A stretch of DNA of 64,000 nucleotides from assembly GCF_019297855.1 (NCBI RefSeq), contig NZ_CP079194.1, positions 3,211,501-3,275,500 on the forward strand. Reading direction: 5' to 3'. The stretch comes from Gymnodinialimonas ceratoperidinii. GTDB taxonomy: Bacteria; Pseudomonadota; Alphaproteobacteria; Rhodobacterales; Rhodobacteraceae. This document shows, piece after piece, positions 1 through 64,000 of this stretch. A program made the position numbers and the translations under genes. The notes below the pieces were generated by a model. That model was given only the letters and a program-made list of their open reading frames with translations, was not told the origin of the DNA and made no database searches. How positions within the stretch are numbered: the stretch's first letter is position 1; every line of letters begins with the position of its first letter.

Positions 1-238
1 GCGTCGCGCATTCCTCTGCGACAAGCGCCGCCTCGGCGCGGCTCTCCGGCCTCAGCCCGTGGTCCACGGTGACCACATGCAAAGCCACACCGAAGCTGCG
101 CGACCATTCATGCGCCAAGGCGAGCATCGTCATGCTGTCGCCCCCGCCGCTGACGGCGAGGGCGATTTTTGAAGGGAAATCGGGGCCCAGAAGCCGACCC
201 ATCTGATCGGCAAAGCGCTGAGGCAGGTCTGCCGTCAC
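1..238 (-). CDS. tilS: tRNA(Ile)-lysidine synthase TilS, N-terminal part (cut by window edge)
   Basis: The enzyme uses ATP to attach lysine to C34 of the CAU anticodon of tRNA(Ile), so that it reads AUA. The 79 visible residues start at a GTG codon (M-T-A-D-L-P-Q). They contain the PP-loop ATP-binding signature SGGGDS at residues 30-35, followed by an MLAL helix and the VTVDHGLRPES segment typical of TilS. The GTG start shares bases with the TGA stop of cpoB (GTGA), so translation is probably coupled. The position behind tol-pal-cpoB is the usual alphaproteobacterial order, in which ftsH tends to follow. The gene runs off the left edge, so its C-terminal domains cannot be judged. Confidence 0.9.
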   Translation of the reverse strand, partial: MTADLPQRFADQMGRLLGPDFPSKIALAVSGGGDSMTMLALAHEWSRSFGVALHVVTVDHGLRPESRAEAALVAEECAT

Positions 239-1071
239 TGGCAGCCCAAGCGTCCCATCTCGGCTTGAGCCTCAGCGACCGAGGGGCTGCCCGGATAGCG
301 CACGGAGACTTCCGCGAGCGTCAGGCAGGCTTCCTCCGGCTGGCCAATTTGCGCCAGAGCGACCCCGAGAGAAGTGAGCGCCGTAGGTGCGCGCGGCCCG
401 TCCGGCGCGGCGGAGAAGGACGCGAGGAAGGCACGCGCCGCCGGGTTCCAGCGGTCGAGGTTGGCTTCCGCCTCCCCCCTCAGGTAATGCGCATCGGCCG
501 AGAGCGGCGATCCGGGGTAGGTGTCGACGAAGGTCTGGAACGCCGTCACCGCGTCGGCGAAGTCGCCGTTCTCAAACGCGGCGTTGGCGCGGTCGAAGTC
601 CCCTTGCTCTGCCACGGCCAAACCCGAAGGCTGAGGAGTCGCGGGAAGCGGTGTCGCTTGAACCGACGGCGCGCTTGCACCTGCGGTCTCGGCCGTCACA
701 CCACCGAGCGAGGGGGTCTCACCGAGCGAGCTGATGTCGCAATCAGGCTCCAGCTCGCAGAGGCGGAACTCCAGATCGCCGATCCGGTTGGTGCCGTCAC
801 GCACGACGCTGTCGACGTCCAGCTGCAGCCGTTCGGTCAGGGCTGTCAGACGGGTCACCTCGGCCTCGATCGCGTTGACCCGGTCGAGCGTGGTGGCACC
901 ACCGCCCGATCCAGTTGCCCCGCCGGTGGTGTTCAGCTCACCGCGAAGCCGTTGGATTTCGACATAGAGGATCGACAGCTCCTGCCGGATGTCGGCGAGG
1001 GTCTGCGTGTTGTCCTGCGCGGCGGCAGGGGCTGCGACGAGGGCGCAGCAAAATGCCAGTGCAAGCCGCAT
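235..1071 (-). CDS. cpoB: Tol-Pal system protein CpoB/YbgF
   Basis: 278-residue periplasmic protein. A signal peptide is visible at residues 1-19 (MRLALAFCCALVAAPAAAQ). It is followed by a heptad-rich coiled-coil/trimerisation segment (about residues 25-100, TLADIRQELSILYVEIQRL and later LTALTERLQ). A low-complexity linker comes next, then a TPR-like C-terminal domain (about residues 155-278, ANAAFENGDFADAVTAFQTF and two further helical repeats). In the family, CpoB links the Tol-Pal machine to peptidoglycan synthesis during outer-membrane constriction. It starts directly behind the pal stop and its own stop overlaps tilS, so it belongs to the same transcript. Length and architecture are normal. 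Confidence 0.93.
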   Translation of the reverse strand: MRLALAFCCALVAAPAAAQDNTQTLADIRQELSILYVEIQRLRGELNTTGGATGSGGGATTLDRVNAIEAEVTRLTALTERLQLDVDSVVRDGTNRIGDLEFRLCELEPDCDISSLGETPSLGGVTAETAGASAPSVQATPLPATPQPSGLAVAEQGDFDRANAAFENGDFADAVTAFQTFVDTYPGSPLSADAHYLRGEAEANLDRWNPAARAFLASFSAAPDGPRAPTALTSLGVALAQIGQPEEACLTLAEVSVRYPGSPSVAEAQAEMGRLGCQ

Positions 1072-1072
1072 G

Positions 1073-1582
1073 TCAGGCCCCCAGACCGGCGGAAATCACC
1101 GTCACGGCGCGGCGGTTCTGGCTGTAGCACACCTCCGTCGAGCAGATCTGCAGCGGACGCTCCTTGCCGTAGGAGATCGTGCGCAGGCGCGAGCGTGGCA
1201 CGCCTTGGCTCAGCAGGTATTCCTGAACCGCAGCCGCCCGGCGCGCGCCGAGAGCAAGGTTGTATTCACGCGTGCCCTGCTCATCCGCATGGCCTTCGAT
1301 CAGGGCCGTGAACTCGGGGTTGGACATGAGCCACCGGGCCTGCCCCGCCAGAATGCCCTGTGCCTGTGCCGACAGTGTGGATTGATCCACGGCAAACAGG
1401 ACACGGTCACCGACGACCTCGTTGAAATAGGCGGGGCTCGACGGGTCGTTGACGCCGCCTGCCGAAAGACCGGCTGCCGCGCCCGCGCCATTGACGCCCG
1501 CGCCGTTGATGCCGCCCTGCGAACAGGCCGCCAAGGCAAGCGTTGCCACCAGAATAGTTGGCTTCAGGAAAGAAATTGTCAT
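1073..1582 (-). CDS. pal: Peptidoglycan-associated lipoprotein Pal
   Basis: 169 residues from the chosen ATG. This start gives a classic lipoprotein signal MTISFLKPTILVATLALAAC, with lipidated Cys20, and a GAGGA ribosome site just upstream; the in-frame codons further upstream would bury the lipobox. The C-terminal half is an OmpA-like peptidoglycan-binding domain (LIEGHADEQGTREYNLALG, then RRAAAVQEYLLSQGV and ISYGKERP). Pal anchors the outer membrane to the cell wall and is recycled by TolQRAB. It lies between tolB and cpoB in the standard order. Confidence 0.95.
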   Translation of the reverse strand: MTISFLKPTILVATLALAACSQGGINGAGVNGAGAAAGLSAGGVNDPSSPAYFNEVVGDRVLFAVDQSTLSAQAQGILAGQARWLMSNPEFTALIEGHADEQGTREYNLALGARRAAAVQEYLLSQGVPRSRLRTISYGKERPLQICSTEVCYSQNRRAVTVISAGLGA

Positions 1583-1657
1583 GTGCTCTGATCCTCGGAT
1601 CTTCAGTTTTGTCCAGTTTAGCATGGGCATGGCGCCCCGGCCAACGGAGAGTGTCAA

Positions 1658-2995
1658 TTACGTCTGCAACGGCGACCAGGCAGGGTCCGATGCCATCCCG
1701 GGTGTCGCCACACGCTGCAGGTTTCGACCCGAGATATCGACCGAGTAGACAGCCGGCGCGCCGTCGTCTCCCGGTGTCTCGCGGGTAAACATCAATACGC
1801 GGCCGTTAGGCGCCCAAGTCGGGCCTTCGTCAAGGAACGAAGATGTGAGAAGGCGCTCGTCCGAGCCGTCGGCGCGCATCACGCCGATGTGGAAGCGGCC
1901 GTTCTCCTGCTTGGTGAAGGCGATGTAGTCACCGCGCGGCGACCAGACCGGCGTGCCATAGCGCCCGGTCCCCGCCGAGATGCGCCGGGGCTCACCGCCG
2001 GTGGCGGACATGACATAGATCTGCGGCCCGCCCGAGCGATCGCTCTCGAAGGTGATCTCGCTGCCGTCGGGCGAGAAGGAGGGTGCGGTCTCGATCGAGG
2101 GCGTTTGCGTCAGCCGTGTGCGCGTACCGGTTGCCAGATCGAGGGAGAAGATGTCGGTGTTGGAGCCTTCGACAAGGCTGAAGACCACCGATTGCCCCGA
2201 CGGGCTGAACCGCGGCGAGAACGTCATGGTCTCGGCCGGAATGGCCTCCAGTGGACGGCGCTGCACCGTGGCCACGTCCATGATGTAGACCTGCGGGAAA
2301 CCGCTCTCGTAGCTGGTGTAGAGGATGCGATCCCCCTGCGGCGAGAAGCGCGGCGCCAGCACGATGGAGCGCGAGTCGGTCAGGTACTGCACGTTGGCGC
2401 CGTCGTAATCCATGATCGCGAGCCGCTTAAGGCGGGCGTTCTTGGGGCCCTCCTCGGCGATGAACGCCACGCGGGTGTCGAAGTAGCCGCCCTCGCCGGT
2501 GATCCTGCTGTAGACCTGATCGGCGACCGTGTGGGCCATGCGACGCCAGCTGTCGGCAGGCCCGACGAATTGCAGGCCTTCCCCAAGGGGTGCCTGGCTG
2601 AAAACATCGAACAGGCGGAAGCGCACCACGAGCTGCCCGTCGGCTCGCTGCTCGACCTCGCCCGTGATCAAGGCCTGCGCGTTGATGGCCTGCCAATCGG
2701 CATAGGCGACCGGTGCCGTGAAGTTGGTGATCTGGCTGATATAGGCCTCTGGCGGGATCTGCCGGAACAGGCCTGTCCCGCGGAGGTCCGCCGCGATGAC
2801 CCGGCTGATGTCGGCGGCCGCATCATTGGCCCCGCCCTGCGGGATGAACGTCGGCAAGGCGAAGGGCAGTGGCTCGATCACGCCCTCGGTGATTTCAAGC
2901 CGCAAGGGCCCCGCTTGCGCGAAGGCGTAGCCCGGCAGTGCGGTCGACGCGGCGAGGGCCGAGGTGGCGTGGATAAAGTGTCGGCGGTTCAACAT
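1658..2995 (-). CDS. tolB: Tol-Pal system beta-propeller protein TolB
   Basis: 445-residue periplasmic partner of Pal and TolA. An N-terminal signal ([17 protein letters not shown]...AFAQ) precedes a TolB N-domain (about residues 30-165) and a six-bladed beta-propeller with recurring WD40-like PD40 motifs ([59 protein letters not shown]). A perfect AGGAGGT ribosome site five bases upstream fixes the start. The signal peptide carries an RRHFI twin-arginine-like motif, so export by Tat is possible but unproven. It sits between the extra TolA-like gene and pal. Confidence 0.96.
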
Positions 2996-3000
2996 TTGAG

Positions 3001-3007
3001 ACCTCCT
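3001..3007 (-). promoter_or_regulatory. Ribosome binding site of tolB
   Basis: On the minus strand this reads AGGAGGT and is separated from the tolB ATG by five bases (CTCAA). It is a full-consensus Shine-Dalgarno and decides the tolB start. Confidence 0.8.
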
Positions 3008-3032
3008 GTTGTGACTTCCATTGGGCTGCGGA

Positions 3033-4556
3033 TCATCTCAGACGCACCCCGTTACGATCGAATACAAGTGTCGCGGCGGCTGTGGCGGGCAGGTTGTCCG
3101 TCGCTTCAGCACAGGCAACTAGGGCGCTTTGGGCTGCACGGTAGGCATCTTCCGCCGCGTTGGAGACGGCATGGGCAAATCCCGTGAGGCGAATGGACTG
3201 TGACGCGGGCATGTTTGTCTCGTCCAAGGCCACGTCAACCGAAAGCCGCGCCCATTGCGCCTCGACCGACATGTCGGCCAAGCGCCAGCAGATCGTGGCG
3301 TCGTTCACCATCCGCGCCAAGGCGGCGCGGTCGGGCTCGGGAAGGGTGACCGCCGCGTCCGGATCGGAGACCGGCGCCTCGCGCGCGGGTGTCACGGGCG
3401 CCGGAAGAACCGGAAGCCGCGCGGGGATGACCGAGGCCTCGCCAAAGACCACGGCAGAATTATTGCCTGCAAACGGTCGCGGCGGCTGGATCGCGCGGAG
3501 CAGCGTATCAGGGGCCTCACCCAGAACGGGGGGCGGCAGCGCGGAGCGCGGGAAAGGGTCGAAGGCCGGCGATGCGAGCCGGCGCAGGCGCGGCAGGCGC
3601 GTCGGCCTGTCAGGGGCGTAGGGTTGAAGATGCGTTGAGCCTGCAGGCGCCTCAGGCGCTGCAAGGGCCGCGACCCGCGCTGAGGCAACGGGCCCCGACG
3701 GGGTGAGCCGCGGCAGGATCGGCGCTTGGTCTGGCGGCGACATCACAAAGGCCACCGGCTGCGGCAAGGCGCGCGCGCGGGGACCGGCGTCGATCCGCAG
3801 CACCGCCGCGCCCGCGCGCACTGGCGAAGGCGGCGTCTCGGCCCAGGACGCAACGGAGAGTGCGGGCACGACCGCAGGGGCGACAGGGCTGTAGGCTGGA
3901 ATTTCAGACGCCGCGGGATCAGTGCGCGCGATGGCCTCATCCGGCGCGATGCCTTCCGCACCCGGCACCTCGCGCGGTGCTGCAATCGCGATCGTACGCG
4001 CCTGCGCCGCAAGGTCCGCGGCGATGGCTTCGGCCACGGCGAGGGTCTCGGCAGCTTGCGGGAGCGGGGTCGGCGCCGTCTCGGTTATCTGCGCCGGTGC
4101 GGCCTCCTCGGGCGCGGGATCGACGGCGGCGATCTCAGTTGGCCGGGGAACCGGCCTGATGCCCGGAACAGTGCGCTGTCCGGCAATCGAGATGGAACCC
4201 GACGGCGTCAGCAGCGGCCCGCCGGATGCAGACGGCGCGGAAATGATGAAACGCGGCGCTGGCGCGACAGGGATGAGAGGCCCGGAGGCAGGAGCCTCCA
4301 TCACCGGCATGTTGCCTGCGGGCGCGGTTTGCACAGCCTCAGCCGCGCGTGAATTGGTGATCCAGCGGCCGGGGCGATCTTCCAAGGCGGTCTGAGCCGC
4401 CAAGGGTGCCGCAACCAGTCCGCAGAGGATCGCGAGCCTAGCAAAAGCCACACGCGCCTTGATGCTGCGATGCGCCAGACCCCGGGCAAGACTTCCGCAC
4501 TGCCAGACTCGCTGGCGCGCGTCGCGAAAGCCGGGGTCTGGAGACACTGGGATCAT
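3033..4556 (-). CDS. Periplasmic protein with TolA-like C-terminal domain (second TolA-like gene)
   Basis: 507 residues from an ATG that overlaps the tolA stop (ATGA). A hydrophobic stretch at about residues 34-51 ([20 protein letters not shown]) looks like a signal peptide with a long n-region. A very long Ala/Pro-rich, low-complexity middle follows. The last 85 or so residues resemble the C-terminal domain of the neighbouring TolA: CW near its start, AAQSALVAC against AARRAIIRC, and an identical tail pattern F-x(2)-x-G-x-RLR. It therefore looks like a tolA duplicate or paralogue within the tol operon. TolA C-domains bind TolB, Pal or colicin-like ligands in the family; the role here is inference. 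The middle region gives no recognisable domain. Confidence 0.75.
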
Positions 4557-5725
4557 CTCAGGCGCATCCCCTCCGGGTTGAAGACCAATTCGATCTGGCT
4601 CCAACGATCATAGCTTTCGATCGGCAAGTCAAAACCATTCGCGCCACAGCGGATGATCGCGCGGCGGGCGGCCTCGAAGGCCTGGTTCGCCGCGGCTTCC
4701 GACCCGCCGGAGAACTCGATCATGCGGATCGTGCCCGCGTCTGGCCGGGCGTCGCGGGCCATGTCGAAGGCCAGCACGACTGTGGTGTTGAGCGCCTCGG
4801 TCGAGAGCGCGCCGACGTTCCAGCAGGCCTGAACGGCAACACGGAACCCGTCGCGCACCCCTTGGGACAGGGGAGGTGACGTCGGCGCAGCGGGCGTGGG
4901 CGCCGGCGCGGGTGTAGGCGTTTCCACGGCATCGGCCACGGCCTCGGCGATGGCGGCTGCCATCGGATCGACCGGGGTCTCCGGCTCGGGCTCAGCCTCC
5001 ACCGGCGCCTCGGGCGTGGGTTCCGTCGGCGTCTCGACCGCGACCTCCACGGGCTCTTCCACCGGCGCGGGACGCGCCGGGCGTGCGGTGGGCCGGACCG
5101 AAGAGGTCGGACCGCGCGGTGCCGCAGCCGGCTCATCGGCCTCCGTCACGATTTCCGTCGTCGCCTCTTCCGGCGCCGTGTCGGGCGTCTCTTCGACGGG
5201 CGTCTCGTCGGTCACTTCGGGTTCGGTAATCTGTTCCAGTACCTCCGGCGCGGTCTCTGCCTCGGGCTCGGGCATCGGTGCGGCGACGGGTGCGACACGC
5301 GGCGCGCTTTCGGGGCGCGGCGTGGGAGAGGCCTCTGCCTCCGGGGCGCCCGGTGGCGGTGCCAAGGCGGCCACTTCGTCGGTCACCTCGGTTTCGGGGA
5401 CCGGCTCCACCGGCGCCGGCATCTGCTCGGGCGGGGGCGCCTGGGTCTCGGCGGGAACGTCCTGCGCGGGGGGCGGCGCTTCGGCGGCAGAGGCTGACGG
5501 CGCCTCTTCCGTCGCCTCAGGTTGCGCCAGCGCTGCCGGTTGTTCGACCACTTCCGGCGTCGGTGTCGCGCGGGTCAGGGCGTCGAATTCCGCCACCGAC
5601 ATCAGGGTCACGCCCGTGACCTCGAACTCTACATCCGGGCTCCGGTCAAACAGCAGCCCGCCAAACGCCAACCAGGCGAGAAGCGCGACGTGTATGGACG
5701 CAGAGGCGTAGAGGGACCGGCGCAT
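4553..5725 (-). CDS. tolA: Cell envelope protein TolA
   Basis: 390 residues from the chosen ATG, which lies seven bases behind tolR; an in-frame start 69 bases upstream would overlap tolR. A single N-terminal membrane anchor (about residues 7-25, ASIHVALLAWLAFGGLLF) has the SxxxH-type motif used to contact TolQ/TolR. A long Pro/Glu/Ala/Thr-rich periplasmic spacer follows (about residues 65-285). The C-terminal globular domain (about residues 290-390) is TonB/TolA-like, with CWNVG near its start and paired Cys in AIIRCG. TolA transmits proton-motive force from TolQR to the TolB-Pal complex. The spacer replaces the Lys/Ala helix of enterobacterial TolA, as in many alphaproteobacteria. Confidence 0.92.
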   Translation of the reverse strand: MRRSLYASASIHVALLAWLAFGGLLFDRSPDVEFEVTGVTLMSVAEFDALTRATPTPEVVEQPAALAQPEATEEAPSASAAEAPPPAQDVPAETQAPPPEQMPAPVEPVPETEVTDEVAALAPPPGAPEAEASPTPRPESAPRVAPVAAPMPEPEAETAPEVLEQITEPEVTDETPVEETPDTAPEEATTEIVTEADEPAAAPRGPTSSVRPTARPARPAPVEEPVEVAVETPTEPTPEAPVEAEPEPETPVDPMAAAIAEAVADAVETPTPAPAPTPAAPTSPPLSQGVRDGFRVAVQACWNVGALSTEALNTTVVLAFDMARDARPDAGTIRMIEFSGGSEAAANQAFEAARRAIIRCGANGFDLPIESYDRWSQIELVFNPEGMRLR

Positions 5726-5732
5726 GGCAGCG

Positions 5733-6218
5733 TCACTCCCCGACTTCCGGGTTGCCGTCGAGACGCGGTCCGCCCGCGTCGGTGACGAGGCCAATCTCGC
5801 GGAAACCGCCCGCGTTGAGCGCGCCCATGACCTCCATCACCTGCTCATAGGGGATACCACCATCGGCACGGACGAAGATGCGGGGGCTGTCACGCTCGGC
5901 CGCGATCGCCTGCAGGCGCGGAATGATCTCGTCCCGCGCGACCTCGGTGGTCTGGAGCATGACGCGCCCGTCAGCCGCCAGTGTCACGGTCAGCGGTTCT
6001 TCCTGTTCGCTCGGCAGGGCTTCGGCCGAGGTGTCAGGCAGGTCGATCGGCACGCCTACCGTCATCAGCGGCGCGGCAACCATGAAGATGATCAGCAGGC
6101 AGAGCATCACGTCCACGAAGGGCGTGACGTTGATCTCGGACATGGGCTTCGCGCCACCGCGCCGTGCCCGCCCCCGACGACGCGTCCCGCCGCCCCTGTT
6201 GGCCACCGACGCGCCCAT
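5733..6218 (-). CDS. tolR: Tol-Pal system protein TolR (ExbD family)
   Basis: 161 residues with one N-terminal membrane helix. The motif MSEINVTPFVDVMLCLLIIF places the essential proton-path aspartate at residue 36. The periplasmic ExbD fold follows (about residues 60-150). An unusually Arg/Gly-rich cytoplasmic tail precedes the helix (residues 8-24). TolR forms the inner-membrane motor with TolQ. Its ATG overlaps the tolQ stop (ATGA), and tolA starts seven bases downstream. Confidence 0.95.
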   Translation of the reverse strand: MGASVANRGGGTRRRGRARRGGAKPMSEINVTPFVDVMLCLLIIFMVAAPLMTVGVPIDLPDTSAEALPSEQEEPLTVTLAADGRVMLQTTEVARDEIIPRLQAIAAERDSPRIFVRADGGIPYEQVMEVMGALNAGGFREIGLVTDAGGPRLDGNPEVGE

Positions 6219-6910
6219 CAGTCGAGCTGCCTGCTCAGCAGGGTGGAGAATTCGTCGGCAAAGCTCTCGTACGTGCCGACGATGCCGTCCGCGTCATTGG
6301 ACAACTTGTTGTAGAGGATAACCGCCGGAATAGCCGCCAGAAGGCCGAGGCCCGTGGCCAGAAGCGCCTCGGCGATACCCGGAGCAACGACGGCAAGCGA
6401 GGTCTGACCGGAAATTGCGATCTCCTGAAACGACCGCATGATGCCCCAGACGGTGCCGAAAAGGCCCACGAAGGGCGCGGTGGCGCCGGTGGTGGCGAGG
6501 AAGGTCAAACCGTTGGTCATCCGCGCGCTTTCGCGGGCGATGGCCACATCCATCGAGCGGTCGACGCGCTGCTGCACGCCGGGGATCAGCGCGCCATCGT
6601 CGCGCAGGGAACGGCGCCATTCGGTCATGCCGGCGACGAAGACCCTCTCCGAGGCCGAGCGCGGCGCATCGGCCACCTTGTCATAGAACTCGTCCAGCGG
6701 CTCGCCCGACCAGAAGGCCGCGTCGAAAGCGGCGGCATTGGCCCGAGAGCGCCGGAACATGGCGAATTTGGAGAAGGCAATCGCCCAGACCCAGACAGAG
6801 GCCACCATCAAGGCGATCATGACCAACTGAACGATCAGGCTTGCACGAAAGAAAAGCGCGATGAGGGTAAAGTCCGCCTCATTCGCCAACGCGAGCGTTT
6901 CGGTTTCCAT
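6218..6910 (-). CDS. tolQ: Tol-Pal system proton channel TolQ (MotA/TolQ/ExbB family)
   Basis: 230 residues from METETLALANEADF, the start that gives a normal TolQ N-terminus. Three membrane segments are visible: about residues 17-40 (LFFRASLIVQLVMIALMVASVW), and two in the C-terminal half (FLATTGATAPFVGLFGTVWG and LLATGLGLLAAIPAVILYN). The GLFGTVWGIM and AEALLATGLGLLAAIPA motifs are the family signature lining the proton channel. It is the first gene of the tol core, 123 bases behind ybgC. Confidence 0.95.
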   Translation of the reverse strand: METETLALANEADFTLIALFFRASLIVQLVMIALMVASVWVWAIAFSKFAMFRRSRANAAAFDAAFWSGEPLDEFYDKVADAPRSASERVFVAGMTEWRRSLRDDGALIPGVQQRVDRSMDVAIARESARMTNGLTFLATTGATAPFVGLFGTVWGIMRSFQEIAISGQTSLAVVAPGIAEALLATGLGLLAAIPAVILYNKLSNDADGIVGTYESFADEFSTLLSRQLD

Positions 6911-7033
6911 AAGTCTTCTGCTGTCCTCTGCCCCGGCCTCAACACCGTGTGTCACGATAGGGCGCTGTTTTTGATGCGCCTCATTTGTGCCTAAGTTTAG
7001 CAGTTGGGAAGACCTATGGCGAACACTTCTGCG

Positions 7034-7444
7034 TCACGGGCTGTCACATGCCGTGATCGCTGTGACTTTTGCGCGAATATCCGCCGGAAGTCGGGCCGCG
7101 CGGCCCTGTTCGTCTAGAATTACCACTTTGATTCGGGCCTCTAGCAGGACTTCCTCGCCCCGCAGCACCCTTTGCGGCATGTCGAAACTCGCGCCTTTCA
7201 GGGCGTCGAGCTGCGTCTCGATGACCAGTTCATCATCGTATTTGGCGGGCTTCAGATAGTCGGCCTCGACCCGCCGGACGGCAAAAACCAACCCCGCCGC
7301 CTTCATGTCGAGCTGCGAGATACCCGCCTCGCGCACCATCTCGGAGCGGCCGCGTTCGAGGTATTTCAGATAGTTCGCATAATAGACGATGCCCGCCAGA
7401 TCGACGTCTTCGTAATACACGCGGAGCGGCCAGCGATGGATCAT
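7034..7444 (-). CDS. ybgC: Tol-Pal associated acyl-CoA thioesterase YbgC
   Basis: 136-residue single hot-dog domain. The N-terminal motif YYEDVDLAGIVYYANYLKYL contains catalytic Asp15, followed by ERGRSEMVREAG, which defines YbgC-type 4HBT thioesterases. The family hydrolyses short- or long-chain acyl-CoA or acyl-ACP and is almost always the first gene of the tol operon. The ATG overlaps the stop of the preceding conserved gene (ATGA), so here the tol operon is joined to genes further upstream. Confidence 0.94.
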   Translation of the reverse strand: MIHRWPLRVYYEDVDLAGIVYYANYLKYLERGRSEMVREAGISQLDMKAAGLVFAVRRVEADYLKPAKYDDELVIETQLDALKGASFDMPQRVLRGEEVLLEARIKVVILDEQGRAARLPADIRAKVTAITACDSP

Positions 7445-8073
7445 TGCGTCTGCCCCATCCGCGCGAAAATGCGCAACGCATGCGACGGGTCGGTCGCGGC
7501 CACCGGCAGGACCGGATCATAGGACGCGCGGATCACCTCGGCGATGTCGGGTTTCAGCACGGCGGGGCCGTCATCCTGCAACACCGCAAGCGGCGAAGCG
7601 TTCTGGAAGGCGGTATCGCTCCACAGCAGGATCGTCTGAACGATCTGCGACAGCGCGATGGTGTCGGCGCTGGCTTGCGCCATCGCGTCATCCATGCGGA
7701 TGAAGACGAAGGCCGCCTTGATGCCGCCCTCTTCATCGAAGCGGAAGCTGCGATACTGGTTGGCCTGCGCCTGTTTCAAACGCTCGACGAGGGGCGCGAC
7801 GTCGGGGATCAGCCGGTCGAGGTTCGGAGTGTCGGTCAGCTCGTCCCATTCGCGCAGGAAGAAGACCATCAGGTTCGCACCCAACTCGGGATCGTGCTCG
7901 GCCATCTTGTGATCGGCCAGAGCGACGACCGACTCGATCGCACCTTTGAAGACGGAAATCGTGCTGTCCTCCACGCCGAAGACGATCGGCACGATGGGCC
8001 GCCCCCACCGCGCAAAGAGGAATTGCCCGTCCGCCCGTGTGAAGAGTGCCTCGATTTCGCTAGGATCGCTCAT
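7441..8073 (-). CDS. Conserved hypothetical protein between ruvB and ybgC
   Basis: 210 residues, soluble, with no signal peptide or membrane helix. I do not recognise a named domain. The sequence is acidic, with regular alpha/beta-like alternation (FLFARWGRPIVPIVFGVED, LGANLMVFFLREWDELTD, GIKAAFVFIRMDD), and gives the impression of a complete globular protein. It overlaps its neighbours on both sides by ATGA, so it is translated with the secreted protein upstream and ybgC downstream. Function unknown; the context suggests a link to envelope maintenance, but that is only inference. Confidence 0.8.
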   Translation of the reverse strand: MSDPSEIEALFTRADGQFLFARWGRPIVPIVFGVEDSTISVFKGAIESVVALADHKMAEHDPELGANLMVFFLREWDELTDTPNLDRLIPDVAPLVERLKQAQANQYRSFRFDEEGGIKAAFVFIRMDDAMAQASADTIALSQIVQTILLWSDTAFQNASPLAVLQDDGPAVLKPDIAEVIRASYDPVLPVAATDPSHALRIFARMGQTQ

Positions 8074-8909
8074 TGCAGGCCCTCCGCCACCGCGTTTCGA
8101 AATGTTCTGTCATCGCCGAGCCCGTAGACGCGGTCATCGAGCCCCTGACTGCGGATGATCGCTGCCACCGCGCCGTCGCTGATCCTTATGCCGAGCGCGC
8201 CCATCTCGAGCCCGCAGGAATGCGCCATGCAGCCGGTCGCGACGACCCAGTCGCCTTCCTGTCGGACACCGCTGCCGACACTCAAGCGCATGGCGAGGTC
8301 CTGCATCTCGGCTGGCGCCATGACCGTCGCGAAACGAGCGCGCTCGCTCGCGTCTTGCAGGATCTCGAACCCATGCACGCCGATCCAACGGGTGACGTCC
8401 GCTCCTGCGCCTGCGGGCGGGGCGGGCGGCGCGTAATGGAAGGTCTCGGAGTAATTCGCGCCCTGCCAGCGGATCGTCACCAGTGACACGCGTATGTCGC
8501 GATCCTTCCGGTCCAATTCGATCCACCCATCGCCGGTGCGGATGTCGAGGAGCCGTCCGTCGCAGTCCGAGATTTCGGGGCTCTGGTCCACCCCGTCCGC
8601 ATCCAATCGCAAGAGGTAGTAACCGCCGCCGCAGGCATTGCCGCCATGGTGGTGCGCGGCCAGCACCCAGTCGTAAGCGCCCTCCCCCTCGGCACTCCAT
8701 TGCGCCCACCAGCGGGCGTCCTGGGGAAGCGGCAAGGGCTCCTGATTGTGCCAGAGGTTGAACTCGAAACCCTGCCCGACAACGTGGATCTCGCCATAGC
8801 GGGTGCTCAGCGCCTCTTCGTAGGCGAACGGGATCTCGGCCTGGGTCGGTGTCGCCAGAAGCGCGCCCGCGAGGGCGATCATCGATAAGCGGGTCACATC
8901 ACTCTCCAT
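8070..8909 (-). CDS. Secreted protein with Ivy-like (lysozyme-inhibitor-like) C-terminal segment
   Basis: 279 residues from MESDVTRL (an alternative ATG lies two codons upstream). A signal peptide is visible to about residue 24 (LSMIALAGALLATPTQA). The N-terminal part is unknown, with clustered histidines (VLAAHHHGGNACGGGYYLL). The C-terminal 75 or so residues contain WVVATGCMAHSCGLEMGALG, which resembles the disulfide-loop motif (GC-x-x-H-x-C) and following strand of Ivy-type C-lysozyme inhibitors. The resemblance is by eye and needs a profile search. The gene overlaps the next one by ATGA and lies upstream of the tol operon, where periplasmic protection against muramidases would make sense. 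Confidence 0.65.
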   Translation of the reverse strand: MESDVTRLSMIALAGALLATPTQAEIPFAYEEALSTRYGEIHVVGQGFEFNLWHNQEPLPLPQDARWWAQWSAEGEGAYDWVLAAHHHGGNACGGGYYLLRLDADGVDQSPEISDCDGRLLDIRTGDGWIELDRKDRDIRVSLVTIRWQGANYSETFHYAPPAPPAGAGADVTRWIGVHGFEILQDASERARFATVMAPAEMQDLAMRLSVGSGVRQEGDWVVATGCMAHSCGLEMGALGIRISDGAVAAIIRSQGLDDRVYGLGDDRTFRNAVAEGLQ

Positions 8910-8971
8910 GGTCATCGCGTCCGAGCCGGAAACGGCCGGGCTTTCGGCCCTCTTATGGTACGGAATGGCGC

Positions 8972-9982
8972 CTAGATGAAAGTGTCGGGGCGCGGAGGCT
9001 GCAACCCGAGATGGGTCCAGCCCTTGTGCGCCAGCATACGGCCGCGCGGGGTGCGCGCGATCAGGCCCTGTTGCAGCAAGAACGGCTCGATCACCTCTTC
9101 CAGCGCATCGCGCGGCTCGGCCAGGGCAGCGGCCACGGTTTCAATGCCCACGGGGCCTCCATGATAATTCTCGGCAATCAGCTTGAGGTAACGCCGGTCC
9201 GCCCCGTCGAGCCCCAACTCGTCGACACCCAGCCGGGTCAACGCGCTGTCGGCGATTTCCTGCGTCAGGCGGCCATTGCCTTCGACGACGGCAAAGTCGA
9301 TCACCCGCCGCAGCAGGCGCCCGGCGATGCGGGGCGTGCCGCGCGCGCGTTTGGCAATCTCGGCGGTGCCCTTGGGATCGGCGTCGATCCCCGCCAACCG
9401 CGCACCACGGGCGACGATCTTGTCCAACTCGTCGGTGGTGTAGAAATTCAGCCGCGTCGGAATGCCGAAGCGGTCCCGCAGCGGCGTGGTCAGCAGCCCG
9501 AGGCGCGTCGTGGCGCCGACGAGTGTGAAAGGCTGCAACTCGATCCGCACGGTGCGCGCGGCGGGGCCTTCGCCGATCACGAGGTCCAACTCGAAATCTT
9601 CCAGTGCGGGGTAGAGGATCTCTTCCACCACCGGGTTCAGACGGTGGATTTCGTCGATGAACAAAACGTCATGGGCCTCGAGGTTCGTGAGGATCGCCGC
9701 AAGATCCCCGGCCTTCGCCAGCACCGGCCCCGAGGTCATCCGAAAGCCGACGCCCAATTCCTTCGCCATGATCTGCGCCAGCGTCGTTTTGCCAAGGCCG
9801 GGAGGTCCGTGAAACAACACGTGGTCCATCGCCTCGCCTCGCCGCCGGGCGCTTTCCACGAAAACGCGCAGGTTGGCGCGCGCCTCCTCCTGCCCGGTGA
9901 AATCATCCAGCGATTGTGGGCGCAGCGCGCGGTCGTCGTCAGGCAAACGGTCAGCACGGAGGGTGGGATCAGGCTCGGTCAT
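8972..9982 (-). CDS. ruvB: Holliday junction branch migration helicase RuvB
   Basis: 336 residues, the usual length. AAA+ core with Walker [10 protein letters not shown] (residues 59-67), Walker [10 protein letters not shown], the sensor segment [11 protein letters not shown] with the arginine finger region (PLRDRFGI), then the winged-helix C-domain ([18 protein letters not shown], ending in RTPRGRML). RuvB drives branch migration of Holliday junctions with RuvA. It is the third gene of ruvC-ruvA-ruvB, 64 bases behind ruvA. Confidence 0.97.
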
Positions 9983-10046
9983 GGTGCCTCCTTATGGCAA
10001 CCGATGGCGGGCTTGAAGCATGGTTCGTGATGCATCGGCATCAGGC

Positions 10047-10709
10047 TCAATCCTTCGGGGCCAGCAGCCGGAGCGCCTGACGGATCAGGTCCGCCGTGTC
10101 CGAGGCATTCTCGGCCGCCTGCGCCACAGCCTGCGCCGCGTCAGAGGGGCCGTAGCCCAGATTTTGCAGCGCCGACAAGGCTTCCGCCTGAGCGTTCGAG
10201 GCCGGACGGCGAACCGGCGCGGGCTTGGCCGGCGCGGCATCACCGGGCCTGTCATCCTCCACCACCGCATCCATGGCCGCGTCCAGGGTGCCGCCCATGG
10301 CCATCACGGCGGGCGCCTTGTCTTTCAGTTCCATCACCACGCGCTGCGCGAGTTTGGGCCCGACACCCGGCGCGGCCTTGATGGCCGTGGCATCACCCAG
10401 GGTAATCGCCCGCGACGCGCCCTCCGCGCCCAAGGTGCCAAGGATCGCCATCGACGCCTTGGCGCCCACGCCTTGGACCGAGGTCAGCAACCGGTGCCAT
10501 TCCTTCTCGTAAGGCGTGACAAAGCCGAACAGCTGCAACAAATCCTCGCGCACCAGCATCTCGGTGTAGAGCGACACGATTTCCCCGCTGCCCGGCAAGG
10601 CCGCCAGCGTCCGGTCCGAGCAATGGACGACGTAGCCGACCCCGCCCACGTCGATCAGCGCGTGATCTGACGCTTTGTAATCCAGACGTCCTGTCAACTT
10701 GCCGATCAT
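10047..10709 (-). CDS. ruvA: Holliday junction DNA-binding protein RuvA
   Basis: 220 residues. N-terminal OB fold ([30 protein letters not shown]), two helix-hairpin-helix motifs in the middle ([20 protein letters not shown] and [22 protein letters not shown]), and a C-terminal RuvB-binding three-helix domain ([21 protein letters not shown]) after a Pro/Ala-rich linker. It tetramerises on four-way junctions and recruits RuvB. The ATG overlaps the ruvC stop (ATGA). Confidence 0.97.
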
Positions 10710-11209
10710 CGCGCCGCTCCGATTGCCGTGGCCAGCCGCGCAGACGTTGCGACATGAAAGGAATGGCAGATCGCGATGGCCAGCGCATCGGCGGCATCCG
10801 AGCCCACGGGCGCGCAGCCGGGAAGTTGCAGGCGCACCATATGCTCGACCTGCTTCTTGTCGGCATGACCGACGCCCACGACCGCTTTCTTGACCGCGTT
10901 CGGCGCATATTCTCCGACGATCAGCCCCGCTTGCGCCGGCACCAGCATGGCAATGCCCCGCGCCTGACCCAGTTTCAGGGTCCCGGCTCCATCACGGTTG
11001 ACGAAGGTTTGCTCGACGGCAGCGGCCTCGGGCAGATAGCGCGCCACGACGGCGCTGAGTTGGGTATGCAGGGACAGCAACCGTTCCGCGAGGACGCCGC
11101 CTTCAGAGCAGCACTGGCCGTTCGCCACATGACGCAAGCGCCCGCCTTCAGCTTCGATCACGCCCCACCCGAGCGTTCTGAGCCCCGGATCGATCCCAAT
11201 TATTCGCAT
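10706..11209 (-). CDS. ruvC: Crossover junction endodeoxyribonuclease RuvC
   Basis: 167 residues, RNase H-like fold. The catalytic acidic residues are in place: Asp7 in [16 protein letters not shown], Glu in [13 protein letters not shown], and the C-terminal Asp pair in [14 protein letters not shown]. RuvC resolves Holliday junctions by symmetrical nicking. It heads the long minus-strand run; its promoter should lie in the 360-base gap to the right. Confidence 0.97.
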
Positions 11210-11572
11210 TCTGCCCGCTCCGCCCGACGTTCACCGTTTCCCGGCTTTCGCTTTCGTTAGCACGAAACGCGAACATCGCCAAGAAGTCATGCGGCCGAGG
11301 GTCAGATTCGACGGATCACCATCTGTTTTCGACAGCCGCTTAAAATTTGCGCAGAGGCGGCATTGGGCTCAATCGCGTTGACGCGCGTAAAGTCTATAAA
11401 ATGTTAACTATATCAGCGCCTTACGGACCGGTAAAGCTATGCATAAAACGCATAGGACACATGCAGTAATTATTCTTGCCCGAGTCAGATCGCCCTACTA
11501 TCTGCCGCCTATCGACGGCACGGATGAACCACCGTCAAGAGATACAACACAGAACTGGAAAGGATGAGACCT
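11210..11572. other. Intergenic region between divergent ruvC and the DUF1127 gene
   Basis: 363 bases without a convincing ORF; noticeably AT-richer than its surroundings in the stretch 11380-11480. It must hold promoters for ruvC (left) and the DUF1127 gene (right). A TTGACG hexamer near 11377 and several TATAA-like hexamers just after it are visible, but none has clean 17-base spacing, so no promoter is called. No tRNA or riboswitch fold was seen. Confidence 0.5.
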
Positions 11573-11776
11573 ATGGCCTCGATCACCAATCGCCCTCTCG
11601 GCGCAGGCTTCAGCGCAACCCGTGTACTCTCCAATCTGGTTGCCCAGATTGCTATCTGGAATGACGCGCGCGTAACGCGCAAGGCGCTCTCCTCGCTGTC
11701 CAACCGCGAGCTTGACGACCTCGGCCTGTGCCGTGGCGACATCGACGACATCGCGCAGGGTCGTCGCATCGGCTAA
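11573..11776 (+). CDS. DUF1127 small protein
   Basis: 67 residues from the second of two nearby ATGs, which is better spaced from the GGAAAGG ribosome site. The C-terminal half carries the DUF1127 pattern (LSSLSNRELDDLGLCRGDID, then IAQGRRIG) that starts with an ndaRvtRkaLs helix. Small YjiS-like DUF1127 proteins of alphaproteobacteria are linked to stress, phosphate and carbon-related RNA turnover; the role here is not known. The gene stands alone and is followed directly by a strong terminator. Confidence 0.88.
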   Translation: MASITNRPLGAGFSATRVLSNLVAQIAIWNDARVTRKALSSLSNRELDDLGLCRGDIDDIAQGRRIG

Positions 11777-11806
11777 GCGCCGCTGAACAACTCGAAACGC
11801 AATAGG

Positions 11807-11838
11807 CGGCGAGGGTGCATCCCTACGCCGCTTTTTTG
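11807..11838 (+). terminator. Rho-independent terminator of the DUF1127 gene
   Basis: Stem GCGGCG/CGCCGC continued by AGGG/CCCT with one bulged A, a five-base loop (TGCAT), and a run of six T. It begins about 30 bases behind the stop codon. Confidence 0.88.
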
Positions 11839-11903
11839 TGTTCGCTCAACTGGCCCGCGCGAATAGCACCTGCGCAGGCCCTACGTCTTGGAAATCGCGG
11901 AAG

Positions 11904-12293
11904 TCAGGCCGCGTTGCTTGCCGCCAAGCCAGCCTGCATGAAGGCGTAGATCGCGTCGTAGCGCTCGGTCACCCACAGGGACAGGGCATCCGGCATCAGG
12001 ACCATGGCCGCGAGTTGTTCGAAGGCCGTGCCTGAAAGCAGCGATTGAATATTCAGCGCGTAGATCTCGATCCCGAGCGCCCACATCAAGTAGGACTTCA
12101 CCGCGATTGCAGCGATCAGGCCCAGGATGAGCCCGCGCAGGGGGAATCCAAACCGTAGTCTCGACGAAGATCTACCGATGGGCGTCACGATCCCGTCGGG
12201 ATGTATGACAAAGCCCATTCCGCCGCGGTTGCGACGACGAACGCGCTGAATCCGGTTCAGCCGTTCGTGAAAGCTTTCTGTTTCATTTACCAT
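11904..12293 (-). CDS. Small membrane protein, conserved hypothetical
   Basis: 129 residues. The N-terminal 45 residues are basic and cytoplasmic-looking (LNRIQRVRRRNRGG, then HPDGIVTPIGR). A membrane helix follows at about residues 49-72 (FPLRGLILGLIAAIAVKSYLM). The C-terminal part is amphipathic (LLSGTAFEQLAAMVLMPDAL). The N-terminal half ending in a hydrophobic helix is a pattern I associate with roseobacter hypothetical proteins, but I know no function. It is the last minus-strand gene before the DUF1127 terminator and lies 105 bases downstream of prmA. Confidence 0.7.
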   Translation of the reverse strand: MVNETESFHERLNRIQRVRRRNRGGMGFVIHPDGIVTPIGRSSSRLRFGFPLRGLILGLIAAIAVKSYLMWALGIEIYALNIQSLLSGTAFEQLAAMVLMPDALSLWVTERYDAIYAFMQAGLAASNAA

Positions 12294-12398
12294 TGGGCAG
12301 CTCTACTCGTTACTGCCCCCACCGTAGATGAATATAGCAATGATCCGGTGCAATTACGACAACTTTTGGGCAATCCAACGCCGCCGCACGTCGCCGGG

Positions 12399-13271
12399 TC
12401 AGGCCCCCTTGCGGAGCGTCAAAGTCGACCATTCCCCGATCTCGGACCGAGCGTGGACCGAGAGGTTTTGCGCCTCGTAGGCGGCGATCACATCCTCGGC
12501 CTGAGCGGTCAGGAGACCTGACAGAATGACGAAGCCCTGCGCATTAGTCTGGGCCGCGATATCCGGCGCCAGCTCGATCAGCGGCCCCTTCAAAATGTTA
12601 GCAAAAACAAGGTCGTAAGGCCCGTTTTCCACCAAGGCCTCATGGTCGAATCCCGGTGCCTCGACGCAGGATACCAAGCCACCGACGCCGTTGGCATTGG
12701 CGTTCACGAGGGCCACGTCGACCGCTTGCGGATCGATGTCAGACGCCATCACGGGGAGGTCCAGAACCTTCGCCGCAGCAATCGCGAGGACGGCTGTTCC
12801 GCAGCCGATGTCGGCCACAGATTGTGGCGAAAACCCGTCCGTAAACAGTTTGTCCACAGCCTCGAGACAACCCTTTGTCGTCCCGTGGTGCCCGGTCCCG
12901 AATGCCATCGCCGCCTCGATCAGCAGTGGAACGCAGCCTTCGGGCACCTTGTCGGCATCGTGGCTGCCGTAGAGAAAGAAGCGCCCCGCCTCGACCGGAT
13001 GAAGCTCGCGCCGGACATGGGCGACCCAATCGGTCTCAGGGATTTCCGAGACGGCAAAATCCTTCGCGCCGTGGGCTGCCGCAAGGACCGCGAGGCCGAT
13101 CTCATCGGGTGCCTCGACGAAATAGGCGCCGACCTCGTAGAGCCCCGAGCCATCTTCCAACTCGAACACGCCGACGCCGGTGGGCGCGGGATCGAGCTGT
13201 TCCAACGCCTCTCCCAAGGCTTCGGCAGGAGGCTTTTGCGGCAAGGTGGTCAAGGCGGTCCAGGTAGGCAT
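12399..13271 (-). CDS. prmA: Ribosomal protein L11 methyltransferase PrmA
   Basis: 290 residues from MPTWTALTTLPQKPP; the frame stays open much further upstream but that part is antisense to two real genes. An N-terminal substrate-recognition domain precedes a Rossmann methyltransferase domain with the SAM motif SVADIGCGTAVLAIAAAK. The catalytic-loop motif DLVFANILKGPLIELAPDI (usual NANILA-type) follows, as does the HGTTKGCLEA region typical of PrmA. The enzyme trimethylates lysines and the N-terminus of ribosomal protein L11 with S-adenosylmethionine. Confidence 0.93.
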   Translation of the reverse strand: MPTWTALTTLPQKPPAEALGEALEQLDPAPTGVGVFELEDGSGLYEVGAYFVEAPDEIGLAVLAAAHGAKDFAVSEIPETDWVAHVRRELHPVEAGRFFLYGSHDADKVPEGCVPLLIEAAMAFGTGHHGTTKGCLEAVDKLFTDGFSPQSVADIGCGTAVLAIAAAKVLDLPVMASDIDPQAVDVALVNANANGVGGLVSCVEAPGFDHEALVENGPYDLVFANILKGPLIELAPDIAAQTNAQGFVILSGLLTAQAEDVIAAYEAQNLSVHARSEIGEWSTLTLRKGA

Positions 13272-13421
13272 GGGAACTCCGATCCGATGTGTCGCCGTTC
13301 GGTAGCCGCTTTGATGCGCCAAGGCAAATGATGCCGCCGGGTATTGGAGGAAAACCGCAGATCGCCGGGCCGTGCGAAATGGTCTAACCTGCGCTTGGCA
13401 GGCTTCAGGAAGGGACAGGCC

Positions 13422-13841
13422 ATGATCAAGGGACCGCGCGGCCTTCTCGTTACGCTTCTGGGGGCCGCTGTCGTCATCGCCAGCGCGTTCTATTTCGGTT
13501 TCGCGGGCCAAAGGGGGGACTCGGAGACATCGCGTCTGTTCATGACCCACGCCGCCGCGCAAGAAACGGCGCAAGCCCACGCATTGCTGCACCCCACGGT
13601 CCACGCCCACGTCAGCGTCGAGGAGCTGTCGGGCATGATGGCGCAGATGGCGCCCTACACCCAGATCAGCTTTCCCTCTGTCAGTTTCTCCACATCGAAC
13701 GGCACTCGCAGGACAGAGCTGTCGGGGACGGGAAGCACCGACGCCGGTTGCGAAAGCACCCTGCGGTTCACGTTGGTGGACGGGTTGATCACGGCCTTCG
13801 AGATCGAGCCTCTTTGCCGCGAGGGCGCCTCTGATGTCTGA
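13422..13841 (+). CDS. Small membrane-anchored protein, first of a tandem paralogous pair
   Basis: 139 residues. N-terminal membrane anchor (about residues 8-28, LLVTLLGAAVVIASAFYFGF) with a GGAAGG-type ribosome site upstream. The remainder is predicted periplasmic: FMTHAAAQETAQAHALLHP, VEELSGMMAQMAPYTQISFPS, one Cys in DAGCESTLRFTLVDGLI and another near the end (EPLCREG). The pattern of a helix ending in LLHP and later beta strands recalls NTF2-like/DUF4864 proteins, but I cannot name it with confidence. Its stop overlaps the start of the next gene by eight bases, and the two share the same layout. Confidence 0.75.
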   Translation: MIKGPRGLLVTLLGAAVVIASAFYFGFAGQRGDSETSRLFMTHAAAQETAQAHALLHPTVHAHVSVEELSGMMAQMAPYTQISFPSVSFSTSNGTRRTELSGTGSTDAGCESTLRFTLVDGLITAFEIEPLCREGASDV

Positions 13842-14295
13842 CCCGATGCTTGCCGACCAATCAGACCGACCCAGTGCCTTCCGACGCGCGATCGTTCCGA
13901 TCTCTCTCGCACTCGCGAGCGTGACCTTCATGGGCGCCTTGATCTGGATGGCGTTCGGCGGGCAGCGCGACGACGTGGCCGTGTCTCGGGCGTTCCTGAC
14001 CCACATCGCGGCCGAAGAACACAGCGAAGCGGTTGCGCTGCTCCACCCCTCGCTGTCAGCGCAGGTCGGTCCGGGTGGGCTGGCGCGGATCTTTGGCGAG
14101 ATCGAACCTTGGGACCACATCGGCTTCTCCTCGCGCAGCAGCCATGGCCGGGGCGACGGGCGCTTCACGGAGCTCTACGGTGTCGGGGAGGCGGTTTCCG
14201 GCTGTGAGAGCGCCCTGCGGGTCGAGCTTCTTGGCGGCTTGATCCAATCCTTCGACATCACGCCGCTCTGCCCGAGAGCCGGCACCGACATCTGA
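13834..14295 (+). CDS. Small membrane-anchored protein, second of a tandem paralogous pair
   Basis: 153 residues. The membrane helix at about residues 20-42 (IVPISLALASVTFMGALIWMAF) is followed by a periplasmic part parallel to the upstream gene: AFLTHIAAEEHSEAVALLHP, RSSHGRGDGRFTELYGVG, VSGCESALRVELLGGLIQSF and TPLCPRAG. The shared blocks (THxAAxE, ALLHP, GCES-LR, two Cys) show the pair arose by duplication. The start overlaps the upstream stop by eight bases. Function unknown. Ends convergently, five bases from the MFS gene stop. Confidence 0.75.
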   Translation: MSDPMLADQSDRPSAFRRAIVPISLALASVTFMGALIWMAFGGQRDDVAVSRAFLTHIAAEEHSEAVALLHPSLSAQVGPGGLARIFGEIEPWDHIGFSSRSSHGRGDGRFTELYGVGEAVSGCESALRVELLGGLIQSFDITPLCPRAGTDI

Positions 14296-14300
14296 GTGGA

Positions 14301-15551
14301 TCACTCGGCGGGCTGAGGCGCGTTGAACCGGGCGATGATGGTCTCGTGCCCCTGCATCGGGTGGCGCGGCACGAGGCAGGACAATGCCAGCGAGATCAGC
14401 GCCATGGCAGACGCCGCCACGAAAACCGCCGTGGGCGAGGTGAGCCAGAGATAGCCAAGGGCCGCCGGCAGGAAGACAGCCGCGATGTGGTTGATGGTGA
14501 AGGCCACTGCCGCCGTCGGTGCGATGTCTTCGGGTGACGCGATCTTCTGGAAGTAGGTCTTGATGGCGAGGGCTAGTCCGAAGAACAACTGGTTCACCAC
14601 GTAGAGGACCGAGGCGAAGACCCACCCCAGGTCCATGAAGTACAGCGCCATGTAACCGACGAAAACCAGCGCCAGACCCGAGTATTCTACGATCAGTGCC
14701 AAGCGCTCACCGACCCGCGCGACGACGCGACCGAAGATCGGCGCGAGGAACATGTTCACTGCAAAGCCTGCCATCAGCAGACGGGTGATGTCATCGGCCT
14801 CGAAGGCGTAGCGCTCGACCATCATGAAGGGCACGAAGACCACGAAGATCTGACGCCGGGACCCCGACATGAACTGCATCGCGTAGTAGAGCCAGTAGCG
14901 CTTGCGCAGCACCATTTCCTTGCGCTGCGGGTTCGGGCTTTCGAACTGCGGAAAGAGCAGGAAGCAGAGGACGGCGATCAGGGCCGTTGCGCCGCCCGAC
15001 ACCCAGTAAATCAGATCGTAGCTCAGGTCATAGGCGTCCCAGGTCGCCACGATCAGCAGGTAGGCCAGCAGCGTCGCGCCGGATCCGACGCCGAGCATGG
15101 CGCCAAGCACCTGCGGCGCGCGCTCTTTCTCGACCCATTGCAGCAGGAGCGATTGGTTCACCGTCTCGTAGTAGTGAAAGCCGATGGAGGAGAGCAGCGT
15201 CACGATCAGAAGCCCGCCCATGGAGGGGAACTGCGCCGTCAGCGCGGTAGCGACCCCCAGGAGGAGAAGCGCGCACAGGCCCAGGACCTGCTCGCGGATG
15301 AACAGCAGCAGGAAGATCACGCCGATCGCGAGGAATCCGGGGATTTCGCGCACCGTGTGGAGCCACCCGATGTCCGAGCCGTCGAAGGCCGCGACCTCGA
15401 CCACGAAGTTGTTGAGGAGCGCGGACCACGTGGCGAAGGCCACCGGCATCGCGAAGGCCATCAGCGCCAACAACGCGGTCGGGCGGCGCCAAGGGGGCAA
15501 GGCGCGCGCCTCTTCGAGGGTGATCGTTCTGAGTGAGTCTCCGAGAGCCAT
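14301..15551 (-). CDS. MFS transporter
   Basis: 416 residues with about 12 hydrophobic segments, beginning at residues 30-55 (ALLALMAFAMPVAFATWSALL). Motif-A-like GRVVARVGERLALI lies between helices 8 and 9. I choose the ATG of MALGDSLRT (three codons after another possible ATG). Substrate unknown. It follows homospermidine synthase on the same strand after 65 bases, so co-transcription is possible. A polyamine link is only suggested by that position. Confidence 0.8.
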   Translation of the reverse strand: MALGDSLRTITLEEARALPPWRRPTALLALMAFAMPVAFATWSALLNNFVVEVAAFDGSDIGWLHTVREIPGFLAIGVIFLLLFIREQVLGLCALLLLGVATALTAQFPSMGGLLIVTLLSSIGFHYYETVNQSLLLQWVEKERAPQVLGAMLGVGSGATLLAYLLIVATWDAYDLSYDLIYWVSGGATALIAVLCFLLFPQFESPNPQRKEMVLRKRYWLYYAMQFMSGSRRQIFVVFVPFMMVERYAFEADDITRLLMAGFAVNMFLAPIFGRVVARVGERLALIVEYSGLALVFVGYMALYFMDLGWVFASVLYVVNQLFFGLALAIKTYFQKIASPEDIAPTAAVAFTINHIAAVFLPAALGYLWLTSPTAVFVAASAMALISLALSCLVPRHPMQGHETIIARFNAPQPAE

Positions 15552-15616
15552 GCAGAGCACTTACGCCGATCCCGAGGGAATGGCGAGAGAGCGCGTCGCT
15601 TTTGCCGGATGACCCG

Positions 15617-17038
15617 TCAGGTGGCCAGCACGTTGCGGAAGGCCCAGGGCTCGTCGGTATCGAGGTTCTCGTCGAACAGCTCCCACCGATCCTGAAGCGG
15701 CGTCCAATCGGTGTAATGCGCCTCGACCGGGCCGAGGTAGGGGCGCTGCACTTCGAGGCAGCGCGCGTGGTCCATCTCGTCGCTTTCCACGATTCCCGCA
15801 TTGGGGTTTTCCAGTGCCCAGACCATGCCGGCGAGCACGGCGCTTGTCACCTGCAGGCCGGTGGCGTTCTGGTAGGGGGCGAGCGTCTTCGCTTCCTCGT
15901 TCGACAGGCGCGAGCCGAACCAGAGAGCGTTCTTCTCGTGGCCGTAAAGCAGCACGCCCAACTCGTCGATGCCCTCCACGATCTCGTCCTCGCCCAGGAT
16001 GTGGTGCTCGGTCTGGGTCTCGCCCGAGCCGAACATCTCGTGCAGCGAGAGAACCGCATCGTCGCAGGGGTGGTAGGCATAGTGGCAGGTGGGGCGGAAC
16101 TCAGGGTCGTGGCCCTCGCCCACGGTGTAATAATCGCTGATCGAGACGGCTTCGTTGTGGGTCACGAGATAGCCGAACTGCGGCCCCGGTGTCGGGCACC
16201 ATGTGTGTACCCGTGTCACAGCGCCGGGACGCTCCATCCAGATCGCGGCCCTGCAGCCCTCTTCCTGACGGTGAGCGTTCTCGGGGAACCACGGCTCGTG
16301 CGTGCCCCACCCGAGCTCAGCGGGCTGGAAGCCTTCCGAGATGAAGCCCTCCACCGACCAGGTGTTCACGAAGACGCCGCGCGGTCGCGGCTCCAGCCGG
16401 ACTTGCGTATCGCGCTCGGCGATGTGGACGCCCTTGACGCCAAGCGATTGCATCAGCTTCGCCCACCCCGCGCGATCCGACGGGGCGGTTGCGTCGTGGC
16501 CGGTGTCTTTCGCGAGCGTCAGCAGCCCTTCCTTCACAAACCACGAGACCATGCCGGGGTTCGCGCCGCAGCAGGAGACCGCCGTGGTGCCGCCGGAGTT
16601 GGCGGCCTTCTCGTCGCGCACGGCCTGACGCAGGGCGTAGTTGGTGCGCTTCGCATTGTCGGTGGTGCCGAAGTAATAGCCCGCCCATGGCTCGACCACG
16701 GTGTCGATGTAAGGCACCCCGATCTCGCGGCAGAACTTCATCAGGTCGAGCGAGGACGTATCGACGCTGAGGTTCACGCAAAAACCTTTGCCGGGCTCCA
16801 GCAGGCGGCCCAGAACCTCGCGGTAATTGTCGGGGGTCAGGGCGGTGTCGTCGAAGGCCAAGCCCTGCTCGCGCAGGAAGTCATGCTGGCGGGCATCGGG
16901 TTCGATCACCGTGAAGCGGTCATGGTCGTAATCGAAGTGCCGCTCGATCAGGGGCCAGGTGCCCTTCCCGATCGACCCGAAGCCGATCATCACGATCGGA
17001 CCCTCGATTTTCGCGTAGACTGGATGCGTGTCGGCCAT
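15617..17038 (-). CDS. hss: Homospermidine synthase
   Basis: 473 residues, the normal length of bacterial homospermidine synthase. The NAD-binding start IVMIGFGSIGKGTWPLIERH, then YIDTVVEPWAGYYFG and VSCCGANPGMVSWFVKEGL, are hallmark segments of the Sacchrp_dh_NADP/homospermidine synthase family. It makes sym-homospermidine from two putrescines (or from putrescine and spermidine) by NAD-dependent aminobutyl transfer. Alphaproteobacteria often use homospermidine as their long polyamine. The gene is preceded by about 155 bases of non-coding DNA that should hold its promoter. Confidence 0.93.
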   Translation of the reverse strand: MADTHPVYAKIEGPIVMIGFGSIGKGTWPLIERHFDYDHDRFTVIEPDARQHDFLREQGLAFDDTALTPDNYREVLGRLLEPGKGFCVNLSVDTSSLDLMKFCREIGVPYIDTVVEPWAGYYFGTTDNAKRTNYALRQAVRDEKAANSGGTTAVSCCGANPGMVSWFVKEGLLTLAKDTGHDATAPSDRAGWAKLMQSLGVKGVHIAERDTQVRLEPRPRGVFVNTWSVEGFISEGFQPAELGWGTHEPWFPENAHRQEEGCRAAIWMERPGAVTRVHTWCPTPGPQFGYLVTHNEAVSISDYYTVGEGHDPEFRPTCHYAYHPCDDAVLSLHEMFGSGETQTEHHILGEDEIVEGIDELGVLLYGHEKNALWFGSRLSNEEAKTLAPYQNATGLQVTSAVLAGMVWALENPNAGIVESDEMDHARCLEVQRPYLGPVEAHYTDWTPLQDRWELFDENLDTDEPWAFRNVLAT

Positions 17039-17141
17039 GGAATCCCCCTTAGAAAACTGCCCGCTTCATAGGGGGGTGTCGTTCAAAAAGAAACTGTAGA
17101 TAGAGCAATCTCCACGCGCGCCGTGCATTCGCTCAACGATA

Positions 17142-17170
17142 AAGGCCGCCCCTTTTGTCGGAGCGGCCTT
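17142..17170 (-). terminator. Terminator downstream of the PNPOx-like gene
   Basis: Inverted repeat AAGGCCGC/GCGGCCTT with a 13-base loop; on the minus strand it ends in CCTTTATC. The short T run makes it moderately convincing. It lies 25 bases behind the stop of the minus-strand PNPOx-like gene. Confidence 0.6.
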
Positions 17171-17194
17171 GCAGGTATTCGTGTGTTCCGGCGA

Positions 17195-17674
17195 TCAGAA
17201 CGTGACGGGGCCCTGTTCGCCTTCATCAGGCTTCTGGTCCGTCACGTGGGCCTTGGCGATCTCGTAGAGGAACTTGGCGCCCCCGCCCTCGGTGATCGAG
17301 ACTTCGCCCGATGCCGGCGTGAACTTCAGCAGGCAGACGTCGGGGTCATGTTTGCCGCCCTCGAACCACGCGTCGGCAACGAAGTTCCAGACCTCGTCCA
17401 GCGCTTCACGGTCGGTTGAGCGCTCCAGCGTACCGTCGATATCGGCCCAGAGGCCTTCGCTATCGTTGGCCACGACAAATTGCGCGTCCCGTGGGCCGGA
17501 CTCCACGCCCTTGGCCAGATCGGTGCCCTTGGCGGTGATGAACCACACGGCGCCCGGCACGTCATCGTCGATCTGGGGGGACATCGGCACGAGACGGCCC
17601 TGCCCCTTGATGCCCAACATGCCCGAGTGGACATCTTCCACCCGGTCCCAGAATTCGCGTTTAAGATCGGCCAT
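17195..17674 (-). CDS. Pyridoxamine 5'-phosphate oxidase-like (general stress protein 26) family protein
   Basis: 159 residues from MADLKREFWDRVEDV, chosen because of the GAAGGAGAG ribosome site just upstream. A split-barrel flavin-binding-like domain is suggested by LVPMSPQIDDDVPGAVWFIT, AQFVVANDSEGLWADIDGTL and ALDEVWNFVADAWFEGGKHD, the last being characteristic of the stress protein 26/PNPOx group (W-FxxxKxDP). Members bind FMN, F420 or haem; the ligand and reaction here are unknown. Monocistronic between two terminator-like hairpins. Confidence 0.82.
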   Translation of the reverse strand: MADLKREFWDRVEDVHSGMLGIKGQGRLVPMSPQIDDDVPGAVWFITAKGTDLAKGVESGPRDAQFVVANDSEGLWADIDGTLERSTDREALDEVWNFVADAWFEGGKHDPDVCLLKFTPASGEVSITEGGGAKFLYEIAKAHVTDQKPDEGEQGPVTF

Positions 17675-17755
17675 GGTGTTCTCTCCTTCATGAGTGTTCA
17701 GGAAGGGAACGGCCCGTGTGCACCTTGGGTTCCCGCAGCCGCAGGGGCGTGCCAC

Positions 17756-17785
17756 GAAAAAGGCCGCCCCGATTGAGGCGGCCTT
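17756..17785 (-). terminator. Terminator of rpsD
   Basis: On the minus strand: stem AAGGCCGCC/GGCGGCCTT, eight-base loop, then TTTTTCG. Placed 27 bases after the rpsD stop. Confidence 0.85.
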
Positions 17786-17811
17786 CTGAAATCTCTGGTG
17801 GTGCGCGAAGA

Positions 17812-18432
17812 TTAGTTCTTCGCGTAGAATTCCACGACGAGGTTCGGCTCCATGACGACAGGGTACGGCACATCGCCCAGACCCGGTGTGCGCACGAAAG
17901 TCGCGGTCATCTTGTTGTGGTCGGCGTCGATGTAGTCGGGCACATCGCGCTCGGCCAGTTGCACGGCTTCCAGAACAACGGCGAGCTGCTTGGACTTGTC
18001 GCGAACGGCGATCACGTCGCCTTCCTGTACACGGTAGGAAGGGATGTTGACCTTCTTGCCGTTCACCGTGACGTGGCCGTGGTTCACGAACTGACGCGCC
18101 GCGAAGACGGTCGGGACGAACTTGGCACGGTAGACGACGGCGTCGAGGCGACGCTCCAGCAGACCGATCAGGAATTCACCGGTGTCACCGCGCAGACGCT
18201 CGGCTTCGGCGTAGATGCGGCGGAACTGCTTCTCGGTCAGGTCGCCGTAGTAGCCCTTCAGCTTCTGCTTGGCGCGCAGCTGCAGACCGAAGTCGGACAG
18301 CTTGCCCTTGCGACGCTGGCCGTGCTGGCCGGGGCCGTACTCGCGACGGTTGACGGGGGATTTCGGACGGCCCCAGATGTTTTCACCCATCCGGCGGTCG
18401 ATCTTGTACTTGGCAGACGTGCGTTTGGTCAC
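17812..18432 (-). CDS. rpsD: 30S ribosomal protein S4
   Basis: 206 residues from a GTG start ([16 protein letters not shown]), supported by an AAGGAGAA ribosome site five bases upstream; earlier in-frame codons are not conserved S4 sequence. An N-terminal S4 domain ([35 protein letters not shown]) is followed by the S4 RNA-binding fold ([36 protein letters not shown]). S4 nucleates assembly of the 30S body by binding 16S rRNA. It stands alone with its own terminator, as in many alphaproteobacteria, away from the alpha operon. Confidence 0.97.
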
Positions 18433-18437
18433 GGCTG

Positions 18438-18445
18438 TTCTCCTT
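18438..18445 (-). promoter_or_regulatory. Ribosome binding site of rpsD
   Basis: Minus strand AAGGAGAA, five bases before the GTG start. It supports the unusual initiation codon. Confidence 0.75.
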
Positions 18446-18560
18446 CGGTTGTGCGCCCTGCCGCCTCTCACCGAGAAGCTCCAGACCGCGATATGAAGGG
18501 CGTTGTCCTCTGAGCCGTAGCTCTGACAGGGATCCCCTTGCGGGGGCCACCAACACCAAT

Positions 18561-18584
18561 AAAAACCCCGGCATCGCTGCCGGG
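18561..18584 (-). terminator. Terminator downstream of the Hint-domain gene
   Basis: Minus strand: CCCGGCA-GCGA-TGCCGGG, seven-base perfect stem with tetraloop, then GTTTTT. It separates the Hint gene from rpsD, so rpsD must have its own promoter between about 18440 and 18560. Confidence 0.9.
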
Positions 18585-18619
18585 ATCTGGGCGGTCTTTA
18601 GAGGGGGTTCAGGGGGCTG

Positions 18620-19714
18620 TCAATGAGCGCCGTACATCGAGCGCGCCGCCAGCGGTTTCGTTGGCGCCCCGTTGATCAGGATCGCCGCCTCGGCCCGGCT
18701 GAGCATCCGTCGCGCGGGCGCGCCGTAGGCATGGGGGTTCTCGGCCAGCTCCGGGCGCATCTCGAGCATCGACGTGCGCTGCAGGTTGGTAAGGTGGTCG
18801 AGACCCATGAAGCCGGGATGGAAGCTTTCGACCTCGAGGCCGTTGGCCCAGACCACCTCGTGCCGGTCCAGCATCAGGTGGATGTAGAATGTCTCGCGCA
18901 AGGAATGATCAACGGTGACGCGGCTGTCTCCCACGAGGTCGGCGGCACGCACCAGCACCTCCTTCTCGCCCCATAGGTCCATCGCGGCACGTCCCGTGAC
19001 CAGAACCCGGTGCTCGGGCGAGACGATCAGATCCTCATCGGGCCGGTCGATGCCAAGCGCCCCGGCCCGCATCCGGATCGGACGTTGATCCGGCATCGCA
19101 AAGAGCCGTGCGCCCGACATCCGGCGATGGCCGGACCACAGAACCTCTTGCGGGCCGTTGTCGCGGGTCAGAACCCGGTCGCCGGTGCCAAGTTCTTCGA
19201 TTGCAACATCGCCATCCTCGGTTCGAATGCGCGTGCCGGGTGTGAAGCAGATCACTGCCGGCGCGTCCGAGGGGGTCGGTGTCAGGGTCTGTTCGTTGCG
19301 ATGTACGATCGTCAATTCGCGCCCTGAGGGCGGCGGATTGCCTGCGAACAACAGCAACGGGGCTGCGCCGTCTTCCAGAAGGATCGGAACGATGGTGTGG
19401 AACTTCGCGCCATCGCTGACGATGAAGGCGCCGCGAAACAGCGGGTCCGCATCTGCGGCGGCGAATTCTGCAGCGCCCGGCGCGGGGTGCTGCAATAACT
19501 TGCGCACCACCCGCGCCGCACGGGAACGGAGCTCATCTTGGTCCCGGCTGGCCGTCAGGAGCAGGGCCGCCGGATCTCCATCCAGCGGCATAAGTTGACC
19601 ATGCCAACTCCAACTCATTCCTTCGACCAGTTCTATTTCTGGTTCTGCCGGAAACCCTTCAATGCAGGTTTGCGCCCATGCAATCACGAACGCGCCCTGA
19701 AAGCCCGTACCCAT
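18620..19714 (-). CDS. Hint (Hedgehog/intein) domain protein
   Basis: 364 residues. The N-terminal region of about 150 residues is of unknown fold. The Hint domain starts at Cys156 (CFTPGTRIRTEDGDVAIEEL, then GDRVLTRDNGPQEVLWSGHR) and includes the block-B-like PDEDLIVSPEHRVLVTG. The C-terminal part has DHSLRETFYIHLMLDRHEVV and ANGLEVESFHPGFMGL. The invariant Cys at the start and the SPEHR block suggest preserved self-processing chemistry, but no second extein-like domain is evident. Rhodobacterales encode many such Hint proteins of unknown purpose, often linked to secreted or surface proteins. It has its own terminator. Confidence 0.85.
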   Translation of the reverse strand: MGTGFQGAFVIAWAQTCIEGFPAEPEIELVEGMSWSWHGQLMPLDGDPAALLLTASRDQDELRSRAARVVRKLLQHPAPGAAEFAAADADPLFRGAFIVSDGAKFHTIVPILLEDGAAPLLLFAGNPPPSGRELTIVHRNEQTLTPTPSDAPAVICFTPGTRIRTEDGDVAIEELGTGDRVLTRDNGPQEVLWSGHRRMSGARLFAMPDQRPIRMRAGALGIDRPDEDLIVSPEHRVLVTGRAAMDLWGEKEVLVRAADLVGDSRVTVDHSLRETFYIHLMLDRHEVVWANGLEVESFHPGFMGLDHLTNLQRTSMLEMRPELAENPHAYGAPARRMLSRAEAAILINGAPTKPLAARSMYGAH

Positions 19715-19850
19715 ATGTATGCCCTTGCCTCGCCGAATTATGGCGTGACCCGGTGGTTGATCCCCGGGTCTTGCCGGCGACGCTAGCAGAGGTGATTCGC
19801 TCTGGGAAGAGGGCGATTCGCAAAAGCGTGGAAAGTGAGTCCTCGCGGCC

Positions 19851-20789
19851 TCAGAACCGCAGCATCAGGGACAGCGTGCCGACCAACTGGCCTTCGTCCT
19901 GCCCTTCGAATTCCTCGGAAAGGTAGGTCACGCCGTAGAAGAAATCGGCAGGACCGTAGCCATGACCCACGCCGCCCCGCACGCGGTAGCGCATGTCCTC
20001 ATGGGCCGGACCGGTGTCGGGCAGAAGGACCGAGCTCTCCACGTAGGCCGCATCCGCGCCGAGCGTGAAGCTCCAGCCGCCGACGCTTTCGCCCGGCACC
20101 GCCACGATGCGCTGACCCGTCGTCGCATCGCGGATCAGGAGAGAGTCCGGATCGTAGCTGCCCAGACGCAGGTCTGCGCCCACGCGCACGAGATTCTCGA
20201 ACCCGGCCTGCGCCTCCACGAAGGGACGAACCTGATTGTTGCCCCAGTCGAACGTGCGGCCGCCCTCCAGTGTCGCATTCAGATAGACGCCGTCCTCGAC
20301 CATGAAGTCCGACAGGTCGACGTCTGCGCCACCGAAGGTCCGGTGGATGCCGTCATGCACATCCATCAGGCCCGTCTGCTCGCCCGTAAGCACCAGATCG
20401 GCGCCGGCAGACACCTCCAGCCCGCGATAATCGAAGTGCGTGGCAGCTCCAAAGGACAGGATCGGCGCGTAATGGCGATCGCCTGCAGCCGGTGCTGCGA
20501 GGTTGTCAGGCGCGATGATCTCGCCGCGGAAACGGAATTCGATCAGGTCGAAAGGCGCGTATGGCAGCGTGCCGTCCCAGTCATCCTGACCCCAGAAACC
20601 GCTGACCTGATAGGCGCCCGTGCGCCAGCGATCATAGCGGTCGCCCACAGGCATGCCGAACCAATCGTTGTCGAAAATCTGCACGATCCCAAGACGCGTC
20701 AGGCCGTCGTCCTGCGCCTGAACGGCGCCGCCGCCCCAAAGGGTTGCAACCATGGAAAGGGCCACCGCCCCGCGCGTGAAGAATGCCAT
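19851..20789 (-). CDS. LpxR-like outer-membrane protein (putative lipid A 3-O-deacylase family)
   Basis: 312 residues with a signal peptide (to about residue 25, VATLWGGGAVQAQ). Alternating beta-barrel strands run to a C-terminal ...LMLRF, ending in the aromatic residue expected for an outer-membrane protein. Near the N-terminus, IFDNDWFGMPVGDRYDRWRT resembles the start of LpxR-type (DUF2219) barrels, whose active-site Asn/Asp lie there. In that family, lipid A is deacylated at position 3'. The family call is by pattern only; a general porin-like barrel is the alternative. Monocistronic. Confidence 0.6.
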   Translation of the reverse strand: MAFFTRGAVALSMVATLWGGGAVQAQDDGLTRLGIVQIFDNDWFGMPVGDRYDRWRTGAYQVSGFWGQDDWDGTLPYAPFDLIEFRFRGEIIAPDNLAAPAAGDRHYAPILSFGAATHFDYRGLEVSAGADLVLTGEQTGLMDVHDGIHRTFGGADVDLSDFMVEDGVYLNATLEGGRTFDWGNNQVRPFVEAQAGFENLVRVGADLRLGSYDPDSLLIRDATTGQRIVAVPGESVGGWSFTLGADAAYVESSVLLPDTGPAHEDMRYRVRGGVGHGYGPADFFYGVTYLSEEFEGQDEGQLVGTLSLMLRF

Positions 20790-21101
20790 TACTGCTGCCT
20801 GCTCGTTTTTTCGTTCCGGCCATGATGCCGGTGATTTGTGGCCTTTTTAGCACCGATTGACGGCGAAGCGCGGGAAAAGCGCCCCGTGCAGACGAAAGGC
20901 CCCTGCCCTGCGGCAGCTTGGTGACACCCTCTGCACGCTCAATTTTTTTGCTTTCCAGAGCGCCAATTCCGCACGGATTGGCAGAAAGTTGCCTAAGCCT
21001 ATTGAAATGGGCGATAATAGCTACGAGCTACCCTTACCTCTGAACATTTAAAGGTGCTAGCTGATCACACCTTCGAGATGCGCAATACCCAAGTGGACGA
21101 A
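20790..21101. other. Intergenic region between the LpxR-like gene and the histidine kinase
   Basis: About 310 bases between divergent genes. It includes an AT-rich stretch (20940-21050) where the kinase promoter should lie and, on the other side, the leader of the LpxR-like gene. In-frame alternative starts of the kinase (GTG 21054, ATG 21078) lie in its right end. No RNA gene or strong hairpin recognised. Confidence 0.45.
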
Positions 21102-22976
21102 ATGGCAGATCTAACTGAACACGGCATTGGTGCACCCGCTTCGGGTGGTCGTACCATGGCCGAACGTGTTCAGAACAAGGACTGGACGATTACGACCCTT
21201 GGCCCGGCCGGTGCCTGGTCCCCTGCGCTGCACGCGGCGCGGGACGTCGTGCTCGGGACAGACCTCCCGATGGCACTGATCTGCGCGAAACACTGTGCGG
21301 TGGTTGCCTATAACGATGCCTATCTCGCCTGTCTCAACGGTCGCGCGCCCGAGCTTGGCTGCGACCTGTCCGAGATATTTCTCGACGTCGAGGACGTGGT
21401 CGCCGAAGCCGTCGCGCAGGCCTTCCGGGGCGAAGCGTCCTCGTTGAAGACGACAAAATTTGACCAGCATTTCAGCCCCGTGCGGGATGAAAACGGCGAT
21501 GTCGTCGGCGCGCTCATCCTGCCGGTCGCCCGGACCGATGGCGCGCGGGATATCGTGATTGACGATTTGGCGATCTCGCGCGCCTCGGTTGCAAAATACA
21601 ATTCGATATTCGAGGGGCTGGAAGAAGGGCTCTGCGTTGTCGAAGTGAACCTCGACAACGGCAATGGCCAGATCGATTACCGCGTCGTCGAAGCAAACTC
21701 CGCCTTTTACGACAATACCGGTTTTCCGCGCGAAATTCTGGGCGCCTGGTTGCGCAAGGCCGCCCCCGATCTGGAAGAACATTGGTACGAGATCTACGGC
21801 GATGTGGCGCGCAGTGGCGAGCCGAAGCGTTTCGAAGAGAACTCGGAGTTTCTCGGGCGATCCTTCGACGTCTTCGCGTTTCGGATTGATGAGGCCAAGG
21901 GTCTGGTCGCGATCCTGTTCAGGGACAATTCCGAGCACAAGAAGCACCAGAAACACAACGAACTGCTGCTGCGTGAGGTCAATCACCGCGCGAAGAACCT
22001 GCTGAGCCTCGTGCTGGCAATCGCGCGCCAGACCGAGCACACGGACGCGGAAGATTTCCTGCGTCGCTTCGGAAATCGCCTCAGGGGGTTGGCCGCCTCA
22101 CAGGATGTCCTGGTGAACCACACCTGGCGCGACGTGCCGCTGATCGAACTGGTCCATTCGCAGCTGGTTCATTTTGCGGGCCTCGTGGGCGATCGCATCC
22201 TGATCGAGGGCGGAGAAATCTCTCTCTCGCCGGATGCGGCGCAGACCGTCGGGATGGCGCTGCACGAGCTGGCCACGAATGCCTCGAAATACGGCGCGCT
22301 GTCCGATGATGACGGTGAAGTCACCATCACGTGGTCGATCGGAACCGAAGCCGATCCCAAGACCGGCTTCCAACTGACCTGGAAGGAAAGCGGCGGCCCG
22401 GCCGTATCGGAGCCTGAAAAGACGGGGTTCGGCTACACGGTCACGACCGACATGGTCGAGATGAACACCGGCGGAAAGGTCACGGCGCGCTACGAGCCCG
22501 AAGGGTTCGTCTGGCAGCTCGATTGCGAAAATTGCAACCTCTTGACCGGCAACTCGAAGCTGGATGCAACGGACAGCGCGACGGCACCGCCCGAGACCGC
22601 AACGGAGCGTCATCAACCGGTTGTGCTGATCGTGGAAGACGAGGCGCTGGTTGCCGCCGATATGGCCTTCCTGCTGAAAGACGAGGGCTACGGCGTCCTC
22701 GGCCCCGTGGGCAGCGTCAAAGGCGCGCTGGCGCTGCTTGACAAGAAAAGCTGTGACGGCGCCGTGCTGGATGTGAACCTTGGCCGCGAGACGTCCGAGC
22801 CGATTGCCGCGAGATTGACCGAGAACGGCACGCCGTTCATCGTGCTGTCAGGCTATTCGGCGCACCAACTGCCCGAAGGCTTCCGCGGCGCGCCGCTGGT
22901 CGACAAGCCCGTCCGTGCCGAGGAATTGACCCAGAAGCTCGAGACATTGCTTGCCGCCGAGGACGACGGTTCCTGA
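21102..22976 (+). CDS. HWE-family hybrid sensor histidine kinase with C-terminal receiver domain
   Basis: About 624 residues from the chosen ATG; GTG 21054 and ATG 21078 are in-frame alternatives and none has a strong ribosome site. Two PAS-like sensor segments (about residues 35-150 and 170-280) precede the kinase core. The phospho-acceptor His295 lies in LREVNHRAKNLLSLVLAIA, typical of HWE/HisKA_2 kinases. The ATP-binding part is MALHELATNASKYGALS with a C-terminal GFGYTVTTDM box. A receiver domain follows (VVLIVEDEALVAADMAFLL, phospho-acceptor Asp557 in VLDVNLG, later SGYSA and DKPV). It is soluble, with no membrane helices, so it senses a cytoplasmic cue. Kinases of this type often feed light- or stress-response pathways in alphaproteobacteria. 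No partner regulator gene is adjacent. Confidence 0.9.
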   Translation: MADLTEHGIGAPASGGRTMAERVQNKDWTITTLGPAGAWSPALHAARDVVLGTDLPMALICAKHCAVVAYNDAYLACLNGRAPELGCDLSEIFLDVEDVVAEAVAQAFRGEASSLKTTKFDQHFSPVRDENGDVVGALILPVARTDGARDIVIDDLAISRASVAKYNSIFEGLEEGLCVVEVNLDNGNGQIDYRVVEANSAFYDNTGFPREILGAWLRKAAPDLEEHWYEIYGDVARSGEPKRFEENSEFLGRSFDVFAFRIDEAKGLVAILFRDNSEHKKHQKHNELLLREVNHRAKNLLSLVLAIARQTEHTDAEDFLRRFGNRLRGLAASQDVLVNHTWRDVPLIELVHSQLVHFAGLVGDRILIEGGEISLSPDAAQTVGMALHELATNASKYGALSDDDGEVTITWSIGTEADPKTGFQLTWKESGGPAVSEPEKTGFGYTVTTDMVEMNTGGKVTARYEPEGFVWQLDCENCNLLTGNSKLDATDSATAPPETATERHQPVVLIVEDEALVAADMAFLLKDEGYGVLGPVGSVKGALALLDKKSCDGAVLDVNLGRETSEPIAARLTENGTPFIVLSGYSAHQLPEGFRGAPLVDKPVRAEELTQKLETLLAAEDDGS

Positions 22977-23018
22977 CAGCGCGACGCGCGGCGCAGGCCT
23001 AATCGGCCCGCGCAGGTC

Positions 23019-25613
23019 TCATCCGCATTTGGAATGTCCACAGGACCCGCAGGTCAGGCAGCCCTCCATCATCCGCAAGTCGTATTGACCGCAGGAGGGG
23101 CAGGCCGGACCGGGGCGATGGCCGATGTTCACCACTTCGGCCTGCGGGTCGGACTTGAGGCCCATCCCCTCGCCCGCCAGAAAGCCCGTCGCGATCATGT
23201 GTTTCTCGATCACGCCACCGATGGCCGCGAGGATCGAGGGCACGTATTTGCCCTGCATCCAAGCGCCGCCGCGCGGGTCGAAGACGGCCTTGAGTTCCTC
23301 GACCACGAAAGACACGTCACCGCCGCGCCGGAACACCGCCGAGATCATCCGGGTCAGCGCCACGGTCCAGGCGAAATGCTCCATGTTCTTGGAGTTGATG
23401 AAGACCTCGAAGGGGCGCCGGTGGCCGTTCAGCACGATGTCGTTGATCGTGATGTAGAGCGCATGTTCGCTGTCGGGCCATTTGACCTTGTAGGTATTGC
23501 CCTCCAACTCGCCGGGGCGCTGCAGCGGCTCGGACATGTAGACGACTTCACTGGAGCCGGAGGACATTTCCATCGGCGTCGCGGGGGAATCCTCGCTCTC
23601 GACAGAGGGCTGCGCCGGGCCGTCGGGGAGGTGCGAAGCGCCGCCCCGGGGGGGCGGAACGGCGCTGCCCGGCGTGCCGCCGGGCGTGTCCGCGTCTCCG
23701 AAGAGGAGCCAGCCGGGAGAGACATTGAAAATTGCAGCCAATGCTTCGGCGCCCTTCTTCGATAGCTCCTGCGCGCCATCCACCACCCAATGGGAATATG
23801 CGCTCCGCTTGACGCCGGCTGCGTCAGCAGCTTCCTGCTGCGTCTCGAAGCCCGCCGCTTTTTGCGCCCAGATCACGCGCTCTGCGGTTGTTTCCAACGA
23901 TGGAAGCACCGCGACCGGCGTCTCAGCCACACTCAACACGCTCCCCGTCACATCGTTCGGGCGATAGGTCGTGCAGCCCTTGCAGCCGGTGGCATAGGCC
24001 TCGGCATAGACGTCCTTGAAGGCCTCGAAGCTGATGTCGGCGGGCACGTTGATCGTCTTGGAAATGCTGCTGTCGATCCAAGGCTGCGCGGCGGCCTGCA
24101 TCCGCACGTGATCGAGCGGCGCCAGTGTCTGCGCGTTGACGAAGTAATCGGGCAGCGGCGCGTCGCCGTGCAACTCGCGCCACTTGGAGACCGCGAAATC
24201 GACGACCTCCTCCTCGGTCCGGGTGCCGTCCACCTGCAACACCTTGCGGGTGTAGGCATTGGCGAAGATCGGCTCGATCCCGGAAGAGACATTGCCCGCG
24301 AAGAGAGAGATCGTGCCCGTGGGCGCGATGGACGTGAGAAGCGCGTTGCGCAACCCATGCTTCGCGATCAGTTCCTGCACATCCGCATCGAGCCGCTGCA
24401 CCATCGGTGCGCGCGCGTATTCCGCCGCGTCGAAGAGCGGGAAGGCCCCCTTCTCGGCAGCCAGCTCGGCCGAGGCGCGGTAGGCGGCATTGGCGATCAG
24501 TGCCATCCACTCGCCGGTCTTCCGGGCGGCCTCTTCCGAGCCATAGCGCAGTCCGCACATGGCCAGCGCGTCAGCAAGGCCGGTCACACCCAGACCGATC
24601 CGACGCTTCGCCGCCGCCTCGGCGGCCTGCGCCTCCAGCGGGAAACGCGAGGCGTCGACCACGTTGTCCATCATCCGGATCGCCGTGGCCGTCAGATCAG
24701 CCAGCTTTTCCGCGTTCAGCGTGCCGCCCTCGAACGGCGTCTCCACCAGCTGCGCAAGGTTCACCGACCCGAGCAGGCACGCGCCATAGGGCGGCAGAGG
24801 CTGCTCGCCGCACGGATTGGTGGCGCAGATGGTCTCGGCATAGTTGAGGTTGTTCTCGGCGTTGATGCGGTCGATGAAGATGACGCCCGGCTCGGCGTAA
24901 TCATAGGTCGCGCGCATGATCTGGTTCCACAGATCGCGCGCCTGCACGGTGCGGTAGACGCGTCCGCCGAAGACGAGATCCCACGGGCCGTCGGCCTCGA
25001 CCGCCTCCATGAAGGGGTCGGTCGCCAGCACCGACATGTTGAACATCCGCAACCGCGCGGGGTCTTGCTTGGCGGCGATGAAGGCCTCGATATCGGGATG
25101 ATCGCAGCGCATCGTCGCCATCATCGCGCCGCGGCGCGAACCGGCCGACATGATCGTGCGGCACATGGCGTCCCAGACGTCCATGAAGCTCAGCGGGCCG
25201 GAGGCATCCGCCGCCACACCGCTGACCGCCGCACCCTTGGGCCGGATGGTGGAGAAATCGTAGCCGATGCCGCCGCCCTGCTGCATTGTCAGCGCGGCCT
25301 CTTTCAACATGTCGAAGATGCCGCCCATGCTGTCGGGCACGGTGCCCATGACGAAGCAGTTGAACAGCGTCACGGAGCGCCCGGTGCCCGCCCCGGCAAC
25401 GATGCGGCCGGCGGGCAGATATTTGAAATCCTCCAGCGCGCCGTAGAATTTTTCCTCCCACGTCTCCTTGTCGGTCTCGACCTCGGCCAGCGCGCGGGCG
25501 ATGCGGCGCCAGGTATCCTCGACACCGGCATCCACGGGCGTGCCGTCCGCCTCCTTGAGGCGATATTTCATGTCCCAGATTTGTTCAGCGATGGGGGCAG
25601 AGAAACGGCTCAC
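23019..25613 (-). CDS. nrdJ: Adenosylcobalamin-dependent (class II) ribonucleotide reductase with inserted XRE-type HTH domain
   Basis: 864 residues from a GTG start (MSRFSAPIAEQIWDMKYRLK), supported by AAGGAC eight bases upstream. The catalytic barrel shows the redox Cys in VTLFNCFVMG, the NPCGEQPLPPYGACLLGS active-site loop with catalytic Cys and Glu, and later SIAPTGTISLFAG. The C-terminal part has the segment EVVYMSEPL...KVKWPDSEHALYI and a Cys-rich tail (CPSCGQYDL, CLTCGSCGHSKC) that recharges the active site. Between them, residues about 573-640 form an XRE-like helix-turn-helix (QQEAADAAGVKRSAYSHW, ending NVSPGWLLFG), followed by a Pro/Gly-rich linker. This insertion is not a normal part of the family. 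The enzyme makes dNTP precursors independent of oxygen and needs B12. Confidence 0.95.
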   Translation of the reverse strand: MSRFSAPIAEQIWDMKYRLKEADGTPVDAGVEDTWRRIARALAEVETDKETWEEKFYGALEDFKYLPAGRIVAGAGTGRSVTLFNCFVMGTVPDSMGGIFDMLKEAALTMQQGGGIGYDFSTIRPKGAAVSGVAADASGPLSFMDVWDAMCRTIMSAGSRRGAMMATMRCDHPDIEAFIAAKQDPARLRMFNMSVLATDPFMEAVEADGPWDLVFGGRVYRTVQARDLWNQIMRATYDYAEPGVIFIDRINAENNLNYAETICATNPCGEQPLPPYGACLLGSVNLAQLVETPFEGGTLNAEKLADLTATAIRMMDNVVDASRFPLEAQAAEAAAKRRIGLGVTGLADALAMCGLRYGSEEAARKTGEWMALIANAAYRASAELAAEKGAFPLFDAAEYARAPMVQRLDADVQELIAKHGLRNALLTSIAPTGTISLFAGNVSSGIEPIFANAYTRKVLQVDGTRTEEEVVDFAVSKWRELHGDAPLPDYFVNAQTLAPLDHVRMQAAAQPWIDSSISKTINVPADISFEAFKDVYAEAYATGCKGCTTYRPNDVTGSVLSVAETPVAVLPSLETTAERVIWAQKAAGFETQQEAADAAGVKRSAYSHWVVDGAQELSKKGAEALAAIFNVSPGWLLFGDADTPGGTPGSAVPPPRGGASHLPDGPAQPSVESEDSPATPMEMSSGSSEVVYMSEPLQRPGELEGNTYKVKWPDSEHALYITINDIVLNGHRRPFEVFINSKNMEHFAWTVALTRMISAVFRRGGDVSFVVEELKAVFDPRGGAWMQGKYVPSILAAIGGVIEKHMIATGFLAGEGMGLKSDPQAEVVNIGHRPGPACPSCGQYDLRMMEGCLTCGSCGHSKCG

Positions 25614-25854
25614 GGCAGAGAGTCCTTGATCGATGAGAGTGCGGAGACCCAAGATAGCCTCTTTTCCGCCGAAGCGCCACGCAAACCGGACGCCATTTCT
25701 GCGCCTTGCCTCACCGTCAGCGAGAGAGGCTTCACCGCCGTTTCATCGGCGCTTTCACGCAGGGTTGTCGCGTGAGGTCTTGTTACCCACCCCGCGCATG
25801 TTAACTTTAAGGCTACATCATCTTGGGGAATGCCTGTTGCCTGCTACCACACAC

Positions 25855-26268
25855 ATGCTGAAGCTTTGCGTTGGCGCGACTTGCGTCGAGGACTTGCTGA
25901 ACTGGCAATCCAGCGCCCGCGCCAAGGGTGCGGACGGTCTGCCGCGCCACGTCACACGCATGTGGCCGAAGCGCGCGGACGAGGTGCTGAACGGCGGCTC
26001 GCTCTATTGGGTTTTCAAGGGCGTCATCCTGTGCCGTCAGCCGATCATCCGCTTCGATCCTGTCGACCGGGGTGACGGCATCAACCGCTGTGGCATCGTG
26101 CTGAACCCGGAGGTGACGCGCGTCGCCGCGACCCCGAAGCGGGCCTTCCAAGGCTGGCGTTATCTCGCGCCGGCAGATGCCCCGCGTGATCTGCGCGCCG
26201 GCTCCCGCCAGCAGGAGCCGCTGCCCCCGGCGCTTGAAAGCGCCCTTGCCGAGATCGGCGTCCTCTAG
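25855..26268 (+). CDS. DUF1489 family protein
   Basis: 137 residues from MLKLCVGATCVEDLLNWQ; an in-frame extension upstream is rejected as non-coding. The sequence HVTRMWPKRADEVLNGGSLY, WVFKGVILCRQPIIRFDPVD, CGIVLNPEVTRV and RAFQGWRYL is the DUF1489 pattern, a small conserved alphaproteobacterial protein of unknown function. It is transcribed divergently from nrdJ across a 241-base gap. Confidence 0.88.
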   Translation: MLKLCVGATCVEDLLNWQSSARAKGADGLPRHVTRMWPKRADEVLNGGSLYWVFKGVILCRQPIIRFDPVDRGDGINRCGIVLNPEVTRVAATPKRAFQGWRYLAPADAPRDLRAGSRQQEPLPPALESALAEIGVL

Positions 26269-26274
26269 AACATG

Positions 26275-26304
26275 AAAAGGCCGGCCACCTCGCGGTGCCC
26301 GGCC
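26275..26304 (-). terminator. Terminator of the porin-like gene (possibly bidirectional)
   Basis: Minus strand: GGCCGG-g-CACC-GCGA-GGTG-g-CCGGCC followed by TTTTC. It lies between the convergent DUF1489 gene and the porin-like gene, starting a few bases after the former, and so may serve both. Confidence 0.82.
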
Positions 26305-26325
26305 CCTGTTTGCTGTCCATCCGGA

Positions 26326-27291
26326 TCAGAACGACTGGATGACCGACGCGATGGCGGAGCGGTACTCACCCCGAGCCGCGCGGGTGTTGGAGTTCAGCGG
26401 AACCGCCGAGGCATTGTTGCCGATCGGGATGGTCAGGCCGAGCGCAAAACGGTCAACCTGCGGCTCGAACCCGAAGAGGCCACTGCCGTCGACCACCGTG
26501 TGGGAATATTCGGCACTCACCAGCAGGGGCATGGAGGCGGCCGCCGTCAGGTCGTAGGACGCACCAAGCGTCAGGCCCGTGGCATGGATGTCGTCAGGCG
26601 CACCCAGAACAAAGGTGGTCCGGCCCACGGCGCCATAGAGGGTGAACTCGTCATTCACCATGTAGTCCGCCCCGATGGAGAAGCCGGTGACGTCGAAGTC
26701 CGACCCGCCCGCGCCGATCTCGGTCCGCATCACGGCGCCGTAGACCTCGAGGGCCGGCATCACGTCGTAGGAGGCGGAGAGGCCATAGTCCACGATGTCG
26801 ACGTCGAAGCCGGGGCTGTCATTGTCGAGGTCCGAGACGCCGTAGAAGGCTTCCACATGGCCTTGGCCGAAGTCATAGCCACCAAAGATACCGTATTGGT
26901 TGGTATCGATCCCGATCGAGAGCGGCCCCAGTAGGGCGATGTCGAGGTCGCCGGTGCGGTAGTAGGCGCCGACGTAGCCGCCGTTGCCGAAGTTGTAGAC
27001 CGGCTCGATGGCGAGGCTCATCAGGTCAACGTCGAGGTTTGTTCCACCCCCGGTGTCCAGCTCGCCGGAAGCAAGACCGAAGCCGAGACCGACCGACACA
27101 TGCTCGCTGAAGCGCAGGTCGCCGTCGACGTCGATGGAAGCCCCGTTCAGGGTCAGGTCGTCGCCGGGAAGGCCGCTGATGGTGTTGAAATTGTAGCCGA
27201 TGGTCGCCGCACCCTCGAAGGAGATGCCTTGTGCGACTGTGGTGGAAGGGAGTGCGGCCAGCACCCCCACGAAAATGGCAGGTCTGATCAT
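26326..27291 (-). CDS. Porin-like outer-membrane protein
   Basis: 321 residues. Signal peptide to about residue 20 (IFVGVLAALPSTTVAQ), then Gly/Asp-rich alternating strands typical of a beta-barrel (ISFEGAATIGYNFNTISG, HVSVGLGFGLASGELD, FGGYDFGQGHVEAFYGVSD, GFSIGADYMVNDEFTLYGAV), closing with ASVIQSF and a C-terminal Phe. It resembles the Rhodobacter-type general porin pattern in its N-terminal half, but the exact family is not certain. Monocistronic, with its own terminator. Confidence 0.75.
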   Translation of the reverse strand: MIRPAIFVGVLAALPSTTVAQGISFEGAATIGYNFNTISGLPGDDLTLNGASIDVDGDLRFSEHVSVGLGFGLASGELDTGGGTNLDVDLMSLAIEPVYNFGNGGYVGAYYRTGDLDIALLGPLSIGIDTNQYGIFGGYDFGQGHVEAFYGVSDLDNDSPGFDVDIVDYGLSASYDVMPALEVYGAVMRTEIGAGGSDFDVTGFSIGADYMVNDEFTLYGAVGRTTFVLGAPDDIHATGLTLGASYDLTAAASMPLLVSAEYSHTVVDGSGLFGFEPQVDRFALGLTIPIGNNASAVPLNSNTRAARGEYRSAIASVIQSF

Positions 27292-27492
27292 TGTAATGGG
27301 TCCTATAAACTGTGTTCTTGAAAAAATTTGGTCGTGAAAGGTTTGAGAATACCGACTGAAATATGCCGGGTCGTTTAATGCTGTTAAGATAAGTTAACGG
27401 GCCGCCACGCGGCAACTGGAGGGAAACCAGCCCCCTCGCTCACGCGGTTTTTTCGAGCCAGTCGCCAAAATGCAACACCGGCTGCTTGAGGC

Positions 27493-28191
27493 CTATTTTG
27501 TTGGCCCTGCTTGCAGCAGATCTGTCACAGCACCGAGGCTGGCACGCTCTTCCTGCCCCCAATGTGCGATCCTCGATCGAAACAAGGTGGCCTCCGAGCG
27601 GTGGATCATGCCGTCTTGCAAGATAGCCAAATGATTGGCCCGCAGGGTTTCTCCGGTGGAGGTGATATCGGCAATAGCCTCGGCGGTGCCGTGAGCGACC
27701 GTGCCTTCGGTGGCTCCCTGACTGTCGATCAGCCGGTAATCGGCCACGCCCTTCTCTCGCAGGAAGTCCCGCACCAGCCGGTGGTACTTGGTGGCAATCC
27801 GCAACCGATGTCCGTGGGTCGCGCGGAAGTCGGCAGCAACAGAGTCGAGATCGTCGAGGCTGGTGACGTCCACCCACCATGCCGGGACCGCAATGATCAG
27901 GTCAGCGTGGCCGAAGCCCATGCGCTCGACGGTTTCCACCGCCTGATCCCATGCCGGGATGCGTTCCTGCACCAGATCGCTACCGGTCACGCCCAGGTGG
28001 ATGCGCCCCGCTGCGAGCTCGCGCGGGATTTCGCCTGCGGCCAGCAAGCGTAGAGCGACCGGCAGGCCAGCGATTTCGGCGCCGTAGTCGCGCTCCGACC
28101 CGGTGCGCCGCATCTCGATGCCGCGCGCGGCGAACCACTGGAACGTCTTCTCCATCAACCGACCCTTGGAGGGCACACCAAGCGTGATCAT
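27493..28191 (-). CDS. hisG: ATP phosphoribosyltransferase, short form HisG
   Basis: 232 residues, the short form that lacks the regulatory C-terminal domain and works with His[49 protein letters not shown] and ESVE-like phosphate-binding region VDSQGATEGTVAHGTAEAIAD-type (here LIDSQGATEGTVAHGTAEAI) mark the PRPP and ATP sites. It catalyses the first step of histidine synthesis: ATP plus PRPP to N1-phosphoribosyl-ATP. Its ATG overlaps the hisZ stop. Confidence 0.94.
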   Translation of the reverse strand: MITLGVPSKGRLMEKTFQWFAARGIEMRRTGSERDYGAEIAGLPVALRLLAAGEIPRELAAGRIHLGVTGSDLVQERIPAWDQAVETVERMGFGHADLIIAVPAWWVDVTSLDDLDSVAADFRATHGHRLRIATKYHRLVRDFLREKGVADYRLIDSQGATEGTVAHGTAEAIADITSTGETLRANHLAILQDGMIHRSEATLFRSRIAHWGQEERASLGAVTDLLQAGPTK

Positions 28192-29297
28192 CGCGCGGCC
28201 TCCTTCGCGGCCAAGACCAGCTCGGGACGGATGACCCCACCCACGGCGGGAATCTCGCGCCCGCCGCCGAGCAGGCGGGTCAGGGTGTCATAGCGCCCGC
28301 CGGTGGCCAAAGGCGGCTGCCCCGGCGTCGCGGGAAGGATGCCGAAGACGAAGCCGTCGTAATATTCCATCTGCGTGCGCCCGTAGGATGCCTCGAACGG
28401 CAGCGTCTCCACCTCGACGCCCGCATCGGCCAGAGCGTTCACCCGCGCAGAGAACCGGTCCACGGCCGTCTGAAGGCCTGGCAGGTCTACGGCGTAATTC
28501 GAAAGGATCGCAGCCGCCTCGGCCAAGGGCGCCTTGAGCGCCAGAAGCTCTGACAGAACCTCTGCCTGAGTCGCGTCGATCGGCGGCTCGGCGGCATCGG
28601 CTTCGAGCCGTTCGAGACGAGCGGTCATCTCGTCCGTCGTGCGCAGACCGATGGGCGGGCCGGCCTGCGCGATCAAGGCGGCGAGACCCTGCGCTCGTGC
28701 AGCTTCCAGATAGGCTTCACGCCCCTTCGGCGCGGGCGCCGCACCGGTGAACCTGTCCAGCAGGGTGCGAAAACGACGGGGCCGCCAGACGTGGCGCCGC
28801 AGCGCGGCCTTGCGCGCCTCTGTCGTCGAAAGCGCCTCGATCGCGGCCAGGAGCACGCCGGTATCGCCCGTCACCGCGCGGATCGGCACCTCGGCCAGCG
28901 CCTCGTTGAAAAGGGCAAAGACTTCCACGTCGGCCTGCAACGGCGCCTCTCGGTCGAAGACCTCGTAGCCGACCTGAAGGTATTCCGACGGCAGACCCGC
29001 GCCGACAGACTGCTTGCGGAAGACCTCGCCCAGGTAGGTGTAGCGCGCAGGCTCCGCGCCGCCGGACATGTGCATTTCCACGACCGGCACCGTGAAGTCC
29101 GGGCGCAGCATCATCTCGCCCCGGTCCGGGTCCTGAGTGGTGAAGGCGCGCGCGCGGATGTCCTCGCCGTAGAGGTCGAGTAGCGTATCCGCGCTTACCA
29201 GCATCGGCGCGTCGACGGCGACGGTGCCCGGCGCACCGCGGGTGATCGCAGCCTGAAGCGCCTCCGCCTCGGCCCGTATGGCAGCCTTGGCAGTCAC
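28188..29297 (-). CDS. hisZ: ATP phosphoribosyltransferase regulatory subunit HisZ
   Basis: 369 residues from a GTG start ([16 protein letters not shown]) that shares bases with the hisS stop (GTGA). It has a class II histidyl-tRNA-synthetase-like catalytic fold ([59 protein letters not shown]) without an anticodon domain. This is HisZ, which completes short HisG and confers histidine feedback. The order hisS-hisZ-hisG places the synthetase next to its own paralogue. Confidence 0.93.
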
Positions 29298-30772
29298 TGG
29301 TGGCGCGCGATGATGGCCTGCACCTCGGTCACGAGATCGCCGGTGGCCACCTCGCTTTGCGCGGGCTGCGACTTCCATTCCTCGAGCGAGGCGTCCTGCG
29401 CCAGCTTCGCCCCGAGCACCAGGTCCTTGAGTTGCACAACCCCGCGCGCGGCCTCGTCCGAACCCTGGATCACCGCTACCGGTGAACGGCGCTTGTCGGC
29501 GTATTTCAACTGGTTGCCGAAGTTCTTGGGGTTGCCGAGGTAGACCTCCGCCCGGATCCCGGCATTGCGCAGGGTCGCGACCATGGCCTGGTAATCCGCC
29601 ATCCGGTCGCGGTCCATGACGGTGACGATCACCGGCCCCGCATCCTCGCCCTTGATCTTGCCCGTGGCGCGCAGCGCGGCGAGCAGCCGGTCGACCCCGA
29701 TGGAGACGCCGGTGGCCGGCACCTCCTGCCCGGTGAAGCGCTTGACCAGATCGTCGTAGCGCCCCCCGCCGGCAACGGAGCCAAACTGGACCGTCTGACC
29801 CTTCTCGTTCTGGACGTCGAAGGTCAGCTCCGCCTCGTAGACCGGGCCGGTGTAGTAACCGAGGCCACGAACCACGGAGGGGTCGATGATGATACGGTCC
29901 GGCCCGTAGCCCTGCGCAGCGAGTAGGTCCGCGATCTGGCGCAGCTCCGACACGCCCTGCATGCCGACCTCCGACCCCTCGGTAAGCCGGTCGAGGTTGG
30001 CGAGCGTCGTCTCGTTATCCCCGGCGGTAGCTTGCACGAAGGCGATGATCGTCTCGGCATTCTCGGGACTTATCCCCGCGCCCCTGGTGAAATCCCCGCT
30101 TTCGTCCTTGCGCCCCTCGCCGAGCAGATCACGGACGCCCTGCTCGCCCAGGCGGTCCAGCTTGTCGATGGCGCGCAGCACGATGCCGCGCTCGGCTTCC
30201 TTGTCGTCACCCGACAGGCCCGCCACTTCCATCACGCCGTTGAGCACCTTGCGGTTGTTTACCCGCACCACGTAATCGCCCCGCTCGATGCCCACGGCCT
30301 CGAGGCAGTCGGAGAGCATGGCGCAGATCTCCGCGTCGGCGGCGACCGAAGGCGCACCGACGGTGTCGGCATCGCACTGGTAGAACTGCCGGAAGCGGCC
30401 GGGGCCGGGCTTCTCGTTGCGCCAGACGGGGCCTTGCGTATAGCGGCGGTAAGGCGCGGGCAGGTCATTGCGGAACTGTGCTGCCACGCGCGCCAGCGGC
30501 GCGGTCATGTCGTAGCGCAGCGCCAGCCACTTGTCGTCTTCCTCGAAGGCAAAGACCCCCTCGTTGGGACGATCCACATCGGGAAGGAACTTGCCGAGCG
30601 CCTCGACCGTTTCAACAGCACTGGTTTCCAGCGGATCGAAGCCGTAGCGGTGGTAAACCTCGGCGATCTTGCGTAGCATCGCCTGCCGCTCCACCACCTC
30701 GGCGCCGAAGTAGTCGCGGAAGCCCTTGGGCGTCTCTGCCTTCGGGCGGGGCTGTTTTTTCTGCTTGGCCAT
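29294..30772 (-). CDS. hisS: Histidyl-tRNA synthetase
   Basis: 492 residues. Class II motifs: [20 protein letters not shown] (motif 1 region), [20 protein letters not shown] (motif 2, followed by [10 protein letters not shown]), [19 protein letters not shown] and [13 protein letters not shown] (motif 3), and a C-terminal anticodon-binding domain ([20 protein letters not shown]). It charges tRNA(His). It is longer than the typical 420-residue bacterial enzyme, in line with the alphaproteobacterial long type. First gene of the his cluster; slyX lies divergently 74 bases away. Confidence 0.96.
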
Positions 30773-30830
30773 GGCTGCGGTGCCTTCAATTCACGTCGCG
30801 CACCGTCTAACGGGTGCCATGGGCCGGGGC

Positions 30831-30838
30831 AAGGAGGG
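30831..30838 (+). promoter_or_regulatory. Ribosome binding site of slyX
   Basis: AAGGAGGG eight bases before the ATG at 30847. It decides between this start and an in-frame ATG 33 bases upstream. Confidence 0.8.
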
Positions 30839-30846
30839 CTACAGAA

Positions 30847-31053
30847 ATGTCACAAGATACAAGATTGGAAGAGCAATTGGCGCATCTGACCAAGACGGTC
30901 GATGACCTCTCGGACGTGGTCGCGCGTCAGGATACCGAGATCGCCCTGCTGACCCGCCGCGTCGAGATGCTGATGTCGCGCGAGGCCGAACGCGAGGCAA
31001 ATGCCAACAGCGGCTCGATCCCGCTGGCCGATCAGAAACCGCCGCATTGGTGA
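30847..31053 (+). CDS. slyX: SlyX family protein
   Basis: 68 residues, a single coiled coil: LEEQLAHLTKTVDDLSDVV, then RQDTEIALLTRRVEMLMSRE, with a C-terminal PLADQKPPHW tail. The P-x(2)-KPPHY/W ending is the SlyX signature. Function in the cell is unknown. A strong ribosome site supports the start. It is followed by three tandem palindromes (31061-31127). Confidence 0.9.
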   Translation: MSQDTRLEEQLAHLTKTVDDLSDVVARQDTEIALLTRRVEMLMSREAEREANANSGSIPLADQKPPHW

Positions 31054-31060
31054 TCGCCAC

Positions 31061-31127
31061 CAGATCCTTGCAAGGATCTGCACCATCCCTTGCAAGGGAT
31101 GGGGAGAAAACTCTTGCAAGAGTTTTC
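31061..31127. repeat. Three tandem perfect palindromes centred on CTTGCAAG
   Basis: Three loopless palindromes stand in a row: CAGATCCTTGCAAGGATCTG (31061-31080), CCATCCCTTGCAAGGGATGG (31083-31102) and a 22-base one at 31106-31127 whose inner 20 bases are AAAACTCTTGCAAGAGTTTT. All share the core CTTGCAAG, but the arms differ and complement each other within each unit. The centres are 22 and 24 bases apart, close to two DNA turns. They lie between the convergent slyX and MFS genes and end seven bases before the MFS stop codon. They could act as cruciforms or terminators, or as stacked binding sites. Confidence 0.9.
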
Positions 31128-31133
31128 GCCGGC

Positions 31134-32363
31134 TCAAGCGGGCGCAGGCACTGGTCGCGCCCCGCGCCGCGGTCGGGAGCGGAGCAGGATATAGACCATC
31201 ACCGCCACATTCAGAACGTTGAAGGCGATCCCGTTAAGAAACGCCCATTGGTAAGACCCGGTCGCGTCGTAGATCACGCCGGACAGCCAGCCGCCCACAG
31301 CCATGCCCGCGATCGTCGACATGATGACGAACCCGACCCGCGCCCCGGCCTCGCGCGCCGGCAGGTACTCCCGGACGATGACGGCGTAGGAGGGCACGAT
31401 CCCGCCTTGGCTGAGACCGAAGACCATCGACACGATATAAAGTGACGTCAGGCCCGCTGCCGGAAGGTACAGGAACAGCGCCAGCATCTGCAGCGTGGAC
31501 CCCACGAGAAGCGTCAGCACGCCGCCCAACTTGTCTGCCATCACGCCAGAGATGAGCCGCGAGGCAACGCCAAACAGCAGCATGAGCGACAGCATCTCCG
31601 CGCCCGCTACCGGCCCATAGCCGAGGTCGACGCAATAGGCGACGATATGGACCTGCGGCATCGCCATGGCCACGCAGCAGCCAATGCCTGCGATGGCAAG
31701 CAAAGCCGTCAGGCCGCGCGGGCTGAGGCCGGTGGTGCTGGCCCGCATCGCCGCCGCCGCATCCGATTGCGCGATGGCGTTTTCGGGAAGGCCTTTCCGC
31801 AGGCTCCACGTCAGGGGCAGCATCACGACAACGCAACTCAACGCGACGACGACATAAGCCGCTCGCCACCCGTCCGCGGCCAAGGTGCCGGCCAGAAGCA
31901 TCGGCCAGACCGCACCCGAGATGTAATTGCCCGAAGCCGCGATCGCCACGGCGAGGCCCCTTCGGCGCATGAACCATTGTGACACATCGGCAATCAGGGG
32001 GCCGAAGCTCGCGGCCGATCCGAAGCCGATGAAGAACTGCGCTGCGGCAAGCAGCCCGAGCGTTGGCGCGACCGAGGCCACGCCATAGCCCGCCCCCATT
32101 AGGATCGCCGACGCCGCCAGCGACCAGGCCAAGCCAAAGCGATCGACCGCGCGCCCGATCAGGAAGTTGCCGAGCCCGAACCCGACCATCGTCGCCGTGT
32201 AGGGCAGCGATGCCGCGGCCCGCGAGACGTCGAACTCGGCCTGCACGTCGGGCAAGATCAGGATGATCGTCCACATCCCCGCGTTGCCGATCAAGGAAAC
32301 CAGCAAAGCAAGCGCCAACCGGCCCCACGAGGCCCCTGTATCAAGAATATCCGTGTCGTTCAT
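31134..32363 (-). CDS. MFS transporter
   Basis: 409 residues with 12 predicted helices (first at about residues 15-40, LALALLVSLIGNAGMWTIIL). Motif A appears as GNFLIGRAVDRFGLAWSL, and a repeat as SGVMADKLGGVLTLLVG after helix 7. It resembles the oxalate/formate antiporter-type (OFA/MCT) branch by length and the SYxxxIRExLPAREAG-like segment (PSYAVIVREYLPAREAGARV). Substrate unknown. It ends in an Arg-rich cytoplasmic tail. Confidence 0.82.
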   Translation of the reverse strand: MNDTDILDTGASWGRLALALLVSLIGNAGMWTIILILPDVQAEFDVSRAAASLPYTATMVGFGLGNFLIGRAVDRFGLAWSLAASAILMGAGYGVASVAPTLGLLAAAQFFIGFGSAASFGPLIADVSQWFMRRRGLAVAIAASGNYISGAVWPMLLAGTLAADGWRAAYVVVALSCVVVMLPLTWSLRKGLPENAIAQSDAAAAMRASTTGLSPRGLTALLAIAGIGCCVAMAMPQVHIVAYCVDLGYGPVAGAEMLSLMLLFGVASRLISGVMADKLGGVLTLLVGSTLQMLALFLYLPAAGLTSLYIVSMVFGLSQGGIVPSYAVIVREYLPAREAGARVGFVIMSTIAGMAVGGWLSGVIYDATGSYQWAFLNGIAFNVLNVAVMVYILLRSRPRRGARPVPAPA

Positions 32364-32540
32364 GCGCGAACCCTAGTGCGCTGAACCAACAGAGGAAACC
32401 GCAATCGCCGCTCTGCGCCGACACCCGTACCTCTGCAGCGCCTGCGGCTGTGACGCTGCGTTCAGCGAGAACGGACCGAAAGACGCCTGCACCAAAAGGT
32501 GCGTTGACAGAAGCGCAATCCCGCCGCCAAAAGAACTCCC

Positions 32541-32969
32541 ATGAAAATGCATCGCCTCACCCCCGCCCTCGCCCTTCCCGTCACTCTCCTCCTCGCCGCC
32601 CCCGCGATGGCCGAGCCCGAATGCTCCGGCGGCGGCTACGCGGCAGATGCACTTGTCGAACCAAGCGACGCGATCGGCGCGATCAGCGTCTCGACCCAAT
32701 ACGCCTGGGACGGCGGCAGCCGGTTGGTCGAGGTCTGCAACCTCCTGACCGAAGGCGGAGATTTCTTTGCGACATGGTCTCTGTTCTCGGGCGAAGTCGA
32801 TGAGGTCTATCCCGGCATCTGCGTGTCGCTGACCAACACCAGCGGCGTCGAGTGGTTCTCCTGCGCCCCTGCCAACGTCGTCGCCGCTGCCTTCGCCGCG
32901 GCACCGCAGACGGAAGAAGGCATCATCCATTTCGTTGAATGGTCCGATGAGGCGCCGACGCTTCAGTAA
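32541..32969 (+). CDS. Small secreted protein, hypothetical
   Basis: 142 residues. A clear signal peptide is present (MKMHRLTPALALPVTLLLAA-PAMA, cleavage about residue 24). The mature part has four cysteines (ECSGGG, EVCNLLTEGG, GICVSLTN, SCAPAN), probably two disulfides, and is acidic. I recognise no family. Divergent from the MFS gene across 177 bases. A minus-strand frame over the same stretch is rejected because it has no such signal and poor codon use. Confidence 0.7.
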   Translation: MKMHRLTPALALPVTLLLAAPAMAEPECSGGGYAADALVEPSDAIGAISVSTQYAWDGGSRLVEVCNLLTEGGDFFATWSLFSGEVDEVYPGICVSLTNTSGVEWFSCAPANVVAAAFAAAPQTEEGIIHFVEWSDEAPTLQ

Positions 32970-33306
32970 GTTGAGCGGTGCGTTCGGCGCGGTTGCCGCA
33001 TTAAAGGGGCGTTGCCCCCGCCTGTGGCCTTTCAGGCCTCAGGCTCCCCCACGCTCCCGCGGGGGGATATTTGTGGAACGAGGAAGGAGAGGTAGGTTGC
33101 TTCAGATTTAGCGGCGCGCCTGCCGTTTTTTTTGTCGTTAGACAGAGAAGCGACGAGAGCATCTTTTTCCTTACGTTCTTCATCTTTTCACAAATACGGT
33201 TCGACACCTGCACCAAAGAAATGCAGTTGCGGCTGGATACGCCTGATTAAGTTTTGGAGCACTTAACTTTGGTCGGATGCGCGTGAGCTTACCCAGTCAT
33301 GTAGCC
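32970..33306. other. Intergenic region between the small secreted protein gene and dnaE
   Basis: 337 bases between convergent genes. The left part (33005-33090) is a GC-rich repeat described separately. The right part (33090-33300) is AT-richer, contains runs such as TTTTTTTTGTCG near 33126, and shows no ORF with coding character. No RNA gene recognised. Confidence 0.5.
33005..33090 (-). repeat. GC-rich interspersed repeat element (AAATATCCC-type), intergenic copy
   Basis: Read on the minus strand it begins TTCCTCGTTCCACAAATATC, continues through CCGCGGGAGCGTGGGGGAGC and ends GGCGGGGGCAACGCCCC. The same order of blocks (TTCC-CGTTCC--AAATATCCC, GGGGGAG, GGGGG-CA-CG-CCCC) occurs in xdhA at 38372-38440. 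It contains hairpin potential (GGCCT/AGGCC and GGGGC/GCCCC pairs). This type of element is scattered between genes in rhodobacterial genomes. Confidence 0.72.
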
Positions 33307-36300
33307 TCACACCTCCTCCACCATCACCACGCCTTCCAACGACCGCAGGGCACCCTTGATCTGGGGGGATACGGGGAAGCTGTCGCCGAGGATCACCTCG
33401 ACCTCGCCGGGCAGGTCGGGCGCCATGAGGCAGAGGTGGATCGGGCCCTTTGCCGCTTTTGCCGCCTCCGCGGCGGTACGCTCCAGCAGGCTCTCGACCG
33501 AGACGATGCCGGTCTCGTCCTCGATGAATACGCGCAGGCCGTTGGCCTCTCCGGCGATGGCGTTGTCCACCGGCTGCACGCTGCGGCCGAGAAGCTTCAA
33601 CTGGTCGGCCTCCAGCGTCGCCTCGGCCTGGATGATCACGTTGCTGCCGGTCTCAAGGAACTGCCGCGAGGCCTCCAGCGTGTCGGAGAAGATGGTGATC
33701 TCGTAGAGCCCCGTCGGATCGGAGAGCGAGACGAAGGCGAAGCGGTTGCCCTTCTGGCTCTTGCGCTCCTGCTTGACGCTGACCGCACCTGCCATTTTCG
33801 CGACGAAGGCGCCCTGCTGAACGCGCTGCTCCACCTCTCGCAGGGTCATCACGCCGCGGCGCTTCAGGGCGGGCTGGTAGTCGTCCAGCGGATGGCCGGA
33901 GAAGTAGAATCCCACCGCCTGATGCTCGGCCGCCAGCCGCTCATTGGGCAGCCAATCGGGCGCAGAGGAGAGGCGCGGTTCGGGCAGATCTTCTCCGGCA
34001 TCACCGAAGAGCGAGACCTGGCTAGAAGCCTTCTGATCGTGGATCGCGCCGGAATAGGCGGTCAGCCCGTCGAGGCTGTCGAGCACGCGGCGCCGGTTGC
34101 GGTCGAGCGCGTCGAAGGCGCCCGCGCGCGCCAGCATCTCCAGCGAGCGCTTGCCGACGCGCTTGAGGTCCACCCGCCGTGCCAGGTCGAAAAGCGTCGC
34201 ATAGGGCTTCACCCCCTGCTCGGTCTGCCGGCCGTCGACGATCATCTTCATCGCCTCGACGCCCACGTTCTTGAGCGCGCCGAGCGCGTAGAGGATCTTG
34301 CCGTCCTCAACCGTGAAGGTCGCCGCCGAGCGGTTGACGCAGGGGGCCAGCGTCTCGATCCCCATGCGGTCGACCTCCTGCTTGTAGACGGCAAGCTTGT
34401 CGGTCAGGTGGATGTCGCAGTTCATCACCGCGGCCATGAATTCCACCGGGTGGTTCGCCTTCAGCCAGGCCGTCTGGTATGAGACGACCGCATAGGCTGC
34501 AGCGTGGGACTTGTTGAAGCCGTAGTTGGCGAATTTGTCGAGCAGCGCCCAGGTCTCCAGCGCCTTGGCCTCGTCGACGCCGTTTGCCTTTGCCCCGGCG
34601 AGAAACTTCGGCCGCTCGGCGTCCATCGCTTCCTGGATTTTTTTGCCCATGGCGCGCCGCAGCATGTCGGCCCCGCCGAGCGAGTAGCCCGCCATCTCCT
34701 GAGCGATTTGCATCACCTGTTCCTGGTAGACGATGATGCCCTGGGTCTCGTCGAGCAAGTGGTCCACCGTCGGATGCAGCCGGTCACGCTCGCTGGTGCC
34801 GTTCTTGACCTCGCAGAACTTCGGGATGTTCTCCATCGGGCCGGGCCGGTAGAGCGCCACCAGCGCGATGATGTCCTCGATACAGTCGGGCTTCATGCGC
34901 CGGAGCGCGTCCATCATGCCCGAGCTTTCCACCTGGAACACGGCGACCGTCTTGGCCGAGGCGTAGAGATCGTAACTCGCCTTGTCGTCCAGCGGGATCG
35001 CGTTGATCTGGTTCTCCGCCCCCTCGGGCGGCTCGTAGAGGCGGCTGCCATCGGGCCCCTCGTGGAGCTGCCGGCCCGAGGCATGGATCAGGTCGATGGC
35101 GTTCTGGATCACCGTCAGGGTCTTGAGGCCCAGGAAGTCGAACTTCACAAGGCCCGCGGGCTCGACCCACTTCATGTTGAACTGCGTCGCCGGCATGTCC
35201 GAGCGCGGATCGCGGTAGAGCGGCACCAGCTCGTCCAGCGGCCGGTCGCCGATCACCACGCCCGCCGCGTGGGTCGAGGCGTTGCGTAGCAGCCCCTCGA
35301 TCTTCTCGGCGTAGTCCATCAAGCGGCGGGTCGGGTTCACCCGTCCGTCGCGCTTGTCCTGATCACTCTCGCGCATCTCCTCGAGGAAGCGCGGCTCGTC
35401 CTTGATCGCCTGGGCAATGCCCACCGGCTTCACCCCCTCCACGGGGATCATCTTCGACAGGCGGTCGACCTGGCCGAAGGGCATCTGCAGCACCCGGCCC
35501 ACGTCGCGCACGGCGGCCTTGGACAGGAGCGCGCCGAAGGTGATGATCTGCCCCACCCGGTCGCGGCCGTATTTCTCCTGCACGTAGCGGATCACCTCTT
35601 CCCGGCGATCCATGCAGAAGTCGATGTCGAAGTCCGGCATCGAGATCCGCTCGGGGTTCAGGAAGCGTTCGAACAGCAGGCTGTAGCGCAGGGGGTCGAG
35701 GTCGGTGATCGTCAACGCGTAGGCCACGAGGCTGCCCGCGCCCGAACCCCGACCCGGCCCCACCGGGATCTTGTGGTCCTTCGACCATTGGATGAAGTCG
35801 GCCACGATCAGGAAGTAGCCCGGGAAGCCCATCCCCTCGATGATCTCCAGCTCGAAATCGAGCCGTTTCTGGTATTCCTCCACCGACGCCGCATGGGGGA
35901 TGACGCGGAGCCGCTCCTGCAGGCCCTCGTTCGCCATGCGTCGCAGCTCGGCCACCTCGTCGTCGGCAAATTTCGGCAGGATCGGGTCGTGGGTCTCGGC
36001 GCGGAAGGCGCAGCGTTGCGCGATCTCGACGGTGTTCTCCAGCGCCTCGGGCAGGTCGGCGAAGAGCGCGGCCATCTCCTCGGGGGACTTGAAGTAATGC
36101 TGCGGCGTCAGGCGTCGGCGCGGCTCGGACTGGTCGACGTAAGCGCCCTGCGCAATGCACATCATCGCGTCATGGGCCTCGAAGATCTCGGGCTTGGGGA
36201 AGTAGACGTCATTGGTGGCGACCAGCGGCAGCTCCAACGCATAGGCGAGCTCCACGTGGCCCCGCTCCGTCGCCCGCTCGGCCGGGGGCAGGCCGCCGTC

Positions 36301-36840
36301 CACCGGGTGACGTTGCAACTCAACGTAGAGGCGGTTGGGATAGATCGCGGAAAGCGTCGTGAGCAGCGCCTCGGCCTTGGAGCGTTGCGCCGCGCGCAGG
36401 TGCTGACCCACAGGGCCGTCGGGCCCGCCGCTGAGGCAGATCAGCCCCTCGGCATGTTCGGTCAACTCGGGCAGCGTCACGTGGGGCAAGGAGCCGTCGC
36501 CGCGCAGGTAGAGCGCCGAGTTCAGCTTCATCAGGTTCTCGTAGCCCCGGCGATTCTGTGCCAGCAGGACGATCGCCGCCGGATCGCGCGGCTTCTCGCC
36601 GGGCGCCGCGACCTCGTAGGCCACATCGATCTGGCACCCGATGATCGGCTGCACCCCGGCCTTCTTCGCCGTCTCAGAGAATTCCAGCGCGCAGAACATG
36701 TTGTTCGTGTCGGTCACCGCGACGGCCGGCATGCCCGCGTCGGCCACCATGCCGGGCATTTTCTTCACCTTCATCGCGCCTTCCAGCAGCGAGTATTCGG
36801 TGTGCAGGCGCAGGTGGATGAACTTGGGAGATTTGGACAT
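33307..36840 (-). CDS. dnaE: DNA polymerase III alpha subunit DnaE
   Basis: 1177 residues from MSKSPKFIHLRLHTEYSLLE, the conserved start; the frame extends 87 bases further upstream but without family similarity. PHP domain (HLRLHTEYSLLEGAMKVKKM, AVTDTNNMFCALEF), palm with catalytic aspartates in SMPDFDIDFCMDRREEVIRY, fingers (GPGRGSGAGSLVAYAL; YQEQVMQIAQEMAGYSLGGA), helix-hairpin-helix region (YFNKSHAAAYA-type, here NYGFNKSHAAAYAVVSYQTA), and a C-terminal OB fold. It is the replicative polymerase. The C-terminal tau-binding tail is present (RSLEGVVMVEEV). Confidence 0.97.
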   Translation of the reverse strand: MSKSPKFIHLRLHTEYSLLEGAMKVKKMPGMVADAGMPAVAVTDTNNMFCALEFSETAKKAGVQPIIGCQIDVAYEVAAPGEKPRDPAAIVLLAQNRRGYENLMKLNSALYLRGDGSLPHVTLPELTEHAEGLICLSGGPDGPVGQHLRAAQRSKAEALLTTLSAIYPNRLYVELQRHPVDGGLPPAERATERGHVELAYALELPLVATNDVYFPKPEIFEAHDAMMCIAQGAYVDQSEPRRRLTPQHYFKSPEEMAALFADLPEALENTVEIAQRCAFRAETHDPILPKFADDEVAELRRMANEGLQERLRVIPHAASVEEYQKRLDFELEIIEGMGFPGYFLIVADFIQWSKDHKIPVGPGRGSGAGSLVAYALTITDLDPLRYSLLFERFLNPERISMPDFDIDFCMDRREEVIRYVQEKYGRDRVGQIITFGALLSKAAVRDVGRVLQMPFGQVDRLSKMIPVEGVKPVGIAQAIKDEPRFLEEMRESDQDKRDGRVNPTRRLMDYAEKIEGLLRNASTHAAGVVIGDRPLDELVPLYRDPRSDMPATQFNMKWVEPAGLVKFDFLGLKTLTVIQNAIDLIHASGRQLHEGPDGSRLYEPPEGAENQINAIPLDDKASYDLYASAKTVAVFQVESSGMMDALRRMKPDCIEDIIALVALYRPGPMENIPKFCEVKNGTSERDRLHPTVDHLLDETQGIIVYQEQVMQIAQEMAGYSLGGADMLRRAMGKKIQEAMDAERPKFLAGAKANGVDEAKALETWALLDKFANYGFNKSHAAAYAVVSYQTAWLKANHPVEFMAAVMNCDIHLTDKLAVYKQEVDRMGIETLAPCVNRSAATFTVEDGKILYALGALKNVGVEAMKMIVDGRQTEQGVKPYATLFDLARRVDLKRVGKRSLEMLARAGAFDALDRNRRRVLDSLDGLTAYSGAIHDQKASSQVSLFGDAGEDLPEPRLSSAPDWLPNERLAAEHQAVGFYFSGHPLDDYQPALKRRGVMTLREVEQRVQQGAFVAKMAGAVSVKQERKSQKGNRFAFVSLSDPTGLYEITIFSDTLEASRQFLETGSNVIIQAEATLEADQLKLLGRSVQPVDNAIAGEANGLRVFIEDETGIVSVESLLERTAAEAAKAAKGPIHLCLMAPDLPGEVEVILGDSFPVSPQIKGALRSLEGVVMVEEV

Positions 36841-36909
36841 GCCCAAACCTACCCCACCCCCTGACGACACGCCAGCGCCCGGCCACGCGATCTTGTGGAT
36901 AAATAAACT

Positions 36910-36923
36910 TAGCCAAAAGGCTA
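36910..36923. promoter_or_regulatory. Inverted repeat upstream of the arsR-type gene, candidate operator
   Basis: TAGCC-AAAA-GGCTA, a perfect five-base inverted repeat with a four-base spacer, 33 bases upstream of the chosen ATG of the ArsR-type gene and in the gap to dnaE. The placement fits autoregulation by the ArsR protein, but no family-specific operator match is claimed. Confidence 0.4.
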
Positions 36924-36955
36924 CCAATCATCCTCAAAGCATGTTAGTTAGCCAT

Positions 36956-37276
36956 ATGGATAACAATCTCGACCACCTGTTTACTGCGCTCTCAGACCCC
37001 ACGCGCCGCGCCGTCATTGCGCAACTCGGCGCGGGCGAAGCGCCGGTAAAGGATCTCGCCCAGCCCCACGAGATGGCGCTGCCCAGCTTCCTCAAACACC
37101 TCGCCCAACTGGAACGCGCGGGCCTCGTGACCTCGCGCAAAGTCGGGCGCACCCGCATCTGCACATTGCACCCCGAAGCCCTGCAAACCGCCCAGTCATG
37201 GCTCGATCAGCAACGCGCCGCCTGGAAGGGCAAACTGGGCCGCCTCGAGGCCTATCTTGAAAAGGACACCCGATGA
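36956..37276 (+). CDS. ArsR-family transcriptional regulator
   Basis: 106 residues from MDNNLDHLFTALSDPTRRAV (another ATG lies five codons upstream). It is a winged helix-turn-helix of the ArsR/SmtB fold: ALSDPTRRAVIAQLGAGEAP, VKDLAQPHEMALPSFLKHLA, QLERAGLVTSRKVGRTRICT. No metal-binding ELCVCDL-type cysteines are present. It therefore belongs to the subgroup paired with SRPBCC/AHSA1 proteins, whose gene here overlaps it by ATGA. Confidence 0.9.
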   Translation: MDNNLDHLFTALSDPTRRAVIAQLGAGEAPVKDLAQPHEMALPSFLKHLAQLERAGLVTSRKVGRTRICTLHPEALQTAQSWLDQQRAAWKGKLGRLEAYLEKDTR

Positions 37277-37716
37277 CAGACACCAAGACCCTCACCTTCA
37301 CCCGCTCCCTGAGCGCCGATCCAGCGCGCGTCGCGGAGGCCGTGACCAGCGCCGAGGCGCGGATGACATGGGGCACCCCCGACGCCGAGATGGTCGTACT
37401 GATCGAGGGCCAACCGGATCCCGCTCCGGGCGTGCGCGAGGTCTCGACCTGCGGGCCGCGCGACAACCCCTACGTCACCGTCCGCACCGATTGGGTCGAG
37501 ATCACGCCGACCCGGATCAGCTACGCCGAAACCCTGGAGGCAGAGGGCGACGCCTTCGCGACCTCGATGGCGATCTTTGAGCTGACCGCGACAGGAAAAG
37601 GCACCGACATGGCCGTCACCGTCTTCGTGGCCAGCTTTGTGGGCGCGGAGGCATTGCCCGAAGTCGAATCCGGCTGGTCCCACGCGGTCGACGGCCTGAC
37701 CCGTTACCTGTCCTGA
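37273..37716 (+). CDS. SRPBCC (AHSA1-like) domain protein
   Basis: 147 residues. It begins LTFTRSLSADPARVAEAVTS, the standard first strand and helix of the Bet v1-like/AHSA1 fold, with ISYAETLEAEGDAFATSMAI in the middle and WSHAVDGLTRYLS at the end. Such proteins bind hydrophobic ligands; the ligand is unknown. It shares ATGA with the ArsR-type regulator, a widespread two-gene pairing. Confidence 0.85.
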   Translation: MTDTKTLTFTRSLSADPARVAEAVTSAEARMTWGTPDAEMVVLIEGQPDPAPGVREVSTCGPRDNPYVTVRTDWVEITPTRISYAETLEAEGDAFATSMAIFELTATGKGTDMAVTVFVASFVGAEALPEVESGWSHAVDGLTRYLS

Positions 37717-37862
37717 CGCGACGCCCTGGCCACAACACGGCTTGATTATTGCGGGCAAATGGTTTGTCCTGTGAGCGGTCTTACACCACGGGCCGCCCTC
37801 TACGCCGCATCGAGGGCCGGATGACCGCCCAAAAGCTCCAGTAACGCGGTGGGCATAGCCAT

Positions 37863-39308
37863 ATGACGACCCGGTTCCTTCTGAACGGAGAGCCGCAATC
37901 AGTGGAGGCGGCACCGACACGCACGCTCCTCGACTGGTTGCGCGAAGACGCGCGCCTGACTGGCACCAAGGAAGGCTGCAACGAGGGCGATTGCGGCGCC
38001 TGCACCGTCATGGTCACCGATGCCGATGGCACGGCCCGCGCGCTCAACGCCTGCATCCTGTTCCTGCCACAACTCGAAGGGCGCGCCGTGCGCACGGTCG
38101 AGGGCATTGCCGCCCCCGACGGCACCCTGCATCCGGTGCAGGAGGCAATGGTCGAACACCACGGCAGCCAATGCGGCTTCTGCACGCCCGGCTTCATCGC
38201 TTCGATGGCGATCGCGCACCTGAACGGCGAGCGGGATCACGAGGATCAACTCGCCGGAAACCTCTGCCGCTGCACCGGCTACGCCCCGATCCTGCGCGCC
38301 GCCGACGCCGCCGCAGTCAAGCCCATCCCCGCGCATATGCAAAGCGACGCTGAAACCCTCGCGTCCGCCCCCTTCCCCGTTCCCGAAATATCCCAGGGGG
38401 AGTCCGCAGGACGGGGGACAGCGTCCCCCCTTGCCCCCGAGGGGCAGCATGAAGAACCTTTCACCCCGACCTCCTCGGACGCCCTCGCCGATTGGTACTC
38501 GGCGCATCCTGACGCCACGCTCATCGCGGGCGCCACGGACGTCGGCCTCTGGGTGACCAAGCTGCACCGCGATCTCGGGCAGGTGGCGTTTCTCAATCAA
38601 TGCGCCGACCTCAAGGGTATTTCGATAACCGACGACACGATCCGCATCGGGGCGATGACCTCAATGACGGAGGTGCTCGCCGCGATGAAACCGCGTCACG
38701 CGAGCTACGCCGAGATGATCCGCCGCTATGGCTCGGTGCAGGTCCGCAATGCGGCGACGATCGGGGGCAATATCGCCAATGGCTCGCCCATCGGCGACAA
38801 CCCTCCCGCCCTGATCGCCCTCGGCGCCCGTCTTCACCTGCGGCACGGCGACAGCCGCCGCGAGGTGGCACTGGAGGACTTCTTTCTCGACTACGGCAAA
38901 CAGGACCGGGCGCCCGGCGAATTCGTGGAGGCTGTGAGCCTTCCAGTGCAGCCCGACACTCTGCGCGTCTACAAATTGTCGAAACGCTTCGACCAGGACA
39001 TCTCCGCCGTGTGCGGTGCCTTCAACCTCGTGGTGGAAGACGGCACCATCACCGCTGCCCGCATTGCGTTCGGCGGCATGGCTGGCATCCCGAAACGCGC
39101 CAAGGCAGTCGAGGCGGCCCTCTCCGGCCAACCGGCCTCGCAAGAGACGGCGGCCGCGGCCATGGGCGAATTGGCCAAGGATTTCTCTCCCCTCACCGAC
39201 ATGCGCGCCTCGGCGGCGTACCGGATGCAAGCGGCGCAGAACATGCTGCTTCGGGCGGTGGCAGAGCTGTCCGGTCAAGCCACCAACGTGCTGGAGGTGC
39301 GGCCATGA
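37863..39308 (+). CDS. xdhA: Xanthine dehydrogenase small subunit (2Fe-2S and FAD domains)
   Basis: 481 residues. The plant-type [2Fe-2S] domain has Cys39, Cys44, Cys47 ([12 protein letters not shown]) and Cys64. The second cluster follows ([18 protein letters not shown]). The FAD-binding domain starts at about residue 200 ([46 protein letters not shown]), with a CO-dehydrogenase-flavoprotein C-terminal domain. Electrons from purine oxidation pass via the clusters to FAD and NAD+. The linker between the two halves (about residues 171-193) is encoded by a GC-rich repeat element, which is unusual. First gene of xdhABC; it overlaps xdhB by ATGA. Confidence 0.95.
38372..38440 (+). repeat. GC-rich interspersed repeat (AAATATCCC-type) inside xdhA
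   Basis: TTCCCCGTTCCCGAAATATC, then AGGGGGAGTCCGCAGGA and a perfect hairpin GGGGGAC-AGC-GTCCCCC (38413-38429). It matches block by block the intergenic element at 33005-33090. It stays in frame and codes for the linker between the iron-sulfur and FAD halves of XdhA. Confidence 0.72.
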
Positions 39309-41743
39309 GCGTTCACAAGCCCCTGCCCCATGACGCCGCGCGCCTGCATGTAACGGGCGCCGCGCGCTACATCGATGACATTCCCACGCCGTCGGACTGC
39401 CTTCACCTTGCCTTCGGCCTGTCGCCGATCGCGAAGGGCCGTGTGACCGGGATGGACCTTGCACCGACCATGGCTGCCGCAGGTGTCCATGCGGTGGTGT
39501 CAGGCGCAGACCTCGATCCGATCCCCGATTGCTCGCCCTCCAACCACGACGAGCCGCTCCTGTCCGACGGCACGATCCACTACGCGGGTCAGCCGCTCTA
39601 CCTCGTCGCTGCACAGACCCATCTGCAGGCGCGCCGCGCCGCCGTCCTGGCCCATGTCTCGCTGGATGAGGAGACGCCGATCCTCAGCATCGAAGAGGCG
39701 GAGGCCGCCGACAGCCGGTTCGAAGACGGTCCTCGAATTTACCGGAAGGGAGATATCGACGCGGCCCTCTCGGACGCCCAACATGTAGTGGAGGGTAGCA
39801 TCGACATCGGCGGGCAGGAGCATTTCTACCTCGAGGGGCAATCGGCCCTCGCCCTGCCGCAGGAAGGCGGCGACATGGTCGTCTATTCCTCCTCCCAGCA
39901 CCCGACCGAAATTCAACACAAGGTCGCTGATGCCCTCGGCCTGCCGATGCACGCGGTCCGCGTGGAAGTGCGGCGCATGGGCGGCGGCTTCGGCGGCAAG
40001 GAGAGCCAGGGCAACCATCTGGCCATCGCCTGCGCCGTCATGGCGGCTCGTACCGGACGGCCCTGCAAGATGCGCTATGACCGGGACGATGACTTCATCA
40101 TCACGGGCAAGCGCCACGATGCGCGCGTGAGCTACCGCGCGGGGTTCGACGCGGAGGGGCATCTGCTTGGTGTCGATTTCACCCAGCACATCCGGTGTGG
40201 ATGGGCGATGGACCTGTCGCTGCCCGTAGCCGACCGCGCCATGTTGCATGCTGACAACGCCTATCTTCTGCCAGCCGCGCGGATCACCTCCCACCGCTGG
40301 AAGACCAATACCCAATCCGCCACCGCCTACCGAGGCTTCGGCGGCCCGCAGGGCATGGTCGGGATCGAGCGGGTGATGGACCACGCTGCACATCAATTGG
40401 GGGTGGACCCGTTGGAACTGCGGCGCAAAAATTACTACCGCGCAGCTGAGGTGGAAAGCGGGGGACCCTCCGGGGGCCGTACTTCGGAAAAGGTGAAAGG
40501 GCACCGGCTCGAGACGGCCGACCTTGAGGGTCGTGGCGCGGTCCGGGTCACGTCGGAGGGTGGTGCCAAGCGCTACGGCGGCGCACATTCTCCTGAGACC
40601 GGTACGGCTGCCGGGAATACGACGCCCTACGGCATGGAGGTGGAGGATTTCATCCTTCATGACATGACCGAAAGGCTGGCTGCCGAGTGCGATTACGCCC
40701 GCCGGGTCGAGACTGTTGCGGCGTGGAACGAGAAGGAACCGATCCTCAAGCGTGGGATCGCATTGACGCCGGTCAAATTCGGCATCTCCTTCACCCTTAC
40801 CCATCTCAACCAGGCGGGCGCGCTGGTGCATGTGTATCAGGATGGCTCGATCCACATGAACCATGGCGGCACCGAAATGGGACAGGGCCTGTTCCAGAAG
40901 GTGGCCCAGGTCGCGGCAAGCCGCTTTGGCGTGCCGGTCACCCAGGTCAAGATCACCGCGACAGACACGGGCAAGGTGCCCAATACCTCGGCCACGGCGG
41001 CGTCTTCGGGTACCGATCTGAACGGGATGGCCGTGAAGGATGCCTGCGACAAGATCTGTGCGCGGATCGCTCGAACCCTGGCGGAAGAGCTCCAGGCGGA
41101 ACCGGAGGAGATCACCTTCGAGGATGGCATGGTCCGTTCGCCCTCGGCCGAGATGCCCTTCACCGACGCCGTCACGCGCGCCTACATGGCGCGGGTCTCG
41201 CTTTCGGCGACCGGCTTCTACAAGACGCCGAAGATCGCCTGGGACCGGATTGCCGGAGAGGGTCGCCCTTTCCTATACTTCGCCTATGGCGCCGCCTGTT
41301 CCGAGGTCGTGATCGACACGCTCACCGGCGAGAACCGGATCCTGCGCACCGATATTTTGCATGACGCGGGCGCCTCGCTGAATCCGGCGATTGATATCGG
41401 CCAGGTCGAGGGCGGGTTCGTTCAGGGGGCCGGATGGCTGACGACCGAGGAACTGGTCTGGGACCCCAAGGGCGTGCTCAAGACCCATGCGCCGTCGACC
41501 TACAAGATCCCCTGCGCCTCGGACGCGCCGGATATCTTCAACGTCTCCCTCTATGACGCGGTGAACCGGGAAGAGACCATCTACCGCTCGAAGGCTGTAG
41601 GAGAGCCGCCCTTCATGCTCGGGATCTCCGTCTTCTCGGCGCTGTCTAACGCCTGCGCCGCGACGGGGCCGGGCTTTCCGGATCTCCAGGCTCCGGCCAC
41701 TGCGGAGGCCGTTCTGGCGGCCGTCACCCGCGCACGGCAATGA
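39305..41743 (+). CDS. xdhB: Xanthine dehydrogenase large (molybdopterin) subunit
   Basis: 812 residues from [20 protein letters not shown]; its ATG overlaps the xdhA stop. Moco-binding motifs include [46 protein letters not shown] and the catalytic Glu in [18 protein letters not shown]. It oxidises hypoxanthine to xanthine and urate at the molybdenum centre. Compared with the usual spacing between RRKNYY and the NTTPYG motif (Asn438), about 55 extra residues (about 382-436) of Gly/Glu/Arg-rich sequence are inserted in frame. The first bases of that insertion look like a degenerate piece of the repeat found in xdhA. Confidence 0.95.
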
Positions 41744-42492
41744 GTGCGATCCGCGTCACGGTTACCGATGTCAAAGGTTCCGCCCCGCGAGAGGTCGGCA
41801 CCGCGATGCTGGTCTATGCGGACCGGATCAGCGGCACCATCGGAGGCGGCGCGCTGGAGTGGGAAGCCATGGCAATCGCGCGCGCGATGCTGGAGAGCGG
41901 CGAGACCGCGCGCACCCGGACGTTCCCTCTCGGGCCGTCTCTCGGGCAATGCTGCGGGGGCGTCGTGACGCTGGAATTGCGCAGTGCGGACGAGTTGCCG
42001 GAACCCGCCACAACGCAGCTTTGGGTCTGGGGGGCGGGCCACGTGGGCCGCGCCCTTATCCACACGCTGTCGCCGCTGCCACAGATCGAAATCACCTGGA
42101 TCGATACGGACGAGGCGCGTTATCCACAGGATATTCCCGAGTCGATCCACAGGCTCATTGCGACGGACATGCCGCGGATGATGACCCATGCGCCGGTCGA
42201 TGCGCACCACCTGATCGCAACCTATTCGCATGATATCGATCTGGCGCTTTGCCACGCCGCCCTGTCGCGTGGCTTCGCCAGTGCCGGGCTCATCGGGTCG
42301 GCGACGAAATGGGCGCGCTTTCGCAAAAGGCTTTTGCACTTGGGTCATGACAACGACCAAATTTCGCGCATCATGTGCCCTATGGGTGACCCAAGCCTCG
42401 GCAAACATCCTCAGGCCATTGCGATTGGCGTCGCAGCGCGGCTACTTGTTAATCAAACGCTGCAAGAATCGGCAGCATCAGGGGGACCATGA
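41740..42492 (+). CDS. xdhC: Xanthine dehydrogenase accessory protein XdhC
   Basis: 250 residues. The family N-terminus is VTVTDVKGSAPREVGTAMLV, ISGTIGGGALEWEAMA and LGPSLGQCCGGVV with paired Cys. A Rossmann-like domain follows (LWVWGAGHVGRALIHTLSPL) and the end is GLIGSATKWARFRKRLL. XdhC binds Moco, promotes its sulfuration and loads it into XdhB. About 15 residues shorter at the N-terminus than typical members. Overlaps xdhB and the following ABC ATPase gene by ATGA on both sides. Confidence 0.93.
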   Translation: MSAIRVTVTDVKGSAPREVGTAMLVYADRISGTIGGGALEWEAMAIARAMLESGETARTRTFPLGPSLGQCCGGVVTLELRSADELPEPATTQLWVWGAGHVGRALIHTLSPLPQIEITWIDTDEARYPQDIPESIHRLIATDMPRMMTHAPVDAHHLIATYSHDIDLALCHAALSRGFASAGLIGSATKWARFRKRLLHLGHDNDQISRIMCPMGDPSLGKHPQAIAIGVAARLLVNQTLQESAASGGP

Positions 42493-44018
42493 CGATACCG
42501 CTGCTCGAACTGAATGGCTTGACCAAAGCCTACCCCGGTGTTGTCGCAAACGATGATGTCACGTTCGCCATCCAACCGGGCGAGGTTCATGCGCTACTGG
42601 GTGAGAACGGCGCCGGCAAATCGACATTGGTGAAAATGATCTACGGCTTGGTGAAGCCCGACGCCGGCGTCATGGCATTGAGCGGCACGCACCACACCCC
42701 GGCAGAACCCCGAGCCGCGCGCGAGGCGGGTGTCGCGATGGTGTTCCAGCATTTCAGCCTGTTCGAGGCGCTCAGCGTCGCAGAGAACATCGCGCTCGGG
42801 ATGGAGAAGCCGCCCAAGCCCCGCGATCTCTCGGCGCGCATAACCGAGGTCAGTGCCGCCTATGGCCTACCTCTCGACCCGCACAGCCTTGTGGGCGATC
42901 TCTCGGCGGGCGAACGTCAGCGGGTCGAGATCATTCGCTGCCTGCTGCAGGACCCCCGGCTCCTGATCATGGACGAGCCGACAAGCGTCCTCACGCCGCA
43001 AGAGGTCGAGATCCTGTTCCAGACCCTGCGCAAGCTCAGCGCGGAAGGCACCTCGATCCTCTATATCTCGCATAAGCTTGAAGAAATCCGGAACCTCTGC
43101 GACGCCGCGACGATCCTGCGGCTCGGCAAGGTTGTCGGCAAATGCGACCCGAAGGCCACGTCCGCGGCTCAGATGGCCGAGATGATGGTGGGCAAATCCT
43201 TGGCTGTTCCGGCGCGCTCCAACACGACACCGGGCGCGGCGTTGCTCACGATCGACGGCCTCTCGCAGCCCTCCGTGACGCCCTTCGGCACCTCTCTCAA
43301 GGATATCACGCTGGAGGTCCGAGCCGGTGAGATTCTTGGCATCGGCGGGGTTGCGGGGAATGGGCAGGATGAGTTGCTCGCGGTTCTGTCGGGTGAGCGC
43401 CCGACCGCCCCCGGCACGCTGACTTTCGACGGGCGCGACATTGGCGCCGAGGGGCCAAACGCCCGGCGCGCGGGCGGCCTGTTGTCGGCACCCGAAGAGC
43501 GGTTGGGCCACGCCGCCGCCCCGGACATGAGCCTGACCGAGAACGCGGTCCTGACCGGTCAATCCCGCAAGGCGCTTGCCGCGCGCGGCTTCATCAACTG
43601 GTCCAAGGCCCGTGATTTCGCCGATGAGATCATCAGCAAGTTCGACGTCCGCACCCCCGGCAACGCCACCGCGGCGCGAGCGCTTTCGGGCGGCAACCTG
43701 CAAAAATTCGTCATCGGGCGGGAGATCCTGCAGGATCCGAAGGTTCTGGTCGTGAACCAGCCGACCTGGGGCGTGGATGCCTCGGCCGCGGCCGACATCC
43801 GTCAGGCACTTCTCGATCTGGCGGAAGGCGGCGCGGGGGTCATCGTCATTTCGCAGGACCTCGACGAACTTCTTGAAATCTCGGATCGTTTCTGTGCCCT
43901 TAACGAAGGCCGCCTCTCAGCCCCCCGCCTTGCGCGGGAACTGTCGATGGAAGCGATCGGGCTCATGCTTGGCGGCGACCATGGAATGTCTGAAGCCGCA
44001 CCGGGAGCGCACACATGA
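42489..44018 (+). CDS. BMP-type nucleoside/purine ABC transporter, ATP-binding protein
   Basis: 509 residues with two fused ABC domains, as in the sugar/nucleoside CUT2-like ATPases. First domain: Walker A GENGAGKSTLVKM (from residue 38), signature LSAGERQRVEI, Walker B LLIMDEPTSVL. Second domain: degenerate Walker A GVAGNGQDELLAVLSG, signature LSGGNLQKFVIGREI, Walker B-like VLVVNQPTWGVD (Asn-Gln in place of the usual Asp-Glu, common for domain 2 in this family). It energises uptake by the two permeases and binding protein downstream. Linkage with xdhABC points to purines or nucleosides as substrate (inference). Confidence 0.92.
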   Translation: MTIPLLELNGLTKAYPGVVANDDVTFAIQPGEVHALLGENGAGKSTLVKMIYGLVKPDAGVMALSGTHHTPAEPRAAREAGVAMVFQHFSLFEALSVAENIALGMEKPPKPRDLSARITEVSAAYGLPLDPHSLVGDLSAGERQRVEIIRCLLQDPRLLIMDEPTSVLTPQEVEILFQTLRKLSAEGTSILYISHKLEEIRNLCDAATILRLGKVVGKCDPKATSAAQMAEMMVGKSLAVPARSNTTPGAALLTIDGLSQPSVTPFGTSLKDITLEVRAGEILGIGGVAGNGQDELLAVLSGERPTAPGTLTFDGRDIGAEGPNARRAGGLLSAPEERLGHAAAPDMSLTENAVLTGQSRKALAARGFINWSKARDFADEIISKFDVRTPGNATAARALSGGNLQKFVIGREILQDPKVLVVNQPTWGVDASAAADIRQALLDLAEGGAGVIVISQDLDELLEISDRFCALNEGRLSAPRLARELSMEAIGLMLGGDHGMSEAAPGAHT

Positions 44019-45133
44019 TCCGTCTTGAGAAGCGCCCGACACCGTCCCGTGCCTGGGCGCTCTCGACGCCGGTCATCGCTGTGATCCTGACCATGCTGGC
44101 CGGCGGGCTGATGTTCGCGCTGCTCGGCAAGGACCCTGTCGAGGTGATCCGCATCATCTTCTGGGATCCGCTGTTTCATGAACGCTTCGCCTCTTTCTCG
44201 CGGCCGCAACTGCTGGTGAAGGCGGGACCGCTGATCCTGATCGCCATCGGCCTGTCACTCGGGTTCCGGGCGGGGATCTGGAACATCGGGGCCGAGGGTC
44301 AATATATCATCGGGGCGCTCGCAGGCGCCTCCTTCGGACTGGCGCTTTATCCGTCCGAGCATCCGCTGATCTTTCCCGGCATGATCGTCGCCGGACTGCT
44401 CGGCGGCTTCCTCTGGGCGATGATCCCGGCGGTGCTGAAGACGAAAGCCAACACGAACGAGATCCTCGTGTCCTTGCTGTTGGTCTACGTGGCCGAGGCT
44501 ATCCTCGCCTCCGCCGCCACAAGCTGGCTGCGCAACCCCGACGGACAAGGCTTCCCCGGCTCGCGCAACCTCGCGCGGCATCCGGGTACGGACAATCCCG
44601 TGGTGGTGGATCAACTGGGGCTGGAGGGCTTTGCGGGCGGGTTCTTCGACCTCGCCCATTACGGCGTCTTCGCAGCCCTCGCTGCCGTGATCGCGGCCTA
44701 CGTCCTGTTCCAGAAACACCTGTTTGGCTACCAGATCAAACTCGCCGGACAGGCGCCGCGCGCGGCCCGGTTCTCGGGCGTCAGCCCGGCGCGCATGGTG
44801 ATCCTCTGCCTCGGCATTTCCGGCGCGCTGGCCGGGGCCGCGGGCGTTTTCGAGGTCTCGGGCCCCGCGGGTCAGGTCACCATCGACCTCAACGTCGGCT
44901 ACGGCTTCACGGCGATCATCGTGGCGTTCCTCGGCCGCTTGCATCCGATCGGCATTCTTTTCGCGGGCCTCTTGATGGCGCTCACCTATATCGGGGGCGA
45001 GCTGGCACAACTTCTGTTGCAGGTCCCTGCCCCGGCGATCCAGGCCTTCCAGGGGATGCTCCTGTTCTTCCTTCTCGCGCTCGATGTCCTGTCGAACTAC
45101 CGCGTCCGCGTCGGGCGGGAGGCGAAGGCATGA
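44015..45133 (+). CDS. ABC transporter permease (BMP/nucleoside type), first subunit
   Basis: 372 residues with about nine or ten hydrophobic helices (for example PVIAVILTMLAGGLMFALLG near the N-terminus). Family signatures of the BPD_transp_2 group: GLSLGFRAGIWNIGAEGQYI and ISGALAGAAGVFEVSG. The ATG overlaps the ATPase gene stop. It forms the inner-membrane pore with the second permease. Confidence 0.92.
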   Translation: MIRLEKRPTPSRAWALSTPVIAVILTMLAGGLMFALLGKDPVEVIRIIFWDPLFHERFASFSRPQLLVKAGPLILIAIGLSLGFRAGIWNIGAEGQYIIGALAGASFGLALYPSEHPLIFPGMIVAGLLGGFLWAMIPAVLKTKANTNEILVSLLLVYVAEAILASAATSWLRNPDGQGFPGSRNLARHPGTDNPVVVDQLGLEGFAGGFFDLAHYGVFAALAAVIAAYVLFQKHLFGYQIKLAGQAPRAARFSGVSPARMVILCLGISGALAGAAGVFEVSGPAGQVTIDLNVGYGFTAIIVAFLGRLHPIGILFAGLLMALTYIGGELAQLLLQVPAPAIQAFQGMLLFFLLALDVLSNYRVRVGREAKA

Positions 45134-45267
45134 CCGAGATCAAACGCCCCCACCTGCGTCAGCGTCCCGGCACACCGCGGCGCTCGCCCACTGACCGGTT
45201 CTCACCGCCACGTGGCTGCAAGCCAAGCGCTGCGGCACCATTCCCGAGGGCTTTCCATGATCATTGA
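45130..45267 (+). CDS. Possible small ORF bridging the two permease genes
   Basis: 45 codons starting at an ATG that overlaps the first permease stop (ATGA) and ending 8 bases inside the second permease gene. The product is Pro/Arg-rich (MTEIKRPHLRQRPGTPRRSP) and resembles no known domain. It may be non-coding, or a translated bridge that keeps ribosomes on the message across the 123-base gap. Confidence 0.25.
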   Translation: MTEIKRPHLRQRPGTPRRSPTDRFSPPRGCKPSAAAPFPRAFHDH

Positions 45268-46180
45268 TCCCGTCACCCTCATCGTCGCCTTGATCACGAT
45301 CTCCACCCCCGTGCTCCTCGCGGCACTGGGAGAATTGGTGGTGGAGAAATCGGGCGTCCTGAACCTCGGCGTCGAAGGCATGATGATCATGGGCGCCGTC
45401 TGCGGCTTCGTCGTCGCCCACCATAGCGGATCGCCGACATTGGCCTTCATCGCGGGCATGGCGGGAGGCGCGTGCCTCTCCGTGATTTTCGCCGTCCTCA
45501 CCCAGTTCCTCATGTCGAACCAGGTCGCCACGGGCCTCGCCCTGACGCTCTTCGGCCTCGGCCTCGCGGCCCTGCTTGGCGTCGGATACGAGGGCCAACC
45601 GATCCCCGAGGTCGCCAAGCCTCTGCCCGAGGTTCTGCGGACCATTCCCGTCATTGGGCCGATATTGCTCGGACATGATCTCGTCACCTATCTCGCCGTC
45701 GCGGCTGTTTTCGCGATCGCCTATGTCCTCAAGCACACCCGCATCGGGCTGATCATCCGCGCCGTGGGCGAAAGCCACGACGCCGCCCATGCGCTCGGCT
45801 ACAAGGTGATCCGCATCCGCTTCGCCGCCATCGTCTTCGGCGGCGCCATGGCCGGGCTCGGCGGCGCGTTCCTCTCCATCGTCTATGTCGAGAACTGGGT
45901 GCAGGGCATGACCGCAGGCGCTGGCTGGATCGCGCTGGCGCTGGTGGTCTTTGCGGGCTGGAAGTCGGGCCGCGTGCTGTTCGGCGCATGGCTCTTCGGC
46001 GGTATCGCCGCGTTGCAATTGCGCCTGCAAGCGGCCGAGGTCTCGGTCCCCGTCGCGCTTCTGGACGCCTCTCCCTACATCGTCACCATCATCGTCCTTG
46101 TCATTATGTCCTCGGACCGCGCCAAGACCGCGATCAACGCACCCGCCGCGCTCGGCAAGACTTTCCATGCTACCGGGTAA
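45257..46180 (+). CDS. ABC transporter permease (BMP/nucleoside type), second subunit
   Basis: 307 residues from MIIDPVTLIVALITISTPVL. Family motif GELVVEKSGVLNLGVEGMMI with following helices, and LGGAFLSIVYVENWVQGMTA near the C-terminus. About eight helices. Upstream in-frame codons exist, but only this start gives a membrane helix at the very N-terminus as in the family. It pairs with the first permease. Confidence 0.92.
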   Translation: MIIDPVTLIVALITISTPVLLAALGELVVEKSGVLNLGVEGMMIMGAVCGFVVAHHSGSPTLAFIAGMAGGACLSVIFAVLTQFLMSNQVATGLALTLFGLGLAALLGVGYEGQPIPEVAKPLPEVLRTIPVIGPILLGHDLVTYLAVAAVFAIAYVLKHTRIGLIIRAVGESHDAAHALGYKVIRIRFAAIVFGGAMAGLGGAFLSIVYVENWVQGMTAGAGWIALALVVFAGWKSGRVLFGAWLFGGIAALQLRLQAAEVSVPVALLDASPYIVTIIVLVIMSSDRAKTAINAPAALGKTFHATG

Positions 46181-46183
46181 CCC

Positions 46184-46948
46184 ATGAAGCTCTTCGGTTT
46201 CACCCGCGCTGAGGTCATCGAGGTCCTCGACGGAACGCACCCCCGCGTGGGGCGGTCCGTGGCGCTAGTGATCTACGCATTGATCTGCATATCCGCGGTC
46301 GTCATCGCGCTCGAGACGATGCCCTCGCTGACCCCCACGATGACCACCGTGCTCGTCACGGTCGAGATCGTGATCCTGACGATCTTCATCATCGAATACG
46401 CCCTTCGCCTGACTTGTAGCGCCCATCCGATACGCTACGCGTTCAGCTTCTGGGGGATCGTGGATTTCCTCGCCATCGTGCCTGCGCTGATCTTCATGAT
46501 GCCCGATTTCGCGACGATCCGCGCCATTCGCCTGCTGCGCCTGCTGCGGCTTTTGAAGCTGTTCAAGGCCAACAATGCGCTCGACAGGATCGCCCGGGCG
46601 CTGGATGCCATCAGGGCCGAGTTCGCGATCTTCTTCTTCATCGCAGCCGTGGCGCTCTACCTTGCCTCCGTGGGGATTTACCACTTCGAGCATCAGGCTC
46701 AGCCTGAAGGGTTTTCCTCGATCCCCGAAAGCCTCTGGTGGGCCATCGCCACCTTCACCACCGTGGGCTACGGCGACGTCTATCCGATCACCGTGGGAGG
46801 GCGCATCTTCACCGGGGTCATCATGCTGATCGGGATCGGCATCATCGCCGTTCCTGCCGGGCTCGTAACCGCCGCCTTGACCGAGGCGGCTCCTACGGAC
46901 CAAATCTTAACCAAAGAAACTGAATCCAACAGAGGGGATGAACAATGA
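46184..46948 (+). CDS. Voltage-gated potassium channel (six-helix Kv type) within the ABC transporter operon
   Basis: 254 residues. Six membrane segments: S1 at about 24-45, S2 at 57-78, S3 at 87-107, an S4 with basic residues at every third position (R113, R116, R119, R122, K125, K128), S5 at 146-167 and S6 at 206-232. The selectivity filter TVGYGD is at residues 193-198. This is a complete bacterial Kv-type channel with no C-terminal RCK domain. It begins three bases after the permease stop and its own stop overlaps the start of the binding-protein gene (ATGA), so it is fully embedded in the transport operon. What the channel does for purine uptake is unknown. Confidence 0.93.
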   Translation: MKLFGFTRAEVIEVLDGTHPRVGRSVALVIYALICISAVVIALETMPSLTPTMTTVLVTVEIVILTIFIIEYALRLTCSAHPIRYAFSFWGIVDFLAIVPALIFMMPDFATIRAIRLLRLLRLLKLFKANNALDRIARALDAIRAEFAIFFFIAAVALYLASVGIYHFEHQAQPEGFSSIPESLWWAIATFTTVGYGDVYPITVGGRIFTGVIMLIGIGIIAVPAGLVTAALTEAAPTDQILTKETESNRGDEQ

Positions 46949-48027
46949 AACTCACCACCAAACTTCTGGCCACGGCGGCGCTTGCCACGGGCCTCGCCGG
47001 CGCAGCCTTTGCCGATGGCCACGAGCCGCTGCAGGTCGGCTTCATCTACGTCGGCCCCACGGGCGACCTGGGCTGGACCTATGAGCACGACCAGGGCCGC
47101 CTCGCGGTGGAAGAGCACTTCGGCGACCAGGTCGAGACCGTGTTCCTCGAATCCGTGCCGGAAGGTGCCGATGCCGAACGCGCGATCACCACGATGATCC
47201 TCGGCGGCGCCGACATGGTCTTCACCACGTCGTTCGGCTACATGGAAGCCACCAACGCGGTCGCGGGCCAGTTCCCCGACGTGCTGTTCGAACATGCCAC
47301 CGGCTACCTGCGCGAGCATCCGAACGTCTCCACCTATTCCGCGCGCTTCTACGAGGGCCGCGCCATTCAGGGCCACATCGCGGGGCAGATGACCGAGAGC
47401 AACATCATCGGCTACATCGCGTCCTTCCCGATCCCCGAAGTCATTCGCGGCATCAACTCGGCCTATCTCCACGCCCGCGCGGTGAACCCCGATGTCGAAT
47501 TCCGGGTGGTCTGGGCCTACACTTGGTTCGATCCCGCAGCCGAAGGCGCAGCGGCCCAGGCGCTGATCGACGCCGGCGCTGACGTGATCCTGCAGCACAC
47601 CGATTCCACGGCACCCCAGGCCGCGGCGCAGGAAGCCGGCATCTACTCCTTCGGACAGGCCTCGGACATGGCCCAATTCGCGCCCGCGCCGCGGATCTCC
47701 TCGATCATCGACAACTGGGCGCCCTACTACATCGAACGCGTCGGCATGGCGCTCGACGGCACCTGGGAGCAGGCCGACACCTGGGACGGCATCGGCCCCG
47801 GCATGGTCGAGATCGGCGAGATGACTGAAGCAATCCCGGAAGAGGTCCGCGCGTCGGCACAGGAAATGATCGACGCAATCGCGGCGGGCGAATACCACCC
47901 GTTCACCGGCCCGATCAACCGCCAGGACGGCACCGCATGGCTCGCGGAAGGCGAAGTGGCCGACGACGGCACGCTCGCGGGGATGGATTTTTACGTCGAA
48001 GGCATCACCGGCGACATCCCGAACTGA
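46945..48027 (+). CDS. BMP-family substrate-binding protein of the ABC transporter
   Basis: 360 residues with a cleavable signal peptide (MKLTTKLLATAALATGLAGA-AFA). Type I periplasmic binding fold of the BMP/PnrA family: VGFIYVGPTGDLGWTYEHDQ, MILGGADMVFTTSFGYMEA, NIIGYIASFPIPEVIRGINS, GADVILQHTDSTAP and an acidic C-terminal half. Members bind nucleosides or purines. A GAGGGG ribosome site lies within the end of the channel gene. A strong terminator closes the operon 23 bases downstream. Confidence 0.93.
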   Translation: MKLTTKLLATAALATGLAGAAFADGHEPLQVGFIYVGPTGDLGWTYEHDQGRLAVEEHFGDQVETVFLESVPEGADAERAITTMILGGADMVFTTSFGYMEATNAVAGQFPDVLFEHATGYLREHPNVSTYSARFYEGRAIQGHIAGQMTESNIIGYIASFPIPEVIRGINSAYLHARAVNPDVEFRVVWAYTWFDPAAEGAAAQALIDAGADVILQHTDSTAPQAAAQEAGIYSFGQASDMAQFAPAPRISSIIDNWAPYYIERVGMALDGTWEQADTWDGIGPGMVEIGEMTEAIPEEVRASAQEMIDAIAAGEYHPFTGPINRQDGTAWLAEGEVADDGTLAGMDFYVEGITGDIPN

Positions 48028-48050
48028 TCGCTGCACGCGTCAACCTCATC

Positions 48051-48080
48051 AAAGGCCCGCCCCATCCGGCGGGCCTTTTT
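48051..48080 (+). terminator. Terminator of the xdh-ABC transporter operon
   Basis: AAAGGCCCGCC-CCATCC-GGCGGGCCTTT, an 11-base perfect stem with a six-base loop and five T at the end. Confidence 0.92.
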
Positions 48081-48252
48081 CATGGAGCACCCCCGGCTCC
48101 CTTCATCTTGGCAAATACAACTCATCCCAACAGTGCAAAGCGCGCCACCCGGACACACGGCACGCCCCCCTTGCAAAGCCGCAATAAGGACCGCTTCAAA
48201 AGCCGCCTTCCCCCTCTTGTCCAGACGCGCCCTCCATGTCACGCCTACGCCC

Positions 48253-49335
48253 ATGACCTATGATTTCCTCATCATCGGCGGCGGTATCGCCGGCACCTCC
48301 GCGGGCGCGCGGCTCGCGGCCCTTGGCACCACCTGCCTTCTGGAGGTCGAGCCCGCGCTGGCCTATCACACCTCCGGCCGGTCGGCCGCGCTCTACGAGG
48401 CGAACTACGGCCACCCAGTCACTGTCGCGCTGAACCATGCGTCTCTGGACGATCACCAGACGCTCGACGGCGGCTTCCTCTCGCCGCGCGGCTTGCTGAT
48501 GCTGGCGAGCGAGGCCGAGGCTGCGGCTTTCGAGCACGACGTCACGGCCATGGACCTGACCGAAATTTCGCTCGCAGAGGCCTGCGCCCTCGTCCCGATC
48601 CTCAACGCGGACCACATCACCCGCGCAGCCCATCACGACGCGGCGTGGGACATCGATACCGATCGCATGGTGCAGCACTTCGCCCGCACGATCCGCGCCA
48701 ATGGATCGGTGCAGACCGGTCAGACCGTCACCGCCCTGACCCGTATGGACGACGGGTGGGAGGTCACCACCAACAGCCAGACCCTCCACGCGCGACACAT
48801 CGTGAATGCCGCCGGAGCCTGGGCCGACCAGATCGCCAGCCTCGCCGGTATCGAGCCGATCGGGCTGACCCCCTACCGGCGCTCCATGGCGCGGATGCCG
48901 GCGCCGGGGGGCCACGACGTCAGCCGCTGGCCGATGATTTTCGGCGCGGGCGAGGCTTGGTACGCCAAGCCCGACGCGGGCGCATGGCTGGTCTCGCCGG
49001 CAGAGGAAGAGGCCGCAACGCCTCACGATGCCTATGCCGACGACATGACGCTGGCCGAGGGAATCGCCCGGTATCAGCCCTTCGTGACCGAGGAGGTCAC
49101 CCGCGTGACCAGCTCCTGGGCGGGCCTGCGGACCTTCGCGCCCGACCGGTGCCTCGTCATCGGCCCCGAGCCCTCTGATCCGACCTTCCTCTGGAGCGCG
49201 GGCCAGGGAGGCTACGGCTTCCAGACCGCACCCGCCGCCAGCCAGCTTCTGGCGGACCTCGTTGCAGGCACGCCGCCCGCGCTTGACGATGTCGTCGTGA
49301 AGGCCCTGTCCCCGGCACGCTTCCGATCAAAATGA
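48253..49335 (+). CDS. FAD-dependent oxidoreductase of the D-amino-acid/glycine oxidase (DAO) family
   Basis: 360 residues from MTYDFLIIGGGIAGTSAGAR; upstream in-frame codons are not family-like. The FAD dinucleotide motif GGGIAGTSAGARLA is followed by YHTSGRSAALYEANYG, the substrate-side segment IVNAAGAWADQIASLAG, and the C-terminal FAD segment LWSAGQGGYGFQTAPAAS. The family oxidises D-amino acids, glycine, sarcosine or similar amines; the substrate here is open. It is a single gene behind the operon terminator. Confidence 0.85.
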   Translation: MTYDFLIIGGGIAGTSAGARLAALGTTCLLEVEPALAYHTSGRSAALYEANYGHPVTVALNHASLDDHQTLDGGFLSPRGLLMLASEAEAAAFEHDVTAMDLTEISLAEACALVPILNADHITRAAHHDAAWDIDTDRMVQHFARTIRANGSVQTGQTVTALTRMDDGWEVTTNSQTLHARHIVNAAGAWADQIASLAGIEPIGLTPYRRSMARMPAPGGHDVSRWPMIFGAGEAWYAKPDAGAWLVSPAEEEAATPHDAYADDMTLAEGIARYQPFVTEEVTRVTSSWAGLRTFAPDRCLVIGPEPSDPTFLWSAGQGGYGFQTAPAASQLLADLVAGTPPALDDVVVKALSPARFRSK

Positions 49336-49502
49336 CGTGTGCCCGGTCGGGCGAGAAAAACAAGGGACGGCAGGCAATGCGGCAGGGTGCAAAACCCCGC
49401 CCATTGGCCCCCGTCCCGATGACCGGAACTTGGAACTGCTTCGCAGTGGCTCTATTCTAAGTCCAAACCGTTTACCGGCCCTTACAAATTCCGGAGATCT
49501 CA

Positions 49503-49958
49503 ATGAACCGTTCCTTCCTGTGCGCAGGCTTCGCCGCCGCGCTGATGACCCTGCCCCTCGCCGCCCAGGCACAATCGCAACTCGACCGTTTCGAAGCCTT
49601 GAGCGAGCAAATGACCGCGCTCACCTACGAGGGTCTGGCCGCGCAATACCCCGTGCTGCAGGGTCTGCTTCCTTCTGCCGAATGGGGCCGTCCCGAGCGG
49701 CGCGCTGGCCGTTGCGCGCTTCGTGATTACGAGCGCGCCGTGGGCGAAGACGGTGTCGACGCAATGCTGGCCGAGTTCGAGACCGCGATTGCTTCCGCCC
49801 GTCCGGCGGACCTTCTCGACGGAACCTTCAGCGCCGGTGTGCCGCAGGGCCTGACAGCCGCGCAGGTGCAGCAGATCAACAACGAATGCGGCCTTTTGGA
49901 ACTGCAGATGCAGCGGCTGGCAGAATCCGGCGCGATGCAGGCCCTGCAAGCGCAATGA
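49503..49958 (+). CDS. Small secreted protein, paralogue 1 of 3
   Basis: 151 residues with a signal peptide (MNRSFLCAGFAAALMTLPLA-AQAQ). The mature part is alpha-helical: LDRFEALSEQMTALTYEGLA, a central Cys (GRCALRDYERAVGEDGVDAM) and a second Cys (NNECGLLELQMQRLAESGAM). The same layout (RLEA near the start, C in the middle, C about 75 residues later, then an ESGxM-like helix) recurs in the genes at 49955 and 53115. Function unknown. It overlaps the next paralogue by ATGA. Confidence 0.75.
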   Translation: MNRSFLCAGFAAALMTLPLAAQAQSQLDRFEALSEQMTALTYEGLAAQYPVLQGLLPSAEWGRPERRAGRCALRDYERAVGEDGVDAMLAEFETAIASARPADLLDGTFSAGVPQGLTAAQVQQINNECGLLELQMQRLAESGAMQALQAQ

Positions 49959-50413
49959 TGCTGCGCGCAACAGCCCTCGCGCTGCCCCTCTCCGCCCTCG
50001 CCCTCCTGCCCGCCCACGCGCAATCATCGTTCGAGCGGCTGGAGGCGGTCGCCACGACCATCAACGGCATGATGTTCGACGCCATGGTCGAACAGACCCC
50101 GGCGCTGGAAGGCAACATGCCCTCGGCGGAATGGTCCGAGGGGCTGCGCGCCGCTTATACCTGCATGTACGACGGCTTCGTTGCGCAGGCTGGAGAGCCC
50201 GCCGTGTCCGAGATGGTCACCGAGATGGAGAACCGCCTCGAGACGCTCACCACCGAGGAAGTGATGAACGGCGATGTGGAAGTCGGCAACCCCGGCGACA
50301 TGACTGATGACGAGGTTGGTGCCATCGTGGCGGAATGCGGCATGATGGACGCCTTCATGGCCCATCTGGCGCAATCCGGCGCGCTTCAGATCATGATGCA
50401 AGCCGACCAATGA
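49955..50413 (+). CDS. Small secreted protein, paralogue 2 of 3
   Basis: 152 residues, starting ATGATG at the stop of paralogue 1. Signal peptide MMLRATALALPLSALALLPA-HA. The mature part is FERLEAVATTINGMMFDAMV, AAYTCMYDGFVAQAGEPAVS (central Cys), VAECGMMDAFMAHLAQSGAL (second Cys). Methionine-rich. It shares the helix and Cys pattern of paralogues 1 and 3. Its stop overlaps the start of the DUF938 methyltransferase gene (ATGA). Function unknown. Confidence 0.75.
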   Translation: MMLRATALALPLSALALLPAHAQSSFERLEAVATTINGMMFDAMVEQTPALEGNMPSAEWSEGLRAAYTCMYDGFVAQAGEPAVSEMVTEMENRLETLTTEEVMNGDVEVGNPGDMTDDEVGAIVAECGMMDAFMAHLAQSGALQIMMQADQ

Positions 50414-51066
50414 CGCAGCCGTCGCCCACCTTCGATGATGGGCGGCTGAATGCCCCCGCCGCCCTGCGCAACCGGGATGCGCTTGCGGCGGCTTTGACGC
50501 GGATCGCCGCGGACCTGCCCGCCGGGGCGCGGGCGCTGGAAATTGCCTCGGGCACCGGACAGCATGTGATCCGCTTCGCCCAGGCGATGCCGAATATCCT
50601 CTGGCAACCGTCCGACCCGGATCCCGACCGCCGCGCCTCGATCCGGGCCTGGGTGCAGGCCGAGCCCTCACCCAACATCGCACCGCCGATATCGCTTGAT
50701 GCCTGCACGGCCGGTTGGGCGGCAGAGCACGGTGACTACGACCTCATCTTTCTGGCGAACCTCCTGCATCTCGTCTCTGAACCCGCCGCGCGGGCCTGCA
50801 TGGTCGAAATCGCGAGGGCCGTGCGGCCCGGCGGGCGCGCGGTCGCCTACGGGCCCTTCCTGCGCGATGGGCAGACGACGTCCGACGGCGACGCCGAGTT
50901 CGATGCGCGCCTGCGCGCTGAGGGACAGGAAGCAGGCTACAAGGACGTCGCCTGGGCCTGTGATATCTGGCGTGACGCGGGGTTGGACGTTGCCGCGCCC
51001 GCCGCGATGCCTGCCAATAATCTGCTGCTTTGCGGCGTCAAACCGGATCTGGGCGGTGTCACGTAA
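50410..51066 (+). CDS. DUF938 SAM-dependent methyltransferase
   Basis: 218 residues from MTQPSPTFDDGRLNAPAALR. Rossmann methyltransferase with ALEIASGTGQHVIRFAQAMP as the SAM motif, WQPSDPDPDRRASIRAWVQ and DYDLIFLANLLHLVSEPAAR, which together are the DUF938 pattern. The methyl acceptor is unknown. Translationally coupled to the small secreted protein upstream by ATGA. Confidence 0.88.
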   Translation: MTQPSPTFDDGRLNAPAALRNRDALAAALTRIAADLPAGARALEIASGTGQHVIRFAQAMPNILWQPSDPDPDRRASIRAWVQAEPSPNIAPPISLDACTAGWAAEHGDYDLIFLANLLHLVSEPAARACMVEIARAVRPGGRAVAYGPFLRDGQTTSDGDAEFDARLRAEGQEAGYKDVAWACDIWRDAGLDVAAPAAMPANNLLLCGVKPDLGGVT

Positions 51067-51116
51067 GGAAACGTTTCGTTTTCCCCTAATCAGGTGTTTA
51101 CTATAATTAAATTAAC

Positions 51117-51140
51117 GGCCCGCTCTTGGCGGGCCTATTT
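51117..51140 (+). terminator. Terminator behind the DUF938 gene
   Basis: GGCCCGC-TCTTG-GCGGGCC, seven-base stem, then TATTTACT. The T tract is imperfect. It separates the methyltransferase gene from the patatin gene. Confidence 0.65.
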
Positions 51141-51170
51141 ACTATATCAGACGACCGGAAAGACGAATTG

Positions 51171-52976
51171 ATGCAAAGCGATTTCGCGCCTGAAGGCTTG
51201 TTCAGCATCTTGCAGGGGCCTGCCTTCGCGCGGCTCTCCCAGACGCCCGTCGAACGCGGCCACAAGCTGATTGCGGCCGGGACCGACGCAGAGGCGATGT
51301 ACCTCGTCTTCTCCGGTCGCTTCCGGGTCGAGCGGGACGGCGTGGACCTCGCCGAGATCGGCGCGGGCTCGGTGATCGGAGAGATCGCCTTCCTCACCGG
51401 CTCGGCCCGTACGGCGGATGTGGTGGCCGCGCGGGACAGCATTGTCTATCGCATCGACCGCCCCACCTATGACGCGCTCTGCGCCGAGGTCGAGGGCTTG
51501 CCGCAGGCGATGGCGGCAGAACTGGCCGGACGGCTGGCCGCAACGTCGGCACGGGTCACGCCGGATCCGAGCCGCCCCCCGGCCCGCACCTTCTGCATCC
51601 TTCCAGCCGCCAACGCGCCCCTGCCCGAGCGTTTCATCCCCGATCTGACCCGCGCGATCGAGGCTCATCATTCCGTCACCCTTGTGACCGAGACCGCGTT
51701 CAAACAAGCCCTCGGCGAGCGTGCCGATCCCACGGCGCCCGACTCCATCGCGTGGCTCAACGCGCAGGAACAGGGCGCGCAGATCGTGCTCTTCGTGGCC
51801 AATGCCACGGATGGCGATTGGTCCCGCGCCGCGCTGAAGCAGGCCGATCAGGCCGTGATCGTGGCGCAGGCGATCAATTATCAGGAGCCCTCCGCACTGG
51901 AGGCCTTCGCGCTTCGCATCCTGCCGGAAAGCCAGCGGCGCCTCGTGCTCTTGCACCCGCATCGGATGCAGAAGGCGCCCGGCACCGGTCGCTGGCTCGA
52001 TACGCGGCCCGTCTTCCTGCATCATCACGTGGCGCTGACCGGTGGAGACGCGGATATCGCCCGCCTCGGCCGGTTCCTCTCGGGTCGCGCCGTGGGCATG
52101 GTGCTTTCGGGTGGCGGCGCCTTCGGTGTGGCCCATGTCGGTGTCTACCGCGCGATGAACGAGCTTGGCCTGCCTGTCGACATCGTCGGCGGCACCTCGG
52201 TCGGCTCGGCCATGGGTGGCGCCATCGCCCTTGGCGTGCCCGCCGAGGAGATCGGCCCCCGCGTGGAGGAAATCTTCGTGCGCTCCGGCGCGATGCGAAA
52301 GATCACCGTGCCGAAGTTCGCCTTCCTCGATCACAAGGTTCTCGACGCCGCCCTTGTGGAGCACTTCGGAGAGGAGCCGATCGAAGACCTCTGGCTGCCC
52401 TATTACGCCGTCGCCGCTGACCTCTCGGAGATGGAGAAGGTCACCATCACCCGAGGCCCGCTGTGGGAGGCGATCCGCGCCTCCTCGGCGATCCCCGGCG
52501 TCCTGCCTCCGTTTTTCACCCGCGAGGGGAAGATGCTCGTGGATGGGGGCTGCATCGACAACATGCCCTTCCGCACGATGCACCGCCTCAAGACCGGCCC
52601 CAATGTTGTGGTCAACGTCCAGAAATCCACCGAGAAGACGATGCACGTCGATTACCCGAGCCTGCCCGGCCGGGGTCAGTTGCTGCGGCAAACGGTCAAT
52701 CCCTTCGCCAAGCCCGGTGCCCGCGTCCCCGGCGTGATTTCCACCGTCATGCGCTCGCTGCTGGTGGGGCAGTCCGACATGATGACCGCCCTCAATCCCT
52801 CGGACCTGATGATCCGCCCGCCGGGTCTGACGGGCGCGGGTTTCCTGGCCTGGGGACAGCACAAATTGTTCTACGAGATGGCCTATAAGCACGCGATGGA
52901 GGATTTCGCGGCGCGCGAGGCGGCGGGTGACGCGCAGATGGCCGCGCTGCGAGCGGCGGCGGGCCTGACCACCTGA
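51171..52976 (+). CDS. Patatin-like phospholipase with N-terminal cyclic-nucleotide-binding domain
   Basis: 601 residues from MQSDFAPEGLFSIL; an in-frame upstream start would fall inside the terminator hairpin. The N-terminal cNMP-binding domain (about residues 15-125: AMYLVFSGRFRVERDG, IGEIAFLTGSARTADVVA) is followed by a linker domain. The patatin domain is complete: oxyanion loop SGGGAFGVAHVGVYRA (from about residue 312), nucleophile Ser343 in GGTSVGSA, Asp458 in VDGGCIDN. This is the neuropathy-target-esterase (NTE/RssA-like) architecture, hydrolysing phospholipid or lysophospholipid acyl bonds. No membrane helix. Whether cAMP or another nucleotide controls it is not shown. Confidence 0.9.
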   Translation: MQSDFAPEGLFSILQGPAFARLSQTPVERGHKLIAAGTDAEAMYLVFSGRFRVERDGVDLAEIGAGSVIGEIAFLTGSARTADVVAARDSIVYRIDRPTYDALCAEVEGLPQAMAAELAGRLAATSARVTPDPSRPPARTFCILPAANAPLPERFIPDLTRAIEAHHSVTLVTETAFKQALGERADPTAPDSIAWLNAQEQGAQIVLFVANATDGDWSRAALKQADQAVIVAQAINYQEPSALEAFALRILPESQRRLVLLHPHRMQKAPGTGRWLDTRPVFLHHHVALTGGDADIARLGRFLSGRAVGMVLSGGGAFGVAHVGVYRAMNELGLPVDIVGGTSVGSAMGGAIALGVPAEEIGPRVEEIFVRSGAMRKITVPKFAFLDHKVLDAALVEHFGEEPIEDLWLPYYAVAADLSEMEKVTITRGPLWEAIRASSAIPGVLPPFFTREGKMLVDGGCIDNMPFRTMHRLKTGPNVVVNVQKSTEKTMHVDYPSLPGRGQLLRQTVNPFAKPGARVPGVISTVMRSLLVGQSDMMTALNPSDLMIRPPGLTGAGFLAWGQHKLFYEMAYKHAMEDFAAREAAGDAQMAALRAAAGLTT

Positions 52977-53114
52977 ATGCCAGCGCCCACGCGGAGCGGC
53001 GTGCGAAAAGCGGAACTCCGCGCGCCACGGCGGCGGAGGTTATCCTGACCTTGGCAGCGCCAAGCATCCGGAGCAATCTGCGGCCTGACACCTTCCAATT
53101 TCGGGATATTCCTC

Positions 53115-53573
53115 ATGAAAACATGCACATTGGCCATTGCCCTCACCCTCCTCGCCGCACCCGCGTTCGCGCAATCCGAGGTCGACCGGCTGGAGGCCGC
53201 CTCGGTCTCTGCCGGGGCCAACATGGAGGCTTTTCTGGTTTCCCGCGTGCCGGAGATCGCGCCGGCCATTCCTGACTGGGAGTGGGATGAGGAGATGCGC
53301 ACGGCGGCCGCCTGCACCCTCGATGCCATCCGCGCCGAGGGTGGCGACGCCGCGGTGGAAACCTATCTCGACGAGATGGACGTCTTCGCCGAGGTCGAGA
53401 TCACCTCGATGGAGCAAATGGCCACGGTCACCCCGGTGCCGATCAACCCGGACTTTGCCATGCAGACAGGTCAGGCCTGCGGCACCGCCGAGATCGCGAT
53501 GCGCCGCATGCAGGAAAGCGGCCTGATGGAGGCGATGATGGTGCCCGACGTGATGGGCCGCCTGATGAACTGA
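53115..53573 (+). CDS. Small secreted protein, paralogue 3 of 3
   Basis: 152 residues with signal peptide MKTCTLAIALTLLAAPAFAQ. The mature part starts SEVDRLEAASVSAGANMEAF, has a central Cys (RTAAACTLDAIRAEGGDAAV) and a second Cys (GQACGTAEIAMRRMQESGLM). The blocks correspond to the genes at 49503 and 49955, so three relatives lie within 4 kb, separated by the DUF938 and patatin genes. Function unknown. Ends convergently with the GcvT-type gene. Confidence 0.75.
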   Translation: MKTCTLAIALTLLAAPAFAQSEVDRLEAASVSAGANMEAFLVSRVPEIAPAIPDWEWDEEMRTAAACTLDAIRAEGGDAAVETYLDEMDVFAEVEITSMEQMATVTPVPINPDFAMQTGQACGTAEIAMRRMQESGLMEAMMVPDVMGRLMN

Positions 53574-53649
53574 CCGAGGATGATGCCACGGACGGCGGGA
53601 GGAGCATGGCCCAAGGCCTGCACCTCCCCACCGCGCCGTAACGCGGCAA

Positions 53650-56160
53650 TCAGAACCCCGGCGCGTTGACCCGGATCGTGGTGTTCGTGGGATCGTAGGG
53701 GCTGTCCTCCACCACCTCCGCGTCGAAGAGCTGCCGGAACATGCGCACCTGCAGCTTCGTGCCCACCTCGGCCAGGTCCGGGCGCACGTAGCCCATGCCG
53801 ATCTGCTTGCCGAAGGCCACCGAGTAGCCGCCGGAGGTCAGGCGACCGATCTTCTCCCCGTCCAGCACCAGCGCCTCGCGGCCCCAGGGGTCGGCATCCG
53901 CCGGCCCGTCGATCAGAACCGTCACGCATTTCGAGCGGATGCCCTTCTCCAGCATCGCTTCCTTGCCGTGGAAGTCCTTCTCGAGGTCCACGAAACGGTC
54001 CAGCCCGGCCTCCAGCGGGGTTGCGTCGCGGCCCAACTCGGTGCCGAAGGCGCGGTAGCTCTTCTCCTGCCGTAGCCAGTTTTGCGCCCGCGCGCCGACC
54101 AGCTTCAGCCCGTGCTTTTCGCCCGCTTCCATCAGCTGGTCGAAGAGGTAGTTCTGCATCTCCATCGGGTGATGCAGCTCCCACCCCAACTCGCCGGTAT
54201 AGGCCACGCGGATCGCGTTCACGGGGCACATCTTCAGCTCCAGCTTGCGGGCCGAAAGCCAGGGGAAGCGCTTGTTCGACAGGACACTTGCGGGATCGGC
54301 ATCGCGCACCAGCTCCTGCAGCACATCGCGTGACTTCGGGCCCGCAATGGCAAAGACGCCGTGCTGGCCCGTGCAATCGTCCAGCCACATCGGCCCGAAA
54401 CGATCCACGTTGTCATTGATCGCCTGTGCGAGGAAATCGCTGTCATAGAGCTGCCAGGCCCCGGCGCTGACGAGGTAGAAGCTATCCTCGGAAAGCCGCA
54501 CGATGGTGTATTCCGTGCGCGTCGTGCCGGCCGCCGTCAGCGCGTAGGTCAGGTTGATCCGGCCCACCTTGGGCAGCTTGTTGGTGGTGAACCAGTCAAG
54601 GAACGCCGCCGCCCCCGGCCCGCGCAATTTGTGCTTGGTGAAGGCGGTGGCGTCGATGAGGCCCACGCCGTTGCGGATCGCCTCGGCCTCGGCCTTGGCG
54701 TAGTCCCACCACGCGCCGCACCGGAAGCTGCGGGCCTCAGCGTCGAAGTTCGATGGCGCATCGAGCGGGCCGAAGTAGTTGGGCCGTTCCCACCCGTTGA
54801 CACAGCCGAACTGCGCGCCGCGCGCCTTCATCCGGTCATAGGATGGCGCCGTCTTCAGGGGACGGCAGGCGGGGCGTTCTTCATCGGGGTGATGCAGGAT
54901 GTAGACGTGGTCGTAGCATTCCTCGTTCTTGCGCGCGGCGTATTCCGTCGTCATCCAGTCGCCGTAGCGGCGCGGATCGAGCGAGGCCATGTCGATCTCG
55001 GCCTCGCCGTCGACCATCATCTGCGCGAGGTAATAGCCGGTGCCGCCCGCCGCGGTGATCCCGAAGGAGAAGCCCTCGGCCAGCCACATGTTCTTCATCC
55101 GCGGCGCGGGGCCGACCAGCGGGTTGCCGTCCGGCGTGTAGCAGATCGGTCCGTTGAAATCGTCCTTCAGCCCGCTCTCCTCGCAGGAGGGAATGCGGTG
55201 GATCATCGCCATGTATTGCTCTTCGATCCGGTCGAGGGCGAGCGGGAAGAGGTCGGCGCGGAAGCTGTCGGGCACGCCGTACTCGAACCGCGCGGGCGCG
55301 TTCTTCTCGTAGACGCCGAGAATCCAGCCGCCGCGCTCCTCGCGCACGTAGCTCTGGGCGTCCGCGTCGCGGATCACCGGATGCTCGGGGTTGCCCTCGC
55401 CGCGCCAGGAGACGAGCGCGGGGTCCTGATCCATGACGATGAACTGGTGCTCCACCGGGATCGCGGGGATCTTGATGCCAAGCATCTGCGCGGTGCGTTG
55501 CGCGTGGTTGCCGCTGGCGGTGACGACATGCTCGGCGGTGATGACGATCTGCTCGTCCGAAGGCACGAGGTTGCCGCCCTTCTCCACCATCTTCGTGCAG
55601 GTGACTTCCCATGCGGTGCCGTTCCAGTGGAAGGCATCGGCCTGCCATTTGCGCACGATCTCCACGCCGCGCTGACGCGCGCCCTTGGCCATCGCCATGG
55701 TCACGTCGGCGGGATTAATGTAGCCGTCCGTCGCGTGGTAAAGCGCGCCCTTGAGGTCCTCGGTCCGGATCAGCGGCCAGCGCTCCTTGATCTCTTCGGG
55801 CGTCAGAAACTCAAAAGGCACGCCCACCGTCTCGGCGGTGGAGGCGTAGAGCATGTATTCGTCCATGCGCTCGTCGGTCTGCGCCATGCGCAGGTTGCCC
55901 ACCACGGCGAAACCCGCGTTCAGGCCAGTCTCGGCCTCAAGCTCCTTGTAGAACTTGACCGAGTAGTCATGGATGTGGGTCGTGGCGAAGCTCATGTTGA
56001 ACAGTGGCAGCAGGCCCGCCGCGTGCCAGGTGGAGCCGCTCGTCAGCTCGTCACGCTCCAGCAGAACCACATCGTCCCACCCCGCCTTGGCGAGGTGATA
56101 GGCGATCGAGGTGCCCACGGCGCCGCCGCCAACGACAAGGGCTTTCACATTGGTTTTCAT
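53650..56160 (-). CDS. FAD-dependent dimethylglycine/sarcosine dehydrogenase-like protein with GcvT domain
   Basis: 836 residues from MKTNVKALVVGGGAVGTSIA; the frame stays open upstream without family similarity. An N-terminal DAO-type FAD domain (VVGGGAVGTSIAYHLAKAGW, TSGSTWHAAGLLPLF, with the covalent-flavin-type His in STWHAAG) is followed by an FAO_M linker and a C-terminal GcvT aminomethyltransferase domain that binds tetrahydrofolate (about residues 440-836, ending NTTIRVNAPGF). The family demethylates dimethylglycine or sarcosine and passes the one-carbon unit to folate. The exact N-methyl substrate (glycine betaine breakdown products are likely in marine roseobacters) is inference. 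Monocistronic. Confidence 0.88.
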   Translation of the reverse strand: MKTNVKALVVGGGAVGTSIAYHLAKAGWDDVVLLERDELTSGSTWHAAGLLPLFNMSFATTHIHDYSVKFYKELEAETGLNAGFAVVGNLRMAQTDERMDEYMLYASTAETVGVPFEFLTPEEIKERWPLIRTEDLKGALYHATDGYINPADVTMAMAKGARQRGVEIVRKWQADAFHWNGTAWEVTCTKMVEKGGNLVPSDEQIVITAEHVVTASGNHAQRTAQMLGIKIPAIPVEHQFIVMDQDPALVSWRGEGNPEHPVIRDADAQSYVREERGGWILGVYEKNAPARFEYGVPDSFRADLFPLALDRIEEQYMAMIHRIPSCEESGLKDDFNGPICYTPDGNPLVGPAPRMKNMWLAEGFSFGITAAGGTGYYLAQMMVDGEAEIDMASLDPRRYGDWMTTEYAARKNEECYDHVYILHHPDEERPACRPLKTAPSYDRMKARGAQFGCVNGWERPNYFGPLDAPSNFDAEARSFRCGAWWDYAKAEAEAIRNGVGLIDATAFTKHKLRGPGAAAFLDWFTTNKLPKVGRINLTYALTAAGTTRTEYTIVRLSEDSFYLVSAGAWQLYDSDFLAQAINDNVDRFGPMWLDDCTGQHGVFAIAGPKSRDVLQELVRDADPASVLSNKRFPWLSARKLELKMCPVNAIRVAYTGELGWELHHPMEMQNYLFDQLMEAGEKHGLKLVGARAQNWLRQEKSYRAFGTELGRDATPLEAGLDRFVDLEKDFHGKEAMLEKGIRSKCVTVLIDGPADADPWGREALVLDGEKIGRLTSGGYSVAFGKQIGMGYVRPDLAEVGTKLQVRMFRQLFDAEVVEDSPYDPTNTTIRVNAPGF

Positions 56161-56488
56161 GGGGCGCGCTCCGGCTGAGATATCTTTCGGCCCATACCTG
56201 CCCGAACGCGCGCAAAAACGCCTCGCCCATCCGACCCAAAGCCGCAGAAAAGCGACATGGGCGCGCGACAGGCGTCGCATCGGGGGTCTGGCGCAGGGGG
56301 GATTCGGCATCGGTCCATCGCGCGCGCGGTGCATCTCGCGCCGTTTCGCGGCCCTTTCATCGCAGCCTTAACCCTAATCTCCGCGCGTTAAGCATTTGTT
56401 AAACAGATTCACGCTGTTGTAGGGGCAGCGCCGGTCAACCCTCCCGATCCGCGCCAGATCCGAGTTCCTTCGGCCAAGGGGTTTTCCC
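56161..56488. other. Intergenic region ahead of the pseudaminic acid operon
   Basis: 328 bases between divergent genes. Its right half (56370-56430) is AT-rich, with TTAACC, GTTAAGC and TGTTAAAC motifs where the promoter of the plus-strand operon should be. The left half is GC-rich and would hold the leader of the GcvT-type gene. No clear -35/-10 pair and no RNA gene can be named. Confidence 0.45.
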
Positions 56489-56791
56489 ATGTGCGGCTTA
56501 GTCTTCGCGCTCACATCTGACACGATCCTTCGCATGATCGAGCGGCCGCGTGTTCTGGACCTCATGGGTGACCCCGGCAACCCCGTCTCTCAGGGCGGGC
56601 TGGTCGACCGCGAGGCCTACCTCAAGCTCTTCACCGCCTTTTGTGATCACGACGCGCGCGTCCGGTTCAAGGGCGTCTTCGCGCCGTTCTCCTTGTCGCT
56701 CTGGCTCGCCGATTGGCAGGCCCGCGCCGCGTCGCCGCCCCCCTCCGCGCCCGGCGCTCAACTGACCTCTGGAACCTATGCATATGCTTGA
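56489..56791 (+). CDS. Hypothetical small protein heading the pseudaminic acid operon
   Basis: 100 residues, MCGLVFALTSDTILRMIERP then MGDPGNPVSQGGLVDREAYL and FKGVFAPFSLSLWLADWQAR. Codon use has the strong third-position GC of its neighbours, so I take it as real despite the lack of a known domain. No signal peptide. Its end overlaps the pseB start by 14 bases, indicating coupled translation and suggesting a role in the sugar or surface-glycan pathway (inference only). Confidence 0.55.
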   Translation: MCGLVFALTSDTILRMIERPRVLDLMGDPGNPVSQGGLVDREAYLKLFTAFCDHDARVRFKGVFAPFSLSLWLADWQARAASPPPSAPGAQLTSGTYAYA

Positions 56792-57782
56792 AAACAGCAC
56801 CATCCTCGTGACCGGCGGCACCGGCTCCTTCGGCAATACCTTCGTGCCGATGACGCTGGAGCGGCACAACCCTGCGAAGATCATCGTCTTGTCGCGCGAT
56901 GAGATGAAGCAGTGGGACATGGCCAAGCGGTTCCGGAACGAACCGCGCGTCCGCTTCTTCATCGGCGATGTCCGCGATCGCGACCGGCTCTACCGCGCGT
57001 TGGATGGGGTGGATTACGTGGTCCACGCGGCGGCGACGAAGATCGTGCCCACGGCCGAGTACAATCCCTTTGAATGTGTGAAGACCAACGTCAACGGCGC
57101 GATGAACCTGATCGATGCCTGCATCGACAAGGGTGTGAAACGGATCGTCGCGCTGTCGACCGACAAGGCCTCGAGCCCGGTCAATCTCTACGGCGCCACG
57201 AAACTCGCGTCCGACAAGCTCTTTGTCGCGGGCAACGCCTATTCCGGCGAGCATGACACCCGGTTCGCGGTGGTGCGTTACGGCAACGTGATGGGCTCGC
57301 GCGGGTCCGTCATCCCGTTCTTCCGCTCGATCCGCGAGTCCGGTGTCCTGCCGATCACCGACCCCCGCATGACCCGCTTCATGATCACGCTCGAGCAGGG
57401 GGTCGAGCTGGTTTGGCATGCCTTCAACGACATGGAAGGGGGCGAGATTTACGTCCGGAAGATCCCTTCCATGGCAATTGGTGACATCGCGACCGCCGTC
57501 GCGCCCGATGCCAAGCAGGACACCATCGGCATCCGTCCGGGCGAAAAGCTCCACGAGCAGATGATCAGCCCCGAAGATGCGCCGCATACCTTCGAATATG
57601 AGGATCACTTCAAGATCCTCCCGAGTATCAACAATTGGGCGGCCAGCCCGTCCCGCATCAAGAACGGACGCCCGGTGCCGGAGGGGTTTCTTTACTCCAG
57701 TGACACCAACCCCGACTGGATGTCGCCCGCTGAACTGGCCGCATGGATCGACGCGAACGAGCATAAGATCGGAGCCGTTTGA
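56778..57782 (+). CDS. pseB: UDP-N-acetylglucosamine 4,6-dehydratase (inverting) PseB
   Basis: 334 residues (ATG 56784 is an alternative start). NAD-binding motif TILVTGGTGSFGNTFVPM, catalytic Asp-Lys-Tyr region STDKASSPVNLYGATKL, and the C-terminal SPEDAPHTFEYEDHFKILPS are diagnostic of PseB/FlaA1 enzymes. It makes UDP-4-keto-6-deoxy-L-IdoNAc (5-inverting), the first step to pseudaminic acid. It is followed by pseC with a one-base stop/start overlap. Confidence 0.95.
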   Translation: MHMLENSTILVTGGTGSFGNTFVPMTLERHNPAKIIVLSRDEMKQWDMAKRFRNEPRVRFFIGDVRDRDRLYRALDGVDYVVHAAATKIVPTAEYNPFECVKTNVNGAMNLIDACIDKGVKRIVALSTDKASSPVNLYGATKLASDKLFVAGNAYSGEHDTRFAVVRYGNVMGSRGSVIPFFRSIRESGVLPITDPRMTRFMITLEQGVELVWHAFNDMEGGEIYVRKIPSMAIGDIATAVAPDAKQDTIGIRPGEKLHEQMISPEDAPHTFEYEDHFKILPSINNWAASPSRIKNGRPVPEGFLYSSDTNPDWMSPAELAAWIDANEHKIGAV

Positions 57783-58933
57783 TGATCCCTTACGGCAGGC
57801 AGGACATCACGCAGGAGGATATCGCCGCAGTGCACGCGGTGCTCACCTCCGATTTCCTGACGCAGGGCCCGCAAGTCCCGGCGTTCGAGGCAGCCCTCGC
57901 CAACCATGTCGGCGCGCCATACGGGGTTGCGGTCAATTCCGCGACTTCAGCGCTGCATATCGCCTGCCTTGCGCTTGGACTTGGTCCGGGGGATCGGCTC
58001 TGGACCTCTCCGATCACTTTCGTCGCCTCGGCCAACGCCGCGCTCTATTGCGGGGCAGAGGTCGATTTCGTCGATATCGACGCGAATACCCTCAACATCT
58101 GCCCCGACACGCTGGCCGACAAGCTGGCCCGCGCCGAGCGCGAGGGGCGGTTGCCGAAGATCGTCATGCCGGTCGATATGGCCGGGCGGCCCTGCGACAT
58201 GGCCGCAATCCGGACGCTGGCGGACCGATACGGTTTCAAGATCATCGAGGATGCCAGCCACGCAATCGGCGCGCGCTATCAAGGGGAATTTGTCGGCGGT
58301 CACGGGCTGGCGGATATCACCGTTTTCAGCTTCCATCCGGTCAAGATCATCACCACCGCAGAGGGCGGCATGGCCGTCACCCACGATGCGGCGCTGGCCC
58401 ACGCCATGGAGGGCTTGCAGTCCCACGGCATCACCCGCGACCCTGCCCTGATGGAGGGTGAGTGCGAGGGGCCGTGGTATTACCAGCAGATCGCGCTCGG
58501 CTTCAATTACCGCATCACCGAGCTGCAGGCCGCCCTCGGCGTGACCCAGTTGCAGCGGCTTGACCGCTACGTTGCCGCGCGGGCGGCGCGGGCCGAACGT
58601 TACGATGCAGCGCTCGCCGACCTGCCGTTTGACCGACCGGCGCCCCTGCGTGACGCGGCCTCCTCCTGGCATCTCTATATCCTACGCCTGCACGACGCGG
58701 CCCGGCGAAAGGCGGTGTTCGAAGGCCTGCGCCGCGCGGGCATCGGCGTCAACGTTCACTACATTCCGGTGCATCTGCAGCCGCATTACCGCAAGCGCGG
58801 GTTCGCGCCCGGAGACTTCCCGAAGGCCGAGGATTATTACACTCGCGCCATCTCCATACCGCTTTTCGCCGCGATGACCGACGCACAGCAGGACGCTGTC
58901 ATCACGGCCGTGAAGTCGGAGGTCGCACGATGA
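57782..58933 (+). CDS. pseC: UDP-4-amino-4,6-dideoxy-N-acetyl-beta-L-altrosamine transaminase PseC
   Basis: 383 residues from MIPYGRQDITQEDIAAVHAV; the start overlaps the pseB stop by one base. DegT/DnrJ/EryC1 fold with PLP lysine K188 in FSFHPVKIITTAEGG, the SAT motif VNSATSALHIACLAL, and MPVDMAGRPCDMAAI. The enzyme transfers amino from glutamate to the PseB product. Overlaps the next gene by ATGA. Confidence 0.95.
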   Translation: MIPYGRQDITQEDIAAVHAVLTSDFLTQGPQVPAFEAALANHVGAPYGVAVNSATSALHIACLALGLGPGDRLWTSPITFVASANAALYCGAEVDFVDIDANTLNICPDTLADKLARAEREGRLPKIVMPVDMAGRPCDMAAIRTLADRYGFKIIEDASHAIGARYQGEFVGGHGLADITVFSFHPVKIITTAEGGMAVTHDAALAHAMEGLQSHGITRDPALMEGECEGPWYYQQIALGFNYRITELQAALGVTQLQRLDRYVAARAARAERYDAALADLPFDRPAPLRDAASSWHLYILRLHDAARRKAVFEGLRRAGIGVNVHYIPVHLQPHYRKRGFAPGDFPKAEDYYTRAISIPLFAAMTDAQQDAVITAVKSEVAR

Positions 58934-60654
58934 ACCTCTGCGTTATCCCGGCCCGCGGTGGCTCCAAGCGGATCCCCCGCAAGAACGTCCGGCCCTTCTG
59001 CGGCAAGCCGATGATTGGCTGGTCGATCGAGGCCGCGCAGGCCTCTGGTCTGTTCCAGCATGTCATCGTCTCCACCGACGACCCCGAAATTGCAGAGGTC
59101 GCGCGGGCGGCCGGGGCAGAGGTGCCGTTCACGCGCCCCGCAAATCTCTCCGATGACAGTACGGCAACGGTCCCGGTCATCATCCATGCCCTCGCCGAGG
59201 CTGAAGCGCTCTGGGGGCCGCAAAGCCACGTCTGTTGCCTCTATGCCACCGCGCCGTTCGTGCGCCCCGAGGACATGCGTGCCGCCCGCGGGCTTCTCGA
59301 CACGACCGGGGCCGATTACGCCTTCCCGGTCACGACCTTCCCCTTCCCCGTCCAACGCGGGGTGCGCCTGCGCCCGGACGGACGGCTGGAGATGCTGCAG
59401 CCCGAACACGCCCTCACCCGCAGTCAGGATCTGGAAGAGGCCTACCACGACACCGGGCAATTCTACTGGGGCCGTCGCGAGGCCTGGCGCGCCGGCAAGC
59501 CCCTGATGGGCCCCGACGCCGTGCCGCTGATCATCCCTCGCCACCGCGCGCAAGATATCGACACGCCCGAGGATTGGGACCGGGCAGAGCAGATGTTCAC
59601 CTTGCTGCGGCAACCCTGCCGAAAACTCGTGATCCGGGCCGATGCGGGCCTTGATGTGGGCGCGGGCCACGTGATGCGCTGCCTTGCCTTGGCAGAAGAG
59701 CTGGACGGCGAGGCCAATTTCGTCTGTCGACGAGAGGCGGGTCACCTTGGTGAGCTGATCGCCGCGCGGGGCCACCGCGTGCAGTATCTCGATCCGACCA
59801 TACCCGTCGCTGATGACGCCCAGGCAACCGCGCGCCACGCCGCGGATGCTGAACTGGTGATCGTGGATCACTACGGGTTGGATGCGAAATGGGAGCGGGA
59901 AATGCCCTGCCCCGTCGTGGCGATCGACGATTGCGCCAACCGTCCCCACGAATGTGACATCCTGCTGGATCAGAACCTCGGCCGCCGCGCAGAGGATTAC
60001 GACAGCCTTCTGCCAGATCAATGTCAGCGGCTGATCGGGCCTGATTATGCTCTCCTGCGCCCCGAGTTCGCCCGTCACCGTGCCGAAAGCCTCGCACGGC
60101 GGGCGAGAATGGAAGGAGGGGTGGCGCGGCTGCAGATCTCCCTCGGCGGGGGTGACATGGGTTGCGCGCTGCGCGCGGTGCTGCGCGTGCTGGCGAAGCT
60201 GCCGAGGGTCGAGAGGTTGCGCGTCGAGGTGATCCTCGGCGCCGCTGCCACCGGCAGCACGGATATCGCCGCCGCGGCGGGCGAACTGCCCTGCCCGGTG
60301 GAGGTCGTTACCGCCGTCGACGACATGGCCGCGCGAATGGCGCAGGCGGACCTGGCGATTGGCGCGGGCGGCAGCTCCTCCTGGGAGCGATGCACCCTCG
60401 GCTTGCCGACGATCTGCCTGCCGCTCGCCGCCAACCAGGCCGGGGCCGCGGCGGCGCTGGCGGAGGCCGGGGCGGCCCGGACGGTCGCGCCGGGGGACGA
60501 TGCGGCGCTCGGCCATGCCCTCGGGGAACTGCTCGGGGATGCCGGGAAGCTGCGGGCGATGTCCGCCGCCGCGGCGGCCATCTGCAACGGGGCGGGCCGC
60601 GAGCGGGTCGCGGCGGCGATCACCGACACCCTGAGCTGGAGCACCGCGCCATGA
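58930..60654 (+). CDS. Fused PseF-PseG: CMP-pseudaminic acid synthetase plus UDP-sugar hydrolase
   Basis: 574 residues combining two enzymes that are normally separate. Residues 1 to about 232 are a CMP-sugar nucleotidyltransferase (MNLCVIPARGGSKRIPRKNV, HVCCLYATAPFVRPEDMRAA, DTGQFYWGRREAW), the PseF part. Residues about 236-574 are the PseG hydrolase: DAGLDVGAGHVMRCLALAEE with the family's catalytic His at 247, VIVDHYGLDAKWERE, LLDQNLGRR and the GGSSSWERCTLGLPTICL ligand loop. PseG releases UDP from the 2,4-diamino sugar; PseF later activates pseudaminic acid with CMP. Both halves look intact. A gene symbol pair pseF-pseG applies. Confidence 0.92.
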   Translation: MNLCVIPARGGSKRIPRKNVRPFCGKPMIGWSIEAAQASGLFQHVIVSTDDPEIAEVARAAGAEVPFTRPANLSDDSTATVPVIIHALAEAEALWGPQSHVCCLYATAPFVRPEDMRAARGLLDTTGADYAFPVTTFPFPVQRGVRLRPDGRLEMLQPEHALTRSQDLEEAYHDTGQFYWGRREAWRAGKPLMGPDAVPLIIPRHRAQDIDTPEDWDRAEQMFTLLRQPCRKLVIRADAGLDVGAGHVMRCLALAEELDGEANFVCRREAGHLGELIAARGHRVQYLDPTIPVADDAQATARHAADAELVIVDHYGLDAKWEREMPCPVVAIDDCANRPHECDILLDQNLGRRAEDYDSLLPDQCQRLIGPDYALLRPEFARHRAESLARRARMEGGVARLQISLGGGDMGCALRAVLRVLAKLPRVERLRVEVILGAAATGSTDIAAAAGELPCPVEVVTAVDDMAARMAQADLAIGAGGSSSWERCTLGLPTICLPLAANQAGAAAALAEAGAARTVAPGDDAALGHALGELLGDAGKLRAMSAAAAAICNGAGRERVAAAITDTLSWSTAP

Positions 60655-61361
60655 CCGTCGCCCGCACCGCCACCTCCGCGTCCCCGGCGTCCCCATGGCC
60701 CGACCGGCGGCGCATTGCCGTCGTCACCGACCCGCCGGACGGCTGGTTCGCGCCCCACGCGGAGGCGCTCACCCACCGCCTGCGCGCCCGGGGTCACGAC
60801 GCGTGCTCCGTCTCCCGGCAGGAAGAGGTCCCCGCCGGCGACATCGCCTTCTACCTCAGTTGCACCCGGTTGACGCCGCCCGGGCTGCTGGCGCGCAACC
60901 GGTGGAACCTCGTCGTTCACGCCAGCGCCCTGCCGCGGGGCCGGGGCTTTTCGCCGCTCGCCTGGCAGGTGCTGGAGGGCCGCAACGATATACCGCTCAC
61001 CATGATCACCATGGCTAGGGAAGCGGACGCGGGCGACATCGTGATGCAGCGCCATCTGCGCTTTCGCGGACACGAGCTCAACGATGAGATGCGCGCGCGC
61101 ATGGGGGCGGAGATCACCGGGATGTGCTTCGAACTCGCCACCGCCCCGGCGCCCCCGGTCGTGCGGCCACAGGAGGGCGAGCCCAGTCACTACCCGCGCC
61201 GCCGCCCCGCCGACAGCCGCCTCGACCCCCATCGCACGCTGGCCGATCAATTCGACCTGCTGCGCACCGTCGACAACGACCGATACCCGGCCTTCTTCGA
61301 CCTTCGCGGCCACCGCTACGTGCTGAAGATCCACCGGCAACACGAAGGGGAGGAGGGCTAG
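60651..61361 (+). CDS. Formyltransferase-like protein at the pseH position
   Basis: 236 residues from the ATG overlapping the pseFG stop. The core WNLVVHASALPRGRGFSPLA and MITMAREADAGDIVMQRHLR follows the methionyl-tRNA formyltransferase fold. His90 and Asp126 are 36 residues apart, exactly as the catalytic His and Asp of Fmt. The Asn two residues before the His in Fmt is Val88 here, and an Asn lies at 86. No PseH-type GNAT acetyltransferase gene is visible, so this protein may add the 4-N-acyl (formyl) group instead, giving a 7-N-formyl pseudaminic acid. Function is inference from fold and position. Confidence 0.75.
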   Translation: MTVARTATSASPASPWPDRRRIAVVTDPPDGWFAPHAEALTHRLRARGHDACSVSRQEEVPAGDIAFYLSCTRLTPPGLLARNRWNLVVHASALPRGRGFSPLAWQVLEGRNDIPLTMITMAREADAGDIVMQRHLRFRGHELNDEMRARMGAEITGMCFELATAPAPPVVRPQEGEPSHYPRRRPADSRLDPHRTLADQFDLLRTVDNDRYPAFFDLRGHRYVLKIHRQHEGEEG

Positions 61362-62420
61362 ATGCACGGCAGCTTCCCCGAAATCACCATCGCCGGTCGC
61401 CGGATCGGGGCGGATCACCCGCCGTATGTGATCTGCGAGCTTTCGGGCAATCACAAGGGCTCTCTCGACCGGGCGCTTGCGATGATCGAGGCCGCCGCCG
61501 CCACCGGTTGCGCCGCGATCAAGCTGCAGACCTACACCGCCGACACGATCACCATGAACCACGACGGGCCGGAGTTCCGGATCGACGGCGGGTTGTGGGA
61601 CGGGCGCAATCTTTACGATCTCTACAAGGAAGCGCAGACGCCGTTCGAGTGGCACGAGGCGATGTTCGCGCGGGCCGCCGGTCTGGGCGTGACGCTGTTC
61701 TCCACCCCCTTCGATGAAAGCGCGGCCGACCTTCTGGAAGACCTCGGGGCGCCGGCCTACAAGATTGCCTCCTTCGAGGCCGTGCATCTGCCGCTGATCG
61801 CCCATGTCGCGCGCAAGGGGAAGCCGATGCTCATCTCCACCGGTCTCGCCAATCTCTCGGAGATCGACGCCGCCGTGCGGACCGCGCGGGACAACGGCTG
61901 CAACGATCTCGTGCTGCTTCATTGCATCAGCTCCTATCCGGCACCGTCGGACCAATCGAACCTCCGGACGATGCCCCATCTGGCCGAGGCCTTCGGCGCC
62001 GTGTCGGGCCTCTCGGATCATACGCTCGGCTCCGCGACGTCCGTGGCCGCCGTGGCCCTTGGCGGTGCGGTGATCGAGAAGCATTTCACCCTGAGCCGCG
62101 CCGACGGCGGGCCGGATGCGGCCTTCAGCCTCGAACCTGCGGAATTTCGTCGCCTTTGCGAGGATTGCCACGACGCGTGGCTGTCCCTCGGGCGGGTCGA
62201 CTACACTCGAAAATCAGCCGAGGCCGGTGCCGCGACCTTCCGCCGTTCGATCTATGCCGTGCGTGACATTGCGGCGGGAGAGGCCTTCACCCCGGACAAT
62301 CTCCGCGTCATCCGCCCCGGCAATGGCCTGCCGCCCCGCCACTATGACCGCGTCATCGGCTGCCAAGCCAGCCGCGCCATCGCACGCGGCACGGCGCTCT
62401 GCTGGACGATGGTGGGCTGA
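61362..62420 (+). CDS. pseI: Pseudaminic acid synthase PseI
   Basis: 352 residues, starting the base after the formyltransferase stop. NeuB-like TIM barrel (YVICELSGNHKGSLDRALAM, AAIKLQTYTADTITMNHDGP, FSTPFDESAADLLEDLGAP, GLSDHTLGSATSVAAVALGG, VIEKHFTLSRADGGPDAAFS) plus a C-terminal SAF antifreeze-like domain (FRRSIYAVRDIAAGEAFTPD). It condenses phosphoenolpyruvate with the 2,4-diacylamino-2,4,6-trideoxy-L-altrose. The KLQTYTADT and SGNHKG motifs favour PseI over NeuB. Confidence 0.94.
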   Translation: MHGSFPEITIAGRRIGADHPPYVICELSGNHKGSLDRALAMIEAAAATGCAAIKLQTYTADTITMNHDGPEFRIDGGLWDGRNLYDLYKEAQTPFEWHEAMFARAAGLGVTLFSTPFDESAADLLEDLGAPAYKIASFEAVHLPLIAHVARKGKPMLISTGLANLSEIDAAVRTARDNGCNDLVLLHCISSYPAPSDQSNLRTMPHLAEAFGAVSGLSDHTLGSATSVAAVALGGAVIEKHFTLSRADGGPDAAFSLEPAEFRRLCEDCHDAWLSLGRVDYTRKSAEAGAATFRRSIYAVRDIAAGEAFTPDNLRVIRPGNGLPPRHYDRVIGCQASRAIARGTALCWTMVG

Positions 62421-62425
62421 TCGGG

Positions 62426-63403
62426 ATGTTGCGCGCGGGGATCATAGGTGCCGGACGGATCGCTTGGTCCTATGATGGCGGCGCGTGGGACGGGGCCCGC
62501 AGCCTCAGTCACGCGGCCTGCTTCCATCGCCACCCGGACACGCGTCTCGTCGCGATCTTCGATCCCGACCCCGCCGCCTGCGCCGCGTTCGAGGCGGGCT
62601 ATCGTGGTCCAGGCCCGGTCGCTTGTAGTGCGGAGTTCGAGGCCTTCCTCGCCCATGATCTCGACCTGGTCGCCATCGCCTCCCCGACCGAGCATCACGC
62701 CGACCAGATCAAGGCATGTATCGAAGCCGGCATCCCCAGGCTCTGGGTCGAGAAGCCGGCGACTGCCGATATGGCGTCGTTCACGTCGCTGCAAACTCAG
62801 CTTGCCCAAAGCGCCGCTCCTCCGCGTATCGTGGTGAACTACTTTCGCCGGTGCCTGCCCCATGTGTCCGAGGCCAAATCGCGCCTGCGGTCCGCTCTTT
62901 CGGCCGGAGAGCTGCGGCGGCTCGACGTGACCTACAGCCGAGGCCTCGCGATCAACGGCGTGCATTTCCTCGACCTGATCGGATATTTCTTCGACGCGGA
63001 TGACGCGCCCGCGCTCGACTGGATCGACCGCGCCGACACGGCAGATCCGAGCTTCGGGTTCTCGCTCAGCGGTGTACCCGTCGCCGTTCTCGGGGTTCCC
63101 GACCTCGGCTACCACGCGCTTGATCTGCGCGCTGTCACCGACGGGGGCCGATTGTCGTTATCCCGCGGCGCGGCCGAACTCACGTGGGAGGCGAAACAGC
63201 CCAATCCCGACGTGCCGGGGTTCTTCAACCTTGCCCCGCCGGTTCACGTGGTGCCGCCCGACGTTTCAACCCTCGCGATGCTGGACGGCAGCTACCTCGC
63301 GTTGTGCAACCTGCTGGATGACGGGGCCGCGTCGCAGTCGCCTTTCGCGGCCTCGGGCTTCACGCAATCGATCCTCGCGCAGCTGTCGGAGGGTCTCCGA
63401 TGA
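62426..63403 (+). CDS. Gfo/Idh/MocA-family oxidoreductase
   Basis: 325 residues. Rossmann start MLRAGIIGAGRIAWSYDGGA, then the conserved VAIASPTEHHADQIKACIEA and EKP motif (LWVEKPATADM), and the C-terminal alpha/beta domain with NGVHFLDLIGYFF. This is a nucleotide-dependent sugar oxidoreductase type. Its place between pseI and the next gene suggests modification of a sugar used with pseudaminic acid. Substrate unknown. Its stop overlaps the next start (ATGA). Confidence 0.88.
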   Translation: MLRAGIIGAGRIAWSYDGGAWDGARSLSHAACFHRHPDTRLVAIFDPDPAACAAFEAGYRGPGPVACSAEFEAFLAHDLDLVAIASPTEHHADQIKACIEAGIPRLWVEKPATADMASFTSLQTQLAQSAAPPRIVVNYFRRCLPHVSEAKSRLRSALSAGELRRLDVTYSRGLAINGVHFLDLIGYFFDADDAPALDWIDRADTADPSFGFSLSGVPVAVLGVPDLGYHALDLRAVTDGGRLSLSRGAAELTWEAKQPNPDVPGFFNLAPPVHVVPPDVSTLAMLDGSYLALCNLLDDGAASQSPFAASGFTQSILAQLSEGLR

Positions 63404-64000
63404 GCATGCGCATTTGCTTCGCAGCAGGAGATGTGGGCGGCGCGCGGGCGATCTTGCCGGTGGCGCGTCTGGCGGCAGCACGGGGGCTGCGCGTGGTGGG
63501 TTTGGACCACGGCGTCTTCCGCCGCGAAGGCGACGATGCGTGGCACTGGCTCTCCCCTGCCCAGACCCAACACGCCGCGTTTGACGTCTTGGTCTATGCC
63601 ACCAGCGTCGCGGACCCGCTTGCCTTTCAGACCGCTCTGGGGGCGCGACAGCGTGGCATTCCGGTGGTGCATGTCCTTGATAACTGGTCGCAATATGCGG
63701 AGCGGTTGCAGGGCATGGACCGTAATGGCATCGCGAGGACCCTTATCCCCGATGCCTATTGCGTCATGGATCAATTGGCCCGTGACGCGGCAAAGGCCGC
63801 CGGGGTGCCCGGTGCCATATTGAGGATTTCAGGACACCCGGCGCTCGCAAGCCTCGCCGAGGAGCGCCGCCGGTTCCGCCCCCCCGTGCAGGGGCTGGAC
63901 CACCTCCTGTTTGTCTCGGAACCGGTCAAGGCTGACAGCGGTGCCCGGAGCTCTCCATCCGGACGTGGCTACGATGAGGCTGAGGTCTCGAACCTCGTTG
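63400..64000 (+). CDS. Unknown protein, possibly glycosyltransferase-like, cut by window edge
   Basis: About 200 residues visible from an ATG overlapping the previous stop (ATGA); the frame runs off the right edge. It begins MSMRICFAAGDVGGARAILP and continues with VVGLDHGVFRREGD, VVHVLDNWSQYAERLQGMDR, TLIPDAYCVMDQLARDAAKA and ILRISGHPALASLAEE. The Gly-rich start and the D-N-W and SGHPAL segments recall GT-B-type glycosyltransferases or epimerase-like proteins found in nonulosonic acid clusters. No firm family can be given from the N-terminal part alone. Confidence 0.6.
   Translation, partial: MSMRICFAAGDVGGARAILPVARLAAARGLRVVGLDHGVFRREGDDAWHWLSPAQTQHAAFDVLVYATSVADPLAFQTALGARQRGIPVVHVLDNWSQYAERLQGMDRNGIARTLIPDAYCVMDQLARDAAKAAGVPGAILRISGHPALASLAEERRRFRPPVQGLDHLLFVSEPVKADSGARSSPSGRGYDEAEVSNLV

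Follow-up and report, generated by a model that had tools for sequence, protein, structure and literature searches.

Why should an enzyme of DNA-precursor synthesis carry a helix-turn-helix (HTH) domain with the look of a phage repressor? The locus that raises this question, nrdJ, lies at positions 23019..25613 of the window (the whole 64,000-nucleotide stretch analysed here) on the minus strand, as do all features described below. It is predicted to encode an adenosylcobalamin-dependent class II ribonucleotide reductase (RNR) of 864 amino acids, counted from its likely GTG start, the stop codon being included in the coordinates. The open frame itself extends over 23019-25652 (877 codons), and the start at 25613 was placed by comparison with homologues, which begin with M[ST]RF. 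Residue numbers refer to the 877-residue frame. The protein scores 587.6 bits against the NCBIfam model NrdJ_Z (TIGR02504), passing the cut-off of 399.95, and PF02867, PF00317, and PF12637 all exceed their Pfam cut-offs. PF02867 (E = 2e-127) delimits the catalytic barrel at residues 98-563 (23964..25361), PF12637 (E = 1.2e-10) marks the TSCPD domain at residues 721-819 (23196..23492), and the C-terminal Cys-rich tail (CPSCG ... CGSCGHSKCG) is read from the sequence at residues 848-877 (23022..23111). The NPCGE stretch (N279, P280, C281, G282, E283), which we take to be the active site, and the tail residues C851, C854, C865, C868, C871, and C876 are unchanged in 67 of 67 aligned proteins. Barrel, TSCPD domain, and Cys-rich tail are shared with NrdJ_Z and with NrdJd as far as it is described in PMC5704485. 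In contrast to these enzymes, the window NrdJ adds an XRE-type HTH between the barrel and the C-terminal part.

The inserted domain spans residues 586-653 (23694..23897; residues 573-640 when counted from the GTG), running from ERVIWAQ to GWLLFG at 591-652. In the complete NrdJ, Pfam HTH_3 (PF01381) matches residues 604-649 with E = 1.2e-5 and 25.7 bits, above the curated cut-off of 23, and the excised segment alone reaches E = 6.5e-7 and 29.7 bits. A DicA-like match is returned by the NCBIfam DicA model at residues 588-657 (28.4 bits, E = 1.2e-6), far below the DicA cut-off of 101. The domain sits in an uninterrupted frame, with the barrel before and the TSCPD domain and Cys-rich tail after it. 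From the HTH_3 position and per-site entropy, the recognition helix is predicted by analogy at residues 614-622 (VKRSAYSHW; 23787..23813). Among 36 distinct homologues with the same type of HTH (type A, see below), R592, W595, G601, W622, A635, W648, L650, and G652 are invariant, a pattern that would fit an XRE fold. The recognition-helix positions 615, 616, 620, and 621 vary in these 36 sequences, no more than other exposed positions do; given this variation, the target of the HTH does not look conserved. A Pro/Gly-rich linker (residues 653-701; 23550..23696) connects the domain to the conserved C-terminal part. Part of this linker, 23606-23671, copies in frame a GC-rich, palindromic-looking element that recurs at a second place in the genome (G000:C1:3456032-3456097; 66 nt, 80% identity, E = 1e-10), where it is apparently intergenic.

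NrdJ does not carry the XRE-type HTH as a rule. The bacterial family was sampled evenly, with an NrdJ core in 118 of 139 genomes, and 20 of the 118 genes have the domain, 19 of them intact and one (G021) with the frame broken after the HTH; 98 are without it. The linkers of 63 of these genes were read, and the other 55 were counted as HTH-less since their open frames fall short of 800 aa, whereas no intact carrier sampled has a frame below 841 aa; scoring by length in this way may miss broken carriers. Within the genus, all 13 linkers were read: three NrdJ carry the domain (the window genome G000, G006, and G004) and ten do not. Beyond the family, 95 genomes gave a core match, and no HTH was seen by eye in the 38 linkers read there, comprising 26 and a further 12 from 14 long frames (two unparsed); in the other 55 genomes the frame does not exceed about 808 aa.

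On these structural points, the original prediction is borne out. It had placed an XRE-type HTH at 23694..23897, ahead of the C-terminal Cys-rich domain in an intact frame, and a profile search finds HTH_3 above its cut-off in one open frame with barrel, TSCPD domain, and tail. The Pro/Gly-rich linker that it described is real, if partly a copy of a genomic repeat. It had also called the domain atypical for class II RNRs, and comparison of NrdJ proteins agrees: these residues are missing from most of those sampled in the family and from all of those read outside it.

The main finding goes beyond that view: judged from sequence comparison, the HTH domain of NrdJ appears to be exchangeable between strains. 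We distinguish eight HTH types, which are our own labels for Louvain clusters of blastp scores, with type C defined also by motif and L257 set apart by eye as a separate type. The three carriers in the genus display types A (G000), C (G006), and B (G004), whose HTHs share 34%, 21%, and 14% identity with one another, while the cores share 91-95%. Thus, the window NrdJ is 94.9% identical to that of G006 (P0007) in the core and 34% in the HTH, and the respective values for G004 (L004) are 92.2% and 21%. The disparity is sharper in closer pairs. P0003 and P0004 differ at 3 of 720 core residues (99.6% identity) but share only 40% in the HTH, and P0008 and L055 differ at 4 of 721 (99.4%) with 26% in the HTH. 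Cores of 98.6-99.3% identity are combined with HTHs of 40-44% in P0026, P0106, and P0033 (for P0026/P0106, 5 of 721 core residues differ and the HTHs share 43%), and P0014/L288 pairs a core of 97.4% with an HTH of 32%. The domain can also be present in one partner and absent from the other, as in P0090/L033 (core 98.6%, common downstream tail LPLVSNIPGEAPKAAGAEPPARWAGDSD) and in G006/G002 (P0007/L003; core 98.1%). Several of the swapped pairs include metagenomic proteins, though the genomes G000, G002, G004, and G006 are each assembled into one or two contigs.

The edges of the exchanged segment are well defined. Identity of swapped pairs ends after NDVTGSVL (residues 566-573; 23934..23957), a motif kept in HTH carriers and non-carriers, and is back at or before EVVYMSEPL (residues 702-710; 23523..23549), with which the conserved C-terminal part of NrdJ begins. 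In P0008/L055, it ends after TGSVLSVAEEKPK and returns in TPGAAGQAPTAP, directly past the HTH. Since identity is kept on either side of the segment, exchange would proceed by homologous recombination via the conserved parts of nrdJ.

Across the protein set, which is enriched for HTH carriers because it was gathered by a search with the insert region, 15 pairs have cores of at least 97% identity (among the 107 carriers left after 37 near-clonal ones had been removed from 144). Eight of the 15, from four independent groups, differ in HTH type, and seven have the same type; different specificity domains on near-identical scaffolds, as in an immunity-like polymorphic locus, are therefore found in 8 of 15 pairs. 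Core and HTH identity are uncorrelated (Spearman 0.02; 5,354 pairs of 104 de-duplicated carriers, with end gaps penalised, at least 45 aligned residues required, and two pairs dropped), compared to 0.38 for a control that sets N-terminal against C-terminal core identity. On a core tree of 210 tips (FastTree), HTH type changes 54 times among the 104 carriers, where eight types require at least 7 changes and 200 shuffles give a mean of 61.4 (SD 2.4, lowest 55). Merging types A and A2 results in 45 changes versus 48.8 (SD 1.8) after shuffling, and presence of the HTH changes 44 times (shuffled mean 70.8). HTH type is thus not wholly random on the tree, as 54 lies below all 200 shuffles and types A and E are clustered: a small share of the HTH type is inherited with the core, and most is not. 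Near-identical enzymes with very different HTHs or none suggest that the DNA site that the domain would read is probably exchanged between strains, likely under phage pressure.

The same pattern might arise with no function at all if the flexible linker tolerates nearly any folded insert and recombination at nrdJ moves common XRE domains in and out. This is unlikely in our estimate, if not markedly so. Most relatives manage without an HTH, in-frame repeat elements also sit in the linker, and by eye the equivalent linker holds other, non-HTH inserts in viral L132 and L158 and peptide repeats in L197. Against a mere passenger, the long linker inserts read in bacterial NrdJ of the family are all HTH-like by eye, and tandem HTHs of different types exist in P0009, P0029, and L300 (from G146). 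The purely neutral insertion allowed for by the original prediction is further weakened by the conserved fold positions of type A and by within-type HTH dN/dS values of 0.11-0.32 for types B, D, and E, compared with 0.11-0.22 for the core; the HTH values derive from 16 of the 25 closest pairs, nine being saturated at synonymous sites and type A pairs not being represented. The low values may partly record the past of the domains in donor proteins. Moreover, one pair is altered in the linker/HTH only: P0042 and P0082 differ at 0 of 721 core residues versus 7 of 108 in linker and HTH (Fisher 5e-7), and two of the seven differences fall in the recognition helix. The change between these two proteins is centred on the HTH. 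Two more pairs of the same set show 1 and 3 core differences versus 6 and 5 in linker and HTH.

Most HTH types resemble the N-terminal domain of phage repressors. The window domain (type A) matches Rhizobium phage S24 repressors (E = 4e-6) and the repressor of Ruegeria phage 45A6 (43.5% identity, E = 6e-4), which is S24-type by sequence; among the matches listed, no phage identity exceeds 43.5%. Type B matches the XRE regulator SUFP_050 of Sulfitobacter phage NYA-2014a (E = 2e-4), one of two XRE ORFs named for this roseobacter phage in PMC7305329. Type C matches Agrobacterium phage Atu_ph08 (50%, E = 2e-11), and types A2 and F match phage repressors or regulators with best E values of 1e-4 and 1e-6, respectively. 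For types D and E, no phage match was found at thresholds of 1e-5 and 0.01. Types B, C, D, and F also exceed the PF01381 gathering score; the type E domain examined (L064) reaches 17.2 bits for PF01381 and stays below the cut-off of every Pfam HTH model. A viral origin of the insert as a whole was considered and rejected, as no HTH was seen by eye in 48 viral NrdJ loci (59 fetched, 11 unparsed).

In the genomes of the family, the window HTH is closest to other NrdJ HTHs (61, 53, 47, 44, and 41% identity), and stand-alone relatives reach at most 42% in 198 genomes. A type C query returned one stand-alone relative (37%; 100 genomes), types B and D have such relatives up to 46%, and a search restricted to proteins of about 119-378 aa yielded three for type D but none for type A. 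Hence, with stand-alone kin this weak (at most 42% for type A, 37% for type C), neither a direct prophage donor nor a matching phage operator was found; for donors this extends to all types queried in the family genomes (A, B, C, and D; at most 46%). The likeness to phage repressor domains and the exchange between strains could also reflect a protein bait, in which the HTH captures antirepressors or other proteins of phages, its variation recording an arms race over protein contacts. We regard this as very unlikely. Nothing speaks against it specifically, but the variable recognition-helix positions are no less compatible with DNA contacts.

XRE domains are usually regulators, which brings a host target into consideration: NrdJ would bind promoters of nrdJ or of other nucleotide genes and report its own level or the nucleotide state. 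Assemblies of a class II RNR do respond to dNTPs, as far as PMC5704485 is concerned, and the upstream region of nrdJ in the window genome is only 58-59% identical to those of G006 and G002, so that the window genome may have a site of its own. However, a fixed target mismatches exchanged specificities and a variable recognition helix, the genome already encodes NrdR, separately from nrdJ, and the 330 nt upstream of nrdJ are 90% identical between G006, with its type C HTH, and G002, which has no HTH. We therefore hold a host regulator to be quite unlikely. Autoregulation of nrdJ, as put forward by the original prediction, gains no positive support from these data, and an HTH-specific nrdJ operator was dropped as the favoured explanation in view of the similar G006/G002 upstream regions and of an alignment of 13 genus members in which no type-specific site was seen by eye upstream of nrdJ. 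About eight genus members seem to have a different upstream neighbour of nrdJ.

A conserved host target of any sort is difficult to reconcile with such divergent HTHs in near-identical enzymes. This also bears on a positioning role, in which the HTH would anchor dNTP production at chromosome, plasmid, or replication sites. The combination of a DNA-precursor enzyme with a predicted DNA-binding domain speaks for such a role; conserved sites would be expected, yet the HTHs differ strongly between close relatives and most sampled relatives have none, and we consider it highly improbable.

A fast-changing target, such as the operators of temperate phages, fits the exchange pattern best. That NrdJ binds DNA via its HTH, as the original prediction offered, is plausible, and the reading that we tentatively favour, at somewhat below even chances, is that the exchangeable HTH in the linker binds a strain-specific DNA site, most likely a temperate phage operator. 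Paired HTHs on NrdJ dimers or larger assemblies would hold an inverted repeat in the manner of CI/C2-type repressors, and the enzyme would thereby occupy and silence such operators. The specificity of the HTH may be subject to diversifying or frequency-dependent selection of the kind seen in phage immunity and HsdS target-recognition domains, and the target would then be a rapidly changing one, most likely temperate phage operators. More speculatively, the dNTP level might influence DNA binding. We propose this because the dATP-induced tetramers of another class II NrdJ form only with its C-terminal Cys-rich domain, which that enzyme also requires for turnover with one reductant, as far as reported in PMC5704485; the window HTH precedes the part corresponding to this domain, although the subclass may differ. 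In its fullest form, which we think rather unlikely, NrdJ would be a polymorphic chromosomal determinant of phage immunity, a dNTP-making and dNTP-responsive repressor whose operator specificity is swapped like an immunity or HsdS type.

Such a protein would share features with several known systems. In S24/CI/C2-type phage repressors (45A6, DicA), the N-terminal domain resembles the NrdJ HTH through the VSPxWLLFG end, and exchange of HTH specificity recalls phage immunity types. In contrast to these repressors, NrdJ has no S24 peptidase or CI dimerisation domain (no Pfam match to an S24 peptidase or oligomerisation domain in NrdJ up to E = 10), and its HTH is joined to an enzyme. In HsdS of type I restriction systems, target-recognition domains that confer DNA specificity are swapped within a conserved scaffold. 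The parallel is drawn as one of working principle. The NrdJ locus lacks a methylase or nuclease. NrdR, the usual regulator of RNR genes, likewise joins RNR with DNA binding but is a separate protein, and the Pfam and NCBIfam matches of NrdJ include no NrdR model. The words helix-turn-helix, DNA-binding, and linker are absent from the main text of PMC5704485, and in the literature searched, which leaves out most subscription journals and preprints, we found no publication on an HTH in NrdJ. Pfam annotations of HTH-bearing NrdJ-type proteins already stand in databases.

An HTH swapped wholesale in proteins otherwise 97-99.6% identical is a signature of selection on specificity that is familiar, outside this case, from phage repressors and restriction enzymes. 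Should the domain bind DNA, dNTP synthesis would be tied directly to the control of genes or phages, and nrdJ would constitute a new kind of polymorphic locus to be examined against the phages of the family. If it does not, NrdJ would be a striking case in which a DNA-synthesis enzyme tolerates a mobile domain.

The surroundings of nrdJ gave no candidate partner. A linked gene was sought in 80 named loci (13 unparsed), and the same frequent neighbours recur in 12 carriers and 55 non-carriers, with no gene setting carriers apart; reading of their sequences indicates histidine biosynthesis genes among them. A riboswitch or other RNA was likewise rejected, as the 64,000-nt window holds no Rfam match at gathering thresholds. 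The window genome gave no match to a class I small subunit in a search that found one in 7 of 14 genomes as a control, and it contains another RNR-like frame, which at 1229 aa is longer than nrdJ.

The linker between the catalytic barrel and the C-terminal part of NrdJ tolerates inserts generally, since viral and other NrdJ proteins hold varied non-HTH inserts at the site occupied by the HTH domain. At four loci on viral contigs (L132, L158, L187, and L188) and at L197 (genome G678), the same linker holds other insertions or peptide repeats, all judged by eye to be non-HTH. Two differing HTH domains stand in tandem within one NrdJ at locus L300 (G146) and in the homologues P0009, P0029, P0030, and P0034.

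Downstream of the HTH, the Pro/Gly-rich linker contains a GC-rich, palindromic-looking element (window 23606-23671), of which a second copy lies in an apparently intergenic stretch of the same genome (G000:C1:3456032-3456097; about 1501-1566 of L043). The two copies share 80% identity over 66 nt. As counted by a simple pattern, linker peptides of like sequence follow differing HTHs in 18 of the 144 carriers. At L036 (G021), the HTH is present and the nrdJ frame is disrupted 3′ of it, inside the repeat-like linker, which could reflect either a broken gene or a sequencing error.

Interruptions also occur elsewhere in NrdJ. The same-family protein P0015 displays a LAGLIDADG intein-like insert at NPC/GEQPL, a site other than the linker, and NrdJ frames of 1163-1179 aa in G020:C2 and G040:C101 show a match gap near this position. 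Additional NrdJ-like frames, each about 56% identical and about 577 aa long, are found at G010:C2:543929-545635, G011:C2:499914-501617, and G322:C17:3307-5010; their length leaves no room for the C-terminal Cys-rich part. Adjoining nrdJ and convergent with it, the ORF at window 21054-22976 (+) looks by eye to encode a histidine kinase of the PAS/HWE type, with a receiver domain at its C-terminus.
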